Part shown: in pieces, positions 1 through 64,000 of the stretch
Position numbering within the stretch: position 1 is the first letter of the stretch
Layout: every line of letters starts with the position of its first letter
From: Pseudomonas rhizosphaerae
Lineage (GTDB): Bacteria; Pseudomonadota; Gammaproteobacteria; Pseudomonadales; Pseudomonadaceae
Direction: 5' to 3'
DNA: 64,000 nt
NCBI RefSeq assembly: GCF_000761155.1
Contig: NZ_CP009533.1
Coordinates: 62,001 to 126,000 of the forward strand
Program-made: the position numbers and the translations under genes
Notes under the pieces: model-generated
Databases searched by the model: none
What the model saw: the letters and a program-made list of their open reading frames with translations, nothing else
What the model was told of the DNA's origin: nothing

Positions 1-890
1 TTGGGCGCGATCCACAATACGATGAGCAGGAGCAGGGAGAAGATCAGCAGCCGGTATTCGGCGAAATCCGAGAGCAGTTCCGGTACCAGCACGATCAACA
101 CTGCGCCGATCAGCGGCCCGAACAGCATGCCACTGCCGCCCACGATCACGGCCAGAACGAACAGGATGGATTGGGAGAAGGGAAAGGATTCCGGGTTGAT
201 GAACATCAGCAATGGCGCGAGCAAACCGCCTGCCAGCCCGGTCAGCGCTGCGGACAATGCGAACGCCAGGGTCTTGCTGATCACCGGATTGAAGCCCAGC
301 GAGCGTGCCGCGATTTCCGAGGTTTTCACCGCACGCATGGCCTTGCCCCAGCCGCTCTGGCTCAGGCGCCGATAGAACAGCAGCGCGCCGATCATCAGCG
401 CGCCGGCCAGCAGGGCGAGCAGGATCGCCGGATCCAGGCCGGCGAACTCCGGTAGCGGGATACCCATCAAGCCGTTGGAGCCTCCGGTCACGTCCCGCCA
501 TTCGATCAAGCCGTGATGCACCACGAACGCAAAGGCGATGGTGATCATCGCCAGGTAAGGGCCGCTGACCCGAAGCGCGGGAATCGCCAGCAGCGCGCCA
601 ATCAGACCCGCCACCGCACCGGCCATTGGCAGGGCCAGCCACAGCGTCCATCCGGCCATGCTCAAGAGTGCCGATACATAGGCGCCTATCGCGTAGAACG
701 CGATATGCCCGAAGGAAATCTGTCCGCTCAGGCCGATCAGGATATTGAGGCCGACGCCGACCACCGCCGCCAGGGCGCAGAGGGTGAAAACCAGTAACGA
801 ATAGCTGTCGAGCGTGAACGCCATGACGCCGCAGACCACAGCGAGCAAGGCGATGAACGCTGGGGCGACCAGGGTTTTGAGGTTGTTCAT
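1..890 (-). CDS. livM: Branched-chain amino acid ABC transporter permease, LivM-like (partial, C-terminus off window)
   Basis: About 296 codons are visible, starting at the ATG at 890 and running off the left edge. The protein is an inner-membrane permease of the hydrophobic amino-acid (HAAT) ABC family. It has about eight hydrophobic segments, the family motif GLSGQISFGHIAFYAIGAY near residues 53-71, and an EAA-type cytoplasmic loop (GWGKAMRAVKTSEIAARSLG) near residue 185 that would contact the ATPase. The start overlaps the stop of the livH-like gene by 4 bases (ATGA), so the two are translationally coupled. Some relatives carry a fused ATPase domain at the C-terminus; that part is not in view. 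Substrate is inferred from family only and could be another amino acid, amide or urea. Confidence 0.9.
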   Translation of the reverse strand, partial: MNNLKTLVAPAFIALLAVVCGVMAFTLDSYSLLVFTLCALAAVVGVGLNILIGLSGQISFGHIAFYAIGAYVSALLSMAGWTLWLALPMAGAVAGLIGALLAIPALRVSGPYLAMITIAFAFVVHHGLIEWRDVTGGSNGLMGIPLPEFAGLDPAILLALLAGALMIGALLFYRRLSQSGWGKAMRAVKTSEIAARSLGFNPVISKTLAFALSAALTGLAGGLLAPLLMFINPESFPFSQSILFVLAVIVGGSGMLFGPLIGAVLIVLVPELLSDFAEYRLLIFSLLLLIVLWIAP

Positions 891-1756
891 ACTTTCACCA
901 ATACCCGGCTGCCGAACAGGCCGTTAGGACGAATCGCCAGCGCCAGAATGACCAGCGCAAACGTGAATATCTGGGTGAATGCAGAGCCGAAGTACAGGGT
1001 GATCAACGCCTCAGCCAAGCCGAACAGCAATCCGGCGGCGAACACACCGCCCGCGCTGCCGATGCCTCCGAGAATCGCCACCGCAAAGGCTTTCAATCCG
1101 AACAACATGCCCATTTCCGCATTGACGCTGAACAGTGGCGCAATCAACAGGCCCGCCACCGCCGCGAAGACGGTCGACAACGCAAAGGCGATGGCGACCA
1201 CACGATTGACGTTGATGCCCATCAGCATCGCGGCGCGCGGATTTTGCACGCAGGCTTCCAGTACCTTGCCCAGTCGGGTGTAACGCCGCACCAGATACAG
1301 CGCCAGGGCGACGGCCGCGCCTGCCAGTGGAATCAACAACTGCAGGGCGCTGATGTGGCTGCCGAACAGCTCGACATTCAGGTTCACCAAGTGGCTCTCG
1401 AACTGCCGAGGTTCCTTGCCGAAGGTAAACAGCGCAAGATTGTCCACCAGAATCCCGCCCGCCACCGTTGCCATCAGCCAGGCCTGCGAACCACGGCTGT
1501 GGAAGGGCCGCACCAGGTAGCGCTCGATCGCCAAGCCATACACGGCACAGAGGATCAGTGTCAGTGGCACGCCCAGCCACAGTGGCCAGCCCCAATTGAT
1601 GCAAAACAGGTAGCCGAGCACCGCACCGACCATCATGGCGCTGCCCTGGGCAAAGTTGACGGTGCGCGATACGACGTAGGTGAGGTGAAAACCCAATGCC
1701 AGCAAGGCGTACATGCTGCCCAGGCCGAGCCCGGTGATAACGGCGGCGGTGAACAT
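887..1756 (-). CDS. livH: Branched-chain amino acid ABC transporter permease, LivH-like
   Basis: A 289-residue polytopic inner-membrane protein, the normal length for LivH-type permeases. The N-terminal motif RTVNFAQGSAMMVGAVLGY near residue 31 and the EAA-like loop GKVLEACVQNPRAAMLMGI near residue 163 are typical. It would pair with the LivM-like subunit to form the membrane channel of the importer. It lies 3 bases downstream of the binding-protein gene on the same strand and overlaps the permease gene after it, so all three form one operon. The substrate cannot be told from the permease. Confidence 0.93.
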   Translation of the reverse strand: MFTAAVITGLGLGSMYALLALGFHLTYVVSRTVNFAQGSAMMVGAVLGYLFCINWGWPLWLGVPLTLILCAVYGLAIERYLVRPFHSRGSQAWLMATVAGGILVDNLALFTFGKEPRQFESHLVNLNVELFGSHISALQLLIPLAGAAVALALYLVRRYTRLGKVLEACVQNPRAAMLMGINVNRVVAIAFALSTVFAAVAGLLIAPLFSVNAEMGMLFGLKAFAVAILGGIGSAGGVFAAGLLFGLAEALITLYFGSAFTQIFTFALVILALAIRPNGLFGSRVLVKV

Positions 1757-1759
1757 CGC

Positions 1760-2953
1760 TTACTCCTGAGGCTTGAGCGGCACGATCTGGTCGTTGACGA
1801 AATGGGTGAAGATATAGTCGTCAGGGCCCAGGGCATCATGCTTGGATGGGCTGAACGGCTGCTTGTAGTGCTTGATCAAGCCGTCATAGTCCGTGACCGC
1901 ATAGAAACCGTCGCGCACGGCGGGGCCTTGCGTAGTGCCGGCCTTTTCGATGGCTTGAGCGGCGAGATGCAGCGCGTCGTACGCATTGGCGATGCCGACT
2001 GCCGGGGTGACGTCGGCCACGGTCTTGATCTGCGGGTAGGCCGTTTTCAATGCGGCCAGCAATGCATCGCCCTTGGCACCGTTGTGTTCCGTGAACACGT
2101 AGGTCTGAATGAAATGGACCTTGGACGCATTCGGCCCCGCCAGTTCGCCGAAACGACCACCCGCCGGCCCCCAGTGAGAAACCACAGGCACGTCCCAACC
2201 CATGCGGTCCAAGGATTTGACCACCTGAGCCGAAGGACCCACGTTGCCCACCATCAGCAGAGTGTCCGCACCGGCGTTTTTCAAGCGAGTCAGTTGCGGA
2301 ACCACATCCAGATCGCTGTCCTGAATGCGCTCGACACCGGCATTGGCCAGGCTGCGTTTTTCCAAGGCGCGTTTGAAACCTGCCTCGTTGGATTCGCCCC
2401 AGGGATTATTGATGAGGATCATGCCCGGCTTTTTCATGCCGTTGTCGACCCCGTATTGCACCAGGGCCTCGTCCACCAGCTCATCGACGGCAGAGACCCG
2501 GAACACGTAGTTGTCTGTCGCACCGTTTTCGGTGATTTTCGTACCCGCGGCCCAGATGCCCATGAACGGTACTTTCAGCTGATTGGCCAGCGGAACGATA
2601 GCCAGGGAAACTGGCGTGTCCAGGCCGCCGAACAGCACGGTGACCTTCTCGCGCTGGACCAGCTCGCGCGCGGCGAGCATCCCCTTGGACGGGTTGCTTT
2701 CATCATCTCGACGCACCAGCTCCAACTGACGGCCAAGCACGCCGCCGCTGGCATTGACCTCATTGATGGCCATGGTCAGGCCGCGGGTCAAGGCTTCCCC
2801 GGATTTGGCCGATTGGCCCGAAAGGGCGGCTACCAAACCGACTTTGATCGGCGGTTCGACCGCTTGCGCGCCATGGATCATCGCCAGGTTGAGCGTGGCT
2901 GCCGCAGCCACGGGGAACAGCAGACGTTGCAGGTTTGGAAGCCAGGTGGCCAT
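1760..2953 (-). CDS. Periplasmic substrate-binding protein of a branched-chain amino-acid-type ABC transporter
   Basis: A 397-residue type I periplasmic binding protein (Peripla_BP_6/LivK-like). A Sec signal peptide covers about residues 1-31 and ends in HGAQA. The mature part begins PIKVGLVAALSGQSAKSGEA, the usual first strand and ligand loop of this family, and later contains INEVNASGGVLGRQLELV. The start has an AGGAGA ribosome-binding site 8 bases upstream. It is the first gene of the operon with both permeases, as expected for an importer in which the binding protein is needed in excess. Ligand is unknown; the family covers leucine/isoleucine/valine, short amides, urea and aromatic compounds. 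Two copies of a 10-base palindrome lie immediately upstream. Confidence 0.93.
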   Translation of the reverse strand: MATWLPNLQRLLFPVAAAATLNLAMIHGAQAVEPPIKVGLVAALSGQSAKSGEALTRGLTMAINEVNASGGVLGRQLELVRRDDESNPSKGMLAARELVQREKVTVLFGGLDTPVSLAIVPLANQLKVPFMGIWAAGTKITENGATDNYVFRVSAVDELVDEALVQYGVDNGMKKPGMILINNPWGESNEAGFKRALEKRSLANAGVERIQDSDLDVVPQLTRLKNAGADTLLMVGNVGPSAQVVKSLDRMGWDVPVVSHWGPAGGRFGELAGPNASKVHFIQTYVFTEHNGAKGDALLAALKTAYPQIKTVADVTPAVGIANAYDALHLAAQAIEKAGTTQGPAVRDGFYAVTDYDGLIKHYKQPFSPSKHDALGPDDYIFTHFVNDQIVPLKPQE

Positions 2954-2967
2954 GGTTTACTCTCCTG

Positions 2968-2999
2968 ATTGCTAGCATTTGCATATTTATTGCTAGCAA
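2968..2999. promoter_or_regulatory. Tandem palindromic sites TTGCTAGCAW, candidate operator of the importer operon
   Basis: TTGCTAGCAT (2969-2978) and the perfect palindrome TTGCTAGCAA (2990-2999) are repeated 21 bases apart, two helical turns. They lie just upstream of the ribosome-binding site of the binding-protein gene. Spacing and symmetry suggest a dimeric regulator bound side by side on one DNA face. The regulator is not identified. Confidence 0.45.
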
Positions 3000-3138
3000 G
3001 TAGGATGCCAGTCGTTAGATCCACAAAAATGGCTGATATGTCCCTAAATACCGCAGTCTGCGCGCCAAAATAAAGCGTTTCGCACCAAGCGGATGCATCC
3101 GCCATCAGCGGGCTTCCCACGATTCAGGAGTTATGACG

Positions 3139-3537
3139 ATGATCGACATGAACAAAGACGTACAGATTGTTAGCAGTTTCCTCGAAGCCTCGATGGCCCC
3201 GGATCCGGTCCGCGCCGCGACGTTCATGAGCGAGGATGTGCAGATCACCTTTACCGGCGGACGGGTGATGCCCGATCCCCAGGCAATCACTGCGTTCAAC
3301 GGTTCACGTTATGCGTGGGTCAAGAAGGCCCTGGGTGATTTCGACTGGATGGATCGTGGCGATCACACCGTGGTGTATTCAAACGGAACGCTTTATGGCG
3401 AATGGGCTGATGGCCGCAGTTTCTCGGGCAACCGTTATCTGGATCGGTTCGAGGTGCGTAATGGCAAGATAGTCCGTATGGACGTCTGGAATGACAGTGC
3501 CGAATGGCTGCTGACGCCAGAAATTGCCAAGGCCTGA
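3139..3537 (+). CDS. NTF2-like / SnoaL-like small protein
   Basis: A 132-residue protein of the cystatin-like alpha+beta barrel (NTF2/SnoaL) type. An N-terminal helical region (VQIVSSFLEASMAPDPVRAATFMSED) leads into strands, ending in the family-like RFEVRNGKIVRMDVWND. The fold is used by isomerases, hydrolases, dehydratases and non-catalytic binding proteins, so activity cannot be assigned. The ATG at 3133 lies only 2 bases from the AGGAG at 3126-3130. The ATG at 3139 has a good 8-base spacing and was chosen; 3145 is also possible. It is divergent from the ABC importer, with about 185 bases between the starts, so the two could share a control region. Confidence 0.8.
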   Translation: MIDMNKDVQIVSSFLEASMAPDPVRAATFMSEDVQITFTGGRVMPDPQAITAFNGSRYAWVKKALGDFDWMDRGDHTVVYSNGTLYGEWADGRSFSGNRYLDRFEVRNGKIVRMDVWNDSAEWLLTPEIAKA

Positions 3538-3592
3538 AAAACGACCTGGCAAACTTCCGGCCCGGGTTTCAGCCACCCGTACCTGCGTGCAA

Positions 3593-3618
3593 AGCGAGCC
3601 GTTGCGTTCCGGCTCGCT
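3593..3618 (+). terminator. Hairpin after the NTF2-like gene, possible terminator
   Basis: AGCGAGCC pairs with GGCTCGCT around a 10-base loop, followed by a T-rich but interrupted tail (CGTTCTTTT). A C/T-rich stretch without coding signal follows to 3758. Confidence 0.4.
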
Positions 3619-3758
3619 AACCCGTTCTTTTGCCAAAAAAACGCGCAGCAGAAACCCTGTAAGAAAAATCTGAAATTCCCTCCTTCACCTATCATCCCAC
3701 CCCACCCCCTGCCAATCTCCCGTATCCCCCTTACCAAACCCCCAAGCCGGAGAGCCGC

Positions 3759-4577
3759 ATGGACGTCGCCTTGTGCACCATCAACAACACCGTTTACGAC
3801 ATCGCCGGATTCGAGGCGCTGAGCCCCAAGTGCATTGGCGTCATGCGGCGCAATCTGTTGTGTCCGCGCTGCATGGGGCCGGGGTTCTATCGCAAGGCGG
3901 CGCGCAGTGGCCAGGCTTCGTGTTTCGGTGCGCGGCCCCATGCCGAATTCTGCGACATGGGCGGCCCGCAGAGTGCGACGAATCGAGGGGACACCCTGGA
4001 TCAGGATGATGTGGTCAACCGGGGCGAGCGCATCGAGGTGGACTTCGCCTTTGGTGCGCCGCTGCATCATCACGCAGTGGAGGAGGGCGCAGGGGCTGCC
4101 TATGGCGTAGGTCGGCAGAGTGGCGGGCAAGCCGCACAAAGAACGCAGACCCGTCATCGTCGCCTTAGCACGTTGTTGAAGAACTTGATCCTGAGTGAGG
4201 ACTTCCGCCGCTCCGAGCAACTGATCTCAGTGGAAAGCGGGCTGTTCAAGGTCCGCGATTTCTTCGTGCCGTTCGCCCAGGCCGAGGTCGATGAGCTGGA
4301 GCGCATGCGCGGTTATTGGGGCTTGATCTCCGATGCGGCGCAGTCGGGCGACCAGCCGCCGAGCCTGTGGCTCAACACCGGTGGGCGGCAGGACCTGAGC
4401 GTGGTGGTCGACAGTTCGCTGGTCGATGATTTTACCCAGCGCTTTCCCATCCATGAGCTCGAGGACCTGGCCGGCGCCTACGTTTTGGTGTTCGGATGCG
4501 TGCGTGTGTCGAAGAATGCCAAGAAGTACATCGCGGTCCACGATATCTCGCGTATAACGCTCAACAAGACGCCTTGA
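3759..4577 (+). CDS. Uncharacterised Cys/His-rich protein, possible zinc-binding N-terminal domain
   Basis: A 272-residue soluble protein that I cannot assign to a known function. The first 70 residues carry LLCPRC, then SGQASCFG, then ARPHAEFCDMG. This C-x2-C ... C ... H-x3-C arrangement looks like a metal site and loosely resembles the N-terminal zinc region of CoiA-like proteins. Residues 100-140 are low complexity (HHH, GAGAAYGVGRQSGGQAAQ), probably a linker. The C-terminal half is ordered and ends in YIAVHDISRITLNKTP. No signal peptide or membrane segment is seen. A GGAGAG ribosome-binding site precedes the ATG. Real coding sequence is supported by codon use, a good ribosome site and a tight downstream neighbour. 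Confidence 0.7.
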   Translation: MDVALCTINNTVYDIAGFEALSPKCIGVMRRNLLCPRCMGPGFYRKAARSGQASCFGARPHAEFCDMGGPQSATNRGDTLDQDDVVNRGERIEVDFAFGAPLHHHAVEEGAGAAYGVGRQSGGQAAQRTQTRHRRLSTLLKNLILSEDFRRSEQLISVESGLFKVRDFFVPFAQAEVDELERMRGYWGLISDAAQSGDQPPSLWLNTGGRQDLSVVVDSSLVDDFTQRFPIHELEDLAGAYVLVFGCVRVSKNAKKYIAVHDISRITLNKTP

Positions 4578-4581
4578 TATC

Positions 4582-4605
4582 GCGCCGGGGCTTAACGCCC
4601 GGCGC
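4582..4605 (+). terminator. GC-rich hairpin between the Cys/His-rich gene and the PAP2-like gene
   Basis: GCGCCGGG pairs perfectly with CCCGGCGC around an 8-base loop, with no T-run after it. It may be a weak terminator, an mRNA-stabilising stem or a processing site. The next gene starts 28 bases on. Confidence 0.35.
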
Positions 4606-4633
4606 AGTGGGTTCGATTGTGAAGGAGTGATGC

Positions 4634-5242
4634 ATGTTGTTGGAGTACGGCGCTATCACCGTGATGTTTCCCATCGCGCTGGTGATTGCGGGTTGGTTGT
4701 GGCTGAGCGGCGCTCGCGCCGCGTGTGCGATGTGGTTGCTCACGGTGCTGTGCACTTACGCCCTGGTAGGCGCCAGCAAGATTCTGTTCAAGGGGTGGGG
4801 CATCGGCTTGCCGTCGTTGAACATTGCGGTGTTCAGTGGCCACGCGATGAATGCGTGTCTGATGGTGCCGGTGCTTGCCAGCGTGCTGGCGCGACAGATA
4901 CATCCTTACCTGCGCTGGCCGGCGGCGTTGGCGGGCCTGGGCTTTGGCGTGTGGTTTGCGGCGACGCTGGTGGGCAACGTGATCCATCCGATGGCCGAGG
5001 CGGTCATGGGCGCGCTGATTGGCGGGAGTGCCTCGCTGGCTTTTCTTCTGGTGTTGGAGCGTTGGAACCTGCGGCGTCTCGGGCCGACTGCCCTGGTGTC
5101 GGGCCTGATGCTGATCACGCTCGCGGGGACTGCGCCTAAATTCACTGCCGAGCATTGGCTCGATCAAGTCGCCACGTCATTGTCCGGGGCGACCAAGCCG
5201 TTTCGCCATGCGGATTTGAAGCGCGAATCGTCGACGCTGTGA
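4634..5242 (+). CDS. PAP2-like membrane protein with altered catalytic motifs
   Basis: A 202-residue protein with about six hydrophobic segments. It resembles the PAP2 phosphatase fold: a lysine-bearing loop (KILFKGWGIGLP), a central FSGHAM in place of PSGH, and a final loop NVIHPMAEAVMG in place of SRxxxxxHxxxD. The central His and final His are kept. The arginines of motifs 1 and 3 are replaced by Leu, and the last Asp by Glu, so ordinary phosphatase activity is doubtful. GAAGGAG at 4621-4627 supports the ATG at 4634. A lipid-phosphate-binding or divergent enzymatic role is possible; the assignment is by motif pattern only. Confidence 0.72.
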   Translation: MLLEYGAITVMFPIALVIAGWLWLSGARAACAMWLLTVLCTYALVGASKILFKGWGIGLPSLNIAVFSGHAMNACLMVPVLASVLARQIHPYLRWPAALAGLGFGVWFAATLVGNVIHPMAEAVMGALIGGSASLAFLLVLERWNLRRLGPTALVSGLMLITLAGTAPKFTAEHWLDQVATSLSGATKPFRHADLKRESSTL

Positions 5243-5265
5243 ATCGCGTCGGGTAATGAGGCAGG

Positions 5266-5287
5266 AAGCGGCGCGCGTGCGCCGCTT
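5266..5287. terminator. Hairpin between converging genes
   Basis: AAGCGGCGC pairs with GCGCCGCTT around a GCGT loop, a 9-bp perfect stem. It lies between the stops of the PAP2-like gene (plus) and the YdcH-like gene (minus) and could stop transcription both ways, although neither side has a long T-run. Confidence 0.5.
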
Positions 5288-5299
5288 GCCATGGTCAAT

Positions 5300-5524
5300 C
5301 TAGCCCAACTGCTGGACGATCTTGTCCTTGATCAGCAGGCGTTTTTCCTTGAGTTTCTTGACCTCGTCGTCCGCCGCGGCGCGGTCTTCGGCCTTGACCA
5401 CGTCGGCGTCGCTGACATGGTATTCAGTGAGTAGCTGGCTGAGTCGATCGTCGCTCTTGGCGCGGTTTTCGACCTCTTCCTTGCTCAGTTTCAGGTCAGC
5501 GAACAAATTGTGCTTTACCGGCAT
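5300..5524 (-). CDS. YdcH/DUF465-family small protein
   Basis: A 74-residue, highly charged, mostly helical protein beginning MPVKHNLFADLKLSKEEVE. The C-terminal heptad-like stretch DEVKKLKEKRLLIKDKIVQQL matches the DUF465 (YdcH) pattern, in which the last helix packs with a partner. No enzyme motif is present and function is unknown in the family. It faces the PAP2-like gene across a GC-rich hairpin and is divergent from rnd. Confidence 0.85.
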   Translation of the reverse strand: MPVKHNLFADLKLSKEEVENRAKSDDRLSQLLTEYHVSDADVVKAEDRAAADDEVKKLKEKRLLIKDKIVQQLG

Positions 5525-5696
5525 CTCGACACCTTTGGGTAGGGTGGACAGAATGGCGGGCCATCGAAAACGACCCCATGCCTAGGTTCGACCCACAGCA
5601 AGGGGCGGATCGTTCAATGCGTGTGCCTGCACTGGGTGCTCTCCGGATTAACGACCGCAGGCATGGATGGATGTCCCCGTGGAAGCAGGGCCGATA

Positions 5697-5709
5697 TATA
5701 CTGCGCGCC
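5697..5709 (+). promoter_or_regulatory. Putative rnd promoter -10 with GC-rich discriminator
   Basis: TATACT followed by GCGCGCC lies 21 bases before the GTG start of rnd. The same 13 bases occur before tcdA at 10926-10938. No clear -35 is visible. Confidence 0.5.
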
Positions 5710-5729
5710 ATTCTTCGTGGGAGAGCCTT

Positions 5730-6863
5730 GTGGCCATCGATATTCACTGGATTCGCGACGATGCCAGCCTAGCTGAGCATTGCGCCCACTGGCAGCGCCT
5801 GCCGTACGTCGCCCTCGACACCGAATTCATGCGGGTCGACACCTTCTACCCGATTGCCGGGCTGTTGCAGATCGGTGACGGCGCCAGCGCCTTTCTGATC
5901 GACCCTTTGTCGATCACCCAATGGCAACCGCTGACGCAGTTGCTGGAAAACCCTGCGGTGATCAAGGTGCTGCACGCCTGCAGCGAAGATCTGGAAGTGT
6001 TGCTCCGGCTGACCGGCAGCCTGCCGGCGCCGCTGTTCGACACTCAACTGGCGGCGGCGTACCTCAACCTGGGGTTCTCCATGGGTTACTCGCGTCTGGT
6101 GCAGGAAGTGCTGGGCATCGAGTTGCCCAAGGGCGAGACCCGTTCGGACTGGCTGCAGCGCCCGTTGTCCGAGACCCAGGTCAGCTATGCCGCCGAAGAT
6201 GCCGTGCACCTGGCCGAAGTGTTCGAAAAGCTGCGCCCGCAGTTGTCGGAAGACAAGTATGCGTGGGTGCTGGAAGACGGCGCCGAATTGGTTGCCCAGC
6301 TGCGCCGAGAAGTGAACCCGGACGAGTTGTACCGCGACGCCAAGCTGGCCTGGAAGCTGTCCCGCGCGCAATTGGCGGTGATGCGCGAGTTGTGCGCCTG
6401 GCGCGAGCGAGAGGCGCGTGCGCGCGACCTGCCACGCAACCGCATCGTGCGTGAGCAGTCGCTGTGGCCGCTGGCCAAGCTGCAGCCGGACAACCTGCAG
6501 ACCCTGGCCAAGATCGAAGACATGCATCCACGCACCGTTCGCCAGGATGGCGAGCAGATTCTGGAGTTGATCAAGACCGGCGCCAGCGTCCCGCCCGAGC
6601 AGTGGCCGGCGGCGCTGCCCGAGCCTCTGCCCATTGAAAGCTCGGCGGTGCTCAAGCAGTTGCGCGCCATCGGCCAGCGTGAGGCCGAGCGCCTGAACAT
6701 GGCGCCTGAGCTGATGCTGCGCAAGAAAACCCTCGAAGCGTTGCTCAAGACCGGCTACCCCGATGGCCCCTATCAATTGCCCGATTCGCTGCGTGGATGG
6801 CGACGCGAGCGCATGGGGCAGGCCTTGCTCGACAGCCTGGCCACCGCTGGAGACCAGCCATGA
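5730..6863 (+). CDS. rnd: Ribonuclease D
   Basis: A 377-residue 3'-5' exoribonuclease of the DEDD superfamily that trims tRNA and other stable RNA ends. Exo I (ALDTEF, Asp30/Glu32), Exo II ([11 protein letters not shown]) and Exo III ([17 protein letters not shown]) are all present. A first HRDC domain covers about residues 210-290 ([20 protein letters not shown]) and a second C-terminal helical domain follows. The GTG at 5730 was chosen over an in-frame ATG at 5667 because GGGAGAG precedes it, the shorter form has the usual Pseudomonas length, and the -10 at 5697 would otherwise fall inside the gene. Its stop overlaps the next start. Confidence 0.95.
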
Positions 6864-7153
6864 AACGTATCTGCTCGATCTATCGCAGCCCGCGCAAGAG
6901 CGGGATGTACCTCTATGTGCTCAAGAGCGATGCGCTGGAACGCGTGCCCGAAGGCCTTCTGGGTGTGTTCGGCAAGCCTGTGCACGCTTTCGACCTGGTG
7001 CTCAGCCCGGAGCGCGCGCTGGCGCAGGAAGACATCCATCAGGTGCTGGAGCATCTGGATACCCAGGGCTACCATCTGCAGATGCCACCCGCCGAAGACG
7101 AGTACATCGAGCATCTTCCCGAAGAGCTGCTGCGCCGCAACGACCCCATCTGA
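6860..7153 (+). CDS. YcgL-domain protein
   Basis: A 97-residue protein beginning [20 protein letters not shown], the characteristic YcgL start, and ending [13 protein letters not shown]. YcgL is a small alpha/beta protein of unknown biochemical role, commonly found beside rnd in gamma-proteobacteria. The ATG at 6860 overlaps the rnd stop (ATGA), so translation is likely coupled. Upstream in-frame starts lie within rnd and have no ribosome site. Confidence 0.93.
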
Positions 7154-7218
7154 TCACCCGTATCCGCTGCCACCCTGCTGATACAGGGTCGGCCAGCTGT
7201 CTTGACCAAGGCCTCGCA

Positions 7219-8154
7219 ATGACCCGCGTTCTGATCGCCGAACACGATTACGCCGTTTACGCCAAGTTGCTCGGCGCAGCTGCTCCTCATTTGAATGTAC
7301 AGACCAGCGGCGATCCGGCCGAGCTGGCGCGGTTGGCGGCAGATTGCCCGGTGTGGCTCGGCCAGCCGGACCTTTTCGTCAACCTGTTGCGCACCGGCGC
7401 GACGCCGCAATGGGCACAGTCGACCTGGGCGGGCATAAAACCCCTGTTGAATGACAGTTTGCCTCAAAGCTATCGTCTGACCCGGGCCGTGGGCATCTTC
7501 GGTCAGGTCATGGCCGAGTACATGCTGACCTACATGCTGGGCCACGAGCGCGAAGTGCTGGCACGGCTGGTCAGCCAGGTCGAGCGCAAATGGGATCCGC
7601 GTCCCGGCTGTAGCCTCGCCGGGCGTAGCGTGCTGATTGTCGGCGTAGGCGAGATTGGCCAGGCGGTGGCGAAGTTCCTGCAACCCTTCGGTGTCACCCT
7701 CAATGGGGTGGCGAGCAGTGCAAGAACGCTGGCGCCTTTCACCGAAGTGGCACCGCTCGCTGAGCTCGGTCGCCTGGTGGAGCAGGCCGATTATGTCATC
7801 AACTTGCTGCCCGACACCCCACAGACCCACGATCTGTTCGACGCGGCGATGTTCAAGCGTTTCAAGCCCGAGGCGCTGTTCATCAACGCCGGACGCGGCG
7901 TGGCGGTGGTGGACGCCGATCTGGTGGAAGCGCTCAAGGAAGGGCACCTGGCCGGTGCGGTCATCGACGTCTGTCGGCAGGAGCCGCTGCCGGTCAGGCA
8001 TCCCTTCTGGACCGCCTGGGGCTTGCTGCTCACCGGCCACAGCGCAGCGCCGACCTCGCCAGCGGCCATGGTCGAGCTGTTCGTCGAGAACCTGCAAGCG
8101 TGGCAGGACGGCACGCCACTGCGCGGTGAAGTGGATTTCGCTCGCGGCTATTGA
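7219..8154 (+). CDS. D-2-hydroxyacid dehydrogenase (glyoxylate/hydroxypyruvate reductase-like)
   Basis: A 311-residue NAD(P)-dependent D-isomer-specific 2-hydroxyacid dehydrogenase. The Rossmann motif VLIVGVGEIGQAVAKFL lies near residue 137. The catalytic Arg is in INAGRG, the Glu in CRQEPLP and the His in TGHSAAP, so the active-site triad is complete. The substrate is probably glyoxylate, hydroxypyruvate or another small 2-oxoacid. The open frame extends 5' into rnd, but MTRVLIAEHD at 7219 is the plausible start; its ribosome site is weak (AAGG). It follows ycgL by 65 bases and may be in the same transcript. Confidence 0.88.
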   Translation: MTRVLIAEHDYAVYAKLLGAAAPHLNVQTSGDPAELARLAADCPVWLGQPDLFVNLLRTGATPQWAQSTWAGIKPLLNDSLPQSYRLTRAVGIFGQVMAEYMLTYMLGHEREVLARLVSQVERKWDPRPGCSLAGRSVLIVGVGEIGQAVAKFLQPFGVTLNGVASSARTLAPFTEVAPLAELGRLVEQADYVINLLPDTPQTHDLFDAAMFKRFKPEALFINAGRGVAVVDADLVEALKEGHLAGAVIDVCRQEPLPVRHPFWTAWGLLLTGHSAAPTSPAAMVELFVENLQAWQDGTPLRGEVDFARGY

Positions 8155-8174
8155 GTGACGGTGATTGAGGCAAA

Positions 8175-8200
8175 GGTCGGCGGCGGATGGCGCGCCGACC
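8175..8200. terminator. Hairpin between converging dehydrogenase and nitroreductase genes
   Basis: GGTCGGC pairs with GCCGACC around a 12-base loop; AAA precedes and CTT follows. It sits between two gene ends facing each other, so a bidirectional terminator is likely though its T-runs are short. Confidence 0.45.
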
Positions 8201-8207
8201 CTTCGGC

Positions 8208-8801
8208 TTACAGCGTGAAATCGCCTTCGGCAACCAGCTGGCTCAGGGGCAGGCGCGGGCTGGGCAGCTCGCGGCCTTGCAGGTACTCGGCCAGGGTAGC
8301 CTTGTCGCCCAGCTTGCCGATGGCCACGGCCGCGTGCAGCGCGTATTCAGCCGGGACTTTCAGCTCTTCGCGGGTCTTGTCCTGGTCGAAGCCGGCCATG
8401 CCATGGGTGTGCCAGCCGCTGATGCTGGCTTGCAGCGCCAGGTGAGCCCAGGCCGAGCCGGTGTCGAAGGTGTGCCACAGTGCAGGCGACTCTTCAGTCG
8501 CGCCGGGCGCGGTGAAGGTGGTTTTCGAGGCGATGATCACGATCGCCGACGAATGCTGTGCCCAGGAGCGGTTGAATTCATTGAGCAGGCCCAGGTAACG
8601 CTCCCAGTTCGGCGTGCCACGACGCGCGTAGAGAAAGCGCCAAGGTTGCGAATTGTAGGCCGAGGCGGCCCAGCGTGCGGCTTCGAAGAAGCTGAGCAGG
8701 GTGTCCTGTTCGATCTCGACCGGTTCGAACGCGCGTGGCGACCAACGATTGATGAATTGCTCGTGGATGGCATAGTCGGCGATACGGGGATTGGCGCTCA
8801 T
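8208..8801 (-). CDS. Nitroreductase-family flavoprotein
   Basis: A 197-residue FMN-dependent nitroreductase-fold protein. Early RWSPRAF and the following AARWAASAYNSQPWRFLYA (residues 43-61) form the FMN-binding segment; ALHAAVAIGKLGDK near the C-terminus is also typical. Family members reduce nitro groups, quinones or flavins with NAD(P)H; the substrate is unknown here. Two ATGs lie close together. MSANPRIADYAIHEQF (8801) is preferred for its AGGAA site and homolog-like start, whereas 8840 would add 13 unlikely residues. Confidence 0.9.
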   Translation of the reverse strand: MSANPRIADYAIHEQFINRWSPRAFEPVEIEQDTLLSFFEAARWAASAYNSQPWRFLYARRGTPNWERYLGLLNEFNRSWAQHSSAIVIIASKTTFTAPGATEESPALWHTFDTGSAWAHLALQASISGWHTHGMAGFDQDKTREELKVPAEYALHAAVAIGKLGDKATLAEYLQGRELPSPRLPLSQLVAEGDFTL

Positions 8802-8988
8802 GGCATTCCTGAATAAGAGAGTGATGGGTGACAGAGGCAAAACCTACTGCGAATCGATCGCGCCTGACAAGTGAAGCTTACCGGTAGTCGCCAAGGCTTG
8901 GCCCGTGGGTTACAGCGCACTAGACTGTCGGCCCTTTCAGGTACTGCCCCTACCTGAGCCGTCAATTTCGTACAGGACACTCGGTAAC

Positions 8989-9438
8989 ATGGCCGCCATC
9001 GTCGAACCCTTCTGGATGCGCAAGACGCTCGAGCAACTCGATCCGCTCGAGTGGGAGTCCTTGTGCGACGGGTGCGGCTTGTGCTGCCTGCAGAAGCTCG
9101 AGGACGAGGATGACGAGAGCGTCTACTACACCCGCGTGGCGTGCAAGATGCTGGACCTCAAGACCTGCCAGTGCAGTGATTACCCACGGCGCAAGCTCGA
9201 AGTGCCCGACTGCATCCAGCTGACGCCGGGCCAGGCTGACCAGTTCAAGTGGCTGCCGCCCACCTGCGGCTACCGCCTGGTCAGCCAGGGGCAGGACTTG
9301 CCGCTGTGGCATCATCTGGTCTGCGGTGATCGCGAACAGGTGCACAAACAGCGTATTTCGCAGTCTGGAAAAATGGTCAGCGAGAAGGATGTGAACGAAG
9401 ACGACTGGGAAGACTATCTGATCTTTCGGGCGGGCTGA
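8989..9438 (+). CDS. YcgN/UPF0260 cysteine-cluster protein
   Basis: A 149-residue soluble protein starting [23 protein letters not shown], the typical start of UPF0260. It has a cysteine cluster, [14 protein letters not shown], then [24 protein letters not shown] and a final [10 protein letters not shown]. The cysteines could bind a metal or Fe-S cluster; the role in the family is unresolved. An 84-base upstream extension is open but lacks a ribosome site. It ends facing the DUF2892 gene. Confidence 0.92.
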
Positions 9439-9483
9439 TCGAGCGCAGGGCTCATTTTGCGAAGGTCGATTCACACGGGTGAA

Positions 9484-9512
9484 GCGCATCCCCGCAGCGT
9501 GCAGGGGTGCGC
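9484..9512. terminator. Hairpin between converging ycgN-like and DUF2892 genes
   Basis: GCGCATCCCC pairs with GGGGTGCGC (one bulged base) around a 10-base loop. The position between two converging gene ends favours a terminator; T-runs are lacking. Confidence 0.4.
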
Positions 9513-9526
9513 CTGATACCGGACGC

Positions 9527-9892
9527 TTAGACCTTGGGGGTCACAGCTGGATCTTCACCGGTCACGGTCGCAGTGTCAGTGGCCGAATCGGCATTCTTCT
9601 TCAGGTTCAGCAGATCTTCGCCGGCGCGTTCGATCTTGTTGCGGATCTCTTCCAGATCGCTGCGACCTTTTTCGGCCAGCGACTTGGCCGCGCAGTGACC
9701 GCTCCAACCGCGAGCCAGGGCAGCGCCGCCGATGGCGAACTGGATCAGGCCGAAAATACCGCCGCGGCGCAGACCCTTGCCGATGGTGACGACGCCTACC
9801 AGCAACGAGCCGGCGCGTTCCCAGCCCTTGACGTTATGGTAGTCGGGCTGGGTAACGGATTTGATGACGTCCACGGTTTTGCTGTCGCTCAT
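9527..9892 (-). CDS. DUF2892 (YgaP-type) membrane-associated protein
   Basis: A 121-residue protein with the DUF2892 pattern: an N-terminal NVKGWERAGSLLVGVVTIGKGL and a second hydrophobic segment GGIFGLIQFAIGGAALARGW, giving two membrane-spanning stretches. A long charged tail rich in Lys, Glu and Ala follows. No enzymatic residues are visible. The ATG at 9892 has AGGAG 9 bases upstream and was chosen over a longer open frame reaching into the methyltransferase. Function is unknown. Confidence 0.82.
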   Translation of the reverse strand: MSDSKTVDVIKSVTQPDYHNVKGWERAGSLLVGVVTIGKGLRRGGIFGLIQFAIGGAALARGWSGHCAAKSLAEKGRSDLEEIRNKIERAGEDLLNLKKNADSATDTATVTGEDPAVTPKV

Positions 9893-9957
9893 GGTGAATC
9901 TCCTGATAGGGCAGTGATAACAAGCTGACTGCCAAATCGTCACGCTGTTCCATCGGC

Positions 9958-10428
9958 TTATTTGAATTTGGGCCCAGAACGTGTGTTGTTGCCCTTGGCA
10001 AGTCGATCGTAGAGCACGACGTTGACCGTGGCCGCCAGGTTCATGCAGCCGGTGGTGGGGATGTAGATGGTGTCTTCGCACCAGTCGCGCACGCTCTGGT
10101 CGAGGCTGCCGTCTTCGGGCCCGAAAATGTAGATGGCGCGGTCCGGGTGAGTGTACTCGGGCAGCGGGCGTGCGCCGTCGACCAGTTCCACGGCCACTGG
10201 CGTGCAGCCCAGGGGGATGATCTTCTGCAGGTCGTCGATGCCGATGAGCGGGATGTCGTAGTGAACCCGCTTGGTGTCGGTGACGAAATCACGCGCACGC
10301 TGGTAGCGCTTGCCGGTGTAGAACACCGAATTGACCCCGTAGCAACCGGCGGCGCGCATCACCGAGCCGACGTTTTCCGGGGATTTGGGGTTGAACAACC
10401 CGATGCAGCTGTACCGTTTGTTGGCCAC
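9958..10428 (-). CDS. SpoU/TrmH-family RNA 2'-O-methyltransferase
   Basis: A compact 156-residue SPOUT enzyme with motif 1 NPKSPENVGSVMRAAGCYG, motif 2 IYIFGPEDGSLDQSV and motif 3 YIPTTGCMNLAATVNVVLYD, together forming the SAM-binding trefoil knot. It has no extra RNA-binding domain, like the small TrmL-type members. The target RNA is unknown. I chose the GTG at 10428 (ANKRYSCIGLFNP). A TTG at 10440 would overlap the stop of the HNH gene as TTGA and is also possible. It is cotranscribed with the HNH gene. Confidence 0.88.
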   Translation of the reverse strand: MANKRYSCIGLFNPKSPENVGSVMRAAGCYGVNSVFYTGKRYQRARDFVTDTKRVHYDIPLIGIDDLQKIIPLGCTPVAVELVDGARPLPEYTHPDRAIYIFGPEDGSLDQSVRDWCEDTIYIPTTGCMNLAATVNVVLYDRLAKGNNTRSGPKFK

Positions 10429-10436
10429 GTGCTCGC

Positions 10437-10802
10437 TCAATCTTTTTTCATCAATCCGGCCAGGGCCGCGAAGGGGTTGTGGGTCGCCTTGGCGATGGTC
10501 GGGCTGCTGGTCGAACCTTCGGCGTAGTACTGCTGGTCGGTGTAGCGCGAATGTTCGTTGTCGTGGCAGTACAGGCACAGCAATTCCCAGTTGGAGCCGT
10601 CCTGGGGGTTGTTGTCGTGGTTGTGGTCGCGGTGGTGCACGGTCAGCTCGCTCAGGCGCTTGCCGGCGAACTCGCGGGCGCAGCGGCCGCACACGTGGGG
10701 GTACATGCGCAGGGCCTTGTCGCGGTAGCCGCTTTCGCGTTCGCGCTGGGCATCGGCCAGAATGCGATCGAGCTTGGCGGTATGGGGTGTGGACGAACTC
10801 AT
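10437..10802 (-). CDS. YajD-like HNH nuclease-family protein
   Basis: A 121-residue HNH protein. Zinc-coordinating CGRC (after YPHV) and CLYC flank the HNH core HHRDHNHDNNPQDGSNWELL, whose first His pair and Asn are intact. It matches the YajD group, present in many proteobacteria with no settled function; nuclease activity is inferred from the motif. GAGG sits 8 bases before the ATG at 10802, favouring it over the in-frame GTG at 10811. It is the first gene of a two-gene unit with the SpoU methyltransferase. Confidence 0.88.
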   Translation of the reverse strand: MSSSTPHTAKLDRILADAQRERESGYRDKALRMYPHVCGRCAREFAGKRLSELTVHHRDHNHDNNPQDGSNWELLCLYCHDNEHSRYTDQQYYAEGSTSSPTIAKATHNPFAALAGLMKKD

Positions 10803-10857
10803 GGGGTTCACCTCGGATAATGACGGTCAGGCGCTATATTAACGGTTTCCCTCGTCC

Positions 10858-10881
10858 GTAGGAGCGGTCCGTGGCCGCGAA
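10858..10881 (+). repeat. REP-like element
   Basis: GTAGGAGCGGTC followed by GGCCGCGAA matches the Pseudomonas REP pattern seen again at 11801-11854 and 50276-50301. A degraded partner (GACCGCCCC) lies at 10900-10908. It sits in the divergent region between the HNH gene and tcdA. Confidence 0.6.
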
Positions 10882-10925
10882 AAGCTCGGCGCATCCCATG
10901 ACCGCCCCTGTATCAGGCTGTGATG

Positions 10926-10938
10926 TATACTGCGCGCC
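10926..10938 (+). promoter_or_regulatory. Putative tcdA promoter -10 with GC-rich discriminator
   Basis: TATACT followed directly by GCGCGCC, identical over 13 bases to the element before rnd. It lies 21 bases before the tcdA ATG, the same distance as at rnd. Confidence 0.5.
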
Positions 10939-10959
10939 GGTTTTTTGAGGTGCCGCCCC

Positions 10960-11772
10960 ATGAGTACAGAAGATCCCCGTTTCGCCGGTATCGCCCGCCT
11001 GTATGGCCTGCAGGGCATGCAGCGCCTGCGTGATGCGCACGTGGCCATCGTGGGTGTGGGCGGCGTCGGGTCCTGGGCGGCGGAAGCGATTGCCCGCACC
11101 GGGGTGGGGGAAATCTCGCTGTTCGACCTGGACGATGTCTGCGTCAGTAACGCCAACCGTCAGCTGCATGCACTGGACAGCACCGTGGGCAAGCCCAAGG
11201 TCGAGGTGATGGCCGAGCGGCTGCGCGGCATCAACCCGGACTGCACCGTGCACGCGGTGGCTGATTTTGTCACCCGCGACACCATGGCTGAATACATCAC
11301 GCCGAACCTCGATTGCGTGATCGACTGCATCGACAGCGTGAATGCCAAGGCCGCGCTGATCGCCTGGTGCAAGCGGCGCAAGATCCAGATCATCACCACT
11401 GGCGGCGCCGGCGGACAGATCGATCCGACCCTGATTCAAGTGTGCGACCTGAACCGTACGTTCAACGACCCGCTGGCGTCCAAGGTGCGCTCGACACTGC
11501 GTCGCGACTATGGCTTTTCGCGCACGGTCACCCGTCACTACAGCGTGCCCTGCGTGTTCTCCACCGAGCAGCTGCGCTACCCCAAGCCCGATGGCAGCAT
11601 TTGTCTGCAGAAGAGTTTTGTCGGTGACGGGGTGAAGCTGGACTGCGCGGGGGGCTTTGGCGCGGTGATGATGGTGACGGCGACTTTTGGCATGGTGGCG
11701 GCGACCAAGGCGGTCGACAAGATCGTCGCCGGGGTGCGGCGGCCGGCGGATCGGGTCAAGGCGGGCGCCTGA
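10960..11772 (+). CDS. tcdA: tRNA threonylcarbamoyladenosine dehydratase
   Basis: A 270-residue E1-like (ThiF/MoeB family) protein. It cyclises t6A to ct6A at position 37 of ANN-decoding tRNAs using ATP. The nucleotide motif VAIVGVGGVGSWAAEAIARTGVG is at about residues 28-50 and the acidic FDLDDV follows. Cys-rich positions VIDCIDSVNAK and the C-terminal LDCAGGFGAVMMVTATFGM are typical. GAGGTG precedes the ATG at 10960. In E. coli this gene (csdL) follows csdA-csdE, which supply sulfur to it; here the csd pair lies immediately opposite, ending 100 bases away on the other strand. Confidence 0.94.
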   Translation: MSTEDPRFAGIARLYGLQGMQRLRDAHVAIVGVGGVGSWAAEAIARTGVGEISLFDLDDVCVSNANRQLHALDSTVGKPKVEVMAERLRGINPDCTVHAVADFVTRDTMAEYITPNLDCVIDCIDSVNAKAALIAWCKRRKIQIITTGGAGGQIDPTLIQVCDLNRTFNDPLASKVRSTLRRDYGFSRTVTRHYSVPCVFSTEQLRYPKPDGSICLQKSFVGDGVKLDCAGGFGAVMMVTATFGMVAATKAVDKIVAGVRRPADRVKAGA

Positions 11773-11800
11773 GGGGGTAGGGCAGGTGTAGCGCAGCGGT

Positions 11801-11854
11801 TTTTTCGCGGCCGCTGACCGCTCCTGCGTGGGAGCGGTCAGCGGCCGCGAAAAA
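11801..11854. repeat. Perfect 24-bp-stem hairpin made of two facing REP elements
   Basis: Arms 11801-11824 and 11831-11854 are perfectly complementary with a 6-base loop (TGCGTG). The core CGCGGCCGCTGACCGCTCC matches the REP-like elements at 10858 and 50276. The ends carry T and A runs, so the same element can act as a strong terminator for both converging genes, tcdA and csdE. Confidence 0.9.
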
Positions 11855-11873
11855 TCCTACCTGACCCTTAGGT

Positions 11874-12275
11874 TCACGCCAGCTCGCCCATCCGCTTCAA
11901 CACTGCATTCAGCCCATTGCTGCGCGAGGGAGACAGCTGGCGGCCCAGGCCCAGTTGCTCGAACCAAGCGTTAAGATCCAGCTCCCGCAGCGCCTGCGAC
12001 TCCAGCCCCTCGACCCGCACCAGCAGCAGCGCCAGCAAGCCGCGGATCATCCGCGCATCACTGGCTGCCTTGAAATGCCAGCGCTCGCCCTGCCGTTCGG
12101 CCACCAGCCACACCACACTTTCGCAACCGTGCACGCGATTGGCCTCCACTTTCTGCTCATCGGCAAGCGGCTCGAGGCGTTCGCCCCACTGCATCAGCAA
12201 CCGCGCGCGCTGCTCCCAACCGGCAGCCTGGGTGAAAACTTCCAATGCTTCTTGAGCCTGTGGACTCAACGTCAT
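11874..12275 (-). CDS. csdE: Sulfur acceptor protein CsdE (SufE family)
   Basis: A 133-residue SufE-fold protein. It accepts persulfide sulfur from the partner cysteine desulfurase on the conserved Cys51 (VHGCESVVW) and passes it on. The fold markers LEPLADEQKVEANRV and the C-terminal SPSRSNGLNAVLKRM are present. Its start overlaps the csdA stop by 4 bases, so the two are coupled. The csdA partner and nearby tcdA favour the Csd rather than the Suf system; a sufE label would describe the same fold. Confidence 0.9.
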   Translation of the reverse strand: MTLSPQAQEALEVFTQAAGWEQRARLLMQWGERLEPLADEQKVEANRVHGCESVVWLVAERQGERWHFKAASDARMIRGLLALLLVRVEGLESQALRELDLNAWFEQLGLGRQLSPSRSNGLNAVLKRMGELA

Positions 12276-13477
12276 ACGAGTATCTCCAGCGCCTTGTCCA
12301 AGCCCTCGAAAAACCGCTGCAGATCGCCCGAATCGTTGTACAGGCCAAGGGACACACGGATGCAGCCGGACAAACCCAAGTGCTTCATCAGCGGCATGGC
12401 GCAATGATGACCAGCGCGCACGGCGATACCCTGATCGGTCAGCAGGTGCGCCAGGTCGGCGTTGTGCACGCCCTCCACGACAAAGCTGGCCAACGCGACC
12501 TGCGGTGCGCCGAGCAGCTGAACGCCACTGCGCGCCCGCAACCCTGCCAGCAGTTGTGCATGCAGGCCTGCCTCGTGTTCTGCGACTGCCTGCGTATCCA
12601 GGCCGCTCAGGTAATCCAGAGTCGCGCCCAGGCCGATGACGCTGGCAATAGGCGGGGTACCTGCCTCATGGCCCAAAGGCGCGGGATGGAAGCTGGCGCT
12701 CTGATAATCAGCCTGGTGCACCATCTCGCCGCCGAACTGCCAGTGCGCCAGCTTCAGCAACGCTTCGCGGCGCCCATACAACACGCCGACGCCGTCCGGG
12801 CCGTACAGCTTGTGGCTGGAAAACACATAGAAGTCGCACTGCATGTGTTCCACATCATGGCGTCCGTGCACCACACCCTGGGCGCCATCCACCACCGTGG
12901 TCGCACCCTGAGCCCGAGCCAGCGCCAGCAGGGGCGAGAGCGGTTGCCACGCACCGAACACATTGGACAACTGACTCACTGCCAATACCCGAGTACGCGG
13001 TCCGATGATCTGCGCGGCCGCTTGCAGATCGACCACGCCGCTGGCTTCCAGTGGCAGAACCCGCAACGACAGGCCGCGACGCTTGGCCAATTGTTGCCAG
13101 GGCAGCAGGTTGGCGTGGTGCTCGGCGGCGCTGATCACCAATTCATCGCCTGGCTGAAACTGCTCGGCCAGGCCATAGGCCAGCAGGTTCAGGGCACTGG
13201 TTGCACCGTGGGTGAAAACGATCTGCTCCGCACTGCTTGCATTGAGCCACTGCGCGACCTTCTCGCGGCTGGCTTCGAACGCACGCGTGGCCAAGGAGCC
13301 AGGCAGATGCTGCGCGCGATGCACGTTGGCCGCACCCTGGGCGTAGTACTGGCCGATGGCGTCGATCAGGGCGTGTGGTTTCTGCGTGGTGGCAGCGCTG
13401 TCCAGGTAGGTCTGCTGCTGGTGTTGCAAGGCGGCGATGGCTGGGAAGTCAGAGCGCCAGGGGGAGGCGTGGAACAT
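12272..13477 (-). CDS. csdA: Cysteine desulfurase CsdA (SufS/group II)
   Basis: A 401-residue PLP enzyme that removes sulfur from cysteine. It has TYLDSAATTQKP at the N-terminus, AEHHANLLPW for the cofactor pocket, VVDGAQ, the Schiff-base Lys223 in SSHKLYGPDG, and catalytic Cys359 in AGHHCAMPLM within the short loop of group II enzymes. Length is normal. It sits directly upstream of csdE and downstream of dapD. Pairing with a SufE-like acceptor and convergent tcdA suggests service to tRNA modification or Fe-S supply. Confidence 0.92.
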   Translation of the reverse strand: MFHASPWRSDFPAIAALQHQQQTYLDSAATTQKPHALIDAIGQYYAQGAANVHRAQHLPGSLATRAFEASREKVAQWLNASSAEQIVFTHGATSALNLLAYGLAEQFQPGDELVISAAEHHANLLPWQQLAKRRGLSLRVLPLEASGVVDLQAAAQIIGPRTRVLAVSQLSNVFGAWQPLSPLLALARAQGATTVVDGAQGVVHGRHDVEHMQCDFYVFSSHKLYGPDGVGVLYGRREALLKLAHWQFGGEMVHQADYQSASFHPAPLGHEAGTPPIASVIGLGATLDYLSGLDTQAVAEHEAGLHAQLLAGLRARSGVQLLGAPQVALASFVVEGVHNADLAHLLTDQGIAVRAGHHCAMPLMKHLGLSGCIRVSLGLYNDSGDLQRFFEGLDKALEILV

Positions 13478-13532
13478 GGTCGAAGACCCCGGGCAAGAGG
13501 CCCGGCAGAGATGCCGGGCCCGATATCGCCAC

Positions 13533-14567
13533 TTAGTTGTGAGCGTGCAGCGCTTCGTTGAGTTCGATGGCCGACTTGTGGCTCTTGCACTCCACGGCGC
13601 CGGTGACCGAATTGCGACGGAACAGCAGGTCGGGCTGGCCCGCCAGGTCGCGCGCCTTCAAGGTCTTGACCAGTTGGTTCTGCTCGTCGAGCAGGGCCAC
13701 CTTGGTGCCCGCCGTGATGTACAGGCCGGCTTCGACGGTGTTGCGGTCGCCCAACGGGATGCCGATACCGGCATTGGCGCCGATCAGGCAGCCTTCACCG
13801 ACCTTGATCACGATGTTGCCACCACCGGACAGGGTGCCCATGGTCGAGCAGCCGCCGCCCAGGTCCGAGCCCTTGCCGACGAACACACCAGCCGAAACCC
13901 GGCCTTCGATCATGCCCGGGCCTTGGGTGCCGGCGTTGAAGTTGACGAAGCCCTCGTGCATGACGGTGGTGCCTTCGCCAATGTAGGCGCCTAGGCGGAC
14001 ACGGGCACTGTCGGCGATGCGCACACCGGCCGGTACGACGTAGTCGGTCATCTTCGGGAATTTGTCCACCGAGAACACTTCCAGCAACTCGCCCTTCAGG
14101 CGCGCTTCCAGCTGACGCTCACCCAGTTCGGCGAGGTCGACCGCGCCTTGGCTGGTCCAGGCGACGTTGGGCAGCAATGGGAAGATACCGGCCAGGTTCA
14201 GACCGTGCGGTTGGGCCAGACGGTGCGACAGCAGGTGCAGCTTCAGGTACGCCTCGGGCGTGGAGGTCAGCGCGGCGTCTTCGGCCAGCAGGGTTGCGAC
14301 CAGTGGCTTGTGGCTTTCGGCCAGGCGAGTGAGCAGGGCAGCCTGCGCCGGATCGACGTGCTTGAGTGCTTCGGCCAGTTGCGAAGCCTGGGTGTTGCTG
14401 AAGGTGATGGCCTGGTTGCCGCCGGTGTAGCTCAGCAGCGGGGCAATGGCATCGACCAGCGCGGCGGACGGGTTGGTCAGGGGCTGGGCGTAGAACACTT
14501 CCAGCCAGGTGCCTTGACGGTTTTGCGTGCCGACGCCGAAGGCCAGGCTGAACAGAGAATTGGACAT
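13533..14567 (-). CDS. dapD: 2,3,4,5-tetrahydropyridine-2,6-dicarboxylate N-succinyltransferase
   Basis: A 344-residue left-handed beta-helix acyltransferase. It adds succinyl from succinyl-CoA to tetrahydrodipicolinate in the succinylase route to meso-diaminopimelate and lysine. The N-terminal domain begins MSNSLFSLAFGVGTQNRQG. Hexapeptide repeats run from about residue 190 (VRLGAYIGEGTTVMHEGF ... GGGNIVIKVGEGCLIGANAGIGIPLG). The length matches the long Pseudomonas type rather than the 274-residue enteric form. The ATG at 14567 replaces a longer open frame that covers the ArsC-like gene. The next enzyme of the route, dapC, lies 4.7 kb away on the same strand. Confidence 0.95.
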   Translation of the reverse strand: MSNSLFSLAFGVGTQNRQGTWLEVFYAQPLTNPSAALVDAIAPLLSYTGGNQAITFSNTQASQLAEALKHVDPAQAALLTRLAESHKPLVATLLAEDAALTSTPEAYLKLHLLSHRLAQPHGLNLAGIFPLLPNVAWTSQGAVDLAELGERQLEARLKGELLEVFSVDKFPKMTDYVVPAGVRIADSARVRLGAYIGEGTTVMHEGFVNFNAGTQGPGMIEGRVSAGVFVGKGSDLGGGCSTMGTLSGGGNIVIKVGEGCLIGANAGIGIPLGDRNTVEAGLYITAGTKVALLDEQNQLVKTLKARDLAGQPDLLFRRNSVTGAVECKSHKSAIELNEALHAHN

Positions 14568-14602
14568 GGAATTACCTCGTGCAGAATGAGTGCGGGCCCG
14601 TG

Positions 14603-14950
14603 TCAGGCAAGGGCCGCTGCGTAGATGTCGGGCTTGAAGCCGATCACGGTCTTGTCGCCAAGCTGCAACACCGGGCGCTTGATCATCGAGGGCTGGGCGA
14701 GCATCAGCTCGATGGCCTTGGCCTGATCGATGTCGGCCTTCTGTTCGTCGGCAAGCTTGCGGAACGTGGTACCGGCCTTGTTCAGCACCACCTGCCAGCC
14801 GTGCTCGTCGCACCAGCGGGACAGGTGCTCGCGGTCGATGCCGACCGTCTTGTAGTCATGGAAGGCGTATTGCACCTGATGCTCGTCGAGCCAGGTGCGG
14901 GCCTTCTTCATCGTGTCGCAAGCCTTGATGCCATAAAGAATGTGCGTCAT
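14603..14950 (-). CDS. ArsC/Spx-family protein, YffB-like
   Basis: A 115-residue thioredoxin-fold protein with the YffB-type start MTHILYGIKACDTMKKARTWL; Cys11 is the single redox cysteine and TMKKA follows it as in the family. The segment LMLAQPSMIKRPVL holds the conserved Arg-Pro loop. Relatives are called arsenate reductase-like, but YffB members bind glutathione and are probably not true arsenate reductases. It lies 35 bases upstream of dapD, probably in one transcript. Confidence 0.9.
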   Translation of the reverse strand: MTHILYGIKACDTMKKARTWLDEHQVQYAFHDYKTVGIDREHLSRWCDEHGWQVVLNKAGTTFRKLADEQKADIDQAKAIELMLAQPSMIKRPVLQLGDKTVIGFKPDIYAAALA

Positions 14951-15165
14951 TGATCTAGGAGGGGCTACGAATGCGCCCCACTGCCTCCCGAAAACGAATC
15001 GGGGAATTATGCGGCATCGACTGTGACAGCGCCATGCTTGCGTGGCGGGGGGCTGGCGAGTGCTCGGTCGAGCGTTCGATAGGGTGCGACACTTCGGTTG
15101 CGCGCGAACATGTTGCAAACCGTTACCATGGCCACTGTCTGTCGATCCAAAGGAAGTCCTGCCCC

Positions 15166-16812
15166 ATGCAAACCGCCTACACCGTGCTGATTCTGTTGAT
15201 GCTGGTCGGCGTTTCGCGGTTGCTCGCCCGCGTCATTCCCCTGCCATTGCCCTTGCTGCAGATCGCGGCCGGGGCCATTCTCGCCTGGCCGACACTAGGT
15301 CTGCACGTGGCGCTCGAGCCTGAACTGTTCCTGTTTCTGTTCCTGCCGCCACTGCTGTTTTCCGATGGTTGGCGCATCCCCAAGCGTGACCTGTGGCATT
15401 ACCGCGGCCCCGTATTGATGCTGGCGGTGGGCCTGGTGCTGTTCACGGTGCTGGGGGCGGGGTACTTCATTCACTGGTTGCTGCCCGACATCCCGCTGCC
15501 GGTGGCCTTTGCCCTGGCTGCCGTGCTGTCACCGACCGATGCGGTGGCGGTGTCGGCCATCGCCCAGGACCGCTTGCCAACGCCACTGATGCGTATCCTT
15601 CAGGGCGAAGCGCTGATGAACGATGCCTCGGGCCTGGTGACCTTCAAGTTTGCCCTGGCGGCAGCGATCACCGGCGTGTTCTCCCTGGCCGATGCCAGTG
15701 TCACGTTCGTCCTGGTGGCGGTCGGCGGCCTGGCATTGGGCGTGCTGCTGAGCTGGGTGGTGGGGCGCCTGCGTGTCTGGATGATCGCGCGCGGCTGGGA
15801 CGATCCGGCCACCCATGTGGTGTTCATGCTGTTGCTGCCGTTTGCCGCCTATGTGCTGGCCGAGCGCCTGGGTGCCTCGGGCATCCTCAGCGCGGTGGCC
15901 GCCGGCATGATGCAGAGCTGGCTGGACCTGCTGCCCCGGCAGACCCGCACGCGCATTCTCAACCGCAGCGTCTGGGCGCTGCTGGAGTTCGCCTTCAACG
16001 GTTTGATCTTTCTGCTGCTCGGCTTGCAGTTGCCAGACATCGTCAAGGCGGTGCTCAGCCACGAACCGACGCTATGGCCGGCGCTGTCGTGGCGCTGCCT
16101 GGAGGTACTGGCGATCTTCGGGGTCTTGCTGGCGCTGCGCTTCGTCTGGGTCCAGAGCACCTGGCGGGCGATGACGTGGATACGCCGCCTGCGCGGCAAG
16201 GCCACCATCACCCGGCTGCCCGACGCCCGCTCGTGCGCCTTGCTGACCCTGGGGGGTGTGCGCGGCGCGGTGACCCTGGCCGGTGTCATGTCGGTGCCTC
16301 TGTTGATGGCACCCGGTCAGGACTTCCCCCAGCGTGACCTGCTCATCTTCATCGCCGCCGGCGTCATCCTGCTGTCGCTGGTAGTGGCCTGCATCGCCTT
16401 GCCTCTGTTGCTGCGTGGCATGGCCGCCAGCGATGACCAGGGCGCACGCCAGGAGGTGCGAGATGCCTGGCGCTACACCGCCGAATCGGCCATTCGCTCG
16501 CTGGAAGAGGAAGACCCGGCGCAGAAGGCCAACGAACAGGATGCCAGCCAGGCGGCACTGGCGACCGAGCTCAAGGCGCGGATCATGTCCGAGTACCGGC
16601 AGCAACTGGAGGTGTTCGAGGACTCCGCCGAAGCCCAGGCACTGGCCCGGCAGATGGATCAACTCGAACGCCACCTGCGGATCAAGGCGCTGCGCGCGCA
16701 ACGCCTGGCGCTCTATGAAATGCGCCGCGAACGCCGGATCGGCGACGATGCCGTGCGCGAGGTGCTGGCCGAGCTGGACCTGAACGAAGCCAACCTCGGC
16801 CACGGACGCTGA
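15166..16812 (+). CDS. CPA1-type Na+/H+ antiporter with charged C-terminal tail
   Basis: A 548-residue membrane exchanger with about 12 hydrophobic segments. LSPTDAVAVSAIAQ holds the ion-binding Thr-Asp unit and GEALMNDASGLVTF holds the NDA motif of the CPA1 (NhaP/NhaA-like) family. A later loop, CALLTLGGVRGAVTLAG, carries the conserved Arg. After about residue 425 the protein becomes a soluble charged helical tail (RSLEEEDPAQKANEQ ... QMDQLERHLRIKALRAQRL) that probably senses pH or ions or binds a partner. The last 29 residues strongly resemble the end of the SOS-box protein at 18149. AAAGGAAG precedes the ATG. Confidence 0.9.
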   Translation: MQTAYTVLILLMLVGVSRLLARVIPLPLPLLQIAAGAILAWPTLGLHVALEPELFLFLFLPPLLFSDGWRIPKRDLWHYRGPVLMLAVGLVLFTVLGAGYFIHWLLPDIPLPVAFALAAVLSPTDAVAVSAIAQDRLPTPLMRILQGEALMNDASGLVTFKFALAAAITGVFSLADASVTFVLVAVGGLALGVLLSWVVGRLRVWMIARGWDDPATHVVFMLLLPFAAYVLAERLGASGILSAVAAGMMQSWLDLLPRQTRTRILNRSVWALLEFAFNGLIFLLLGLQLPDIVKAVLSHEPTLWPALSWRCLEVLAIFGVLLALRFVWVQSTWRAMTWIRRLRGKATITRLPDARSCALLTLGGVRGAVTLAGVMSVPLLMAPGQDFPQRDLLIFIAAGVILLSLVVACIALPLLLRGMAASDDQGARQEVRDAWRYTAESAIRSLEEEDPAQKANEQDASQAALATELKARIMSEYRQQLEVFEDSAEAQALARQMDQLERHLRIKALRAQRLALYEMRRERRIGDDAVREVLAELDLNEANLGHGR

Positions 16813-16833
16813 GCGGTGGCAGACAATCTGTGG

Positions 16834-17991
16834 CTAGCGCAGCGAGCCTGGAAGGTTCTGGATATCACTGGCGCCGGTAGGAATCTCGATGGCAAACACG
16901 GTGCCCGCTTCCGCACTCGAAGTGACGTCTATGCGCCCCTGATGTGCGCTCACGATTTCGGAAGCGATGAACAACCCCAGACCCAGGCTGGCATGCGGCC
17001 CTTTTTCGGCCATTGCGTCGGGTGAGTACCTGCCCAGCGGATTGAAGATGGACTCAAGGACGTGTTCGGGGATGACAGCACCGGTGTTGTGAACCGTTAA
17101 GCGGAGTTTAGCGCCGCTGGAGTCCAGCGCCACATTAACGGGCGCGCTGGGATCTCCGTGTTGCAGAGCGTTGCCGATGAGGTTGGAAAACACCTGTTCC
17201 AGGCGCGCTGCGTCGTACAGGCCGACAGCACTGCTGGGGCTCTCCACGACTATTGTCGCGGTCGGGTTGACCATGCGCAGCTCTTCGACGACGCGGTCAA
17301 GCGCAGGCGCCGCATCGCTCATCGTCTTCGACACCGGCAGACCAGGGCCCAGTTGGGATCGAGTGAAATCCAGCAGGTCGCCGACAATGCGCGAGGCGCG
17401 CTTCACGCTGGTGTAGATCCGCGAGGTGATCTTGGTGGCGCGGGTACTCAGATCATCCGTTCGCAGCAGCGCGTCCGCGCCCAGCATGATCGCACCCAGC
17501 GGCGTACGCAGATCATGTCCCAATATGCCCAGAAAGACGTTTCGCGAGGCTTGTACGGCCTGAGTGTAGCTGGCCACGGATTCGGCCAGGGCCTGGTCGA
17601 TCGCCTCGTTGAACCGAATCATGTCCTCGACATCGATTTCGGCGTTTTCGCTGGCGTTGCTCAACCACTGCTTGATGACGCTGGCGCGCAGTGCGCGAAA
17701 TTCGGCGACGACCTGCTCGATGGTGAATCCGGAAAGCAGCCTGGCGATGGCATGTGTACGGGCGGCGGTGTCATCGTCCTGTTCGCCGTGTCCCTGGGAC
17801 TTCTCGGTCTGCTCCTGGCTCGACTGCTGGGTGCGCAGATCCTCGGCAATGGTCTGCAGCATCAAGTACGCGTGATCCCTGAGGTCTTCACGATTGAGCG
17901 GCGTGCCTGGGGTTTCCAGGGTTCGGGCAAAATCTTCCCAGGTTTGCAGGATGGGTTCGATATTCTTGAGGATGAAGTCTGACAGGCGCAT
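16834..17991 (-). CDS. Soluble orphan sensor histidine kinase with RsbRD-like N-terminal region
   Basis: A 385-residue kinase with no membrane segment. Residues 1-145 are helical and resemble the RsbRD N-terminal (sensor) domain (FILKNIEPILQTWEDFARTL ... EQVVAEFRALRASVIKQWL). HisKA follows with phospho-acceptor His159 in ILGHDLRTPLG. The HATPase has the N box NLIGNALQHG (Asn274), a G1-like HNTGAVIPE and G2 ASLGLGLFIASEIV. The sequence supports autokinase activity, but no receiver domain or response regulator gene lies nearby, so the partner must be elsewhere. It converges on the antiporter (21-base gap) and diverges from the SOS-box gene. AAGGAA precedes the ATG. It is probably a stress-responsive regulator, signal unknown. 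Confidence 0.88.
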   Translation of the reverse strand: MRLSDFILKNIEPILQTWEDFARTLETPGTPLNREDLRDHAYLMLQTIAEDLRTQQSSQEQTEKSQGHGEQDDDTAARTHAIARLLSGFTIEQVVAEFRALRASVIKQWLSNASENAEIDVEDMIRFNEAIDQALAESVASYTQAVQASRNVFLGILGHDLRTPLGAIMLGADALLRTDDLSTRATKITSRIYTSVKRASRIVGDLLDFTRSQLGPGLPVSKTMSDAAPALDRVVEELRMVNPTATIVVESPSSAVGLYDAARLEQVFSNLIGNALQHGDPSAPVNVALDSSGAKLRLTVHNTGAVIPEHVLESIFNPLGRYSPDAMAEKGPHASLGLGLFIASEIVSAHQGRIDVTSSAEAGTVFAIEIPTGASDIQNLPGSLR

Positions 17992-18103
17992 GAAGACGGA
18001 TTCCTTGTCATGAAGCCCCAGATGGCACCTCGGTCCAAGGATTAAACCATCAAGGGCCGGCTCGCGCTCGGATAACCTAGGGATTGATCACACGCCTTTG
18101 CTT

Positions 18104-18131
18104 GGGTTACTGTATATGCATACAGTAACCC
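18104..18131 (+). promoter_or_regulatory. LexA (SOS) box in a 28-bp palindrome
   Basis: The core CTGTATATGCATACAG (18110-18125) fits the CTG-N10-CAG LexA consensus. It is extended to perfect 12-base arms, GGGTTACTGTAT and ATACAGTAACCC, around ATGC. A candidate -35 TTGCTT (18098-18103) and -10 TACAGT (18121-18126) with a 17-base spacer would be covered by bound LexA. The gene at 18149 begins 17 bases downstream. The box at recA in this window has the same CTG-N10-CAG form. Confidence 0.88.
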
Positions 18132-18148
18132 ACGTGAGGTCTTGCCCC

Positions 18149-18478
18149 ATGCTCAGATTATCCAAACTGTGGACGGCCATCGGTAGCGCCATACCCGTTA
18201 CCGTTGGTTCTGCCCTCGGTGGGCTGGGATTGGTCGATTTCAACACGATGCTGGCGATTGCGCTCATGCCGCAGGTGGTTTTCCTGGTCATCGGGCAGTG
18301 GCCCGATTTCCAGCAGACCAGCGACGAGCAGGTGTGGGACGAATACGAATTCGAGCACCTGCCCCGATATGTAGTGCGCCCCGTGGTGCGCCGACAGCGC
18401 CGGATGGGCGGTCAGGCGATGAACGAAGCGCTGGCCGGCTTCGACATGAACGACGCCCACCTCGGTCACGGACGTTAG
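18149..18478 (+). CDS. Small SOS-box-controlled membrane protein of unknown function
   Basis: A 109-residue protein. Two hydrophobic segments (about residues 7-29 and 32-50) are joined by a short VDF turn, followed by an acidic linker (DFQQTSDEQVWDEYEFEH) and a basic tail (RPVVRRQRR) ending LGHGR. This gives a hairpin anchor with a cytosolic or periplasmic tail. The last 29 residues match the antiporter end at 17 of 29 positions. GAGGT sits 8 bases before the ATG; an upstream in-frame ATG at 18098 would lie before the LexA box and has no ribosome site. DNA damage should induce it. I do not recognise the family; a SulA-like division inhibitor, a small toxin-like membrane protein or an antiporter modulator are all possible guesses. 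Confidence 0.78.
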   Translation: MLRLSKLWTAIGSAIPVTVGSALGGLGLVDFNTMLAIALMPQVVFLVIGQWPDFQQTSDEQVWDEYEFEHLPRYVVRPVVRRQRRMGGQAMNEALAGFDMNDAHLGHGR

Positions 18479-19209
18479 GCGATAACCTTGGGGTAGATGC
18501 GCCGGGCGAACGCGCGGTCGCGGCGACTCAAGGTGTGGTTGATGCCCACTTCCCAATCACCGACCGTCTGCTCCTGCAGCACCGCGTAATGCATGATCGA
18601 GGTCCGGTCGTAGGCCGTGCCCTTGGCCAGTGCCTTGTCGGTCTTGTCCAGCAGGTTGAGGTCGACGGTCTGTCGATCGATGCCCTTGGCTGCGAAGTAG
18701 GCATACAGTTCAGGGATGTCCCACGGGATGTTCGCCTTGGGGTGTTGGTGCTCGTGCAGCAACCCCAACACATGACCGAATTCGTGCAGCACCGTGCGCC
18801 CGAACAATGGATCGTCCGGTTTGGTGCTCAAGGCCATGGTTGCATCCATCGGACTGACCAGCAGCGCATCGGTGCCGACATGACTGTGGTTGTCATCGCC
18901 GCCGGTATAGATGCGGATGTCGGCAAAAGCGCCGTCGACGAAATCGAACTTCAGGTTGGCCGAGCGTAGCCACTGCCGGGCCACTTTCTCGATGGCGGCC
19001 TTGTGTTCGGTGGGCGTGTCGTTGAAAAAGCCGATGGTCAGCGTACGACCGGGTGCCCAGAACTTCGAGAACTGGCCCACGGCGCGTTTGGAGCGTCCGC
19101 CCGCGGAAACGTGCAGCGCATTGTCTGGGCGTTCGGCCAGCGCAATACGGTGTGACGCTTCGAAATCAATGGCAGGAAGGGGCTTGCAGAACAGTAGATC
19201 GCACATCAT
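18475..19209 (-). CDS. Astacin-like (M12-type) zinc metallopeptidase
   Basis: A 244-residue protein with a metzincin domain. The zinc site is HEFGHVLGLLH (His142, Glu143, His146, His152) and the Met-turn is SIMHY (Met206, Tyr208), the arrangement of the astacin/M12 group. RTLTIGFFND near residue 55 and DIRIYTGG near 97 are the preceding strands. No convincing signal peptide is present, so its cell location is unclear. GGAG at a 6-base spacing favours the ATG at 19209 over the GTG at 19233. Its stop codon overlaps the stop of the SOS-box gene on the other strand (TTAG). It may act on host-cell or external proteins. Confidence 0.82.
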   Translation of the reverse strand: MMCDLLFCKPLPAIDFEASHRIALAERPDNALHVSAGGRSKRAVGQFSKFWAPGRTLTIGFFNDTPTEHKAAIEKVARQWLRSANLKFDFVDGAFADIRIYTGGDDNHSHVGTDALLVSPMDATMALSTKPDDPLFGRTVLHEFGHVLGLLHEHQHPKANIPWDIPELYAYFAAKGIDRQTVDLNLLDKTDKALAKGTAYDRTSIMHYAVLQEQTVGDWEVGINHTLSRRDRAFARRIYPKVIA

Positions 19210-19275
19210 CGATGACTCCGTGAAAAGAGCCACCCATGATGTCGATCAAACGCCCGGCAAAGGCGTAGCTATGTG

Positions 19276-20472
19276 TTATCGACGCTCGAGAAAGCGGCGA
19301 ATACGCTGGGCGGCTTCGACACACTCGCTCAACGGTGCGACCAGCGCCATGCGCACGCGGCCTGCCCCTGGGTTGAGCCCGTCGACATCGCGCGACAGAT
19401 AAGAGCCAGGCACCACCGTGACGTGTTCCTGTTCGAACAGTTCGCGGCAGAACTGAGCATCGTCCATAGGCACCTTGGCCCACAGGTAAAAGCTGCCATC
19501 GGGGCGTTTGACGTCCAGCACCGGCGTCAGGATGTCCAGCACGGCATCGAATTTTTCCCGGTACAGGTCGCGGTTGGCCAGTACGTGGGCCTCGTCTTGC
19601 CAGGCAGCGATGCTGGCCAGTTGGGTTTGCACGGGCATCGCGCAGCCATGGTAGGTGCGGTATAGCAGGAACGCCTTGAGGATATCCGCATCGCCCGCCA
19701 CGAATCCCGAGCGCAAACCTGGCAGGTTGGAACGCTTGGACAGGCTGTGGAACACCACGCAACGCTTGAAGTCACTGCGGCCCAACTCGGCACAGGCCGT
19801 CAGCAAACCGGGCGGTGGTGCGTCTTCGTCGAAGTACAGCTCGCTGTAGCACTCGTCGGCAGCGATCACGAAGTCGTATTCGTCGGCCAAGGCGATGAGT
19901 TTTTTCAGGGTCGGCATCGGCACCAGAGCGCCGGTCGGGTTGCCGGGCGAACACAGGAACAGGATCTGGCAGCGCTGCCAGACATCGGCCGAGACCGCGT
20001 CGAAATCCGGGTTGAAACCGTTCTGGTCCAGGCACGGCAGGTAGTGCGGCTTGGTGCCCGCCAGCAGCGCTGCGCCCTCGTAGATCTGATAGAACGGATT
20101 GGGGCTGACCACCAGCCCGTCGACGTCGCGCTGGGCAACGGTCTGGGTGAAGGCGAACAACGCCTCACGGGTGCCGTTGACCGGCAGTACGTGGCGTGCC
20201 GGATCGAGCCAACCCGCCGGAACCTGGAAGCGCCGCTCGCACCACTGCGCGATGGCTTCGCGCAGGGCCGGGATGCCCTGGGTCGTCGGGTACACGGCCA
20301 TCTGGTCGAGGTTGTCGGCCAGTGCCTGTTTCACGAAGGCTGGCGAGCTGTGCTTGGGTTCGCCGATGGACAGGGCAATCGGACGCTTGTCGGCCGCGGC
20401 CGTGACGCCACTGAGCAAGGCGCGCAGTTTCTCGAAAGGGTAGGGCTGCAACTGGTTCAACGCATGGTTCAT
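19276..20472 (-). CDS. dapC: Succinyldiaminopimelate transaminase
   Basis: A 398-residue class I/II PLP aminotransferase of the DapC type. It makes N-succinyl-LL-diaminopimelate from the keto precursor produced after DapD. Visible motifs are LSIGEPKH, NGTREALFAFTQ, SPNPFYQIYEGAAL, CSPGNPTG and AADECYSELYFDE. The Schiff-base Lys is in FHSLSKRSNLPGLRSGF. DapC rather than another aminotransferase is supported by dapD on the same strand upstream and by glnD 1 base upstream, an order conserved in Pseudomonas. Expression is probably coupled to glnD. Confidence 0.92.
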   Translation of the reverse strand: MNHALNQLQPYPFEKLRALLSGVTAAADKRPIALSIGEPKHSSPAFVKQALADNLDQMAVYPTTQGIPALREAIAQWCERRFQVPAGWLDPARHVLPVNGTREALFAFTQTVAQRDVDGLVVSPNPFYQIYEGAALLAGTKPHYLPCLDQNGFNPDFDAVSADVWQRCQILFLCSPGNPTGALVPMPTLKKLIALADEYDFVIAADECYSELYFDEDAPPPGLLTACAELGRSDFKRCVVFHSLSKRSNLPGLRSGFVAGDADILKAFLLYRTYHGCAMPVQTQLASIAAWQDEAHVLANRDLYREKFDAVLDILTPVLDVKRPDGSFYLWAKVPMDDAQFCRELFEQEHVTVVPGSYLSRDVDGLNPGAGRVRMALVAPLSECVEAAQRIRRFLERR

Positions 20473-20473
20473 A

Positions 20474-23176
20474 TCAAATGCTCAAACGGGACAGCTCGAC
20501 GCCGGGCGCCTGGCTGACACTGAGTTGGTCGACGATGGTGGCCTGCAGCCGACTGCACAGTTGCGGGTCGGACAGTGGCAGATTGTGCGCATCGGTGATG
20601 AAGAACACGTCTTCCACGCGTTCGCCCAGGGTAGAGACCTTGGCGTTTTGCAACGACAGGTCGAACTCCAGGAAAATCTTGCCGATGCGTGCCAGCAGGC
20701 CAGGCCTGTCGGGCGCGCTCAGCTCCAGGATGGTGACTGGCCGCTGGGCGTCGTTCTGGATGGTGACCTGCGGCGGGAAGGCGAAATGCTTGAGCTGGCG
20801 CGGCACGCGGCGATGAATGATGTTGGGGTAGTCATCGGGGTTGCGCAGCGCATCGCTCAGACCCTGGCGAATCTGCGCGACCCGGCGCGGATCGTTGCCG
20901 ATCGAGCCGCCGTCGTTGTCCAGCACGATGTAGGTATCGAGCGTGAACTGGCTGCTGGAGGTAATGATGCGCGCGTCATGGATGTTCAGGTTGAGCTGGT
21001 CCATCGCCGCGACCGTCACCGCGAAGAAGTCGTGCTGGTCGGGCGCATAGATGAAGATCTGCGTGCCGCCTTCGAATTCGCGCTGGGTGGTTTCCTTGAT
21101 CAGCACCAACGGATCGCCATTGGCAGGCTGCTGGAGGATGGCGTCGGTGTGCCAGGCCACGTCGCCGGCGTTGTGGCGCAGGAAGTAGTCGTCGCCCAGC
21201 TGCGACCAGAGCTGCTCGATGTCGTCCTGATCGGTCCCGCCGCGTACCAGTATCTCTAGGGCGGCGCTCTGCGTGCGACGAATCTGCTCCTCACGGTCCA
21301 GCGGATTCTCCAGACCGCGACGCAGCGCGCGCTTGGTCTCGGTATACAGCTGGCGCAACAGGCTGGCGCGCCAGGAATTCCACAGGCTGGGGTTGGTCGC
21401 GTTGATGTCGGCCACGGTCAGCACGTAGAGATAGTCCAGGTGCACTTCGTCGCCGACCTGCTGGGCGAAGTCGTGGATCACCTGGGGGTCGGACAGGTCC
21501 TTGCGCTGCGCCGTGGTCGACATGACCAGATGGTTCTGCACCAGCCAGACGATCAGCCGGCTGTCCCAGGCGGGCAACTGGTGACGCTGGCAGAAGTGCT
21601 CGGCATCCACTGCGCCCAGTTCGGAATGGTCGCCGTTACGCCCCTTGCCGATGTCATGGTACAAGCCGGCCAGGTAGATGAGCTCAGGCTTGGGCAAGCG
21701 CTCCATGACCTTGCTGGCGAGCGGGAATTTCTCCGAAACCTGCGTGTATTGCAGCTTGCGCAGGTGTTTGATCAGGTTGAGCGTGTGCGCATCGACCGTA
21801 TAGATGTGGAACAGGTCGTGTTGCATCTGGCCGATGATACGGCCGAACTCGGGCAGGTAGCGGCCCAGGATGCCGTAGCGGTTCATGCGGCGCAGGTTGC
21901 GGTGGATGCCCACCTCGCACTTGAACAGCTCGATGAACAGGCTGGTGTTGCGAATATCGGTGCGAAACGCGTCGTCGATCAGGTGGCGATGCTCGCGCAG
22001 CAGGCGAATCGTGTCGGCGCGCACACCTTTGATCTCAGGGTTCTGCGCCATCAGCACGAAGATTTCCAGCATCGCGAACGGCGTGCGCTTGAACACTTGG
22101 GTGTGGGTCGCCTCGATGTAGCCATCATGCAGCTGGAAGCGCGAATTGATCGGTACCGTCGAACCGGCATCGGGGTCGCCGAGAATCACTTCCTCGAAAT
22201 GCTGGATGATCAGGTCGCTGAGCTCGGCGATGCTCATCACCACACGGTAGTATTTCTGCATGAACCGCTCGATCGCCAGTTTCGCGTCGCTGTCCTTGTA
22301 GCCCAGCAGGCCGGCGATGGAACGCTGGTGGTCGAACAGCAGGCGATCTTCCGAGCGCCCGGCCAGCATGTGCAGGGCGTAGCGCACCTTCCACAGAAAC
22401 TCCTGGGAAGAGGCCAGCAGATTGTTCTCGCTTTCCACCAGGAAACCTTCCCCGGCCAGTGCGTGCAGGTTCAGCGTGCCGAACTGGCGGCGTGCCACCC
22501 ACAGCAACGTCTGGATGTCGCGCAGGCCACCGGGCGAGCCCTTGACGTTGGGCTCCAGGTTGTACTCGGTGTCGTTGTACTTGTGATGACGGGCGTTCTG
22601 CTCGGCCCGCTTGGCCAGGAAGAACTCGCGGCTGGGCCACATCTTCTCGGTGCTGGTGACCTCGAGCATGCGCTTGCGCAGCCGTTCGGGCCCGGCGATG
22701 GTGCGGCTTTCCATCAGATTGGTGATGACAGTGACGTCGGCGCGCGCCTGCTCCGCGCATTCCTCCACCGAGCGCACGCTCTGGCCCACTTCCAGGCCGA
22801 TGTCCCACAGCAGCGTGAGAAAACGCTCGATCGAATCGCGAAAGACTTCGTAGTCAGGGCTTTCGAGCAGGATCAACAGGTCGATGTCGGAGTAGGGATG
22901 CAGCTCGCCACGGCCATAGCCGCCCACGGCGACCAGGGCGATGTCGGCATCCTCGCTCCAGTCGAACTGGCTCCACGCCCGTTCCAGGATATTGTCGACG
23001 AACCAGGCGCGGTCTTCGATCAGCCTGCGAATGTCGCGGCCATTGCGAAAGCGCTCGTCGAGCACGTCGTGGGCCTGGCGAATCGCTTTCTTGAAGGCCG
23101 CGATGGGACTTGCCTTCAACGCCAGTTCGGCCTGGAACTGGCCGCGATCGAACAACTCCGGATCCACCTGCGGCAT
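20474..23176 (-). CDS. glnD: Bifunctional uridylyltransferase/uridylyl-removing enzyme (PII modification)
   Basis: A 900-residue enzyme that uridylylates PII when glutamine is low and removes UMP when it is high. The nucleotidyltransferase motif [19 protein letters not shown] is at about residues 85-103. The HD hydrolase motif [16 protein letters not shown] lies near the middle. Two ACT domains end the protein ([40 protein letters not shown]) and sense glutamine. Length is typical. The ATG at 23176 with AGGAAT upstream was chosen; the frame stays open upstream through map, but that is not coding here. It is flanked by map and dapC. Confidence 0.96.
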
Positions 23177-23229
23177 GTCGTATTCCTGAAGAGATGAGTG
23201 ACCTGAACGGGTTGCCCGAGCGTGCAGCG

Positions 23230-24012
23230 TTACGCCGAGACGCGGGCGATGGTGTCGTCGCTGCGCAAGGTGAAGATCTCGTAGCCGGTGGCGGTCACCA
23301 CCAGGGTGTGCTCCCACTGTGCGGACAGCTTGCGGTCCTTGGTGATGGCCGTCCAGCCATCGCCCAGCACCTTGGTGTCGGCCTTGCCCTGGTTGATCAT
23401 CGGCTCGATGGTAAAGGTCATGCCTTCCTTGAGTTCCATGCCGGTACCGGCGCGACCGTAGTGCAGCACCTGGGGTTCTTCGTGGAACACCTTGCCGATG
23501 CCGTGGCCGCAGAATTCGCGGACCACGGAGAAACCGTTCTTCTCGGCGTGCTTCTGGATGACTTCGCCGATGTCGCCCAGGCGGCAGCCCGGCTTGACCA
23601 GCTCGATGGCCTTGTACAGGCACTCCTGGGTCACCTGCGACAGGCGCTCGGCCCACACCGGCACGGTGCCGACGTGGAACATGCGGCTGGTGTCGCCGTG
23701 GTAGCCATCCTTGATCACGGTGACGTCGATGTTCAGGACATCGCCGTCCTTGAGCGGCTTCTCATTGGGAATGCCGTGGCAGACCACGTGGTTGATCGAG
23801 GTGCAGATCGACTTGGGGTAGCCCTTGTAGTTGAGCGGGGCAGGGATGGCCTGCTGCTCGTTGACGATGTAGTCGTGGCACAGGCGATCGAGCGCTTCGG
23901 TGGTGACACCGGCCTTGACGTGAGGCGCGATCATCTCCAGCACCTCGGCGGCCAGGCGGCCGGCAATGCGCATCTTCTCGATGTCTTCGGGGGTCTTGAT
24001 GGTAACGGTCAT
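23230..24012 (-). CDS. map: Methionine aminopeptidase, type I
   Basis: A 260-residue cytosolic metalloenzyme removing N-terminal Met from nascent proteins. The pita-bread fold ligands are in [20 protein letters not shown] (two Asp), [12 protein letters not shown] (His) and [10 protein letters not shown] (Glu), with a final Glu in WEHTLVVT. The short form without N-terminal extension is type Ia. It is divergent from rpsB, the usual gamma-proteobacterial arrangement, and precedes glnD by 53 bases. Confidence 0.96.
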
Positions 24013-24190
24013 TCGGGGCTCTCTGAGCGCTCGCGCGCATTCGCAGGCTGGAAATCGAGGCGATTCTACCAGAGCCGCCGCGGACTGCCGTGCGGTGCTG
24101 GCGACGCCTCTATATAAGAGGTGATGGGCGGTATTGTCGCGCGAATCCGGCAGCGGCGCAAAAGCCGTCGTGCATCGACGCTATTTCAGG

Positions 24191-24221
24191 TTTCTATATC
24201 CGGACGGCTATGGTATAAAAT
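24191..24221 (+). promoter_or_regulatory. Putative rpsB promoter
   Basis: TATAAAAT (24214-24221) is followed by a GC-rich discriminator (GCGCCGC), as in growth-rate-controlled ribosomal promoters. A weak -35 TTTCTA lies at 24191-24196 with a 17-base spacer. Confidence 0.6.
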
Positions 24222-24358
24222 GCGCCGCTTTCCGGGGATGCCCCGGGAGCAACCAAACCCACACACGTGTCGACACGATGACCTGGGTGCCGGTGGTTCT
24301 GCCACGGGTTGGTCATTGGGATACGTGGAGGCTTAACCCGACTTATCAAGGAACTATC
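24222..24358 (+). promoter_or_regulatory. rpsB 5' leader, probable S2 autoregulatory region
   Basis: The 346 bases between map and rpsB hold no gene. After the promoter there is a leader of about 130 bases with several GC-rich stems (for example CCGGGGATGCCCCGG). The position and size fit the conserved rpsB leader through which S2 represses rpsB-tsf in gamma-proteobacteria. I did not verify the conserved secondary structure. Confidence 0.5.
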
Positions 24359-25099
24359 ATGTCCCAAGTCAACATGCGCGATATGCTGAAGGCCGGTGTG
24401 CACTTCGGTCACCAAACCCGTTACTGGAATCCGAAAATGGGTAAGTACATTTTCGGCGCGCGTAACAAGATCCACATCATCAACCTCGAAAAAACCCTGC
24501 CGATGTTCAACGAAGCGCTGACCTTCGTAGAGCGCCTGGCCCAGGGCAAGAACAAGATCCTGTTCGTCGGTACCAAGCGTTCCGCCGGCAAGATCGTCGC
24601 CGAGGAAGCAGCACGTTGCGGCTCGCCGTACGTCGACCATCGCTGGTTGGGCGGCATGCTGACCAACTTCAAGACCATCCGCGCTTCGATCAAGCGTCTG
24701 CGTGACCTGGAAACCCAGGCCGAAGATGGCACGTTCACCAAGCTGACCAAGAAAGAAGCTTTGATGCGCACCCGTGATCTGGAAAAACTGGATCGCAGCC
24801 TGGGTGGTATCAAGGACATGGGCGGCCTGCCTGACGCACTGTTCGTCATCGACGTCGACCACGAGCGCATCGCGATCACCGAAGCCAACAAGCTGGGCAT
24901 CCCGGTCATCGGCATCGTCGACACCAACAGCAGCCCTGAAGGCGTTGACTACATCATCCCAGGCAACGATGACGCCATTCGCGCCATCCAGCTGTACATG
25001 GGTTCGATGGCCGACGCGGTCATCCGTGGTCGCAACCACGTGGCTGGCGGTACTGAAGAATACGTTCAGGACGCACCTGCCGCAGCGGTAGAAGGCTGA
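24359..25099 (+). CDS. rpsB: 30S ribosomal protein S2
   Basis: A 246-residue S2 protein. [27 protein letters not shown] at the start, [12 protein letters not shown] and [14 protein letters not shown] in the middle, and the conserved [23 protein letters not shown] are all present. It joins the 30S head/body junction and is needed for S1 binding. It is the first gene of the superoperon and is followed by a strong hairpin and tsf. An in-frame extension to 24134 crosses the promoter and was rejected. Confidence 0.98.
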
Positions 25100-25127
25100 G
25101 TCTAGACGCCCAGCGTTTACTCGGTAC

Positions 25128-25156
25128 GCAAAAAGGGGGCTAGGCCCCCTTTTTGC
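25128..25156 (+). terminator. Strong hairpin with T-run between rpsB and tsf
   Basis: GCAAAAAGGGGGC pairs perfectly with GCCCCCTTTTTGC around TAG (13-bp stem). The T-run is within the stem, so it can act as a partial terminator (attenuator) that lowers tsf relative to rpsB. Confidence 0.85.
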
Positions 25157-25278
25157 CACCTCGAGAACCATTGCCGGCATCGTCATCGCTCGAACTGTAA
25201 AGAGCCGCTGGCAAGGTCACGAATTGAACGCCCGTTAACGGGTGGAATGGTTAGACACCTATCCAAGAGGAATTTGAA

Positions 25279-26151
25279 ATGGCAGAGATTACTGCAGCGT
25301 TGGTCAAAGAACTGCGCGAGCGTACCGGCGAAGGCATGATGGATTGCAAAAAGGCCTTGACCAAGGCCGGCGGCGACATCGAAAAAGCCATCGACGACAT
25401 GCGTGCTTCGGGCGCCATCAAGGCCGCCAAGAAAGCAGGCAACATTGCTGCCGAAGGCGCCATCGCCGTCAAGGTTGCTGCCGACAACAAGTCCGCAGTC
25501 ATCCTGGAAGTCAACTCGCAGACCGACTTCCTGGCTCTGCAGGACGACTTCAAGCACTTCGTCGCCGCCAGCGTGGAAAAGGCTTTCGCCGACCAGCTGA
25601 CCGACGCTGCGCCACTGATCGCCGCTCAAGAGTCGGCCCGTGAAGCCCTGGTTGCCAAGGTTGGCGAAAACGTCAACATCCGCCGCCTGGTGCGTGTAGA
25701 AGGCGACGTTGTCGATGCCTACCTGCACGGCAACAAGATCGGCGTCATCGTCGCCCTGAACGGCGGCAACGCCGAACTGGCTCGCGACATCGCCATGCAC
25801 GTGGCTGCCAGCAACCCGGAATTCCTGCTGCCATCGCAGGTTTCGGCCGAGGCCATCGAGCGTGAGAAGGGCGTCTTCATGAGCCTGAACGAAGACAAGA
25901 TCAAGGGCAAGCCAGCCGAAATCGTCGAGAAAATGGTTGCTGGTCGTATCAGCAAGTTCCTCGCCGAAGCCAGCCTGGTCGAGCAGGCGTTCGTCAAGAA
26001 CCCTGAAGTCAAGGTCGGCGACCTGGCCAAGAAAGCCGGTGCTGAAATCGTTTCGTTCACCTACTTCAAGGTAGGCGAAGGCATCGAGAAGCCTGTCGAC
26101 AACTTCGCTGACGAAGTTGCCGCACAAGTGGCCGCTGCCAGCAAGCAATAA
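25279..26151 (+). CDS. tsf: Elongation factor Ts
   Basis: A 290-residue nucleotide exchange factor for EF-Tu. The N-terminal UBA-like domain has ELRERTGEGMMDCKKAL. The core has LEVNSQTDFLAL, containing the TDF residues that push into EF-Tu, then IGVIVALNGG and IAMHVAASNPEFL. Length is usual for Pseudomonas. AAGAGGAA precedes the ATG. It is flanked by a hairpin attenuator before it and a terminator after it. Confidence 0.98.
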   Translation: MAEITAALVKELRERTGEGMMDCKKALTKAGGDIEKAIDDMRASGAIKAAKKAGNIAAEGAIAVKVAADNKSAVILEVNSQTDFLALQDDFKHFVAASVEKAFADQLTDAAPLIAAQESAREALVAKVGENVNIRRLVRVEGDVVDAYLHGNKIGVIVALNGGNAELARDIAMHVAASNPEFLLPSQVSAEAIEREKGVFMSLNEDKIKGKPAEIVEKMVAGRISKFLAEASLVEQAFVKNPEVKVGDLAKKAGAEIVSFTYFKVGEGIEKPVDNFADEVAAQVAAASKQ

Positions 26152-26173
26152 GACGGATTCGTTCTGTTGCCCC

Positions 26174-26209
26174 AAAGAGGCTGCCCGCTTACGCGCGCAG
26201 CCTCTTTTT
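26174..26209 (+). terminator. Intrinsic terminator after tsf
   Basis: AAAGAGGCTGC pairs with GCAGCCTCTTT around a 12-base loop and runs into TTTTTC. It separates the rpsB-tsf unit from pyrH, whose 134-base leader follows. Confidence 0.85.
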
Positions 26210-26343
26210 CAAAGTTGGAACCCGGATTTAGCCGCTTACAAGGCGCAGGTCCGGTGGTACTGTCGCAGTGCCGCAAGCTAGAGTTAGGCGCGCCGTACAC
26301 CGGCCCGTCCAGAATTTATTAAACGCCGCAGGAGAGACACGCA

Positions 26344-27087
26344 ATGGCTCAGCAGGTGAGTGGTCGTCAACCTCGCTATAAACGCATTTTGCTCAAACTT
26401 AGCGGCGAGGCCCTGATGGGGTCCGAAGATTTCGGGATCGACCCGAAAGTGCTGGACCGCATGGCCCTCGAAGTGGGTCAGCTGGTAGGCATCGGCGTCC
26501 AGGTGGGCCTGGTCATCGGTGGCGGCAACCTGTTCCGCGGCGCAGCCTTGAGCGCCGCCGGCATGGACCGTGTCACCGGCGACCACATGGGCATGCTGGC
26601 CACGGTGATGAACGCCCTGGCGATGCGCGATGCGCTCGAGCGCTCCAACATTGCCGCCATCGTCATGTCGGCTATCTCCATGGTAGGCGTGACCGACCAT
26701 TACGATCGTCGCAAGGGTATTCGTCACCTCAATTCCGGTGATGTGGTAATTTTCGCCGCCGGTACCGGCAACCCGTTCTTCACCACCGACTCCGCAGCGT
26801 GCCTGCGCGCCATCGAGATCGATGCCGACGTGGTGCTCAAGGCGACCAAGGTCGACGGTGTCTACACGGCCGATCCGTTCAAGGATCCGAATGCTGAGAA
26901 ATTCGACCGCCTGACGTACGATGAAGTACTGGATCGCAAGCTGGGCGTGATGGACCTGACCGCCATCTGCCTGTGCCGTGATCACAAGATGCCGTTGCGG
27001 GTATTCAACATGAACAAGCCTGGCGCTCTGCTGAACATCGTAGTGGGCGGCGCCGAAGGAACTCTGATCGAGGAAGGCGAAGTATGA
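26344..27087 (+). CDS. pyrH: UMP kinase
   Basis: A 247-residue hexameric amino-acid-kinase-fold enzyme phosphorylating UMP to UDP. Visible motifs: [15 protein letters not shown] (phosphate loop), [27 protein letters not shown] (UMP site) and [13 protein letters not shown]. In gamma-proteobacteria it is activated by GTP and inhibited by UTP. Its stop overlaps the frr start by ATGA, so the two are translated together; pyrH then frr is a near-universal order. Confidence 0.98.
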
Positions 27088-27641
27088 TCAACGAAATCAA
27101 GAAGGATGCGCAGGCGCGCATGCAGAAATCCCTGGAGTCGCTGCAGCACGCGTTCGGTCGTATCCGTACCGGCAAGGCGCACCCAAGCATCCTGGAAGGC
27201 GTCCAGGTTCCCTACTACGGTGCCGACACCCCGATCAACCAGGTCGCCAGCATTACCGTGAAGGACTCGCGCACCCTGCAGGTCGTCGCGTTCGAGCGCA
27301 ACATGCTCGCTGCGGTCGACAAGGCCATCGGTTCCGCCGGCCTGAACCTCAACCCGACCAACCTGGGCGAGTTGCTGCTGATCTCCATGCCTGCACTGAC
27401 CGAAGAAACCCGCAAGGGCTTCACCAAGCAGGCGCGTGACGCTGCCGAAGATGCCCGCGTGGCCGTGCGCAACATCCGTCGTGATGCCTTGAGCCAGTAC
27501 AAGGATCTGGTCAAGGAAAAGGAAATCAGCGAAGACGAAGAACGTCGTGCCGCCGATGATATCCAGAAGCTGACCGACAAGTTCGTCGCGGACATCGAAA
27601 CGGCCGTGAAGCAGAAAGAAGCGGACCTGATGGCCGTTTAA
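27084..27641 (+). CDS. frr: Ribosome recycling factor
   Basis: A 185-residue tRNA-mimicking protein that splits post-termination ribosomes with EF-G. The three-helix bundle opens [20 protein letters not shown]. The family motif [21 protein letters not shown] and the C-terminal [20 protein letters not shown] are intact. It overlaps pyrH by 4 bases and precedes uppS by 16. Confidence 0.98.
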
Positions 27642-27657
27642 GGAATTAGTCCGTCTC

Positions 27658-28413
27658 ATGGAAAAGACCAAGTTGGCTGTACCTTCCACGGTACCGCGGC
27701 ATGTTGCGATCATCATGGATGGCAACAATCGCTGGGCCAAGAAACGTTTGCTGCCCGGTGTCGCTGGGCACAAGGCCGGTGTGGATGCCGTACGCGCGGT
27801 CATCGAGGTGTGTGCCGAGGCCAAGGTCGAGGTACTGACCTTGTTCGCTTTTTCCAGCGAGAACTGGCAGCGTCCGGCCGACGAGGTCGGGGCGCTGATG
27901 GAGCTGTTCTTCAGTGCGCTGCGTCGCGAGGCGCGGCGCCTGAACGACAACCGGATCAGCCTGCGGATCATCGGTGACCGCTCGCGGTTCCACCCCGAGT
28001 TGCAGGCCGCCATGCGCGAAGCCGAAGCGGCCACCGCCGGCAACGACCGCTTCGTCCTGCAGATCGCCGCCAATTATGGCGGTCAGTGGGACATTGCCCA
28101 GGCGGCCCAGCGTCTTGCCCGGGAAGTCCAGGCTGGCCACCTCAAGCCCGAAGACATCACCCCCGATCTGCTGCAGACCTGTCTGGCCACGGGTGACTTG
28201 CCCTTGCCGGATCTGTGCATCCGTACCGGCGGCGAGCATCGCATCAGCAACTTCCTGCTGTGGCAGCTGGCCTACGCCGAGCTGTACTTTTCCGACCTGT
28301 TCTGGCCGGATTTCAAACACGAGGCCATGCGCACGGCGCTGGCCGATTTCGCTTCGCGCCAGCGGCGGTTCGGTAAAACGAGCGAGCAGGTCGAAGCCGG
28401 AGCCCGTGCTTAA
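27658..28413 (+). CDS. uppS: Undecaprenyl diphosphate synthase
   Basis: A 251-residue cis-prenyltransferase making the C55 carrier for peptidoglycan and LPS from FPP and IPP. The catalytic MDGNNRWAKKR (Asp21 for Mg) is at the N-terminus; LTLFAFSSENWQRP and LPLPDLCIRTGGEHRISNFL carry the substrate Arg residues. The stop TAA shares its last A with the ATG of cdsA (TAATG). Genes for the precursor supply (dxr, ispD, ispF) are also in this window. Confidence 0.97.
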   Translation: MEKTKLAVPSTVPRHVAIIMDGNNRWAKKRLLPGVAGHKAGVDAVRAVIEVCAEAKVEVLTLFAFSSENWQRPADEVGALMELFFSALRREARRLNDNRISLRIIGDRSRFHPELQAAMREAEAATAGNDRFVLQIAANYGGQWDIAQAAQRLAREVQAGHLKPEDITPDLLQTCLATGDLPLPDLCIRTGGEHRISNFLLWQLAYAELYFSDLFWPDFKHEAMRTALADFASRQRRFGKTSEQVEAGARA

Positions 28414-29228
28414 TGCTTAAACAACGCATCATCACTGCGCTGATCCTGTTGCCGATTGCCCTGTGCGGTTTCTTCCTGCTCGAAGGGGCGGGTTTCGCCC
28501 TGTTCATCGGCCTGGTGGTGACCTTGGGCGCCTGGGAATGGGCGCGCCTGGCCGGTTTCGAAAAACAACCGGCGCGCATTGCCTTCGCGGCCGTGGTAGC
28601 GGGCCTGTTGTTCTTCCTCTACCTCACGCCCGGGCTGGCGCCGTTCGTGCTCGGTGCTGCAGTGCTGTGGTGGTGCCTGGCCACGTTCCTGGTGCTGACG
28701 TATCCGCGCACCAGTGAGCATTGGGCCAGCCTTGCCTGCAAGTTGCTGATCGGCCTGCTGATCCTGCTGCCGGCCTGGCAAGGCCTGGTGCTGCTCAAGG
28801 GTTGGCCGCTGGGTAACTGGCTGATCATGACCGTTATGGTGCTGGTGTGGGGTGCCGACATCGGCGCCTACTTCACCGGCAAAGCCTTGGGCAAGCGCAA
28901 GCTGGCGCCGCAGGTCAGCCCCGGCAAAAGCTGGGAAGGTTTCTACGGCGGGCTGGTGACCAGCCTGTTGATCACCCTGGCCATCGGCCTGGTGCGTGAC
29001 TGGGGCGTCGGCCAGATGCTCGCGGGCCTGGTCGGCGCTGCGATCGTGGTGGCCATTTCGGTCGTGGGCGATCTGACCGAAAGCATGTTCAAGCGTCGTT
29101 CGGGCATCAAGGACAGCAGCAACCTGCTGCCCGGCCATGGCGGTGTACTGGATCGCATCGACAGCCTGACCGCAGCCGTACCGGTGTTCGCCGTACTGCT
29201 GTGGGCCGCTGGCTGGGGCGTGATGTGA
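28413..29228 (+). CDS. cdsA: Phosphatidate cytidylyltransferase (CDP-diglyceride synthase)
   Basis: A 271-residue polytopic inner-membrane enzyme making CDP-diacylglycerol for all phospholipids. About seven hydrophobic segments are visible. The C-terminal signature [20 protein letters not shown] followed by GVLDRIDSL is the CDP-alcohol-forming motif with its Asp/Lys/Arg residues. It overlaps uppS upstream and dxr downstream by single-codon overlaps. Confidence 0.97.
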
Positions 29229-30415
29229 GCCGCGTGCAGCGTATTACCGTACTGGGCGCGACCGGCTCCATTGGCCTGAGCACGCTCGACGTGATTGCTC
29301 GCCATCCGGATCGCTACGCCGCGTTCGCCCTGACCGGCTTTTCGCGCATGGACGAGCTCTTGGCGCTGTGCCTGGTGCATCGCCCGGTGTTTGCCGTGGT
29401 GCCCAGTCAGGAATGCGCCAGCGCCCTGCAGCAGGCATTGCTTCAAGCCGGATCGCGCACCGAGGTACTGATCGGTGAAGAGGGCCTGTGCCAGGTTTCG
29501 GCGGCGCCGGAAGTGGATGCCGTGATGGCGGCCATCGTCGGCGCGGCGGGTTTGCGCCCGACGCTGGCAGCGGTGCGTGCAGGCAAGAAAGTGCTGCTGG
29601 CCAACAAGGAAGCGCTGGTCATGTCGGGCGCCTTGTTCATGCAGGCCGTGCGCGACAGCGGCGCCGTCGTGTTGCCGATCGACAGCGAACACAACGCCAT
29701 TTTCCAGTGCATGCCCCGTGATTTCGAGCGTGGCCTGAGTCAGGTCGGTGTGCGCCGGATTCTGCTGACCGCATCAGGCGGACCGTTTCGGCAGACTCCG
29801 CTGCAGCAGCTGGAACAGGTCACCCCTGAGCAGGCCTGCGCCCACCCCAATTGGTCGATGGGGCGCAAGATTTCCGTCGATTCGGCGAGCATGATGAACA
29901 AGGGCCTGGAGCTGATCGAGGCGTGCTGGCTGTTCGATGCGCGTCCCGAGCAGATCGAAGTGGTCGTGCATCCGCAAAGCGTGATCCATTCCCTGGTCGA
30001 CTATGTCGACGGCTCGGTGCTGGCTCAGTTGGGCAACCCCGACATGCGCACGCCGATCGCCCATGCCATGGCCTGGCCTCAACGTGTGGACTCCGGCGTG
30101 GCACCTCTGGACCTGTTCGCCATCGCCCGGCTGGATTTCGAGGCGCCGGACGAGCAGCGGTTTCCCTGCCTGCGCCTGGCGCGGCAGGCAGCCGAGGCGG
30201 GCGACAGTGCCCCGGCCATGCTCAACGCGGCGAACGAAATCGCAGTGGCGGCGTTCCTCGAGCGTCGCATACGCTACCCGCAGATCCCGCGTATGATCGA
30301 AGACGTCTTGAACCAGGAGCCGGTCGTTGCGCTGGACACGCTCGATACGGTCTTCGCCGCGGATGCGCGCGCGCGCGATCTGGCCCAGCAATGGTTGAAC
30401 CAGCACGGGAACTGA
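29225..30415 (+). CDS. dxr: 1-deoxy-D-xylulose 5-phosphate reductoisomerase
   Basis: A 396-residue NADPH enzyme of the MEP isoprenoid pathway, converting DXP to MEP. The NADPH motif [16 protein letters not shown] lies at residues 7-22. [24 protein letters not shown] (metal and substrate) and the flexible loop ASGGPFRQT are present, with [19 protein letters not shown]. The GTG at 29225 overlaps the cdsA stop (GTGA) and gives the usual length. Confidence 0.96.
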
Positions 30416-30445
30416 CACCCGTATGGCCGTAGTTCGGAGAGAGTT

Positions 30446-31795
30446 ATGAGTGCGCTCTACATGATTATCGGCACCTTGGTGGCATTGGGTGTGCTGGTTA
30501 CCTTTCACGAGTTTGGCCATTTCTGGGTCGCACGGCGCTGTGGCGTCAAGGTGCTGCGTTTTTCGGTGGGTTTCGGCACGCCGCTGCTGCGCTGGCACGA
30601 CCGCCAGGGCACCGAGTTCGTCGTTGCGGCGATTCCCTTGGGCGGCTACGTCAAGATGCTCGACGAGCGTGAAGGCGAAGTGCCGGCCGACCAGGCGGAG
30701 CAGTCTTTTAACCGCAAGAGCGTGCGTCAGCGCATTGCCATCGTCGCCGCCGGTCCGGTGGCCAACTTTCTGCTGGCGCTGGTTTTCTTCTGGCTGCTCG
30801 CAATGCTGGGCACTCAGCAACTCAAGCCGGTAGTCGGCTCGGTCGAGCCGGGCAGTATTGCGGCAACCGCCGGTCTGATGGCGGGCGAGGAAATCGTTGC
30901 CGTTGATGGCGAAAGCACGGCGGGTTGGGCTGCGGTGAACCTGCAGATGGTCCGTCGCCTGGGCGAAACCGGAGCCTTGCAACTGACCGTGCGCGAGCCG
31001 GGCGCAACCGCGGAAACCACGCGTTCGCTGGCCTTGAATCAATGGCTGCAAGGCTCCGATGAGCCCGATCCGATTCGCTCGCTGGGCATTCGTCCCTGGC
31101 GTCCGGCGCTGGCACCGATCCTTGCCGAACTCGATCCGAACGGCCCCGCTCAGGCCGCCGGCCTGCGCACCGGAGACCGCCTGCTGGCGCTGGACGGCCA
31201 GCCACTGGGCGATTGGCAGCAGGTCGTGGACCTGGTGCGCGAACGTCCGGACAGTCGCATCGTACTGCGCGTGGAACGCGACAATGCCCCGTTGGACGTG
31301 CCGGTCAACCTCGTTTCCAAGGGCGAGGGCAAAGCCGCAGGGTACTTGGGCGCCGGGGTGAAACCGGTCGAATGGCCCCCGCAAATGCTGCGTGAAGTCA
31401 GCTACGGGCCACTGGATGCAGTGGTCGAAGGCGCCAGGCGCACCTGGACCATGAGCGTGCTGACCCTTGATTCCCTGAAGAAAATGCTGTTCGGCGAGCT
31501 CTCGGTAAAAAACTTGAGTGGACCGATAACCATTGCTAAAGTGGCGGGCGCTTCGGCCCAGTCGGGTTTTGGGGATTTCCTGAATTTCCTCGCCTACCTG
31601 AGCATAAGCCTCGGAGTTCTCAATTTGCTGCCCATTCCGGTACTGGATGGGGGGCATCTGTTGTTCTACCTGATTGAGTGGGTGCGTGGTCGCCCCGTCT
31701 CTGATCGGGTACAGGGTTGGGGAATCCAGATCGGCATCAGTCTGGTGGTTGGGGTCATGCTGCTCGCCCTGATAAACGATCTGGGTCGTCTGTAA
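30446..31795 (+). CDS. rseP: Site-2 intramembrane zinc protease RseP/MucP
   Basis: A 449-residue inner-membrane protease. It cuts the anti-sigma factor MucA/RseA after the first DegS/AlgW cut, releasing sigma AlgU/RpoE. The zinc motif HEFGH (His21, Glu22, His25) is in the first membrane segment. Two periplasmic PDZ domains lie at about residues 120-210 and 215-310. The distal NLLPIPVLDGGHLLFYL holds the third ligand Asp. It sits directly before bamA, fitting its role in envelope stress control. Confidence 0.96.
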   Translation: MSALYMIIGTLVALGVLVTFHEFGHFWVARRCGVKVLRFSVGFGTPLLRWHDRQGTEFVVAAIPLGGYVKMLDEREGEVPADQAEQSFNRKSVRQRIAIVAAGPVANFLLALVFFWLLAMLGTQQLKPVVGSVEPGSIAATAGLMAGEEIVAVDGESTAGWAAVNLQMVRRLGETGALQLTVREPGATAETTRSLALNQWLQGSDEPDPIRSLGIRPWRPALAPILAELDPNGPAQAAGLRTGDRLLALDGQPLGDWQQVVDLVRERPDSRIVLRVERDNAPLDVPVNLVSKGEGKAAGYLGAGVKPVEWPPQMLREVSYGPLDAVVEGARRTWTMSVLTLDSLKKMLFGELSVKNLSGPITIAKVAGASAQSGFGDFLNFLAYLSISLGVLNLLPIPVLDGGHLLFYLIEWVRGRPVSDRVQGWGIQIGISLVVGVMLLALINDLGRL

Positions 31796-31815
31796 CGCTT
31801 CGCTCGTTTGCGAAC

Positions 31816-31840
31816 CTGCCGCTTCTGCGGCAGTTTGTTT
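31816..31840 (+). terminator. Hairpin with T-rich tail between rseP and bamA
   Basis: CTGCCGC pairs with GCGGCAG around a TTCT tetraloop and is followed by TTTGTTT. It could partly terminate rseP transcription, so bamA may need its own promoter input. Confidence 0.65.
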
Positions 31841-31868
31841 ATTGCCAGTTGGAATAAGAAAGGACTTC

Positions 31869-34241
31869 ATGAAACGTCTGCTGCTAACTGCGGTTCTTGC
31901 CGTACTGATGATCGCTGAAGTTCACGCCGCGTCCTTCACCATCTCCGATATTCGTGTCAACGGTCTGCAGCGGGTTTCCGCCGGCAGCGTGTTTGGCGCG
32001 TTGCCGTTGAACGTAGGTGATCAGGCCGACGACGGTCGCCTGGTGGAATCGACCCGTGCACTCTTCAAAACCGGGTTCTTCCAGGATATCCAGCTGGGCC
32101 GGGACGGTAACGTCCTGGTGATCACCGTGGTCGAACGACCTTCGGTGGCCAGTATCGACATCGAAGGTAACAAGGCGATCTCCACCGAAGACCTGATGAA
32201 GGGCCTCAAGCAGTCCGGCCTGGCCGAAGGCGAGATCTTCCAGCGCGCGACCCTCGAAGGCGTGCGCAACGAGTTGCAGCGTCAGTACGTGGCCCAGGGC
32301 CGCTACTCGGCATCGGTCGACACCGAAGTGGTCACCCAGCCGCGCAACCGTGTGGCCCTGAAGATCAACATCAACGAAGGCACGGTCGCGGCCATCCAGC
32401 ACATCAACGTGGTGGGCAACTCGGTGTTCCCCGAGGAAGACCTGACCGACCTGTTCGAGCTCAAGACGTCCAACTGGCTGTCGTTCTTCCGCAACGACGA
32501 CAAGTACGCACGCGAAAAGCTGTCCGGTGACCTGGAGCGTCTGCGCTCCTACTACCTGGACCGCGGTTACATCAACATGGACATCGCGTCCACGCAGGTG
32601 TCGATCACCCCGGACAAGAAACACGTCTACATCACCGTCAACGTCAACGAAGGTGAAAAGTACACCGTTCGCGACGTCAAGCTCAGCGGCGACTTGAAGG
32701 TGCCCGAAGACCAGGTCCAGCAGTTGATGCTGGTGAAGAAGGGCCAGGTGTTCTCGCGCAAGGTCATGACGTCGACCTCCGAGCTGATCACCCGCCGCCT
32801 GGGTAACGACGGCTACACCTTTGCCAACGTCAACGGCGTGCCTCAGCCGCACGATGAAGACCACACCGTCGACATCACCTTCGTGGTCGATCCGGGCAAG
32901 CGTGCCTACGTCAACCGCATCAACTTCCGTGGCAACACCAAGTCGGAAGACGAAGTGCTGCGTCGCGAAATGCGCCAGATGGAAGGCGGCTGGGCTTCGA
33001 CCTACTTGATCGACCAATCCAAGACCCGCCTCGAGCGCCTTGGCTTCTTCAAGGAAGTGAACGTCGAGACGCCGGCCGTGCCCGGTACCGACGACCAGGT
33101 CGACGTCAACTATGCCGTGGAAGAGCAGGCGTCGGGTTCGATCACCGCCAGCGTCGGCTTCGCCCAGAGCGCCGGTTTGATTTTGGGTGGTTCGATCAGC
33201 CAGAACAACTTCCTGGGTACCGGTAACCGCGTGTCGATCGGCCTGACCCGCAGCGAGTACCAGAGCCGCTACAACTTCAGCTACACCGACCCGTACTACA
33301 CGCCGGACGGCGTCAGCCTGGGCTATAACGCTTTCTACCGCACCACCGACTACGACGACCTCGACGTCGACGTGGCCAGCTATGCCGTGGACAGTCTGGG
33401 CGCCGGCATGAACTTCGGCTACCCGATCAGCGAAACCTCGCGCTTGACCTTCGGCTTGAGCGTGCAGCAGGACGAGATCAAGACCGGTAAGTACACCGTC
33501 AACGAAATCTTCGATTTCACCGAGAAGGAAGGTGAGAAGTTCACCAACTTCAAGGCGTCCGCCGGTTGGTCTTCGTCGACGCTGAACAAAGGCGTGCTGC
33601 CGACCCGCGGTGCTTCGCAAAGCTTGACGGGTGAAATCACCATTCCAGGCAGCGACTTGTCGTTCTTCAAGATCGACTACCGCAACCAGGCGTTTGTGCC
33701 GGTGACCGAAAACTACACGATGCGCTTCCACACCGAGCTGGGTTACGGTGACGGCTATGGCTCGACCGACGGCTTGCCGTTCTATGAGAACTACTACGCC
33801 GGTGGTTTCAACTCTGTACGTGGCTTCAAGGACAGCACGCTGGGTCCGCGCAGCACGCCGAGCAAGGAAAACCCTCGTCGCGGTACGTTGGACGACCCTG
33901 ACACAGACCCGCTGGCCTTCGGTGGTAACGTCCAGATCACCGGTGGCGCAGAAGTACTGTTTCCTTTGCCATTCGTAAAAGACCAACGCTCGCTGCGTAC
34001 GTCCCTGTTCGTTGACGTCGGTAACGTCTTCGACACCAACTGCAGTGACTCGGTTACAGCAGACAAAAAGGTTGTCCGCTGCAACGACATCGACATCGCC
34101 AACATGGCCGTCTCCGCCGGCTTGGGCGTGACCTGGATCACCGCCCTGGGCCCACTGAGCTTCAGCCTGGCGATGCCGGTCAAGAAGCCTGACAATGCCG
34201 AAACCCAGGTCTTCCAATTCTCTCTGGGCCAGACCTTCTAA
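31869..34241 (+). CDS. bamA: Outer membrane protein assembly factor BamA
   Basis: A 790-residue Omp85 protein, the core of the BAM complex that inserts beta-barrel proteins. A signal peptide spans about residues 1-20 (ends EVHA). Five POTRA domains run to about residue 420 (first: ISDIRVNGLQRVSAGSVFG). The barrel then contains the GFNSVRGFKDSTLGP segment with the VRGF motif on extracellular loop 6, and the last residue is Phe as outer-membrane barrels require (FQFSLGQTF). The start was set at 31869 over 31842 for the signal peptide and AAAGGA site. Confidence 0.97.
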   Translation: MKRLLLTAVLAVLMIAEVHAASFTISDIRVNGLQRVSAGSVFGALPLNVGDQADDGRLVESTRALFKTGFFQDIQLGRDGNVLVITVVERPSVASIDIEGNKAISTEDLMKGLKQSGLAEGEIFQRATLEGVRNELQRQYVAQGRYSASVDTEVVTQPRNRVALKININEGTVAAIQHINVVGNSVFPEEDLTDLFELKTSNWLSFFRNDDKYAREKLSGDLERLRSYYLDRGYINMDIASTQVSITPDKKHVYITVNVNEGEKYTVRDVKLSGDLKVPEDQVQQLMLVKKGQVFSRKVMTSTSELITRRLGNDGYTFANVNGVPQPHDEDHTVDITFVVDPGKRAYVNRINFRGNTKSEDEVLRREMRQMEGGWASTYLIDQSKTRLERLGFFKEVNVETPAVPGTDDQVDVNYAVEEQASGSITASVGFAQSAGLILGGSISQNNFLGTGNRVSIGLTRSEYQSRYNFSYTDPYYTPDGVSLGYNAFYRTTDYDDLDVDVASYAVDSLGAGMNFGYPISETSRLTFGLSVQQDEIKTGKYTVNEIFDFTEKEGEKFTNFKASAGWSSSTLNKGVLPTRGASQSLTGEITIPGSDLSFFKIDYRNQAFVPVTENYTMRFHTELGYGDGYGSTDGLPFYENYYAGGFNSVRGFKDSTLGPRSTPSKENPRRGTLDDPDTDPLAFGGNVQITGGAEVLFPLPFVKDQRSLRTSLFVDVGNVFDTNCSDSVTADKKVVRCNDIDIANMAVSAGLGVTWITALGPLSFSLAMPVKKPDNAETQVFQFSLGQTF

Positions 34242-34285
34242 GGTCTGCTCCTTGGCAACAACAACGGATTTTGTAGGAGTTTATT

Positions 34286-34801
34286 GTGCGCAAGTTGACT
34301 CAAATGGTTGTTCTGGCCGCGACCCTCGCCGCCTCGTTGGGTGCCGCTCCGGCCTTCGCCGACATGAAAATCGCTGTTCTGAACTATCAGATGGCGCTGC
34401 TCGAGTCTGACGCTGCCAAGAAATACGCGGTCGATGCCGAGAAGAAATTCGGCCCGCAACTGAGCAAGCTCAAGACCCTGGAAAGCAGCGCCAAGAGCAT
34501 CCAGGACCGCCTGGTTGCCGGTGGCGACAAGATGGCCCAGCCCGAGCGTGAGCGCCTGGAGCTCGAATTCAAGCAGAAAGCCCGCGACTTCCAGTTCCAG
34601 TCCAAGGAGCTGAACGAAGCCAAGGCCGTTGCCGACCGCGAAATGCTCAAGCAGCTCAAGCCCAAGCTCGACGGTGCCGTTGAGGAAGTCATCAAGAAAG
34701 GTGCCTTCGACCTGGTGCTGGAGCGCGGTGCGGTGATTGATGTCAAACCTCAGTTCGACATCACTCGCCAGGTCATCGAGCGCATGAATCAGTCGCGCTG
34801 A
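34286..34801 (+). CDS. skp: Periplasmic chaperone Skp/OmpH
   Basis: A 171-residue chaperone that holds unfolded outer-membrane proteins. The signal peptide covers residues 1-25 (ends APAFA). The mature part begins [20 protein letters not shown] and continues as the long charged helices of the tentacles ([19 protein letters not shown] ... [19 protein letters not shown]). The start is GTG with TAGGAG upstream. It lies between bamA and lpxD; its stop and the lpxD ATG are one base apart. Confidence 0.95.
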
Positions 34802-34802
34802 T

Positions 34803-35858
34803 ATGACAGCGACCATGAAGCTCGGCCAGCTGGCCGAGTTCCTGGGGGCCACGGTCAGTGGCGACCCGGAGAAGATCATCACTGGGCTGGCCACCTTGCA
34901 GGAGGCCGGCCCAGCTCAGCTGAGCTTTCTGGCCAATCCGCAGTACCGCAAGTTCCTGCCCGATAGCCATGCCGGTGCCGTGCTGCTCAAGGCAGCCGAT
35001 GCCGAAGGTTTCCAGGGTGACGCACTGATCGTCCCCGATCCCTATCTTGCCTATGCACGCATCTCCCATCTGTTCGATCCCAAGCCCCGTGCCAGTGCTG
35101 GCGTGCATCCCTCGGCCGTCATTGCCGCCGATGCCCAGGTCGACGCGGCTGCCAGCGTCGGGCCGTTTGCCGTCGTGGAAAGCGGTGCCAGGATCGCCGC
35201 CGGTGTGACCATCGGCGCGCACTGCTTCATCGGTGCACGTTGCGAGATCGGCGAAGGCGGCTGGTTGGCGCCTCGTGTGACTCTGTATCACGATGTGCGC
35301 ATCGGCAAGCGCGTGGTTATCCAGTCGGGCGCCGTGCTGGGAGGTGAGGGCTTCGGCTTCGCCAACGAGAAGGGCGTGTGGCAGAAAATCGCCCAGATCG
35401 GCGGCGTCAGCATCGGCGACGACGTCGAGATCGGTGTGAACACCGCCGTCGATCGCGGGGCTTTGGCCGATACCGTGATTGGCAACGGCGTGAAGCTCGA
35501 CAACCAGATCCAGATTGCCCACAACGTACAGATTGGCGATAACACCGCCATGGCGGCGTGTGTCGGTATTTCGGGAAGCAGTAAGATCGGCAAGAATTGC
35601 ATGCTCGCAGGCGGCGTAGGCCTGGTCGGGCACATCGAGATCTGCGATGGCGTATTCATCACTGGCATGACCATGGTGACCCATTCGATCACCGAACCTG
35701 GGGCCTATTCCTCGGGTACGGCGATGCAGCCAGCGGCCGAGTGGCGCAAGAGCGCCGCGCGATTGCGGCAGTTGGATGACATGGCTCGGCGCCTCAAGCA
35801 GGTGGAAAAGCATGTCGAGGCAGTGACCCAAGGCGGTAAAGCGTCATCTGATGGCTGA
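34803..35858 (+). CDS. lpxD: UDP-3-O-acyl-glucosamine N-acyltransferase
   Basis: A 351-residue left-handed beta-helix acyltransferase adding the second hydroxyacyl chain in lipid A synthesis. The N-terminal uridine-binding domain covers about residues 1-100 ([20 protein letters not shown]). Hexapeptide repeats follow from about 105. The catalytic His lies in [21 protein letters not shown]-terminal helix ([20 protein letters not shown]) caps the trimer. It starts one base after skp. Confidence 0.97.
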
Positions 35859-35969
35859 TACCTTTTCCATATCAAGTGTGCCCAGCCGCTAGACTGCCCC
35901 TTGATTTGCAATAGGAGTGTCGCGCGTCAGCCGCGCGCTCCCTATCTTTACTACAGGCTTCCCCCCGAA

Positions 35970-36410
35970 ATGATGGACATCAACGAGATTCGCGAATACC
36001 TGCCGCACCGCTATCCCTTTCTGTTGGTGGATCGCGTAGTGGAGCTGGACGTCGAAAGCCAGAGCATTCGCGCCTACAAGAATGTCAGCATCAACGAGCC
36101 GTTCTTCAATGGTCACTTCCCTGCGCACCCGATCATGCCAGGCGTGTTGATCATCGAGGCCATGGCCCAGGCCGCCGGCATTCTTGGTTTCAAGATGCTC
36201 GACGTCAAACCGGCCGACGGTACGCTCTACTACTTCGTGGGTTCGGACAAGCTGCGTTTCCGCCAGCCTGTGCTGCCCGGCGACCAGTTGATCCTGGAAG
36301 CCAAGTTCATCAGCTGCAAGCGCCAGATCTGGAAGTTCGACTGCAAGGCGTCGGTGGACGGCAAGCCGGTCTGCTCGGCCGAGATCATCTGTGCGGAACG
36401 CAAGCTATGA
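35970..36410 (+). CDS. fabZ: 3-hydroxyacyl-ACP dehydratase FabZ
   Basis: A 146-residue hotdog-fold dehydratase of fatty acid elongation. The catalytic His49 is in [14 protein letters not shown] and Glu63 in [11 protein letters not shown]. The start [19 protein letters not shown] is typical; the open frame to 35901 includes sequence upstream of the ribosome region and was rejected. It ends overlapping the lpxA ATG. FabZ and LpxA compete for the same hydroxyacyl-ACP pool, so coupling makes sense. Confidence 0.97.
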
Positions 36411-37183
36411 GTTTGATTGACCCTCGCGCCATCATCGACCCGTCCGCCGTTCTGGCAGATGGCGTCGAAGTCGGCCCTTGGTCGATCGTTGGTGCGGGCG
36501 TAGAAATCGGCGAGGGCACAGTGATCGGTCCCCATGTCATCCTCAAGGGGCCGACCCGCATCGGCAGGCACAACCGTATCTACCAGTTTTCCTCCATCGG
36601 GGAAGACACGCCGGACCTCAAGTACAAGGGCGAGGAAACCCGCTTGGTCATCGGTGACCACAACGTCATCCGCGAAGGCGTGACCATTCACCGCGGCACC
36701 GTGCAGGACCGCGCCGAAACCACGCTGGGCGACCACAACCTGATCATGGCCTATGCCCATATCGGGCACGACAGCGTCATAGGCAATCATTGCATCCTGG
36801 TCAACAACACGGCCTTGGCCGGTCACGTGCATGTGCATGACTGGGCGATTCTGTCCGGCTTCACCCTGGTGCACCAGTATTGCCACATCGGTGCCCACAG
36901 TTTTTCCGGTATGGGTACGGCCATCGGCAAGGATGTACCGGCCTATGTCACGGTATTCGGCAACCCGGCCGAAGCCCGCAGCATGAATTTCGAAGGCATG
37001 CGCCGCCGCGGTTTCAGCGATGAAGCGATCCACGCGCTGCGCCGTGCCTACAAGACGGTCTACCGCCGTGGCTTGACCGTCGAGCAGGCCCTGCTCGATC
37101 TGGAAGAACCTGCGCGGCTGCACCCCGAAGTCGACGTGTTCCTAAAGTCGATCCAGTCCTCGACCCGCGGCATCACCCGCTGA
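36407..37183 (+). CDS. lpxA: UDP-N-acetylglucosamine O-acyltransferase
   Basis: A 258-residue left-handed beta-helix protein, the first step of lipid A synthesis. Hexapeptide repeats begin [20 protein letters not shown]. The catalytic histidine region is [16 protein letters not shown] (His118/His121). The C-terminal helical part begins near residue 190 with [20 protein letters not shown]. It overlaps fabZ by 4 bases and lpxB by 1. Confidence 0.98.
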
Positions 37184-38328
37184 TGTCTCACCCCGCACCG
37201 CTGACCGTAGCACTGGTGGCAGGCGAAGCCAGTGGCGACATCCTGGGTTCAGGGCTGATGCGCGCGCTCAAGGCACGCCATCCGCACATCCAGTTCATCG
37301 GCGTCGGCGGTCCGCTGATGGAAGCCGAGGGGATGGTCAGCCGCTTCCCGATGGAGCGCCTGGCAGTGATGGGCCTGGTCGAAGTGCTGGGCCGCCTGCG
37401 TGAACTGCTGGCGCGGCGCAAGCAGCTGATTGCCGAGCTGATCGCGTGCAAGCCGGATGTGTTCATCGGCATCGACGCCCCCGATTTCACCCTGAACATG
37501 GAACTTAAGCTGCGCCAGGCCGGGATCAAGACGGTGCACTACGTGAGCCCCTCGGTCTGGGCCTGGCGGCAGAAGCGGGTGTTGAAGATTCGCAAGGGTT
37601 GCGACCTGATGCTGACGCTGCTGCCCTTCGAGGCCAGGTTCTACGAAGAGCAGGGCGTCCCGGTGCGCTTCGTCGGTCATCCGCTGGCCGACACCATTGC
37701 GCTGCAAGCTGACCGTGAACAGGCCCGCTTGCAGTTGGGCCTGCCCAGCGATCATCCAGTCGTGGCGTTGATGCCCGGCAGCCGGGGCGGCGAAGTCGGC
37801 CGTCTGGGCGAGCTGTTCCTCGACAGTGCCCAGTTGCTCCTGCAATCGCAACCACACACACGCTTCGTAATCCCCTGCGCCAACCCGCAGCGGCGTGCGC
37901 AACTGGAGCAAATGCTCGCCGGGCGCACGATGCCGGTGACCTTGCTCGACGGTGGCTCGCACACCGCGCTGGCCGCTTGTGACGCGGTGCTGATCGCTTC
38001 CGGCACGGCTACCCTGGAGGCCCTGCTGTACAAGCGCCCCATGGTAGTGGCCTACCGGCTGGCGCCCGTGACGTACTGGATTCTCAAGCGCATGGTCAAA
38101 AGCCCCTACGTGTCGTTGCCCAACCTGCTGGCCCAGCGCATGCTGGTGCCCGAGTTGTTGCAGGATGACGCTACGCCTCAGGCGTTGGTAGCGCAGTTGC
38201 TACCCCTGCTGGCAGGTGGCGAGGAGCAGACCAGCGCTTTTGACGCGATTCACCGCACGCTGCGTCGCGACGCCTCCAACCAGGCGGCCGACGCCGTGCT
38301 GAAACTGATAGGCAGGAATGATGGCTAA
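37183..38328 (+). CDS. lpxB: Lipid A disaccharide synthase
   Basis: A 381-residue GT-B glycosyltransferase (GT19) joining UDP-diacyl-GlcN and lipid X. Visible motifs are [18 protein letters not shown] at the start, [45 protein letters not shown] and [10 protein letters not shown]. It shares a base with the lpxA stop and overlaps rnhB by 11 bases. Confidence 0.97.
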
Positions 38329-38980
38329 GTCACTACAGACAAGCAGGCAACTGCAGATGGGTCTGGATTTCGATCTGGTCGAGGAACTGGTCGCCGGCGT
38401 CGACGAAGTCGGCCGCGGCCCATTGTGCGGCGCGGTGGTGACGGCAGCGGTGATTCTCGATCCGCGCCGGCCGATCCTGGGTCTCAACGACTCCAAGAAG
38501 CTGACCGAAGCGCGTCGTGAAATGCTCTACGAAGAAATCTGCGAGAAGGCCCTGGCCTGGTGCATTGCCCGCGCCGAAGTGGAAGAGATCGACCGGCTGA
38601 ACATTCTCCATGCGACCATGCTGGCCATGCAGCGGGCGGTGCAGGGCTTGAGCATTACGCCGAAACTGGCGTTGATCGACGGCAATCGCTGCCCGCAGCT
38701 GGATGTGCCCAGTGCCCCGGTGATCCAGGGCGACGCGAAGGTCCCGGCCATCGCCGCCGCTTCGATCCTGGCCAAGGTCAGTCGCGACCGGGAAATGTCC
38801 GCTTTCGAATTGATCTACCCAGGCTATGGCATGGGCGGGCACAAGGGCTACCCTACGCCAGTGCATCTGGAAGCTTTGGCTCGCCTGGGCCCCACGCCCA
38901 TTCATCGGCGATCGTTCGCGCCGGTCCGCGCTGCGTGGCAGGCTCGCGAAAGCATCGATCAAGCACCCGCCTGGGTCTAG
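38318..38980 (+). CDS. rnhB: Ribonuclease HII
   Basis: A 220-residue (from 38318) RNase HII that removes ribonucleotides from DNA. The DEDE residues are in [13 protein letters not shown] (Asp, Glu), [12 protein letters not shown] (Asp) and [13 protein letters not shown] (Asp). The start is uncertain. Double ATGs at 38318 and 38321 lie right after AGGA. The position of the usual Pseudomonas start (M-Q-x-G-L-D-F) is a CTG here, and the next ATG is at 38357 ([11 protein letters not shown]). Any of these leaves the enzyme intact. Confidence 0.95.
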
Positions 38981-38998
38981 CAGGCTGATGTTTTGATC

Positions 38999-39022
38999 AA
39001 GGCCCGGTACAATCCGGGCCTT
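38999..39022 (+). terminator. GC-rich hairpin between rnhB and dnaE
   Basis: AAGGCCCGG pairs perfectly with CCGGGCCTT around TACAAT, followed by TTGTCGTTCT. It looks like a weak terminator. The loop sequence resembles a -10 element but has no -35 at a proper distance. Confidence 0.5.
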
Positions 39023-39051
39023 GTCGTTCTACCCGTCACCATAGGATCAAC

Positions 39052-42573
<3,522 letters not shown>

Positions 42574-42700
42574 ACTGGCCCCGAGGGGCGGGTTCGACCA
42601 CAATTAATAAACTCGACCTGAACGCGCCGTTTCCTTTAAGGTATGGCGCCAAACGGATCAACCGGCCGGCCGCTTGGCCGTCGACCCAAGACGGATGCCT

Positions 42701-43648
42701 ATGAACCCGAATTTTCTTGATTTCGAACAGCCGATCGCTGACCTGCAAGCCAAGATCGAAGAGCTGCGCCTGGTGGGCAACGACAACTCGTTGAACATCG
42801 GCGACGAAATCTCTCGCCTGCAGGACAAGAGCAGCACGCTGACCGAAAGCATCTTCGGCAACCTGACCAGCTGGCAGATTGCCCGGCTGGCACGTCACCC
42901 GCGTCGCCCCTACACCCTGGACTACATCCAGCACATTTTCACCGAGTTCGATGAGCTGCACGGCGACCGCCACTTCTCCGACGATGCCGCCATCGTTGGC
43001 GGTGTCGCCCGTCTTGACGAGCAACCGGTGATGATCATCGGCCACCAGAAAGGCCGCGAAGTGCGCGAGAAGGTCCGTCGCAACTTCGGCATGCCCCGTC
43101 CTGAAGGCTACCGCAAGGCCTGCCGCCTGATGGAAATGGCCGAGCGCTTCAAGATGCCGATCCTCACGTTCATCGACACCCCGGGCGCGTATCCGGGTAT
43201 CGATGCCGAAGAGCGCAACCAGAGCGAAGCGATCGCCTGGAACCTGCGCGTGATGGCACGCCTGAAAACGCCGATCATCGCCACCGTTATCGGTGAAGGT
43301 GGTTCCGGTGGTGCGCTGGCGATCGGTGTCTGCGATCAGCTGAACATGCTGCAGTATTCGACCTATGCGGTGATTTCGCCGGAAGGTTGCGCCTCGATTC
43401 TGTGGAAGACCGCCGAAAAGGCGCCGGACGCGGCCGAAGCCATGGGCATCACCGCCGAGCGCTTGAATCACCTGGGCATCGTCGACAAGGTAATCGACGA
43501 GCCGCTGGGTGGTGCTCATCGCGATCCGGTCGCCGCCTCGGCCCTGATCCGCGCCGAGCTGACCAGCCAGTTGGACATGCTCAAGGGTTTCGACACAGAG
43601 ACTTTGCTCAGCCGCCGGTATGACCGGTTGATGAGCTACGGGTTGTAA
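42701..43648 (+). CDS. accA: Acetyl-CoA carboxylase carboxyltransferase subunit alpha
   Basis: A 315-residue subunit that, with AccD, transfers CO2 from biotin to acetyl-CoA. The N-terminus is [22 protein letters not shown]. The crotonase-like core has [20 protein letters not shown] and the oxyanion loops [15 protein letters not shown] start at 42674 is open but lacks a ribosome site; 42701 gives the family start and length. It is followed by a REP pair before tilS. Confidence 0.97.
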
Positions 43649-43664
43649 GGTTCGAGATTGCGGC

Positions 43665-43764
43665 GCGCCTTTCGCGGGTAGAAGGCTCAGCCGCCCGCCC
43701 CGCTCCCACATTGTACGGAGTGAACCCCATACTTGTGGGAGCGGGCCTTGCCCGCGAAGGGCGC
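43665..43764. repeat. Inverted pair of REP elements between accA and tilS
   Basis: Two facing REP units. GCGCCTTTCGCGGG (43665-43678) matches CCCGCGAAGGGCGC (43751-43764) with one mismatch, and CCCGCTCCCACA (43699-43710) matches TGTGGGAGCGGG (43734-43745) perfectly. The whole can fold into a long stem and probably acts as terminator or mRNA stabiliser. Confidence 0.85.
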
Positions 43765-43805
43765 ACCGCTGATCCCGAGCCATGCACCGAAAAGGGATCG
43801 CCCCC

Positions 43806-45095
43806 ATGCGTGAACCCTCCACCCTGTCCCAGCGCCTGAGCAACAGGCTGCACAGGCTGCAGCCTCATCTGAACGCCCCCGCCTGGTACGTCGCCTTCTC
43901 CGGTGGCCTCGACTCCACCGTCCTGCTGCACCTGTTGGCCGGCCTGCCCCAGCGTCCGCCGCTGACTGCTCTTCATATCCATCACGGTCTGCAATCGGTC
44001 GCCGATACCTGGCCCGCACACTGCCAATCCCTGTGCGATCAGCTCGGTGTGCCGTTGCGCATCATCCGGGTGCATGTCGAGAACGGCCCGAGCCTGGAAC
44101 AAGCCGCGCGCCAGGCACGCTATCGAGCCTTCGATGGGGTACTGGGGAGTGGCGATGTCCTGTTCGCGGCCCAGCACCAGGACGACCAGGCCGAGACCGT
44201 GCTGTTTCGCCTGCTGCGCGGCGCTGGCGTGCGGGGGTTGGCGGCGATGCCGCAGCAGCGGCGGCAAGGGCAGGGGGTGTTGGCCAGGCCGTTGCTCGAT
44301 GAGCCGCGTAGCGAATTGCTCGCCTATGCCCGCAGTCAAGGCTTGCACTGGATCGAAGACCCTTCGAATACCGACACCCGTTTCGCTCGCAATTATCTGC
44401 GTCGCGAGGTCTTGCCCGTGATCGCCGCGCGCTGGCCCCAGGCGGCCGGCAGTATTGCCAGGGCTGCCGCCCATCTGGGTGAAGCGGCGCAGCTGCTCGA
44501 CGAACTGGCCGAAGAGGACCTGGCGCCTGCGCGTGGGTCGCTCGAGCATTCCTGGCTGTCCGTACCGAGCCTGGCGCTGGCGCCGCTGCAAGCCCTGTCC
44601 GACAGCCGCCAGCGTAACGCCCTGCAGTGCTGGCTCGCGCCGTTGACGCGCCTGCCCGACACCCAGCACTGGGTCGGATGGACCTCCCTGCGCGATGCCG
44701 ATGCCGCAGCGACGCCCGTCTGGCGCCTGGCCGACGGTGAGTTGCACCGGGCACATGGGCGGATCTGGTGGGTCAGTGGCCAATGGTCGCAGGCCCAGCC
44801 AGCGAGCCAGGATTGGCCAGCCACGGGCGAAGCCTTGCCGCTGCTCGGAAACGGCGAGGTGCGTTGGCAGGGTCGCCCACTGCTGGGCCGGGCGCAGATC
44901 CGCTACCGCCAGGGCGGCGAACGCCTGCGTTTGCCCATCCGCGGCCAGCGCGACCTCAAGCGTCTGCTCAATGAAAGTCGGCTGCCGGGCTTCGTGCGCG
45001 ATCGTCTGCCCCTGTTGTTCGTCGACGACCGCCTGGTTGCCGTGGCCAACCTGCCGCTGGCCAGCGTCGACGGCCAACTGCTCTGGTCGCCGTGA
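43806..45095 (+). CDS. tilS: tRNA(Ile)-lysidine synthetase
   Basis: A 429-residue N-type ATP pyrophosphatase that adds lysine to C34 of the minor tRNA-Ile, allowing AUA decoding. The PP-loop FSGGLDSTVLLHLLAGL is at residues 31-47. The tRNA-binding parts include DNTDTRFARNYLR-like PSNTDTRFARNYLRREVLP and a C-terminal domain with RLPIRGQRDLKRLLNESRLP. I chose 43806 (AAGGGA site, usual length) over 43782. A REP pair separates it from accA. Confidence 0.95.
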   Translation: MREPSTLSQRLSNRLHRLQPHLNAPAWYVAFSGGLDSTVLLHLLAGLPQRPPLTALHIHHGLQSVADTWPAHCQSLCDQLGVPLRIIRVHVENGPSLEQAARQARYRAFDGVLGSGDVLFAAQHQDDQAETVLFRLLRGAGVRGLAAMPQQRRQGQGVLARPLLDEPRSELLAYARSQGLHWIEDPSNTDTRFARNYLRREVLPVIAARWPQAAGSIARAAAHLGEAAQLLDELAEEDLAPARGSLEHSWLSVPSLALAPLQALSDSRQRNALQCWLAPLTRLPDTQHWVGWTSLRDADAAATPVWRLADGELHRAHGRIWWVSGQWSQAQPASQDWPATGEALPLLGNGEVRWQGRPLLGRAQIRYRQGGERLRLPIRGQRDLKRLLNESRLPGFVRDRLPLLFVDDRLVAVANLPLASVDGQLLWSP

Positions 45096-45110
45096 ACCGG
45101 TGAGCAGAGT

Positions 45111-45139
45111 TTGAGAAGAAGGGGGGAATCCGGTAGACT
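45111..45139 (+). promoter_or_regulatory. Putative pyrG promoter
   Basis: TTGAGA (45111-45116) and TAGACT (45134-45139) are 17 bases apart. This predicts a start near 45146 and a leader of about 143 bases that contains a GTGAA/TTCAC hairpin (45165-45183). The run between tilS and pyrG is otherwise empty. Confidence 0.6.
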
Positions 45140-45267
45140 ACGCTCCCTTCTTGATACAACTTCTGTGAACCCACCGGATTCACGGACGTTGCCGATTGCC
45201 AAACCGTTTTTGGTCGTCGGGGGCTTCGGCCTTCCTTCGCTTTCCCCGGCGGCTTCTGCCGCTTTAA

Positions 45268-47770
<2,503 letters not shown>

Positions 47771-47784
47771 TTGCGGTAAAGTAG

Positions 47785-49176
<1,392 letters not shown>

Positions 49177-49205
49177 GCAATAAATGGTAGAAAGGCGACA
49201 TGCGG

Positions 49206-49225
49206 AGCCTGGCTGATGCCAGGCT
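49206..49225 (+). terminator. Hairpin between eno and ftsB
   Basis: AGCCTGGC pairs with GCCAGGCT around TGAT, without a T-run directly after. It could be a weak terminator or mRNA-stabilising 3' stem for eno. Confidence 0.4.
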
Positions 49226-49274
49226 TCGTGCTATCTGGTCGCAGAGTTGAAGTTTTTTACCACTGGGTAATGTG

Positions 49275-49553
49275 ATGCGCAGTCCTTATTGGTTGTTTCT
49301 CGTCTTGCTTCTGCTCCTGGGTGGTTTGCAGTACCGCCTGTGGGTCGGAAACGGAAGTCTCAAGCAGGTAGCCGAGCTGAAACAGCAGATCGCCGAACAG
49401 CACGCCGAGAACGAACGGCTGCTGGAACGCAATCGCGTGATGGACGCTGAAGTACTCGAATTGAAAAAGGGCATGGAGACCGTCGAAGAGCGCGCTCGCC
49501 ATGAACTGGGCATGGTCAAGGAGGGTGAAACCCTCTACCAGCTGGCCCAATGA
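49275..49553 (+). CDS. ftsB: Cell division protein FtsB
   Basis: A 92-residue bitopic division protein. A membrane segment covers residues 5-20 (YWLFLVLLLLLGGLQY). A leucine-zipper coiled coil follows (KQVAELKQQIAEQHAENERLLERN) and then EERARHELGMVKEGETLYQL, the conserved periplasmic part. It joins FtsL and FtsQ in the divisome. Of two adjacent starts (GTG 49272, ATG 49275) the ATG is preferred. ispD overlaps its stop, an arrangement conserved in gamma-proteobacteria. Confidence 0.95.
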   Translation: MRSPYWLFLVLLLLLGGLQYRLWVGNGSLKQVAELKQQIAEQHAENERLLERNRVMDAEVLELKKGMETVEERARHELGMVKEGETLYQLAQ

Positions 49554-50257
49554 ACACCTCGCTGCCAGCCTTCTGGGCAGTGATTCCCGCCGCGGGCGTA
49601 GGCGCCCGCATGGCGGCGGACCGTCCCAAGCAATACCTGAACCTGGGCGGTCGTACTATTCTGGAACACAGCATCGACTGTTTCCTTGGGCATCCGCAGC
49701 TCAAGGGCGTGATCGTCAGCCTCGCTGCGGACGATCCGTTCTGGCCCGAACTGCCCAGCGCCCGCAATGAGTTGATCCAACGTGTGGCCGGTGGCCGCGA
49801 GCGAGCCGATTCGGTGCTCAATGCCTTGCTGCATTTGCATGCCCAAGGCGCCGACGAAAGTGACTGGGTACTGGTGCACGATGCGGCGCGGCCCAACCTT
49901 TCTCGCGCCGACCTGGACAAACTGCTCGCCGAACTCGCTGACGACAGTGTGGGTGGCCTGTTGGCCGTGCCAGCGCGGGACACGCTCAAGCGTGCCGATG
50001 CGGCTGGTCGGGTTCAGCACACGGTGGATCGCAGCACGATCTGGCAGGCGTTCACGCCGCAGATGTTTCGCCTGGGCGCCCTGCATCGAGCCTTGGCCGA
50101 CAGCCTGGTGGCTGGCGTGGCCATCACCGACGAAGCCTCGGCCATCGAGTGGGCCGGGTTTGCGCCAAAGTTGGTCGAAGGGCGGGCGGACAATCTCAAG
50201 GTGACTCGGCCGGAAGACCTGGAGTGGCTGCGTCAGCGGTGGGCCATGCGCGGCTGA
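49550..50257 (+). CDS. ispD: 2-C-methyl-D-erythritol 4-phosphate cytidylyltransferase
   Basis: A 235-residue nucleotidyltransferase of the MEP pathway joining MEP to CTP. The CTP motif AAGVGARMAADRPKQYL is at about residues 14-30, with LVHDAARPNLS and DRSTIWQAFTPQMF later. It overlaps ftsB by 4 bases. The usual partner ispF is not next to it here; LysR, adhC and fghA come between. A REP-like element follows its stop. Confidence 0.97.
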   Translation: MNTSLPAFWAVIPAAGVGARMAADRPKQYLNLGGRTILEHSIDCFLGHPQLKGVIVSLAADDPFWPELPSARNELIQRVAGGRERADSVLNALLHLHAQGADESDWVLVHDAARPNLSRADLDKLLAELADDSVGGLLAVPARDTLKRADAAGRVQHTVDRSTIWQAFTPQMFRLGALHRALADSLVAGVAITDEASAIEWAGFAPKLVEGRADNLKVTRPEDLEWLRQRWAMRG

Positions 50258-50275
50258 CGGCGCGCGCTGGCTTCG

Positions 50276-50301
50276 TTCGCGGCCGATGACCGCTCCTACA
50301 G
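50276..50301. repeat. REP-like element overlapping the lysR stop
   Basis: TTCGCGGCCGATGACCGCTC followed by CTACAG matches the REP core seen at 10858 and 11801. It spans the stop codon of the LysR gene (50296-50298). Confidence 0.7.
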
Positions 50302-51189
50302 ATACTCTGGTCTCTCGGCCAACCCTACCCGCAGATAGTCCACCAGCTTTCTGACTTTCGGCGACAAGTGACGCTGCTGCGGATACAGCCCCCACACCGC
50401 CGTGTTGGGCGGTTGATGCGCGTCCAGCAGCGACACCAACGCGCCACTGCGCAGGTGCTCGAGCACGTAGTAATCGGGTAGCTGGCAAAGCCCAACGCCT
50501 TGCAACGCCGCCTCCAGTACCGCTTGGCCACTGTTGCAGCGCCAGTTGCCCTGCACTCGCTGCGCCTGCTCCTTGCCATCGACCTGCAATGCCCAGACGT
50601 CGGAACTGCCCACCAGGCAATTGTGCCGCACCAGCTCCGACACGCTGTGGGGTCGTCCGTAGCGCGCCAGGTAGAGCGGCGAAGCGCAGAGAAACATCTG
50701 CCGCGGTGCCAATTTGGTCGCCACCAGTCGCGAGTCGTGCAGGCGCCCGAGGCGAATGGCCAGGTCCATGCCTTCATGAAGCAGATCCAGGGTTCGGTTG
50801 CTCAACTCGATGTCCACACGCAACTGCGGGTAAAGGCCCATGAAGCGGGTGACCAAGGGCACGATGAAGCGCTCGCCGTAGGCCACGGCGCACGTCAGGC
50901 GCAGCAGGCCCTTGGGTTCCCCGGTGAGATCGCTCATGGCGCGCCAGGCTTCGTCGCGGCTATCCTGCAGGCGTTGGCAATGCTGCAGGAACGTCTGGCC
51001 CGCCTCGGTCAGCGCCACGCGTCGCGTGCTGCGATAGAGCAGGCGCGTTTGCAGGCGTTCTTCCAGTCGAGCGATCTGGCGGCTGACATGGGAAGACGAC
51101 ACACCCAGGCGCTGGGCCGCGGCGGTGAAGTGGGCGCATTCGGCCACCGCGACGAATTCGTCGATACCCTCCCAGCGGTTATCAGTCAT
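50296..51189 (-). CDS. LysR-family transcriptional regulator
   Basis: A 297-residue LysR protein. The winged HTH covers residues 1-65 (FVAVAECAHFTAAAQRLGVSSSHVSRQIARLEERLQ). The effector domain follows with RLTCAVAYGERFIVPLV and LGRLHDSRLVATKLAPRQ. The CrgA/AphB-like group it resembles often controls a divergent gene, here adhC-fghA, so formaldehyde-related control is plausible but unproved. The start at 51189 has AGGGA upstream; the open frame beyond is the intergenic region. The stop lies inside a REP-like element. Confidence 0.92.
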   Translation of the reverse strand: MTDNRWEGIDEFVAVAECAHFTAAAQRLGVSSSHVSRQIARLEERLQTRLLYRSTRRVALTEAGQTFLQHCQRLQDSRDEAWRAMSDLTGEPKGLLRLTCAVAYGERFIVPLVTRFMGLYPQLRVDIELSNRTLDLLHEGMDLAIRLGRLHDSRLVATKLAPRQMFLCASPLYLARYGRPHSVSELVRHNCLVGSSDVWALQVDGKEQAQRVQGNWRCNSGQAVLEAALQGVGLCQLPDYYVLEHLRSGALVSLLDAHQPPNTAVWGLYPQQRHLSPKVRKLVDYLRVGLAERPEYL

Positions 51190-51241
51190 CGGATTGTCCC
51201 TGTACGGCATCAATGTTTTGCTGAAGGGGCGATTATTCCGT

Positions 51242-52408
<1,167 letters not shown>

Positions 52409-52416
52409 GGTCTGCC

Positions 52417-53259
52417 ATGAGCCTGGAAAACCTGTCCTGCCAGAAAAGCTTCGGTGGCTGGCACAAGCGCTACAAGCACCGCTCCAAAGAGCTGGGCTGC
52501 GACATGACCTTTGCCGTGTACCTGCCGCCCCAGGCGGAGCAGGGCGGCAAATTGCCCGTGCTGTACTGGCTGTCGGGGCTGACCTGCACCGACGAAAACT
52601 TCATGCAGAAGGCGGGTGGTCTCAAGTTGGCCGCCGAACTGGGCTTGATCATCGTCGCGCCCGATACCAGCCCACGGGGTGCAGACGTGCCGGATGATCC
52701 GAACCAGGCGTGGGATTTCGGTCTGGGCGCCGGTTTCTACCTGAACGCTACCGAGCAGCCGTGGGCGCAGCACTACCGCATGCACGACTATGTGGTGCAT
52801 GAGTTACCCGCCCTTGTGGAAGCGCATTTTCCGGCATCGGACAAACGCTCCATCAGTGGCCACTCCATGGGCGGCCACGGCGCGCTGGTCTGCGCACTGC
52901 GCAATCCGGGGCGCTACCGGTCGATCTCGGCGTTCTCACCCATCAGCAACCCCATGGATTGCCCGTGGGGACAGAAAGCCTTTGCCCATTACCTGGGCGA
53001 GGAGCGCTCGCGCTGGCGCGAATGGGATGCCAGCGTACTGATCGCCGAGGCCGCCGAGCATCTGCCCTTGCTGGTGGATCAAGGGGATCGCGACGACTTT
53101 CTCGAGAACCAGCTCAAGCCCCAGGCCTTGAGCCAGGCAGCGAAGGCGGCAGGCTATGCACTGACGTTGCGCATGCAGCCGGGCTATGACCACAGCTACT
53201 ACTTCATCGCCAGCTTTATCGATGACCATTTGCGGCATCATGCCAAGGCCTTGGGTTGA
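52417..53259 (+). CDS. fghA: S-formylglutathione hydrolase
   Basis: A 280-residue alpha/beta hydrolase releasing formate and glutathione. The nucleophile is Ser150 in SISGHSMGGHGALV, the acid Asp is in LVDQGDRDDF, and the His is in GYDHSYYF. The Cys near residue 57 in LTCTDENF is typical of the esterase D family. It is the second gene of the formaldehyde operon, directly after adhC. Confidence 0.96.
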   Translation: MSLENLSCQKSFGGWHKRYKHRSKELGCDMTFAVYLPPQAEQGGKLPVLYWLSGLTCTDENFMQKAGGLKLAAELGLIIVAPDTSPRGADVPDDPNQAWDFGLGAGFYLNATEQPWAQHYRMHDYVVHELPALVEAHFPASDKRSISGHSMGGHGALVCALRNPGRYRSISAFSPISNPMDCPWGQKAFAHYLGEERSRWREWDASVLIAEAAEHLPLLVDQGDRDDFLENQLKPQALSQAAKAAGYALTLRMQPGYDHSYYFIASFIDDHLRHHAKALG

Positions 53260-53324
53260 AAGGGCCAGCACCGTCACCTGCAAATGTTTTGATCCGCCCA
53301 ACCTGAGCCAAAGCAGGTAGAATC

Positions 53325-53353
53325 ACGCCCTGACTCAATCGGGGCGTTTTTTT
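53325..53353 (+). terminator. Intrinsic-terminator-like hairpin ending just before ispF
   Basis: ACGCCC pairs with GGGCGT around an 11-base loop, followed by seven T. The T-run ends 3 bases before the ispF ATG, so the stem and tail lie in the ribosome-binding region. A putative -10 TAGAAT (53318-53323) precedes it. Confidence 0.6.
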
Positions 53354-53355
53354 CT

Positions 53356-53829
53356 ATGCGTATTGGCCACGGCTACGACGTGCACCGTTTTGCCGAGGGT
53401 GACTTCATTACCCTGGGCGGCGTGCGAATCCCACACAAGTTCGGCCTGCTGGCTCATTCAGACGGCGATGTCGTACTGCATGCCGTGAGCGACGCCTTGC
53501 TCGGCGCCGCTGCGCTGGGCGACATCGGCAAGCACTTTCCGGATACCGATCCGCAGTTCAAGGGCGCCGACAGCCGTGTGCTGCTGCGTCATGTGGTGTC
53601 GGTAGTGGCCCAGAAAGGCTGGAAAGTCGGCAACGTCGACGCAACCATCGTGGCCCAGGCACCCAAGATGGCGCCGCACATCGACACCATGCGTGAACGA
53701 ATCGCCGCCGATCTAGGCGTCGAGCTGGACCAGGTCAACGTCAAGGCTACCACTACCGAAAAGCTGGGTTTTGCCGGACGCGAGGAAGGTATCGCCGTGC
53801 ATGCGGTCGCCTTGTTGCTGCGCGCATGA
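53356..53829 (+). CDS. ispF: 2-C-methyl-D-erythritol 2,4-cyclodiphosphate synthase
   Basis: A 157-residue trimeric zinc enzyme of the MEP pathway. Zinc ligands Asp8, His10 (GHGYDVHRF) and His42 ([16 protein letters not shown]) are present, with HFPDTD and the C-terminal [18 protein letters not shown]. No ordinary Shine-Dalgarno is seen; only GGGG at 53341-53344 within a terminator-like hairpin. It overlaps truD by 4 bases. It is separated from ispD by four genes. Confidence 0.97.
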
Positions 53830-54884
53830 CCGAACTTGAATTGCTGGGTCCACGGGCTTCAGGCGACAGCCTGGGCAGCGCCGTACTCAAGGCCAGCGCC
53901 GAAGACTTCCAGGTCGACGAGGTGCTGGATATTCCGTTGTCCGGCCAGGGCGAGCACCTTTGGCTGTGGGTCGAAAAACGCAACCTCAATACCGAAGAAG
54001 CCGCCCGGCGCTTGGCCAAGGCCGCTGGCGTACCACTGCGCACCGTCAGCTATGCGGGCCTCAAGGATCGCCAGGCACTGACCCGACAATGGTTCAGCCT
54101 GCACTTGCCCGGCAAGGCCGATCCGGACCTGAGCGCGGCGCAGAACGACACCCTGGTCATCCTCAAGCACGCCCGGCATTCGCGCAAATTGCAACGCGGC
54201 GCTCACTCGGCCAATGGCTTCACGGTGCGCCTGACCGCGCTCGAGGCCGATCGCGCAGCACTCGATGCGCGCCTTGAGAAACTCAAGCAGGCCGGCGTGC
54301 CGAATTATTTCGGCACCCAGCGCTTCGGTTTCCAAGGCGGCAACCTGTTCGACGCCCGGCAGTATGCCGAACGCCAGGCGCTGCCCGAGCAGCGCAACGT
54401 ACGGTCGCGCCTGCTGTCCACCGCGCGCAGTTTTCTCTTCAACCAGATACTCGCCGCGCGTGTCGCCGACGGTACCTGGAACCGTGCTCAGGTCGGCGAT
54501 CTGCTGGCGTTCACCGACAGCCGCAGCTTCTTTCCGGCCGGTGAGGCCGAATGCAGCGATCCACGCCTGGATATCCTCGATCTGCACCCGACCGGGGCGC
54601 TGTGGGGCGAGGGCAGCTCGGCCGCCGCCGGTAGATGTGCCGACCTGGAGAACACCGTGGCCGGCCAGCACGCGGCGCTTTGCGCCTGGCTCGCCAGGGC
54701 CGGCCTGACGCAGGAACGACGTATCCTGCGGCTGCCCATCGGCGAGCTGACGTGGCATTATCCCGAGCCTGACATCCTGCAGTTGCACTTCGTCCTGCCG
54801 GCCGGTTGCTTCGCCACCGTCGTGGTGCGCGAACTCGTCGATCTGGTGCCGACAGGGCAGACGGAAAGTCCATGCGTATTCTGA
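53826..54884 (+). CDS. truD: tRNA pseudouridine(13) synthase
   Basis: A 352-residue pseudouridine synthase modifying U13 of tRNA-Glu. The catalytic Asp81 is in [31 protein letters not shown] and [11 protein letters not shown] are family motifs, and the TruD insertion domain lies in the middle. It overlaps ispF and surE; the order ispF-truD-surE-pcm-nlpD-rpoS is conserved. Confidence 0.96.
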
Positions 54885-55621
54885 TTTCCAATGATGATGG
54901 GGTCACCGCCCCCGGTCTGGCCGCGCTTCACGACGTGTTGCAGGACTATGCCCAGTGCACGGTGATCGCCCCCGACCAGGACCGCAGCGGCGCCAGCAGT
55001 TCGCTGACGCTGGATCGGCCACTGCACCCGCAGACCCTGCCCAACGGTTTCATGAGCGTCAACGGCACGCCTACCGATTGCGTGCACCTGGGCCTCAACG
55101 GTCTGTTGCCCTTCGAGCCGGATCTGGTGGTTTCAGGCATCAACCTGGGTGCCAACCTGGGTGACGACGTGTTGTATTCGGGCACCGTAGCTGCAGCTCT
55201 GGAAGGACGATTCCTGGGGCATACCTCGTTTGCCTTCTCGTTGCTGTCGCGCCAGCCCGAGCACCTGCCGACGGCGGCGTACTACGCACGCAAGCTCATC
55301 GAGGCCCGTGACCAGTTGAATCTGCCGCCGCGCACCGTGCTCAACGTGAACATTCCCAACCTGCCGATCGAGCGTATTCGTGGCATGGTCCTGACACGCC
55401 TGGGCCATCGCGCCCGAGCCGCCGCGCCGATTCGCATGGTCGATCCGCGCGGCAAGCCCGGCTACTGGATCGCCGTGGCCGGCGACGCCGAGGACGGCGG
55501 TCCCGGCACCGATTTTCATGCGGTCATGCAGGGCTACGTGTCGGTTACGCCATTGCAGCTGGATCGCACCTTCAATCAGGCCTTCGAACAGGTCCAAGGC
55601 TGGCTCGAGGGGCTCGACTGA
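54872..55621 (+). CDS. surE: 5'/3'-nucleotidase SurE
   Basis: A 249-residue metal-dependent nucleotidase and polyphosphatase. The Mg site is [12 protein letters not shown] (Asp8, Asp9), with [11 protein letters not shown] and [20 protein letters not shown] (Asn). It is a survival protein in stationary phase, in one unit with pcm. The start overlaps truD by 13 bases and the stop shares a base with pcm. Confidence 0.97.
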
Positions 55622-56292
55622 TGCGCCACAGAGACAATCAGCACCATGGCATCGGCATGACCTCGCAACGCACCCGCGAGCGCCTGATCCAGCGGTTGTG
55701 CGACGAAGGCCTGGCCAATGCCCAGGTGCTCGAGGTGTTGCGTCGCACACCACGCCACCTGTTCGTGGACGAAGCACTCGCCCATCGCGCCTATGAAGAC
55801 ACGGCGCTGCCCATCGGCCACAACCAGACCATCTCCCAGCCCTACATGGTCGCGCGCATGAGCGAGCTGTTGCTCGCGGCAGGGCCTTTGGACAAGGTCA
55901 TGGAGATCGGCACCGGTTCGGGCTACCAAACCGCCGTGCTCGCGCAGCTGGTAGAGCGGGTGTTTTCGGTTGAGCGGATCAAGGTGCTGCAGGATCGCGC
56001 CAAGGAGCGCCTGCAGGCGCTCGATCAACGCAATGTGGTCTTTCGCTGGGGCGATGGCTGGGAAGGCTGGCCAGCGCTGGCGCCGTACAACGGCATCATC
56101 GTGACCGCCGTGGCTACCGATGTTCCGCAAGCTTTGCTCGATCAGCTCGCGCCCGGTGGCCGGCTGGTGATTCCGGTAGGCTCCGGCGATGTCCAGCAGC
56201 TGATGCTGATCGTGCGCGAAGAACAGGGTTTCTCCCGGCATATTCTGGAGTCCGTACGTTTCGTGCCGTTGCTCAATGGTCCACTGGCTTGA
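55621..56292 (+). CDS. pcm: Protein-L-isoaspartate O-methyltransferase
   Basis: A 223-residue SAM enzyme repairing isoaspartyl residues in aged proteins. [18 protein letters not shown] is the substrate signature, [19 protein letters not shown] the SAM motif I and [12 protein letters not shown] motif III. The ATG shares its A with the surE TGA. A later in-frame ATG ([10 protein letters not shown]) is also possible as start and would drop the first 12 residues. Confidence 0.95.
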
Positions 56293-56440
56293 CGGGTATT
56301 GCCCACCGAGTGAATTCTGCCCGGTGCCGCCTGTCTGACAGCGGGTCGTGGCGCAGGACGGCCAGAGCCTGCACCCAGGCGCCTTGAAATCGAGTAGTGA
56401 AGTTGGATATTTTCTTGTCACCACAACAAAGGAGCGGCGG

Positions 56441-57295
56441 GTGAGCCTCACAATCATTGGGCAGCGTGCAGGTAGTTCGAGCTTCAAGCTCCTGATGCTC
56501 GGGGCTGCGGTCGCAGCCTTCCTGTCCGGCTGCTCCAGTACCTCCAGCCAAGTCAGCGTGGTCGATCGCAACAATGCAGCCAAGGCTGCGCAGCGTCAGC
56601 CCGTGACCACCGGCCAATACGCAGTCAAGCGCGGCGACACACTGTTTTCCATCGCCTTCCGCTACGGCTGGGACTACAAGGCCCTGGCCGCGCGCAACAA
56701 CATCCCCATGCCTTACACCATTCGCCCTGGTCAGGTGATCCGCTTCGACGGCAGTTCGGGCACGCCCGCAACTACCGTGGTAACCACCCAGAGCGGAACC
56801 TCGGCGTCCTCTTCGAGCCGTACCACCGTCACTCGCCGCCCCCTGACCACGGCACCGGTCGCCACCAGCAGCGTCGCAATCCCCGTGCCTTCGCCCACCC
56901 CGGTACCCGCCGGCGAGCGCACGCAAGGCGGTTGGGCGTGGCCGGCAAATGGCGTTTTGATCGGCAAATTCGCTTCAAACGGCAGTTTGAATAAAGGAAT
57001 TGATATCGCCGGTGATTTGGGACAGCCTGTTTTTGCTGCGTCTGATGGTGCGGTGGTCTACGCCGGCAGTGGATTGAGGGGCTACGGCGAATTGGTCATC
57101 ATCAAACACAGCGATACCTACGTCAGTGCCTACGGTCATAACCGCAGGTTGTTGGTTCGGGAGGGTCAGCAGGTCAAGGTCGGTCAGACAATTGCCGAAA
57201 TGGGTTCAACGGGGACGGACCGGGTGAAGCTGCATTTTGAGATTCGCCGCCAGGGCAAGCCCGTAGATCCGCTGCAGTTCCTGCCACGTCGTTGA
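56441..57295 (+). CDS. nlpD: Lipoprotein NlpD, LysM-M23 amidase activator
   Basis: A 284-residue outer-membrane lipoprotein activating septal amidase AmiC. The lipobox FLSGC places the lipid on Cys31. A LysM domain follows (YAVKRGDTLFSIAFRYGWDY ... IRPGQVIRF). The C-terminal LytM/M23 domain has GIDIAGDLGQPVFA and KLHFEIRRQGKP. The usual zinc His is replaced in the first motif, so it is catalytically dead, as expected for NlpD. GTG start with AAGGAG upstream. The 3' third has unusually AT-rich codons and probably contains the rpoS promoter. Confidence 0.93.
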   Translation: MSLTIIGQRAGSSSFKLLMLGAAVAAFLSGCSSTSSQVSVVDRNNAAKAAQRQPVTTGQYAVKRGDTLFSIAFRYGWDYKALAARNNIPMPYTIRPGQVIRFDGSSGTPATTVVTTQSGTSASSSSRTTVTRRPLTTAPVATSSVAIPVPSPTPVPAGERTQGGWAWPANGVLIGKFASNGSLNKGIDIAGDLGQPVFAASDGAVVYAGSGLRGYGELVIIKHSDTYVSAYGHNRRLLVREGQQVKVGQTIAEMGSTGTDRVKLHFEIRRQGKPVDPLQFLPRR

Positions 57296-57402
57296 TGTGC
57301 ACTACCAGCCTGTTCCTCCACGTAGTGGGGACGGGCTCACGCGCTGCCATGGAGATTGGCGCCGCTGGAGCTTGAGGTCGAACTCAGCAAAGGACTATAA
57401 CA

Positions 57403-58407
57403 ATGGCTCTCAGCAAAGAAGCGCCGGGGTTTGACATCGACGATGAGGTGCTCCTTATGGAACCCGGCATCGTATTGGATGTGATGTCGAACCAAGAACC
57501 TGCTGCACCTGCGGTTCGTACCAAGGCTCGCAGTTCCACATCGCTCAAACAGCATAAATACATCGACTACACCCGGGCGCTCGATGCGACCCAGCTGTAC
57601 TTGAATGAAATCGGTTTCTCGCCTCTGCTTTCACCCGAAGAAGAGGTGCACTTCGCACGGCTTTCCCAGAGCGGCTGCCCAGCCGGTCGCAAGCGCATGA
57701 TCGAAAGCAATCTGCGTTTGGTGGTGAAGATCGCCCGCCGTTACGTCAATCGCGGCCTGTCCCTGCTGGACCTCATCGAAGAAGGCAACCTGGGGCTGAT
57801 CCGCGCGGTGGAGAAATTCGACCCAGAGCGCGGCTTTCGTTTCTCGACCTATGCCACCTGGTGGATCCGGCAAACCATCGAACGGGCGATCATGAATCAG
57901 ACCCGGACCATCCGTCTGCCGATCCATGTAGTCAAGGAGCTCAACGTGTACCTGCGCGCGGCGCGCGAGCTCACGCAGAAGCTCGACCATGAGCCGTCTC
58001 CCGAAGAAATCGCCAACCTGCTGGAAAAGCCCGTAGGCGAGGTCAAGCGCATGCTCGGGCTCAACGAGCGTGTGTCCTCGGTGGACGTATCGCTGGGGCC
58101 GGACTCGGACAAGACCTTGCTCGACACTCTGACCGATGACCGGCCGACCGACCCCTGCGAACTGCTGCAGGACGACGACCTGTCACAGAGCATCGACCAG
58201 TGGCTGTCCGAGCTGACCGAAAAGCAACGCGAGGTGGTCGTACGTCGTTTCGGCCTGCGCGGGCACGAGAGCAGCACGCTGGAGGATGTCGGGCTGGAAA
58301 TAGGCCTGACCCGCGAGCGCGTGCGGCAGATCCAGGTGGAAGGCCTTAAACGGCTGCGCGAGATCCTCGAGAAAAATGGGCTGTCCAGCGAATCGCTGTT
58401 TCAATAA
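57403..58407 (+). CDS. rpoS: RNA polymerase sigma factor RpoS
   Basis: A 334-residue stationary-phase and stress sigma factor. Region 1.2 ([21 protein letters not shown]), 2.1-2.4 ([40 protein letters not shown]), region 3 and region 4 with its HTH ([19 protein letters not shown]) are all present. A 107-base spacer separates it from nlpD. It is followed by a strong terminator and rsmZ, which indirectly tunes RpoS-linked physiology. Confidence 0.98.
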
Positions 58408-58420
58408 GCTCGCAGACATG

Positions 58421-58461
58421 GCCAATAAACACGCCCCTTTTATAGGGGCGTTTTTATTGGC
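58421..58461. terminator. Strong terminator after rpoS
   Basis: ACGCCCC pairs with GGGGCGT around TTTATA-type loop bases. The stem continues after one mismatch with GCCAATAAA against TTTATTGGC, followed by T-rich sequence. The symmetric A/T flanks allow action in both directions. Confidence 0.9.
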
Positions 58462-58505
58462 GACGCGCCGACTGCATGTACTTGTCAGTATTCCCGGTGA
58501 TGTCA

Positions 58506-58536
58506 TGTAAGCCTTTGGCTATAAACATAGCCAAAG
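58506..58536. promoter_or_regulatory. Candidate GacA box and overlapping perfect inverted repeat upstream of rsmZ
   Basis: TGTAAG (58506-58511) starts a TGTAAG-N6-GCTATA sequence resembling the GacA upstream element TGTAAG-N6-CTTACA, with only the left half perfect. It lies about 160 bases before the predicted rsmZ start, near the known location. CTTTGGCTAT (58513-58522) and ATAGCCAAAG (58527-58536) form a perfect inverted repeat overlapping it. Confidence 0.5.
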
Positions 58537-58636
58537 TTTTGTAACTTGAAAATGTAGGCGACGCAACTGACTGTTCCAGCGTGATTTATACAATTAGCTG
58601 ACAAGCAAGTCAGGTTATGACGAGATTTTTTCTCAG

Positions 58637-58664
58637 TTGTCATTCCGTTTGGATACGTTAATAT
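58637..58664 (+). promoter_or_regulatory. Putative rsmZ promoter
   Basis: TTGTCA (58637-58642) and TAATAT (58659-58664) with a 16-base spacer predict a start at about 58671. Confidence 0.65.
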
Positions 58665-58670
58665 CAAAAC

Positions 58671-58803
58671 GTGTTCAGGGACGACACAGGTGCTCAGGAA
58701 CGAGCGCCCAAAATGGATATCGCAGTGACGCGATTCATCAGGACGATGACAGGGATAAAAGGGACAGGGAAAGGTGGGCGGCTCATTACCGCCCCTTTTT
58801 TTG
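58671..58803 (+). ncRNA. rsmZ: Small regulatory RNA RsmZ
   Basis: About 130 bases between rpoS and fdxA, the fixed position of rsmZ in Pseudomonas. Seven GGA motifs (ending at 58681, 58699, 58717, 58743, 58755, 58764 and 58770) are spread along it, several as AGGA or GGGA in predicted loops. RsmA/RsmE (CsrA family) bind GGA, and this RNA sequesters them, releasing translation of secondary-metabolite and biofilm genes under GacS/GacA. A terminator GGGCGG / CCGCCC (58776-58794) with seven T ends it. No open frame is supported. The exact 5' end is inferred from the promoter. The rest of the 500-base gap to fdxA (58804-58907) holds a second T-run and nothing else. Confidence 0.88.
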
Positions 58804-58907
58804 ACTTTTTTTTGGGGATAAAGCGCGCGGCCAGCGGCTTGAACAGGCGTCACCTAGGTAGTAGGCGTCGCGTCCAAACACAGCTGGCGCGGGTGGGCAG
58901 GTGCGCC

Positions 58908-59231
58908 TTAGCGCTCCAGATCCTTGATCTTGCCTTTGACGCCGTCGAACTCCTCGGCCTCAGGCAGTGCATCCTTCTTCTCGGTGATGTTTGGCCACAC
59001 TTCCGCCAATTCCACGTTCAGCTGGATAAACTCCTGCATGTCTTCAGGCACTTCATCCTCGGAGAAGATGGCTTGGGCCGGGCATTCTGGCTCGCACAGT
59101 GCGCAGTCGATGCACTCATCCGGGTGAATCACCAGGAAGTTCGGGCCTTCGTAGAAGCAGTCCACCGGACAGACTTCTACGCAGTCGGTGTATTTGCACT
59201 TGATGCAGTTGTCGGTGACGACGAAGGTCAT
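58908..59231 (-). CDS. fdxA: 7Fe ferredoxin FdxA
   Basis: A 107-residue ferredoxin with a [3Fe-4S] and a [4Fe-4S] cluster. [17 protein letters not shown] and [12 protein letters not shown] hold the ligands, and the long C-terminal part ([19 protein letters not shown]) is typical of the Azotobacter-type FdxA. It carries electrons; the partner is unknown. ATG 59231 has GAGGAGAG upstream. It converges with rsmZ and is downstream of mutS on the same strand. Confidence 0.96.
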
Positions 59232-59369
59232 TTCTATTTCTCTCCTCAGGCGGCGGCAGCGAAGCCCTTCACAGGGCCGCTTGGTTTGGGACAGGCAGCC
59301 GCAGGCCAGGCTAAGAGCCCTTGGCATTCCCAGACCGCGCGGGATTCTATCAGCTTGTAGGAATAAGCG

Positions 59370-61937
59370 TTAGACCCGGTTCTTCAGTGCATAGAGCAAT
59401 TCCAGCGCTTGGCGCGGGGTCAGTCCATCGATATCGGTCTTGGCGAGCTGCTCGAGCACCGGGTGCGGCAGGCTGGCGAACAGGTCGGCCTGATGGGGCG
59501 TTGCCTTCTTGCCGGGCATAGCCGCCGGGGCTTCGTGGGGCAGGCTGGTGGTTTCCAGTCGGCTCAGATGCTCCTTGGCGCGCTGGATAACCGTGCCCGG
59601 CACCCCGGCCAGTTGCGCCACTGCCAGTCCGTAGCTCTGGCTGGCAGGGCCGGCCAGTACGTGGTGCAGGAAGACGATGCGCTCGTTGTGTTCGGTGGCA
59701 CTCAGGTGCACGTTCGCCACCAGCGGCTGGCTCTCTGGCAGCACGGTCAGCTCGAAGTAATGGGTGGCGAACAGCGTGTAGGCGCGCAGTCCGGCCAGGC
59801 ATTCGGCAGCAGCCCAGGCCAGCGAAAGACCATCGAACGTGCTGGTGCCACGGCCCACTTCATCCATCAGCACCAGGCTGCGCTCGGTGGCATTGTGCAG
59901 GATGTTCGCGGTCTCGCTCATTTCCACCATGAAGGTCGACCGACCACCGGCCAGGTCGTCACTGGAACCGATGCGGGTGAAGATACGATCCACCAGTGAC
60001 AGTTCGCAGCCGGCCGCCGGTACGAAGCTGCCGATGTGTGCCAGCAACACGATCAATGCCGTCTGGCGCATGTAGGTGGATTTACCGCCCATGTTCGGGC
60101 CGGTGATCACCAGCATGCGGGTGCTGTCGTCCAGGCTCAGGTCATTGGCCACGAACGGTGTGGTCAGTACCTGCTCGACGACCGGATGACGACCCTGATC
60201 GATGCGCAGGCACGGCTCGTCCACGAAGCGCGGACGATTCAGGTCCAGGTTCAACGCGCGCTCGGCGAGGTTGCTCAGCACGTCCAGCTCGGCCAGCGCT
60301 GCAGCTGTGTCCTGCAAGGGCGGCAAATGGCTGATGAGGTTTTCCAGCAGGGCTTCGTACAGTGATTTCTCGCGTGCCAGCGCCCGGCTTTTGGCGGACA
60401 GCGCCTTGTCTTCGAACTCCTTGAGCTCGGGGGTAATGAAGCGCTCGGCGCCCTTGAGCGTTTGTCGCCGGATGTAATCAGCCGGTGCCTGCTCGGCCTG
60501 CTTGCTGGGCAGCTCGATGAAGTAGCCATGCACGCGGTTGTAGCCCACTTTCAAGTGGGACAGGCCGGTACGGGCTTTTTCGCGCGCTTCCAGGTCGATC
60601 AGGAACTGCCCGGCGTTTTCGCTCAGCGACAGCAGTTCGTCCAACTCGCTGTCGTAACCGGTCTTGAGTACACCGCCGTCGCGGATGACTGCGGGTGGGT
60701 TGTCGACGATGGCCTTGGCCAACAGATCGGCCAGCTCCGGATAGGTCCCGGCGATGGCCGCCAGCTGCGCCAGGTGCGGCGCTTCGAGTTCGGCCATCGC
60801 GACCTGCAGCTCGGGCAGAGCAGCCAGGGCGTCACGCAGGCGCGCCAGGTCCCGCGGTCGCGCGTTGCGCAGGCCGATGCGAGCGAGGATGCGCTCGATG
60901 TCGCCGATTTCCTTGAGTTGCGGCTGCAGACTTTCGAAGCGGTAGCCTTCGAGCAGGCAACTGATCGAGCCCTGACGGGCCTGCAGCACCTTGAGGTCAC
61001 GCAGCGGGCGATTGAGCCAGCGCGTCAGCAAGCGGCTGCCCATGGCGGTCTGGCAGCGGTCGATGACCGACTGCAGGGTGTTGTCGCGCCCGCCAGCCAG
61101 GTTGGTGTCCAGCTCGAGGTTGCGACGGCTGGCGCCGTCCAGCACCACTGTGTCGTCCAGGCGTTCGTGGCGCAGGCTGCGCAGATGGGGCAGGGCGGTA
61201 CGCTGGGTTTCCTTGGCATAGCCGAGCAGGCACCCGGCGGCGCCGATGGCCAGGGTCAGCTTCTCGCAGCCGAAGCCCTTGAGGTCCTGGGTCGCGAACT
61301 GCTGACACAGGCTCTTGTGCGCGGTGTCGCGTTCGAAGTCCCACGGCGCTCTTCGGCGTGAACCCTTGCGCTTTTCCGCCGGCAACCCTTGCGGCCAGTC
61401 ATCGGGAATCAGCAGCTCGACCGGATTGATCCGCTCAAGCTCCGCCAGCAGGTTCTCCCAGCCCGCCAGTTCCATGACCATGAAGCTGCCGCTGGTGATG
61501 TCCAGGACTGCCAGGCCGAACAGGCGCTCGTCGCCCAGCACGGCTGCGATGAGGTTGTCGCGACGCTCGTCGAGCAGCGCTTCGTCGCTGACCGTGCCCG
61601 GCGTGATGATGCGCACCACTTGCCGATCGACTGGCCCCTTGCTGGTGGCCGGGTCGCCGATCTGCTCGCAGATCACCACCGACTCGCCCAGCTTGACCAG
61701 CTTGGCCAGGTAACCCTCGGCCGCATGGTAGGGAATGCCACACATGGGGATCGACTGCCCCGCCGACTGTCCACGGGCGGTCAGGGTGATATCGAGCAAC
61801 TTGGCCGCTTTTTTCGCGTCCTCGTAGAAGATCTCGTAGAAGTCGCCCATGCGGTAGAACATCAGCTGGTCGGGATGCTGGTTTTTCAGCTTCCAGTACT
61901 GTTGCATCATCGGGGTGTGGTTAGAAAAATCGGACAT
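59370..61937 (-). CDS. mutS: DNA mismatch repair protein MutS
   Basis: An 855-residue mismatch sensor. The mismatch-binding domain has the Phe-x-Glu motif in [12 protein letters not shown]. The ATPase has the Walker A loop [20 protein letters not shown] near residue 620, [16 protein letters not shown] (Walker B and signature) and ATHYFELT. The C-terminal region ends with a short tail for dimer and beta-clamp contacts ([11 protein letters not shown]). Length is standard. It is next to fdxA and divergent from pncC. Confidence 0.98.
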
Positions 61938-62143
61938 TCAAGGACTTAGCTCGCGGGTGTCTTGGGGGACGTAAGGCAGGTCGCCAATAGTACAGGGATT
62001 TTTTTCGCGATGTAGGACGTTGGCAGCGGATACGCAGTCGCACGATTGCCGGTTGGACCGGTCGTATTCAGGCGGCCCACGGTGACTTTGACCAGCATGG
62101 CGCGAGGGCGTAGCCTCTTCGGCCGTCTTATATAGGAGCTGCT

Positions 62144-62644
62144 ATGGACGCCTCGACCTCACTCTCTGCCGACCTCGGCGAGCGCCTGCTCGGCCTGGGC
62201 GCCCAGGTCACTACGGCGGAATCTTGCACAGGTGGTGGTATTGCCGAGGCGATCACGCGAATCGCCGGCAGCTCGGCCTGGTTCGAAGCCGGCTATGTCA
62301 CCTATTCCAATGCGCAGAAAACCGCTCAGCTGCAGGTCTCGCCCGAGTTGTTCGAGCAAGTCGGCGCGGTCAGTCGCGAGGTGGTCGAGGCCATGGCTCG
62401 CGGTGCGCAGTGGCACAGCAGGGCGCGCTTTGCCGTGGCGGTCAGTGGCGTCGCCGGCCCTGGTGGTGGCTCCGTCGACAAGCCGGTGGGCACGGTGTGG
62501 CTGGCGTGGGCCGATGGTACTCAGGTATTCAGCCGGCGCGAGCAGTTTGCCGGTGACCGCGACGCCGTGCGCCGGCAAACCGTGGTCTGCGCGCTTCAGG
62601 GTTTGTTACACCTTGCCACTGGAGAAAAACCATTTCCGGGGTAG
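62144..62644 (+). CDS. pncC: Nicotinamide-nucleotide amidohydrolase (CinA C-terminal family, PncC)
   Basis: A 166-residue single-domain CinA-C protein. TAESCTGGGIAEAITRIAGSS and FAVAVSGVAGPGGGSVDKPVG are the family motifs, the second holding the nucleotide-binding Gly-rich loop. It deamidates NMN to nicotinic acid mononucleotide in NAD salvage. In Pseudomonas it lies just upstream of recA and is often called cinA. TAGGAGC precedes the ATG. The 205-base gap from mutS holds promoters only. Confidence 0.94.
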   Translation: MDASTSLSADLGERLLGLGAQVTTAESCTGGGIAEAITRIAGSSAWFEAGYVTYSNAQKTAQLQVSPELFEQVGAVSREVVEAMARGAQWHSRARFAVAVSGVAGPGGGSVDKPVGTVWLAWADGTQVFSRREQFAGDRDAVRRQTVVCALQGLLHLATGEKPFPG

Positions 62645-62671
62645 GCGAGGGGCATGGTATGTGGAATAATA

Positions 62672-62687
62672 CTGGCTACTTATACAG
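62672..62687 (+). promoter_or_regulatory. LexA box of recA
   Basis: CTGGCTACTTATACAG has the CTG-N10-CAG form and lies 42 bases before the recA ATG. TAATACT at 62666-62672 is a likely -10 overlapped by it. It confirms that CTG-N10-CAG is a working LexA site in this genome. Confidence 0.9.
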
Positions 62688-62729
62688 GTGTTCCGGCCGT
62701 CAGGCCTTATTGATTACGTGAGGACTTCA

Positions 62730-63800
62730 ATGGACGACAACAAGAAGCGTGCCTTGGCTGCGGCCCTGGGTCAGATCGAACGTCAATTCGGTAAAGGCGC
62801 CGTCATGCGCATGGGTGACCACGATCGCCAAGCGATCCCGGCCATCTCTACCGGTTCGCTCGGTCTGGATATCGCGCTGGGTATCGGCGGTCTGCCAAAA
62901 GGCCGGATCGTCGAAATCTACGGCCCGGAATCGTCGGGTAAAACCACGCTGACGCTTTCGGTCATCGCTCAGGCTCAAAAGGCAGGGGCAACCTGCGCTT
63001 TCGTCGACGCCGAGCACGCGTTGGATCCCGAATACGCCGGTAAGCTGGGTGTCAATGTCGATGACCTGCTGGTGTCCCAGCCGGACACCGGTGAGCAGGC
63101 GCTGGAAATCACCGACATGCTGGTGCGTTCCAACGCAGTGGACGTGATCATCGTCGACTCCGTCGCCGCGCTGGTGCCCAAGGCTGAAATCGAAGGCGAG
63201 ATGGGCGACATGCACGTGGGTCTGCAGGCACGCCTGATGTCGCAGGCGCTGCGCAAGATCACCGGTAACATCAAGAACGCCAACTGCCTGGTCATCTTCA
63301 TCAACCAGATCCGCATGAAGATCGGCGTGATGTTCGGCAGCCCGGAAACCACCACCGGTGGTAACGCGCTGAAGTTCTACGCTTCGGTTCGCCTGGACAT
63401 CCGTCGTACCGGCGCGGTCAAGGAAGGCGACGAAGTAGTTGGCAGCGAAACTCGCGTCAAAGTCGTCAAGAACAAGGTGGCACCACCGTTCCGTCAGGCC
63501 GAGTTCCAGATCCTGTACGGCAAGGGCATCTACCTGAACGGCGAAATCGTCGATCTGGGTGTGGCCAACGGCCTGCTGGAGAAGTCGGGTGCCTGGTATA
63601 GCTACCAGGGCAGCAAGATCGGTCAGGGCAAGGCCAACTCGGCCAAGTTCCTGCAAGACAACCCAGAGATCAAAGCCACTCTGGAGAAGCAGATCCGCGA
63701 CAAACTGCTGACCGGCGGTACCGACAAGGCTGCAGCGGACAAGGCCTCGGCGGCTACCGCGCCGGCTGCCGACACGGCTGAAGCTGAAGCTGATTTCTGA
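62730..63800 (+). CDS. recA: Recombinase RecA
   Basis: A 356-residue recombinase and SOS coprotease. The Walker A motif GPESSGKT is at residues 65-72, [12 protein letters not shown] is Walker B, and [16 protein letters not shown] and the [12 protein letters not shown] loops bind DNA. The C-terminal acidic/Ala-rich tail ([15 protein letters not shown]) is usual. The start at 62730 was set by AGGACT and the family N-terminus [13 protein letters not shown]; the longer frame starts before the leader. A LexA box lies upstream and recX follows. Confidence 0.98.
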
Positions 63801-63807
63801 TCAGTCG

Positions 63808-64000
63808 ATGCCACCTGTCGTATTGGATACACCCGTCGCAGTGCGACGGTCTGCCATGGACCTGCTCGCGCGACGTGAGCACGGTCGAGTCGAGCTGACG
63901 CGCAAACTGCGTCAGCGCGGCGCTTGCCCTGAAATGATCGACACCGAGCTCGATCGTCTCACCGACGAAGGCTTGCTGTCAGAAGCGCGCTATCTGGAAA
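63808..64000 (+). CDS. recX: RecX regulatory protein (partial, runs off right edge)
   Basis: The first 64 codons are visible: [20 protein letters not shown], then [18 protein letters not shown] and [21 protein letters not shown]. These are the first tandem three-helix repeats of RecX, which inhibits RecA filament growth. It starts 8 bases after the recA stop and shares its SOS control. The C-terminus is outside the window. Confidence 0.93.

Follow-up and report, generated by a model that had tools for sequence, protein, structure and literature searches.

Small membrane proteins under SOS control are known from several bacteria. SidA of Caulobacter and SosA of Staphylococcus have a single membrane segment, and TisB of E. 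coli is much smaller than the 56–109 aa of the proteins described here. YneA of Bacillus also has a single membrane segment, and a late-division block by small integral membrane proteins is described as widespread in the SOS response (PMC13396833). TisB is a LexA-controlled depolariser of the inner membrane, and tisB is kept locked by an inhibitory leader structure and by the RNA antitoxin IstR-1 (PMC11575346). For P. aeruginosa, a 2026 review counts ~15 genes in the LexA regulon, mostly repair functions together with inducible polymerases (PMC13114513).

Here we describe a gene for a small membrane protein that lies just downstream of a consensus LexA box in a 64 kb window, by which we mean the whole stretch of DNA analysed (G000:C1:62001-126000, where G000 is the source genome, a single contig of 4.685 Mb). 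Like SidA, YneA and SosA, its product is a small integral membrane protein under SOS control, in this case by prediction. Searches through Pfam, NCBIfam and PDB sequences matched it to no curated family or solved chain, and it differs from these three proteins in having two hydrophobic segments where they have one and in sharing its genome with sulA. It resembles TisB of the TisB/IstR-1 system as a small hydrophobic protein with predicted LexA control, but it is 56–109 aa long, has two segments, a short leader and an ordinary ribosome site, and an antisense RNA was not found. The LexA of this genome is of the same type as that of P. aeruginosa, and the available parts of two accounts of that ~15-gene regulon, which includes PA0922, do not mention the small gene (PMC13114513, PMC8944484). 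A full-text literature search on small membrane proteins and the LexA-driven SOS response of Pseudomonas, covering few subscription papers, likewise returned no description of it. We take the protein as a putative new family of a kind already known, the SOS-controlled small membrane proteins. If this is true, the SOS response of Pseudomonas species has gained lineage-specific membrane effectors outside the ~15-gene list.

Table 1 Features of the small gene and its surroundings, in window coordinates
Feature	Position	Strand	Evidence
LexA (SOS) box core TACTGTATATGCATACAGTA	18108..18127	.	20 bp; 0/18 mismatches; 0-2 in this gene and 4 intact close homologues
Full 12+4+12 palindrome	18104..18131	.	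Sequence; outer 4 bp per side vary among relatives
Ribosome-binding site GAGG, 9 nt 5' of ATG	18136..18139	+	Sequence; GAGG also at this position in G064 and G270
Small membrane-protein gene, 109 aa	18149..18478	+	ORF; dN/dS 0.21 vs G064, 0.17 vs G270
Conserved core, residues 1-55	18149..18313	+	Two hydrophobic segments, short turn VD(F), end GQWPDF
3' end of small gene (last 30 residues and stop)	18386..18478	+	Homologous to antiporter 3' end; 67/93 nt
Na+/H+ antiporter 3' end, sister copy of the tail	16720..16812	+	Pfam Na_H_Exchanger 2.1e-67
RsbRD_N-type histidine kinase, divergent	16834..17991	-	Pfam
Astacin-type (M12A) metalloprotease, convergent	18475..19233	-	ORF; Pfam Astacin 5e-8; 4-bp end overlap with small gene

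The sequence-only reading of this locus had reported a near-ideal LexA box with 12-base arms, and the palindrome is indeed exact, running GGGTTACTGTAT-ATGC-ATACAGTAACCC with both 12-bp arms perfect. We scored the box against TACTGTATAT-NN-ATACAGTA, the E. coli-type consensus, and the inner 20 bp agree with it at all 18 fixed bases; across the window this score gives a single place with 0 mismatches, the next best having 5. A scan of the 64 kb with CTGTATATNNATACAG similarly has its sole 0-mismatch place at 18110-18125, where the sequence is CTGTATATGCATACAG; the reverse reading of CTGTATATGCATACAG has 2 mismatches and the sole other place has 3. In the whole 4.685-Mb genome, CTGTAT-N4-ATACAG occurs exactly at 5 sites and with at most 2 mismatches at 72 places (50 of the 72 being among the matches listed), compared to 24 for a reversed control pattern. 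One simulated genome of equal length, drawn from a first-order Markov model, had no sites with 3 or fewer mismatches to the 18 fixed bases and two with 4. The outer arms differ between relatives, GGGTTA/TAACCC in G000 as against TGTGTA/TAACTC in both P. baltica MBT-2 (G064) and Pseudomonas sp. 286 (G270), and we therefore restrict the LexA box to its 20-bp core: the perfect arms stand, but their outer bases are not conserved. The suggestion that the box lies over a likely promoter stays unproven, as a sigma-70 pattern scan of the region found 0 promoters, with 0.4 expected by chance.

One protein of the genome, 202 aa long, scores above the NCBIfam LexA cut-off (TIGR00498). Its best match of 21 PDB sequences is 8s7g_A, 'LexA repressor' (E 4.8e-111), the LexA chains 1jhh and 1lea also match it, and its N-terminal half contains SPNAAEEHLKAL, which we take to be the DNA-reading helix. 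A LexA of this canonical type gives the cell an ordinary reader for the box. There is a LexA-like site 10 nt upstream of the lexA start, and sulA lies downstream of lexA. The LexA-like sites in this genome at lexA, recA, uvrB and an SRAP gene have 6, 5, 2 and 2 mismatches of 18, respectively, so the box of the small gene, with 0, fits the consensus better than those of lexA and recA; recA and the SRAP gene were identified via Pfam and uvrB by eye.

Homologues of the small gene were drawn solely from searches of whole genomes, genome contigs, viral contigs, phages and plasmids, and they are rare. A single-sequence search, own genome included, found it in 2 of 57 relatives and in 4 of 398 genus genomes, a rarity which argues that the gene is not part of core physiology. 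An alignment search of 398 family genomes (E <= 0.01) also found four, G000, G270, P. japonica 66C3 (G686) and G306, the last a weak match that belongs to a more distant branch described below. In the GTDB genome collection, a scan that possibly leaves out the source genome itself, the only relatives among 33 candidate stretches were those of P. baltica MBT-2, Pseudomonas sp. 286 and P. japonica 66C3; an earlier single-sequence scan of genome contigs gave no relatives among 86 candidate stretches. No members were found outside the genus: the draws from the order (1 of 189 genomes) and the class (1 of 180) each recovered the source genome only, and the family draw had members in 1 of 19 genera.

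Far from being absent in all close homologues, which the sequence-only reading had named as evidence against its idea, the box is present in all 4 intact ones found. It has 0 mismatches in G000, G064 and G270, 1 in G686 and 2 in a further genome, G023, and the distance from box to ATG is 23 nt in four of the five, including G000, the exception being G023 with 50 nt. The G064 and G270 genes are very close (dS 0.13) and so count as one lineage, which brings the total to ~4 independent lineages. Box and gene occur together at three different loci, namely the antiporter-metalloprotease interval in G000, G064 and G270, a place elsewhere in G023 and, in G686, a place next to a gene for endonuclease I. 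The upstream neighbour also varies, being the histidine kinase in G000 and an FAD oxidoreductase in G064 and G270. Because the box stays constant while the neighbour changes, we assign the box to the small gene.

This variation bears on the possibility that the palindrome is no LexA site, or that it serves the divergent histidine kinase, whose start is on the opposite strand at a distance of ~110 nt. The ORFs next to the box at the relatives' loci L009, L010, L011 and L031 do not include the kinase; no kinase ORF is seen there in G064, G270, G023 or G686, and the box nevertheless remains with the small gene. The kinase is thus not the conserved target of the box, and we rejected the box as a kinase control site; we regard this alternative as barely credible. 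A near-consensus box upstream, a matching LexA encoded in the genome and a box kept in 5 of 5 intact genes instead make us confident in predicting that the small gene is under LexA control. The sequence-only reading had raised the possibility of a new member of the Pseudomonas DNA-damage response; with boxes in 4 homologues and one canonical LexA, we would now say that the gene is very probably such a new part.

The 109-residue ORF with its own ribosome site, as originally proposed, also holds up, with an ATG start codon, a ribosome-binding site and dN/dS ratios (Table 1) that are all in place. The protein is 75% identical to those of G064 and G270. Substitutions relative to G064 are unevenly spread along the gene, with dN 0.07 and dS 0.92 (dN/dS ~0.08) for residues 1-55, dN 0.30 and dS 0.77 for residues 56-78, and dN 0.22 and dS 0.53 for residues 79-109, a pattern that indicates a real protein with the core as its constrained part. 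The constrained unit is a ~55-aa core under strong purifying selection, which we read as two helices, and in an alignment of five sequences 26 of its 56 columns are invariant. The P. japonica protein is only 56 aa long, stopping at GEWPDFGT, which suggests that this version represents the minimal unit, and it offers a 56-residue form that is easily tested. The 54-aa C-terminal extension of the window protein is lineage-specific and probably dispensable for core function.

That the product is a two-helix membrane protein, as had been proposed, is a reading based on hydropathy and on a structure model. Hydropathy is high nearly throughout residues 10-54, with maxima near residues 11-29 and 31-49 that are barely separated, and an AlphaFold2 model from a 4-row alignment places helices at 3-25 and 31-48 with low confidence (pLDDT 48.9). 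The predicted helices carry charge only at D30, in the turn, and in basic residues at the extreme N-terminus, which suggest an N-in/C-in topology. The protein had been called unrecognised, and profile searches of the family libraries now bear this out: none of the small proteins has an above-chance match in Pfam, NCBIfam, PHROGs, PADLOC or the profiles of PDB sequences. Weak names, among them HEPN_SAV2148, SecM_small and LeoBC, were dismissed as chance matches.

A small hydrophobic protein under predicted LexA control could be a membrane-active toxin of the TisB kind, its hairpin inserting after SOS induction and leaking the membrane to bring on dormancy, and a consensus box would fit a harmful product. 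However, the 23 nt between box and ATG and the ordinary ribosome site leave no room for a TisB-type lock, the ~70 bp between the previous gene and the box in G064 offer little space for an antisense RNA gene, and the one Rfam match is far under its gathering score. Moreover, the only charges in the predicted helices are D30 in the turn and the extreme N-terminal basic residues. We consider such a toxin unlikely, and rejected a TisB/IstR arrangement on the 23-nt interval, the ~70 bp in G064 and the lack of any Rfam family over its gathering score.

Further Pseudomonas genomes encode relatives of ~60 aa with the pattern MRGLEKF...GFWGM..IMMLPN, which a profile of the core (A3) picked up at E 7.9e-6 at best. 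Profile-profile comparison joins the close and distant branches with a probability of 96.9 (E 1.9e-10), and a reverse profile search finds G023, G000 and G064, the three E-values being, in increasing order, 5.6e-7, 7.0e-7 and 7.9e-6. The reverse search matched 8 of 249 genomes, one of which, G165, was rejected because its locus (L107) is a stop-interrupted chance frame. At E <= 0.1, 64 genomes matched the core profile, from which we kept four members of the close (SOS) branch and nine distant loci (L032, L038-L044 and L051); 12 loci among the weak matches were inspected, and L048, L050 and L054 were judged chance frames. The distant branch shares the homologous core with the small gene but differs in its lack of a LexA-like box, in a C-terminus that is basic in most members and in the apparent GTG starts of several. 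The strict pattern CTG-N10-CAG is found in the 400 nt before the frame at 0 of the 9 distant loci, and of two further distant loci, L108 shows only a poor match at a distance of ~400 nt, and L114 lacks one within ~1 kb upstream.

The size and predicted layout of the protein, two segments with both ends inside, would also suit a holin-like or pinholin-like hairpin, a domesticated phage part that acts in lysis or release after damage. Two of 9 family members match a PHROG called holin (phrog_2877), and one distant-branch member, L114, is on a contig listed as viral (1 of 50 distant-branch candidates from viral contigs; 0 of 44 for the SOS branch). The best of the holin E-values is only 0.058, though, which is at chance level, and the window protein itself has no PHROG match. 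Phage and plasmid records gave no match to the family, and no endolysin or other phage gene was recognised among the neighbours by eye or through Pfam. A holin-like role appears very unlikely to us.

The source genome contains, besides the intact gene, a decayed second copy of the core (L003, G000:C1:1583822-1586938, at 1501-1626), which the box count excludes; it has no good box, only poor CTG-N10-CAG sites, and shows that the gene can be lost. A gene for endonuclease I (Pfam 7.2e-25) is found ~1 kb from L003, and another (2.8e-48) neighbours the intact copy of P. japonica (L031), in a different orientation. The rare and patchy distribution, the decay of L003, the less constrained tail (dN 0.22-0.30) and the 0 of 9 boxes in the distant branch could all mean that LexA controls a protein that matters little, inherited in patches, with a damage-inducible promoter and a mild role in envelope stress. 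Against this stand the low dN/dS of the core compared to G064 (~0.08) and a box that is near consensus in each lineage, and we consider it unlikely.

The end of the C-terminal extension has a different history from the core. An Na+/H+ exchanger-type antiporter is encoded ~1.4 kb upstream of the small gene, and the last part of the small gene is identical to its 3' end at 67 of 93 nt; no other place in the window, on either strand, has more than 48. At the protein level, residues 79-109 match the antiporter C-terminus with E-values of 4.3e-5 in G000, 1.5e-5 in G270 and 7.1e-4 in G064. The tail is homologous to the antiporter C-terminus, and the small gene is thus a chimera. The tail is nearer to antiporters of its own clade (57-67 of 93) than to four others compared, those of G017, G007, G016 and G003 (45-53), so the donor was probably the local gene; the G023 and G686 proteins have no antiporter-like tail, which points to a local addition. 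The gene is a record of how a chimeric protein arose, probably through capture of a neighbour's 3' end.

Within the range checked, a long ORF converges on the antiporter gene in 13 of 16 other genomes that encode the antiporter, and none was found in the remaining 3. The convergent ORF is metalloprotease-like in 6 (G017, G016, G005, G011, G019 and G021) and, by eye, dapC-like in 7. The 4-bp overlap with the metalloprotease end suggests that the small gene may sit where the antiporter gene once had its 3' end. The neighbours in the window are the Na+/H+ exchanger, the kinase, the metalloprotease and an aminotransferase (Pfam), followed by a glnD-like gene (by eye). The antiporter-metalloprotease interval (window 16834-18478) is variable in content: G000 has the kinase gene in it, G064 has genes of the LysR, ABC-transport and FAD-oxidoreductase types, and G270 has ORFs similar to those of G064; in six other relatives it measures tens of bases or less.

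How might such a protein act? We hypothesize a single-gene SOS unit in which the hairpin is a membrane checkpoint effector beside SulA, a reading that we judge to be evenly balanced and for which the spread of membrane proteins that stop late division in the SOS response speaks (PMC13396833). LexA bound at 18108-18127 would repress the gene, DNA damage would trigger RecA-driven self-cleavage of LexA and thereby derepression, and the short-leader mRNA could be translated immediately. These steps rest on established SOS biology and on the computed evidence, in which we include the box and its conservation, the purifying selection, the chimeric tail, and the presence of canonical LexA and SulA. 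The product would be a small inner-membrane hairpin of ~55 aa, N-in/C-in, with the last part of its C-terminal extension probably captured from the neighbouring antiporter gene. The hairpin could then act within the membrane, in addition to SulA, most likely on a membrane partner in the division or wall-synthesis machinery reached via its Gly/Ala-rich first helix. Induction and the topology, target and effect of the hairpin are what we infer here.

We found sulA in 11 of 11 genomes examined, among them all 5 with the small gene, and therefore rejected the idea that the small gene replaces SulA. This coexistence, together with the apparent lack of a TisB-type lock and a Gly/Ala-rich first helix that would favour packing against other helices, makes us lean, with modest confidence, to a partner-binding effector over a pore. 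The same coexistence also counts against a checkpoint role, because a cell with SulA does not need a second division inhibitor, and so do the two membrane segments here compared to the single one in the SOS membrane inhibitors known to us. A bolder version of the checkpoint reading, which we consider doubtful, is that the box and the minimal 56-aa hairpin form a portable SOS cassette that settles at various loci, sometimes borrows the 3' end of the host gene behind which it inserts, and serves as a second damage checkpoint, based in the membrane, beside SulA, with a fold class unseen among SOS effectors.

Several other LexA-like sites in G000 lie close to genes. At L015 (G000:C1:2368594-2371609), an exact CTGTAT-N4-ATACAG box at 1501-1516, which departs from the longer consensus at 4 of 18 bases, is followed 44 nt later by an ORF (1561-2529) whose product resembles the replication-terminus-binding protein Tus (Pfam Ter 2.1e-10), possibly an SOS-controlled relative of Tus. 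Two related proteins, MDIEDEAFGCLGIPTEAQIWKQ... at L019 (G000:C1:1953204-1956219) and MDREEEDFGCLGVPTEAQMWKQ... at L026 (353820-356835), each begin shortly downstream of a LexA-like site, with 2 mismatches of 18 at the former and 4 at the latter; the L019 protein has no Pfam family, and the pair are perhaps another small SOS family. Exact CTGTATGTACATACAG sites are also present at L014, beside a repressor gene with HTH and S24-peptidase domains, and at L016, beside a gene with a sub-threshold HATPase match.
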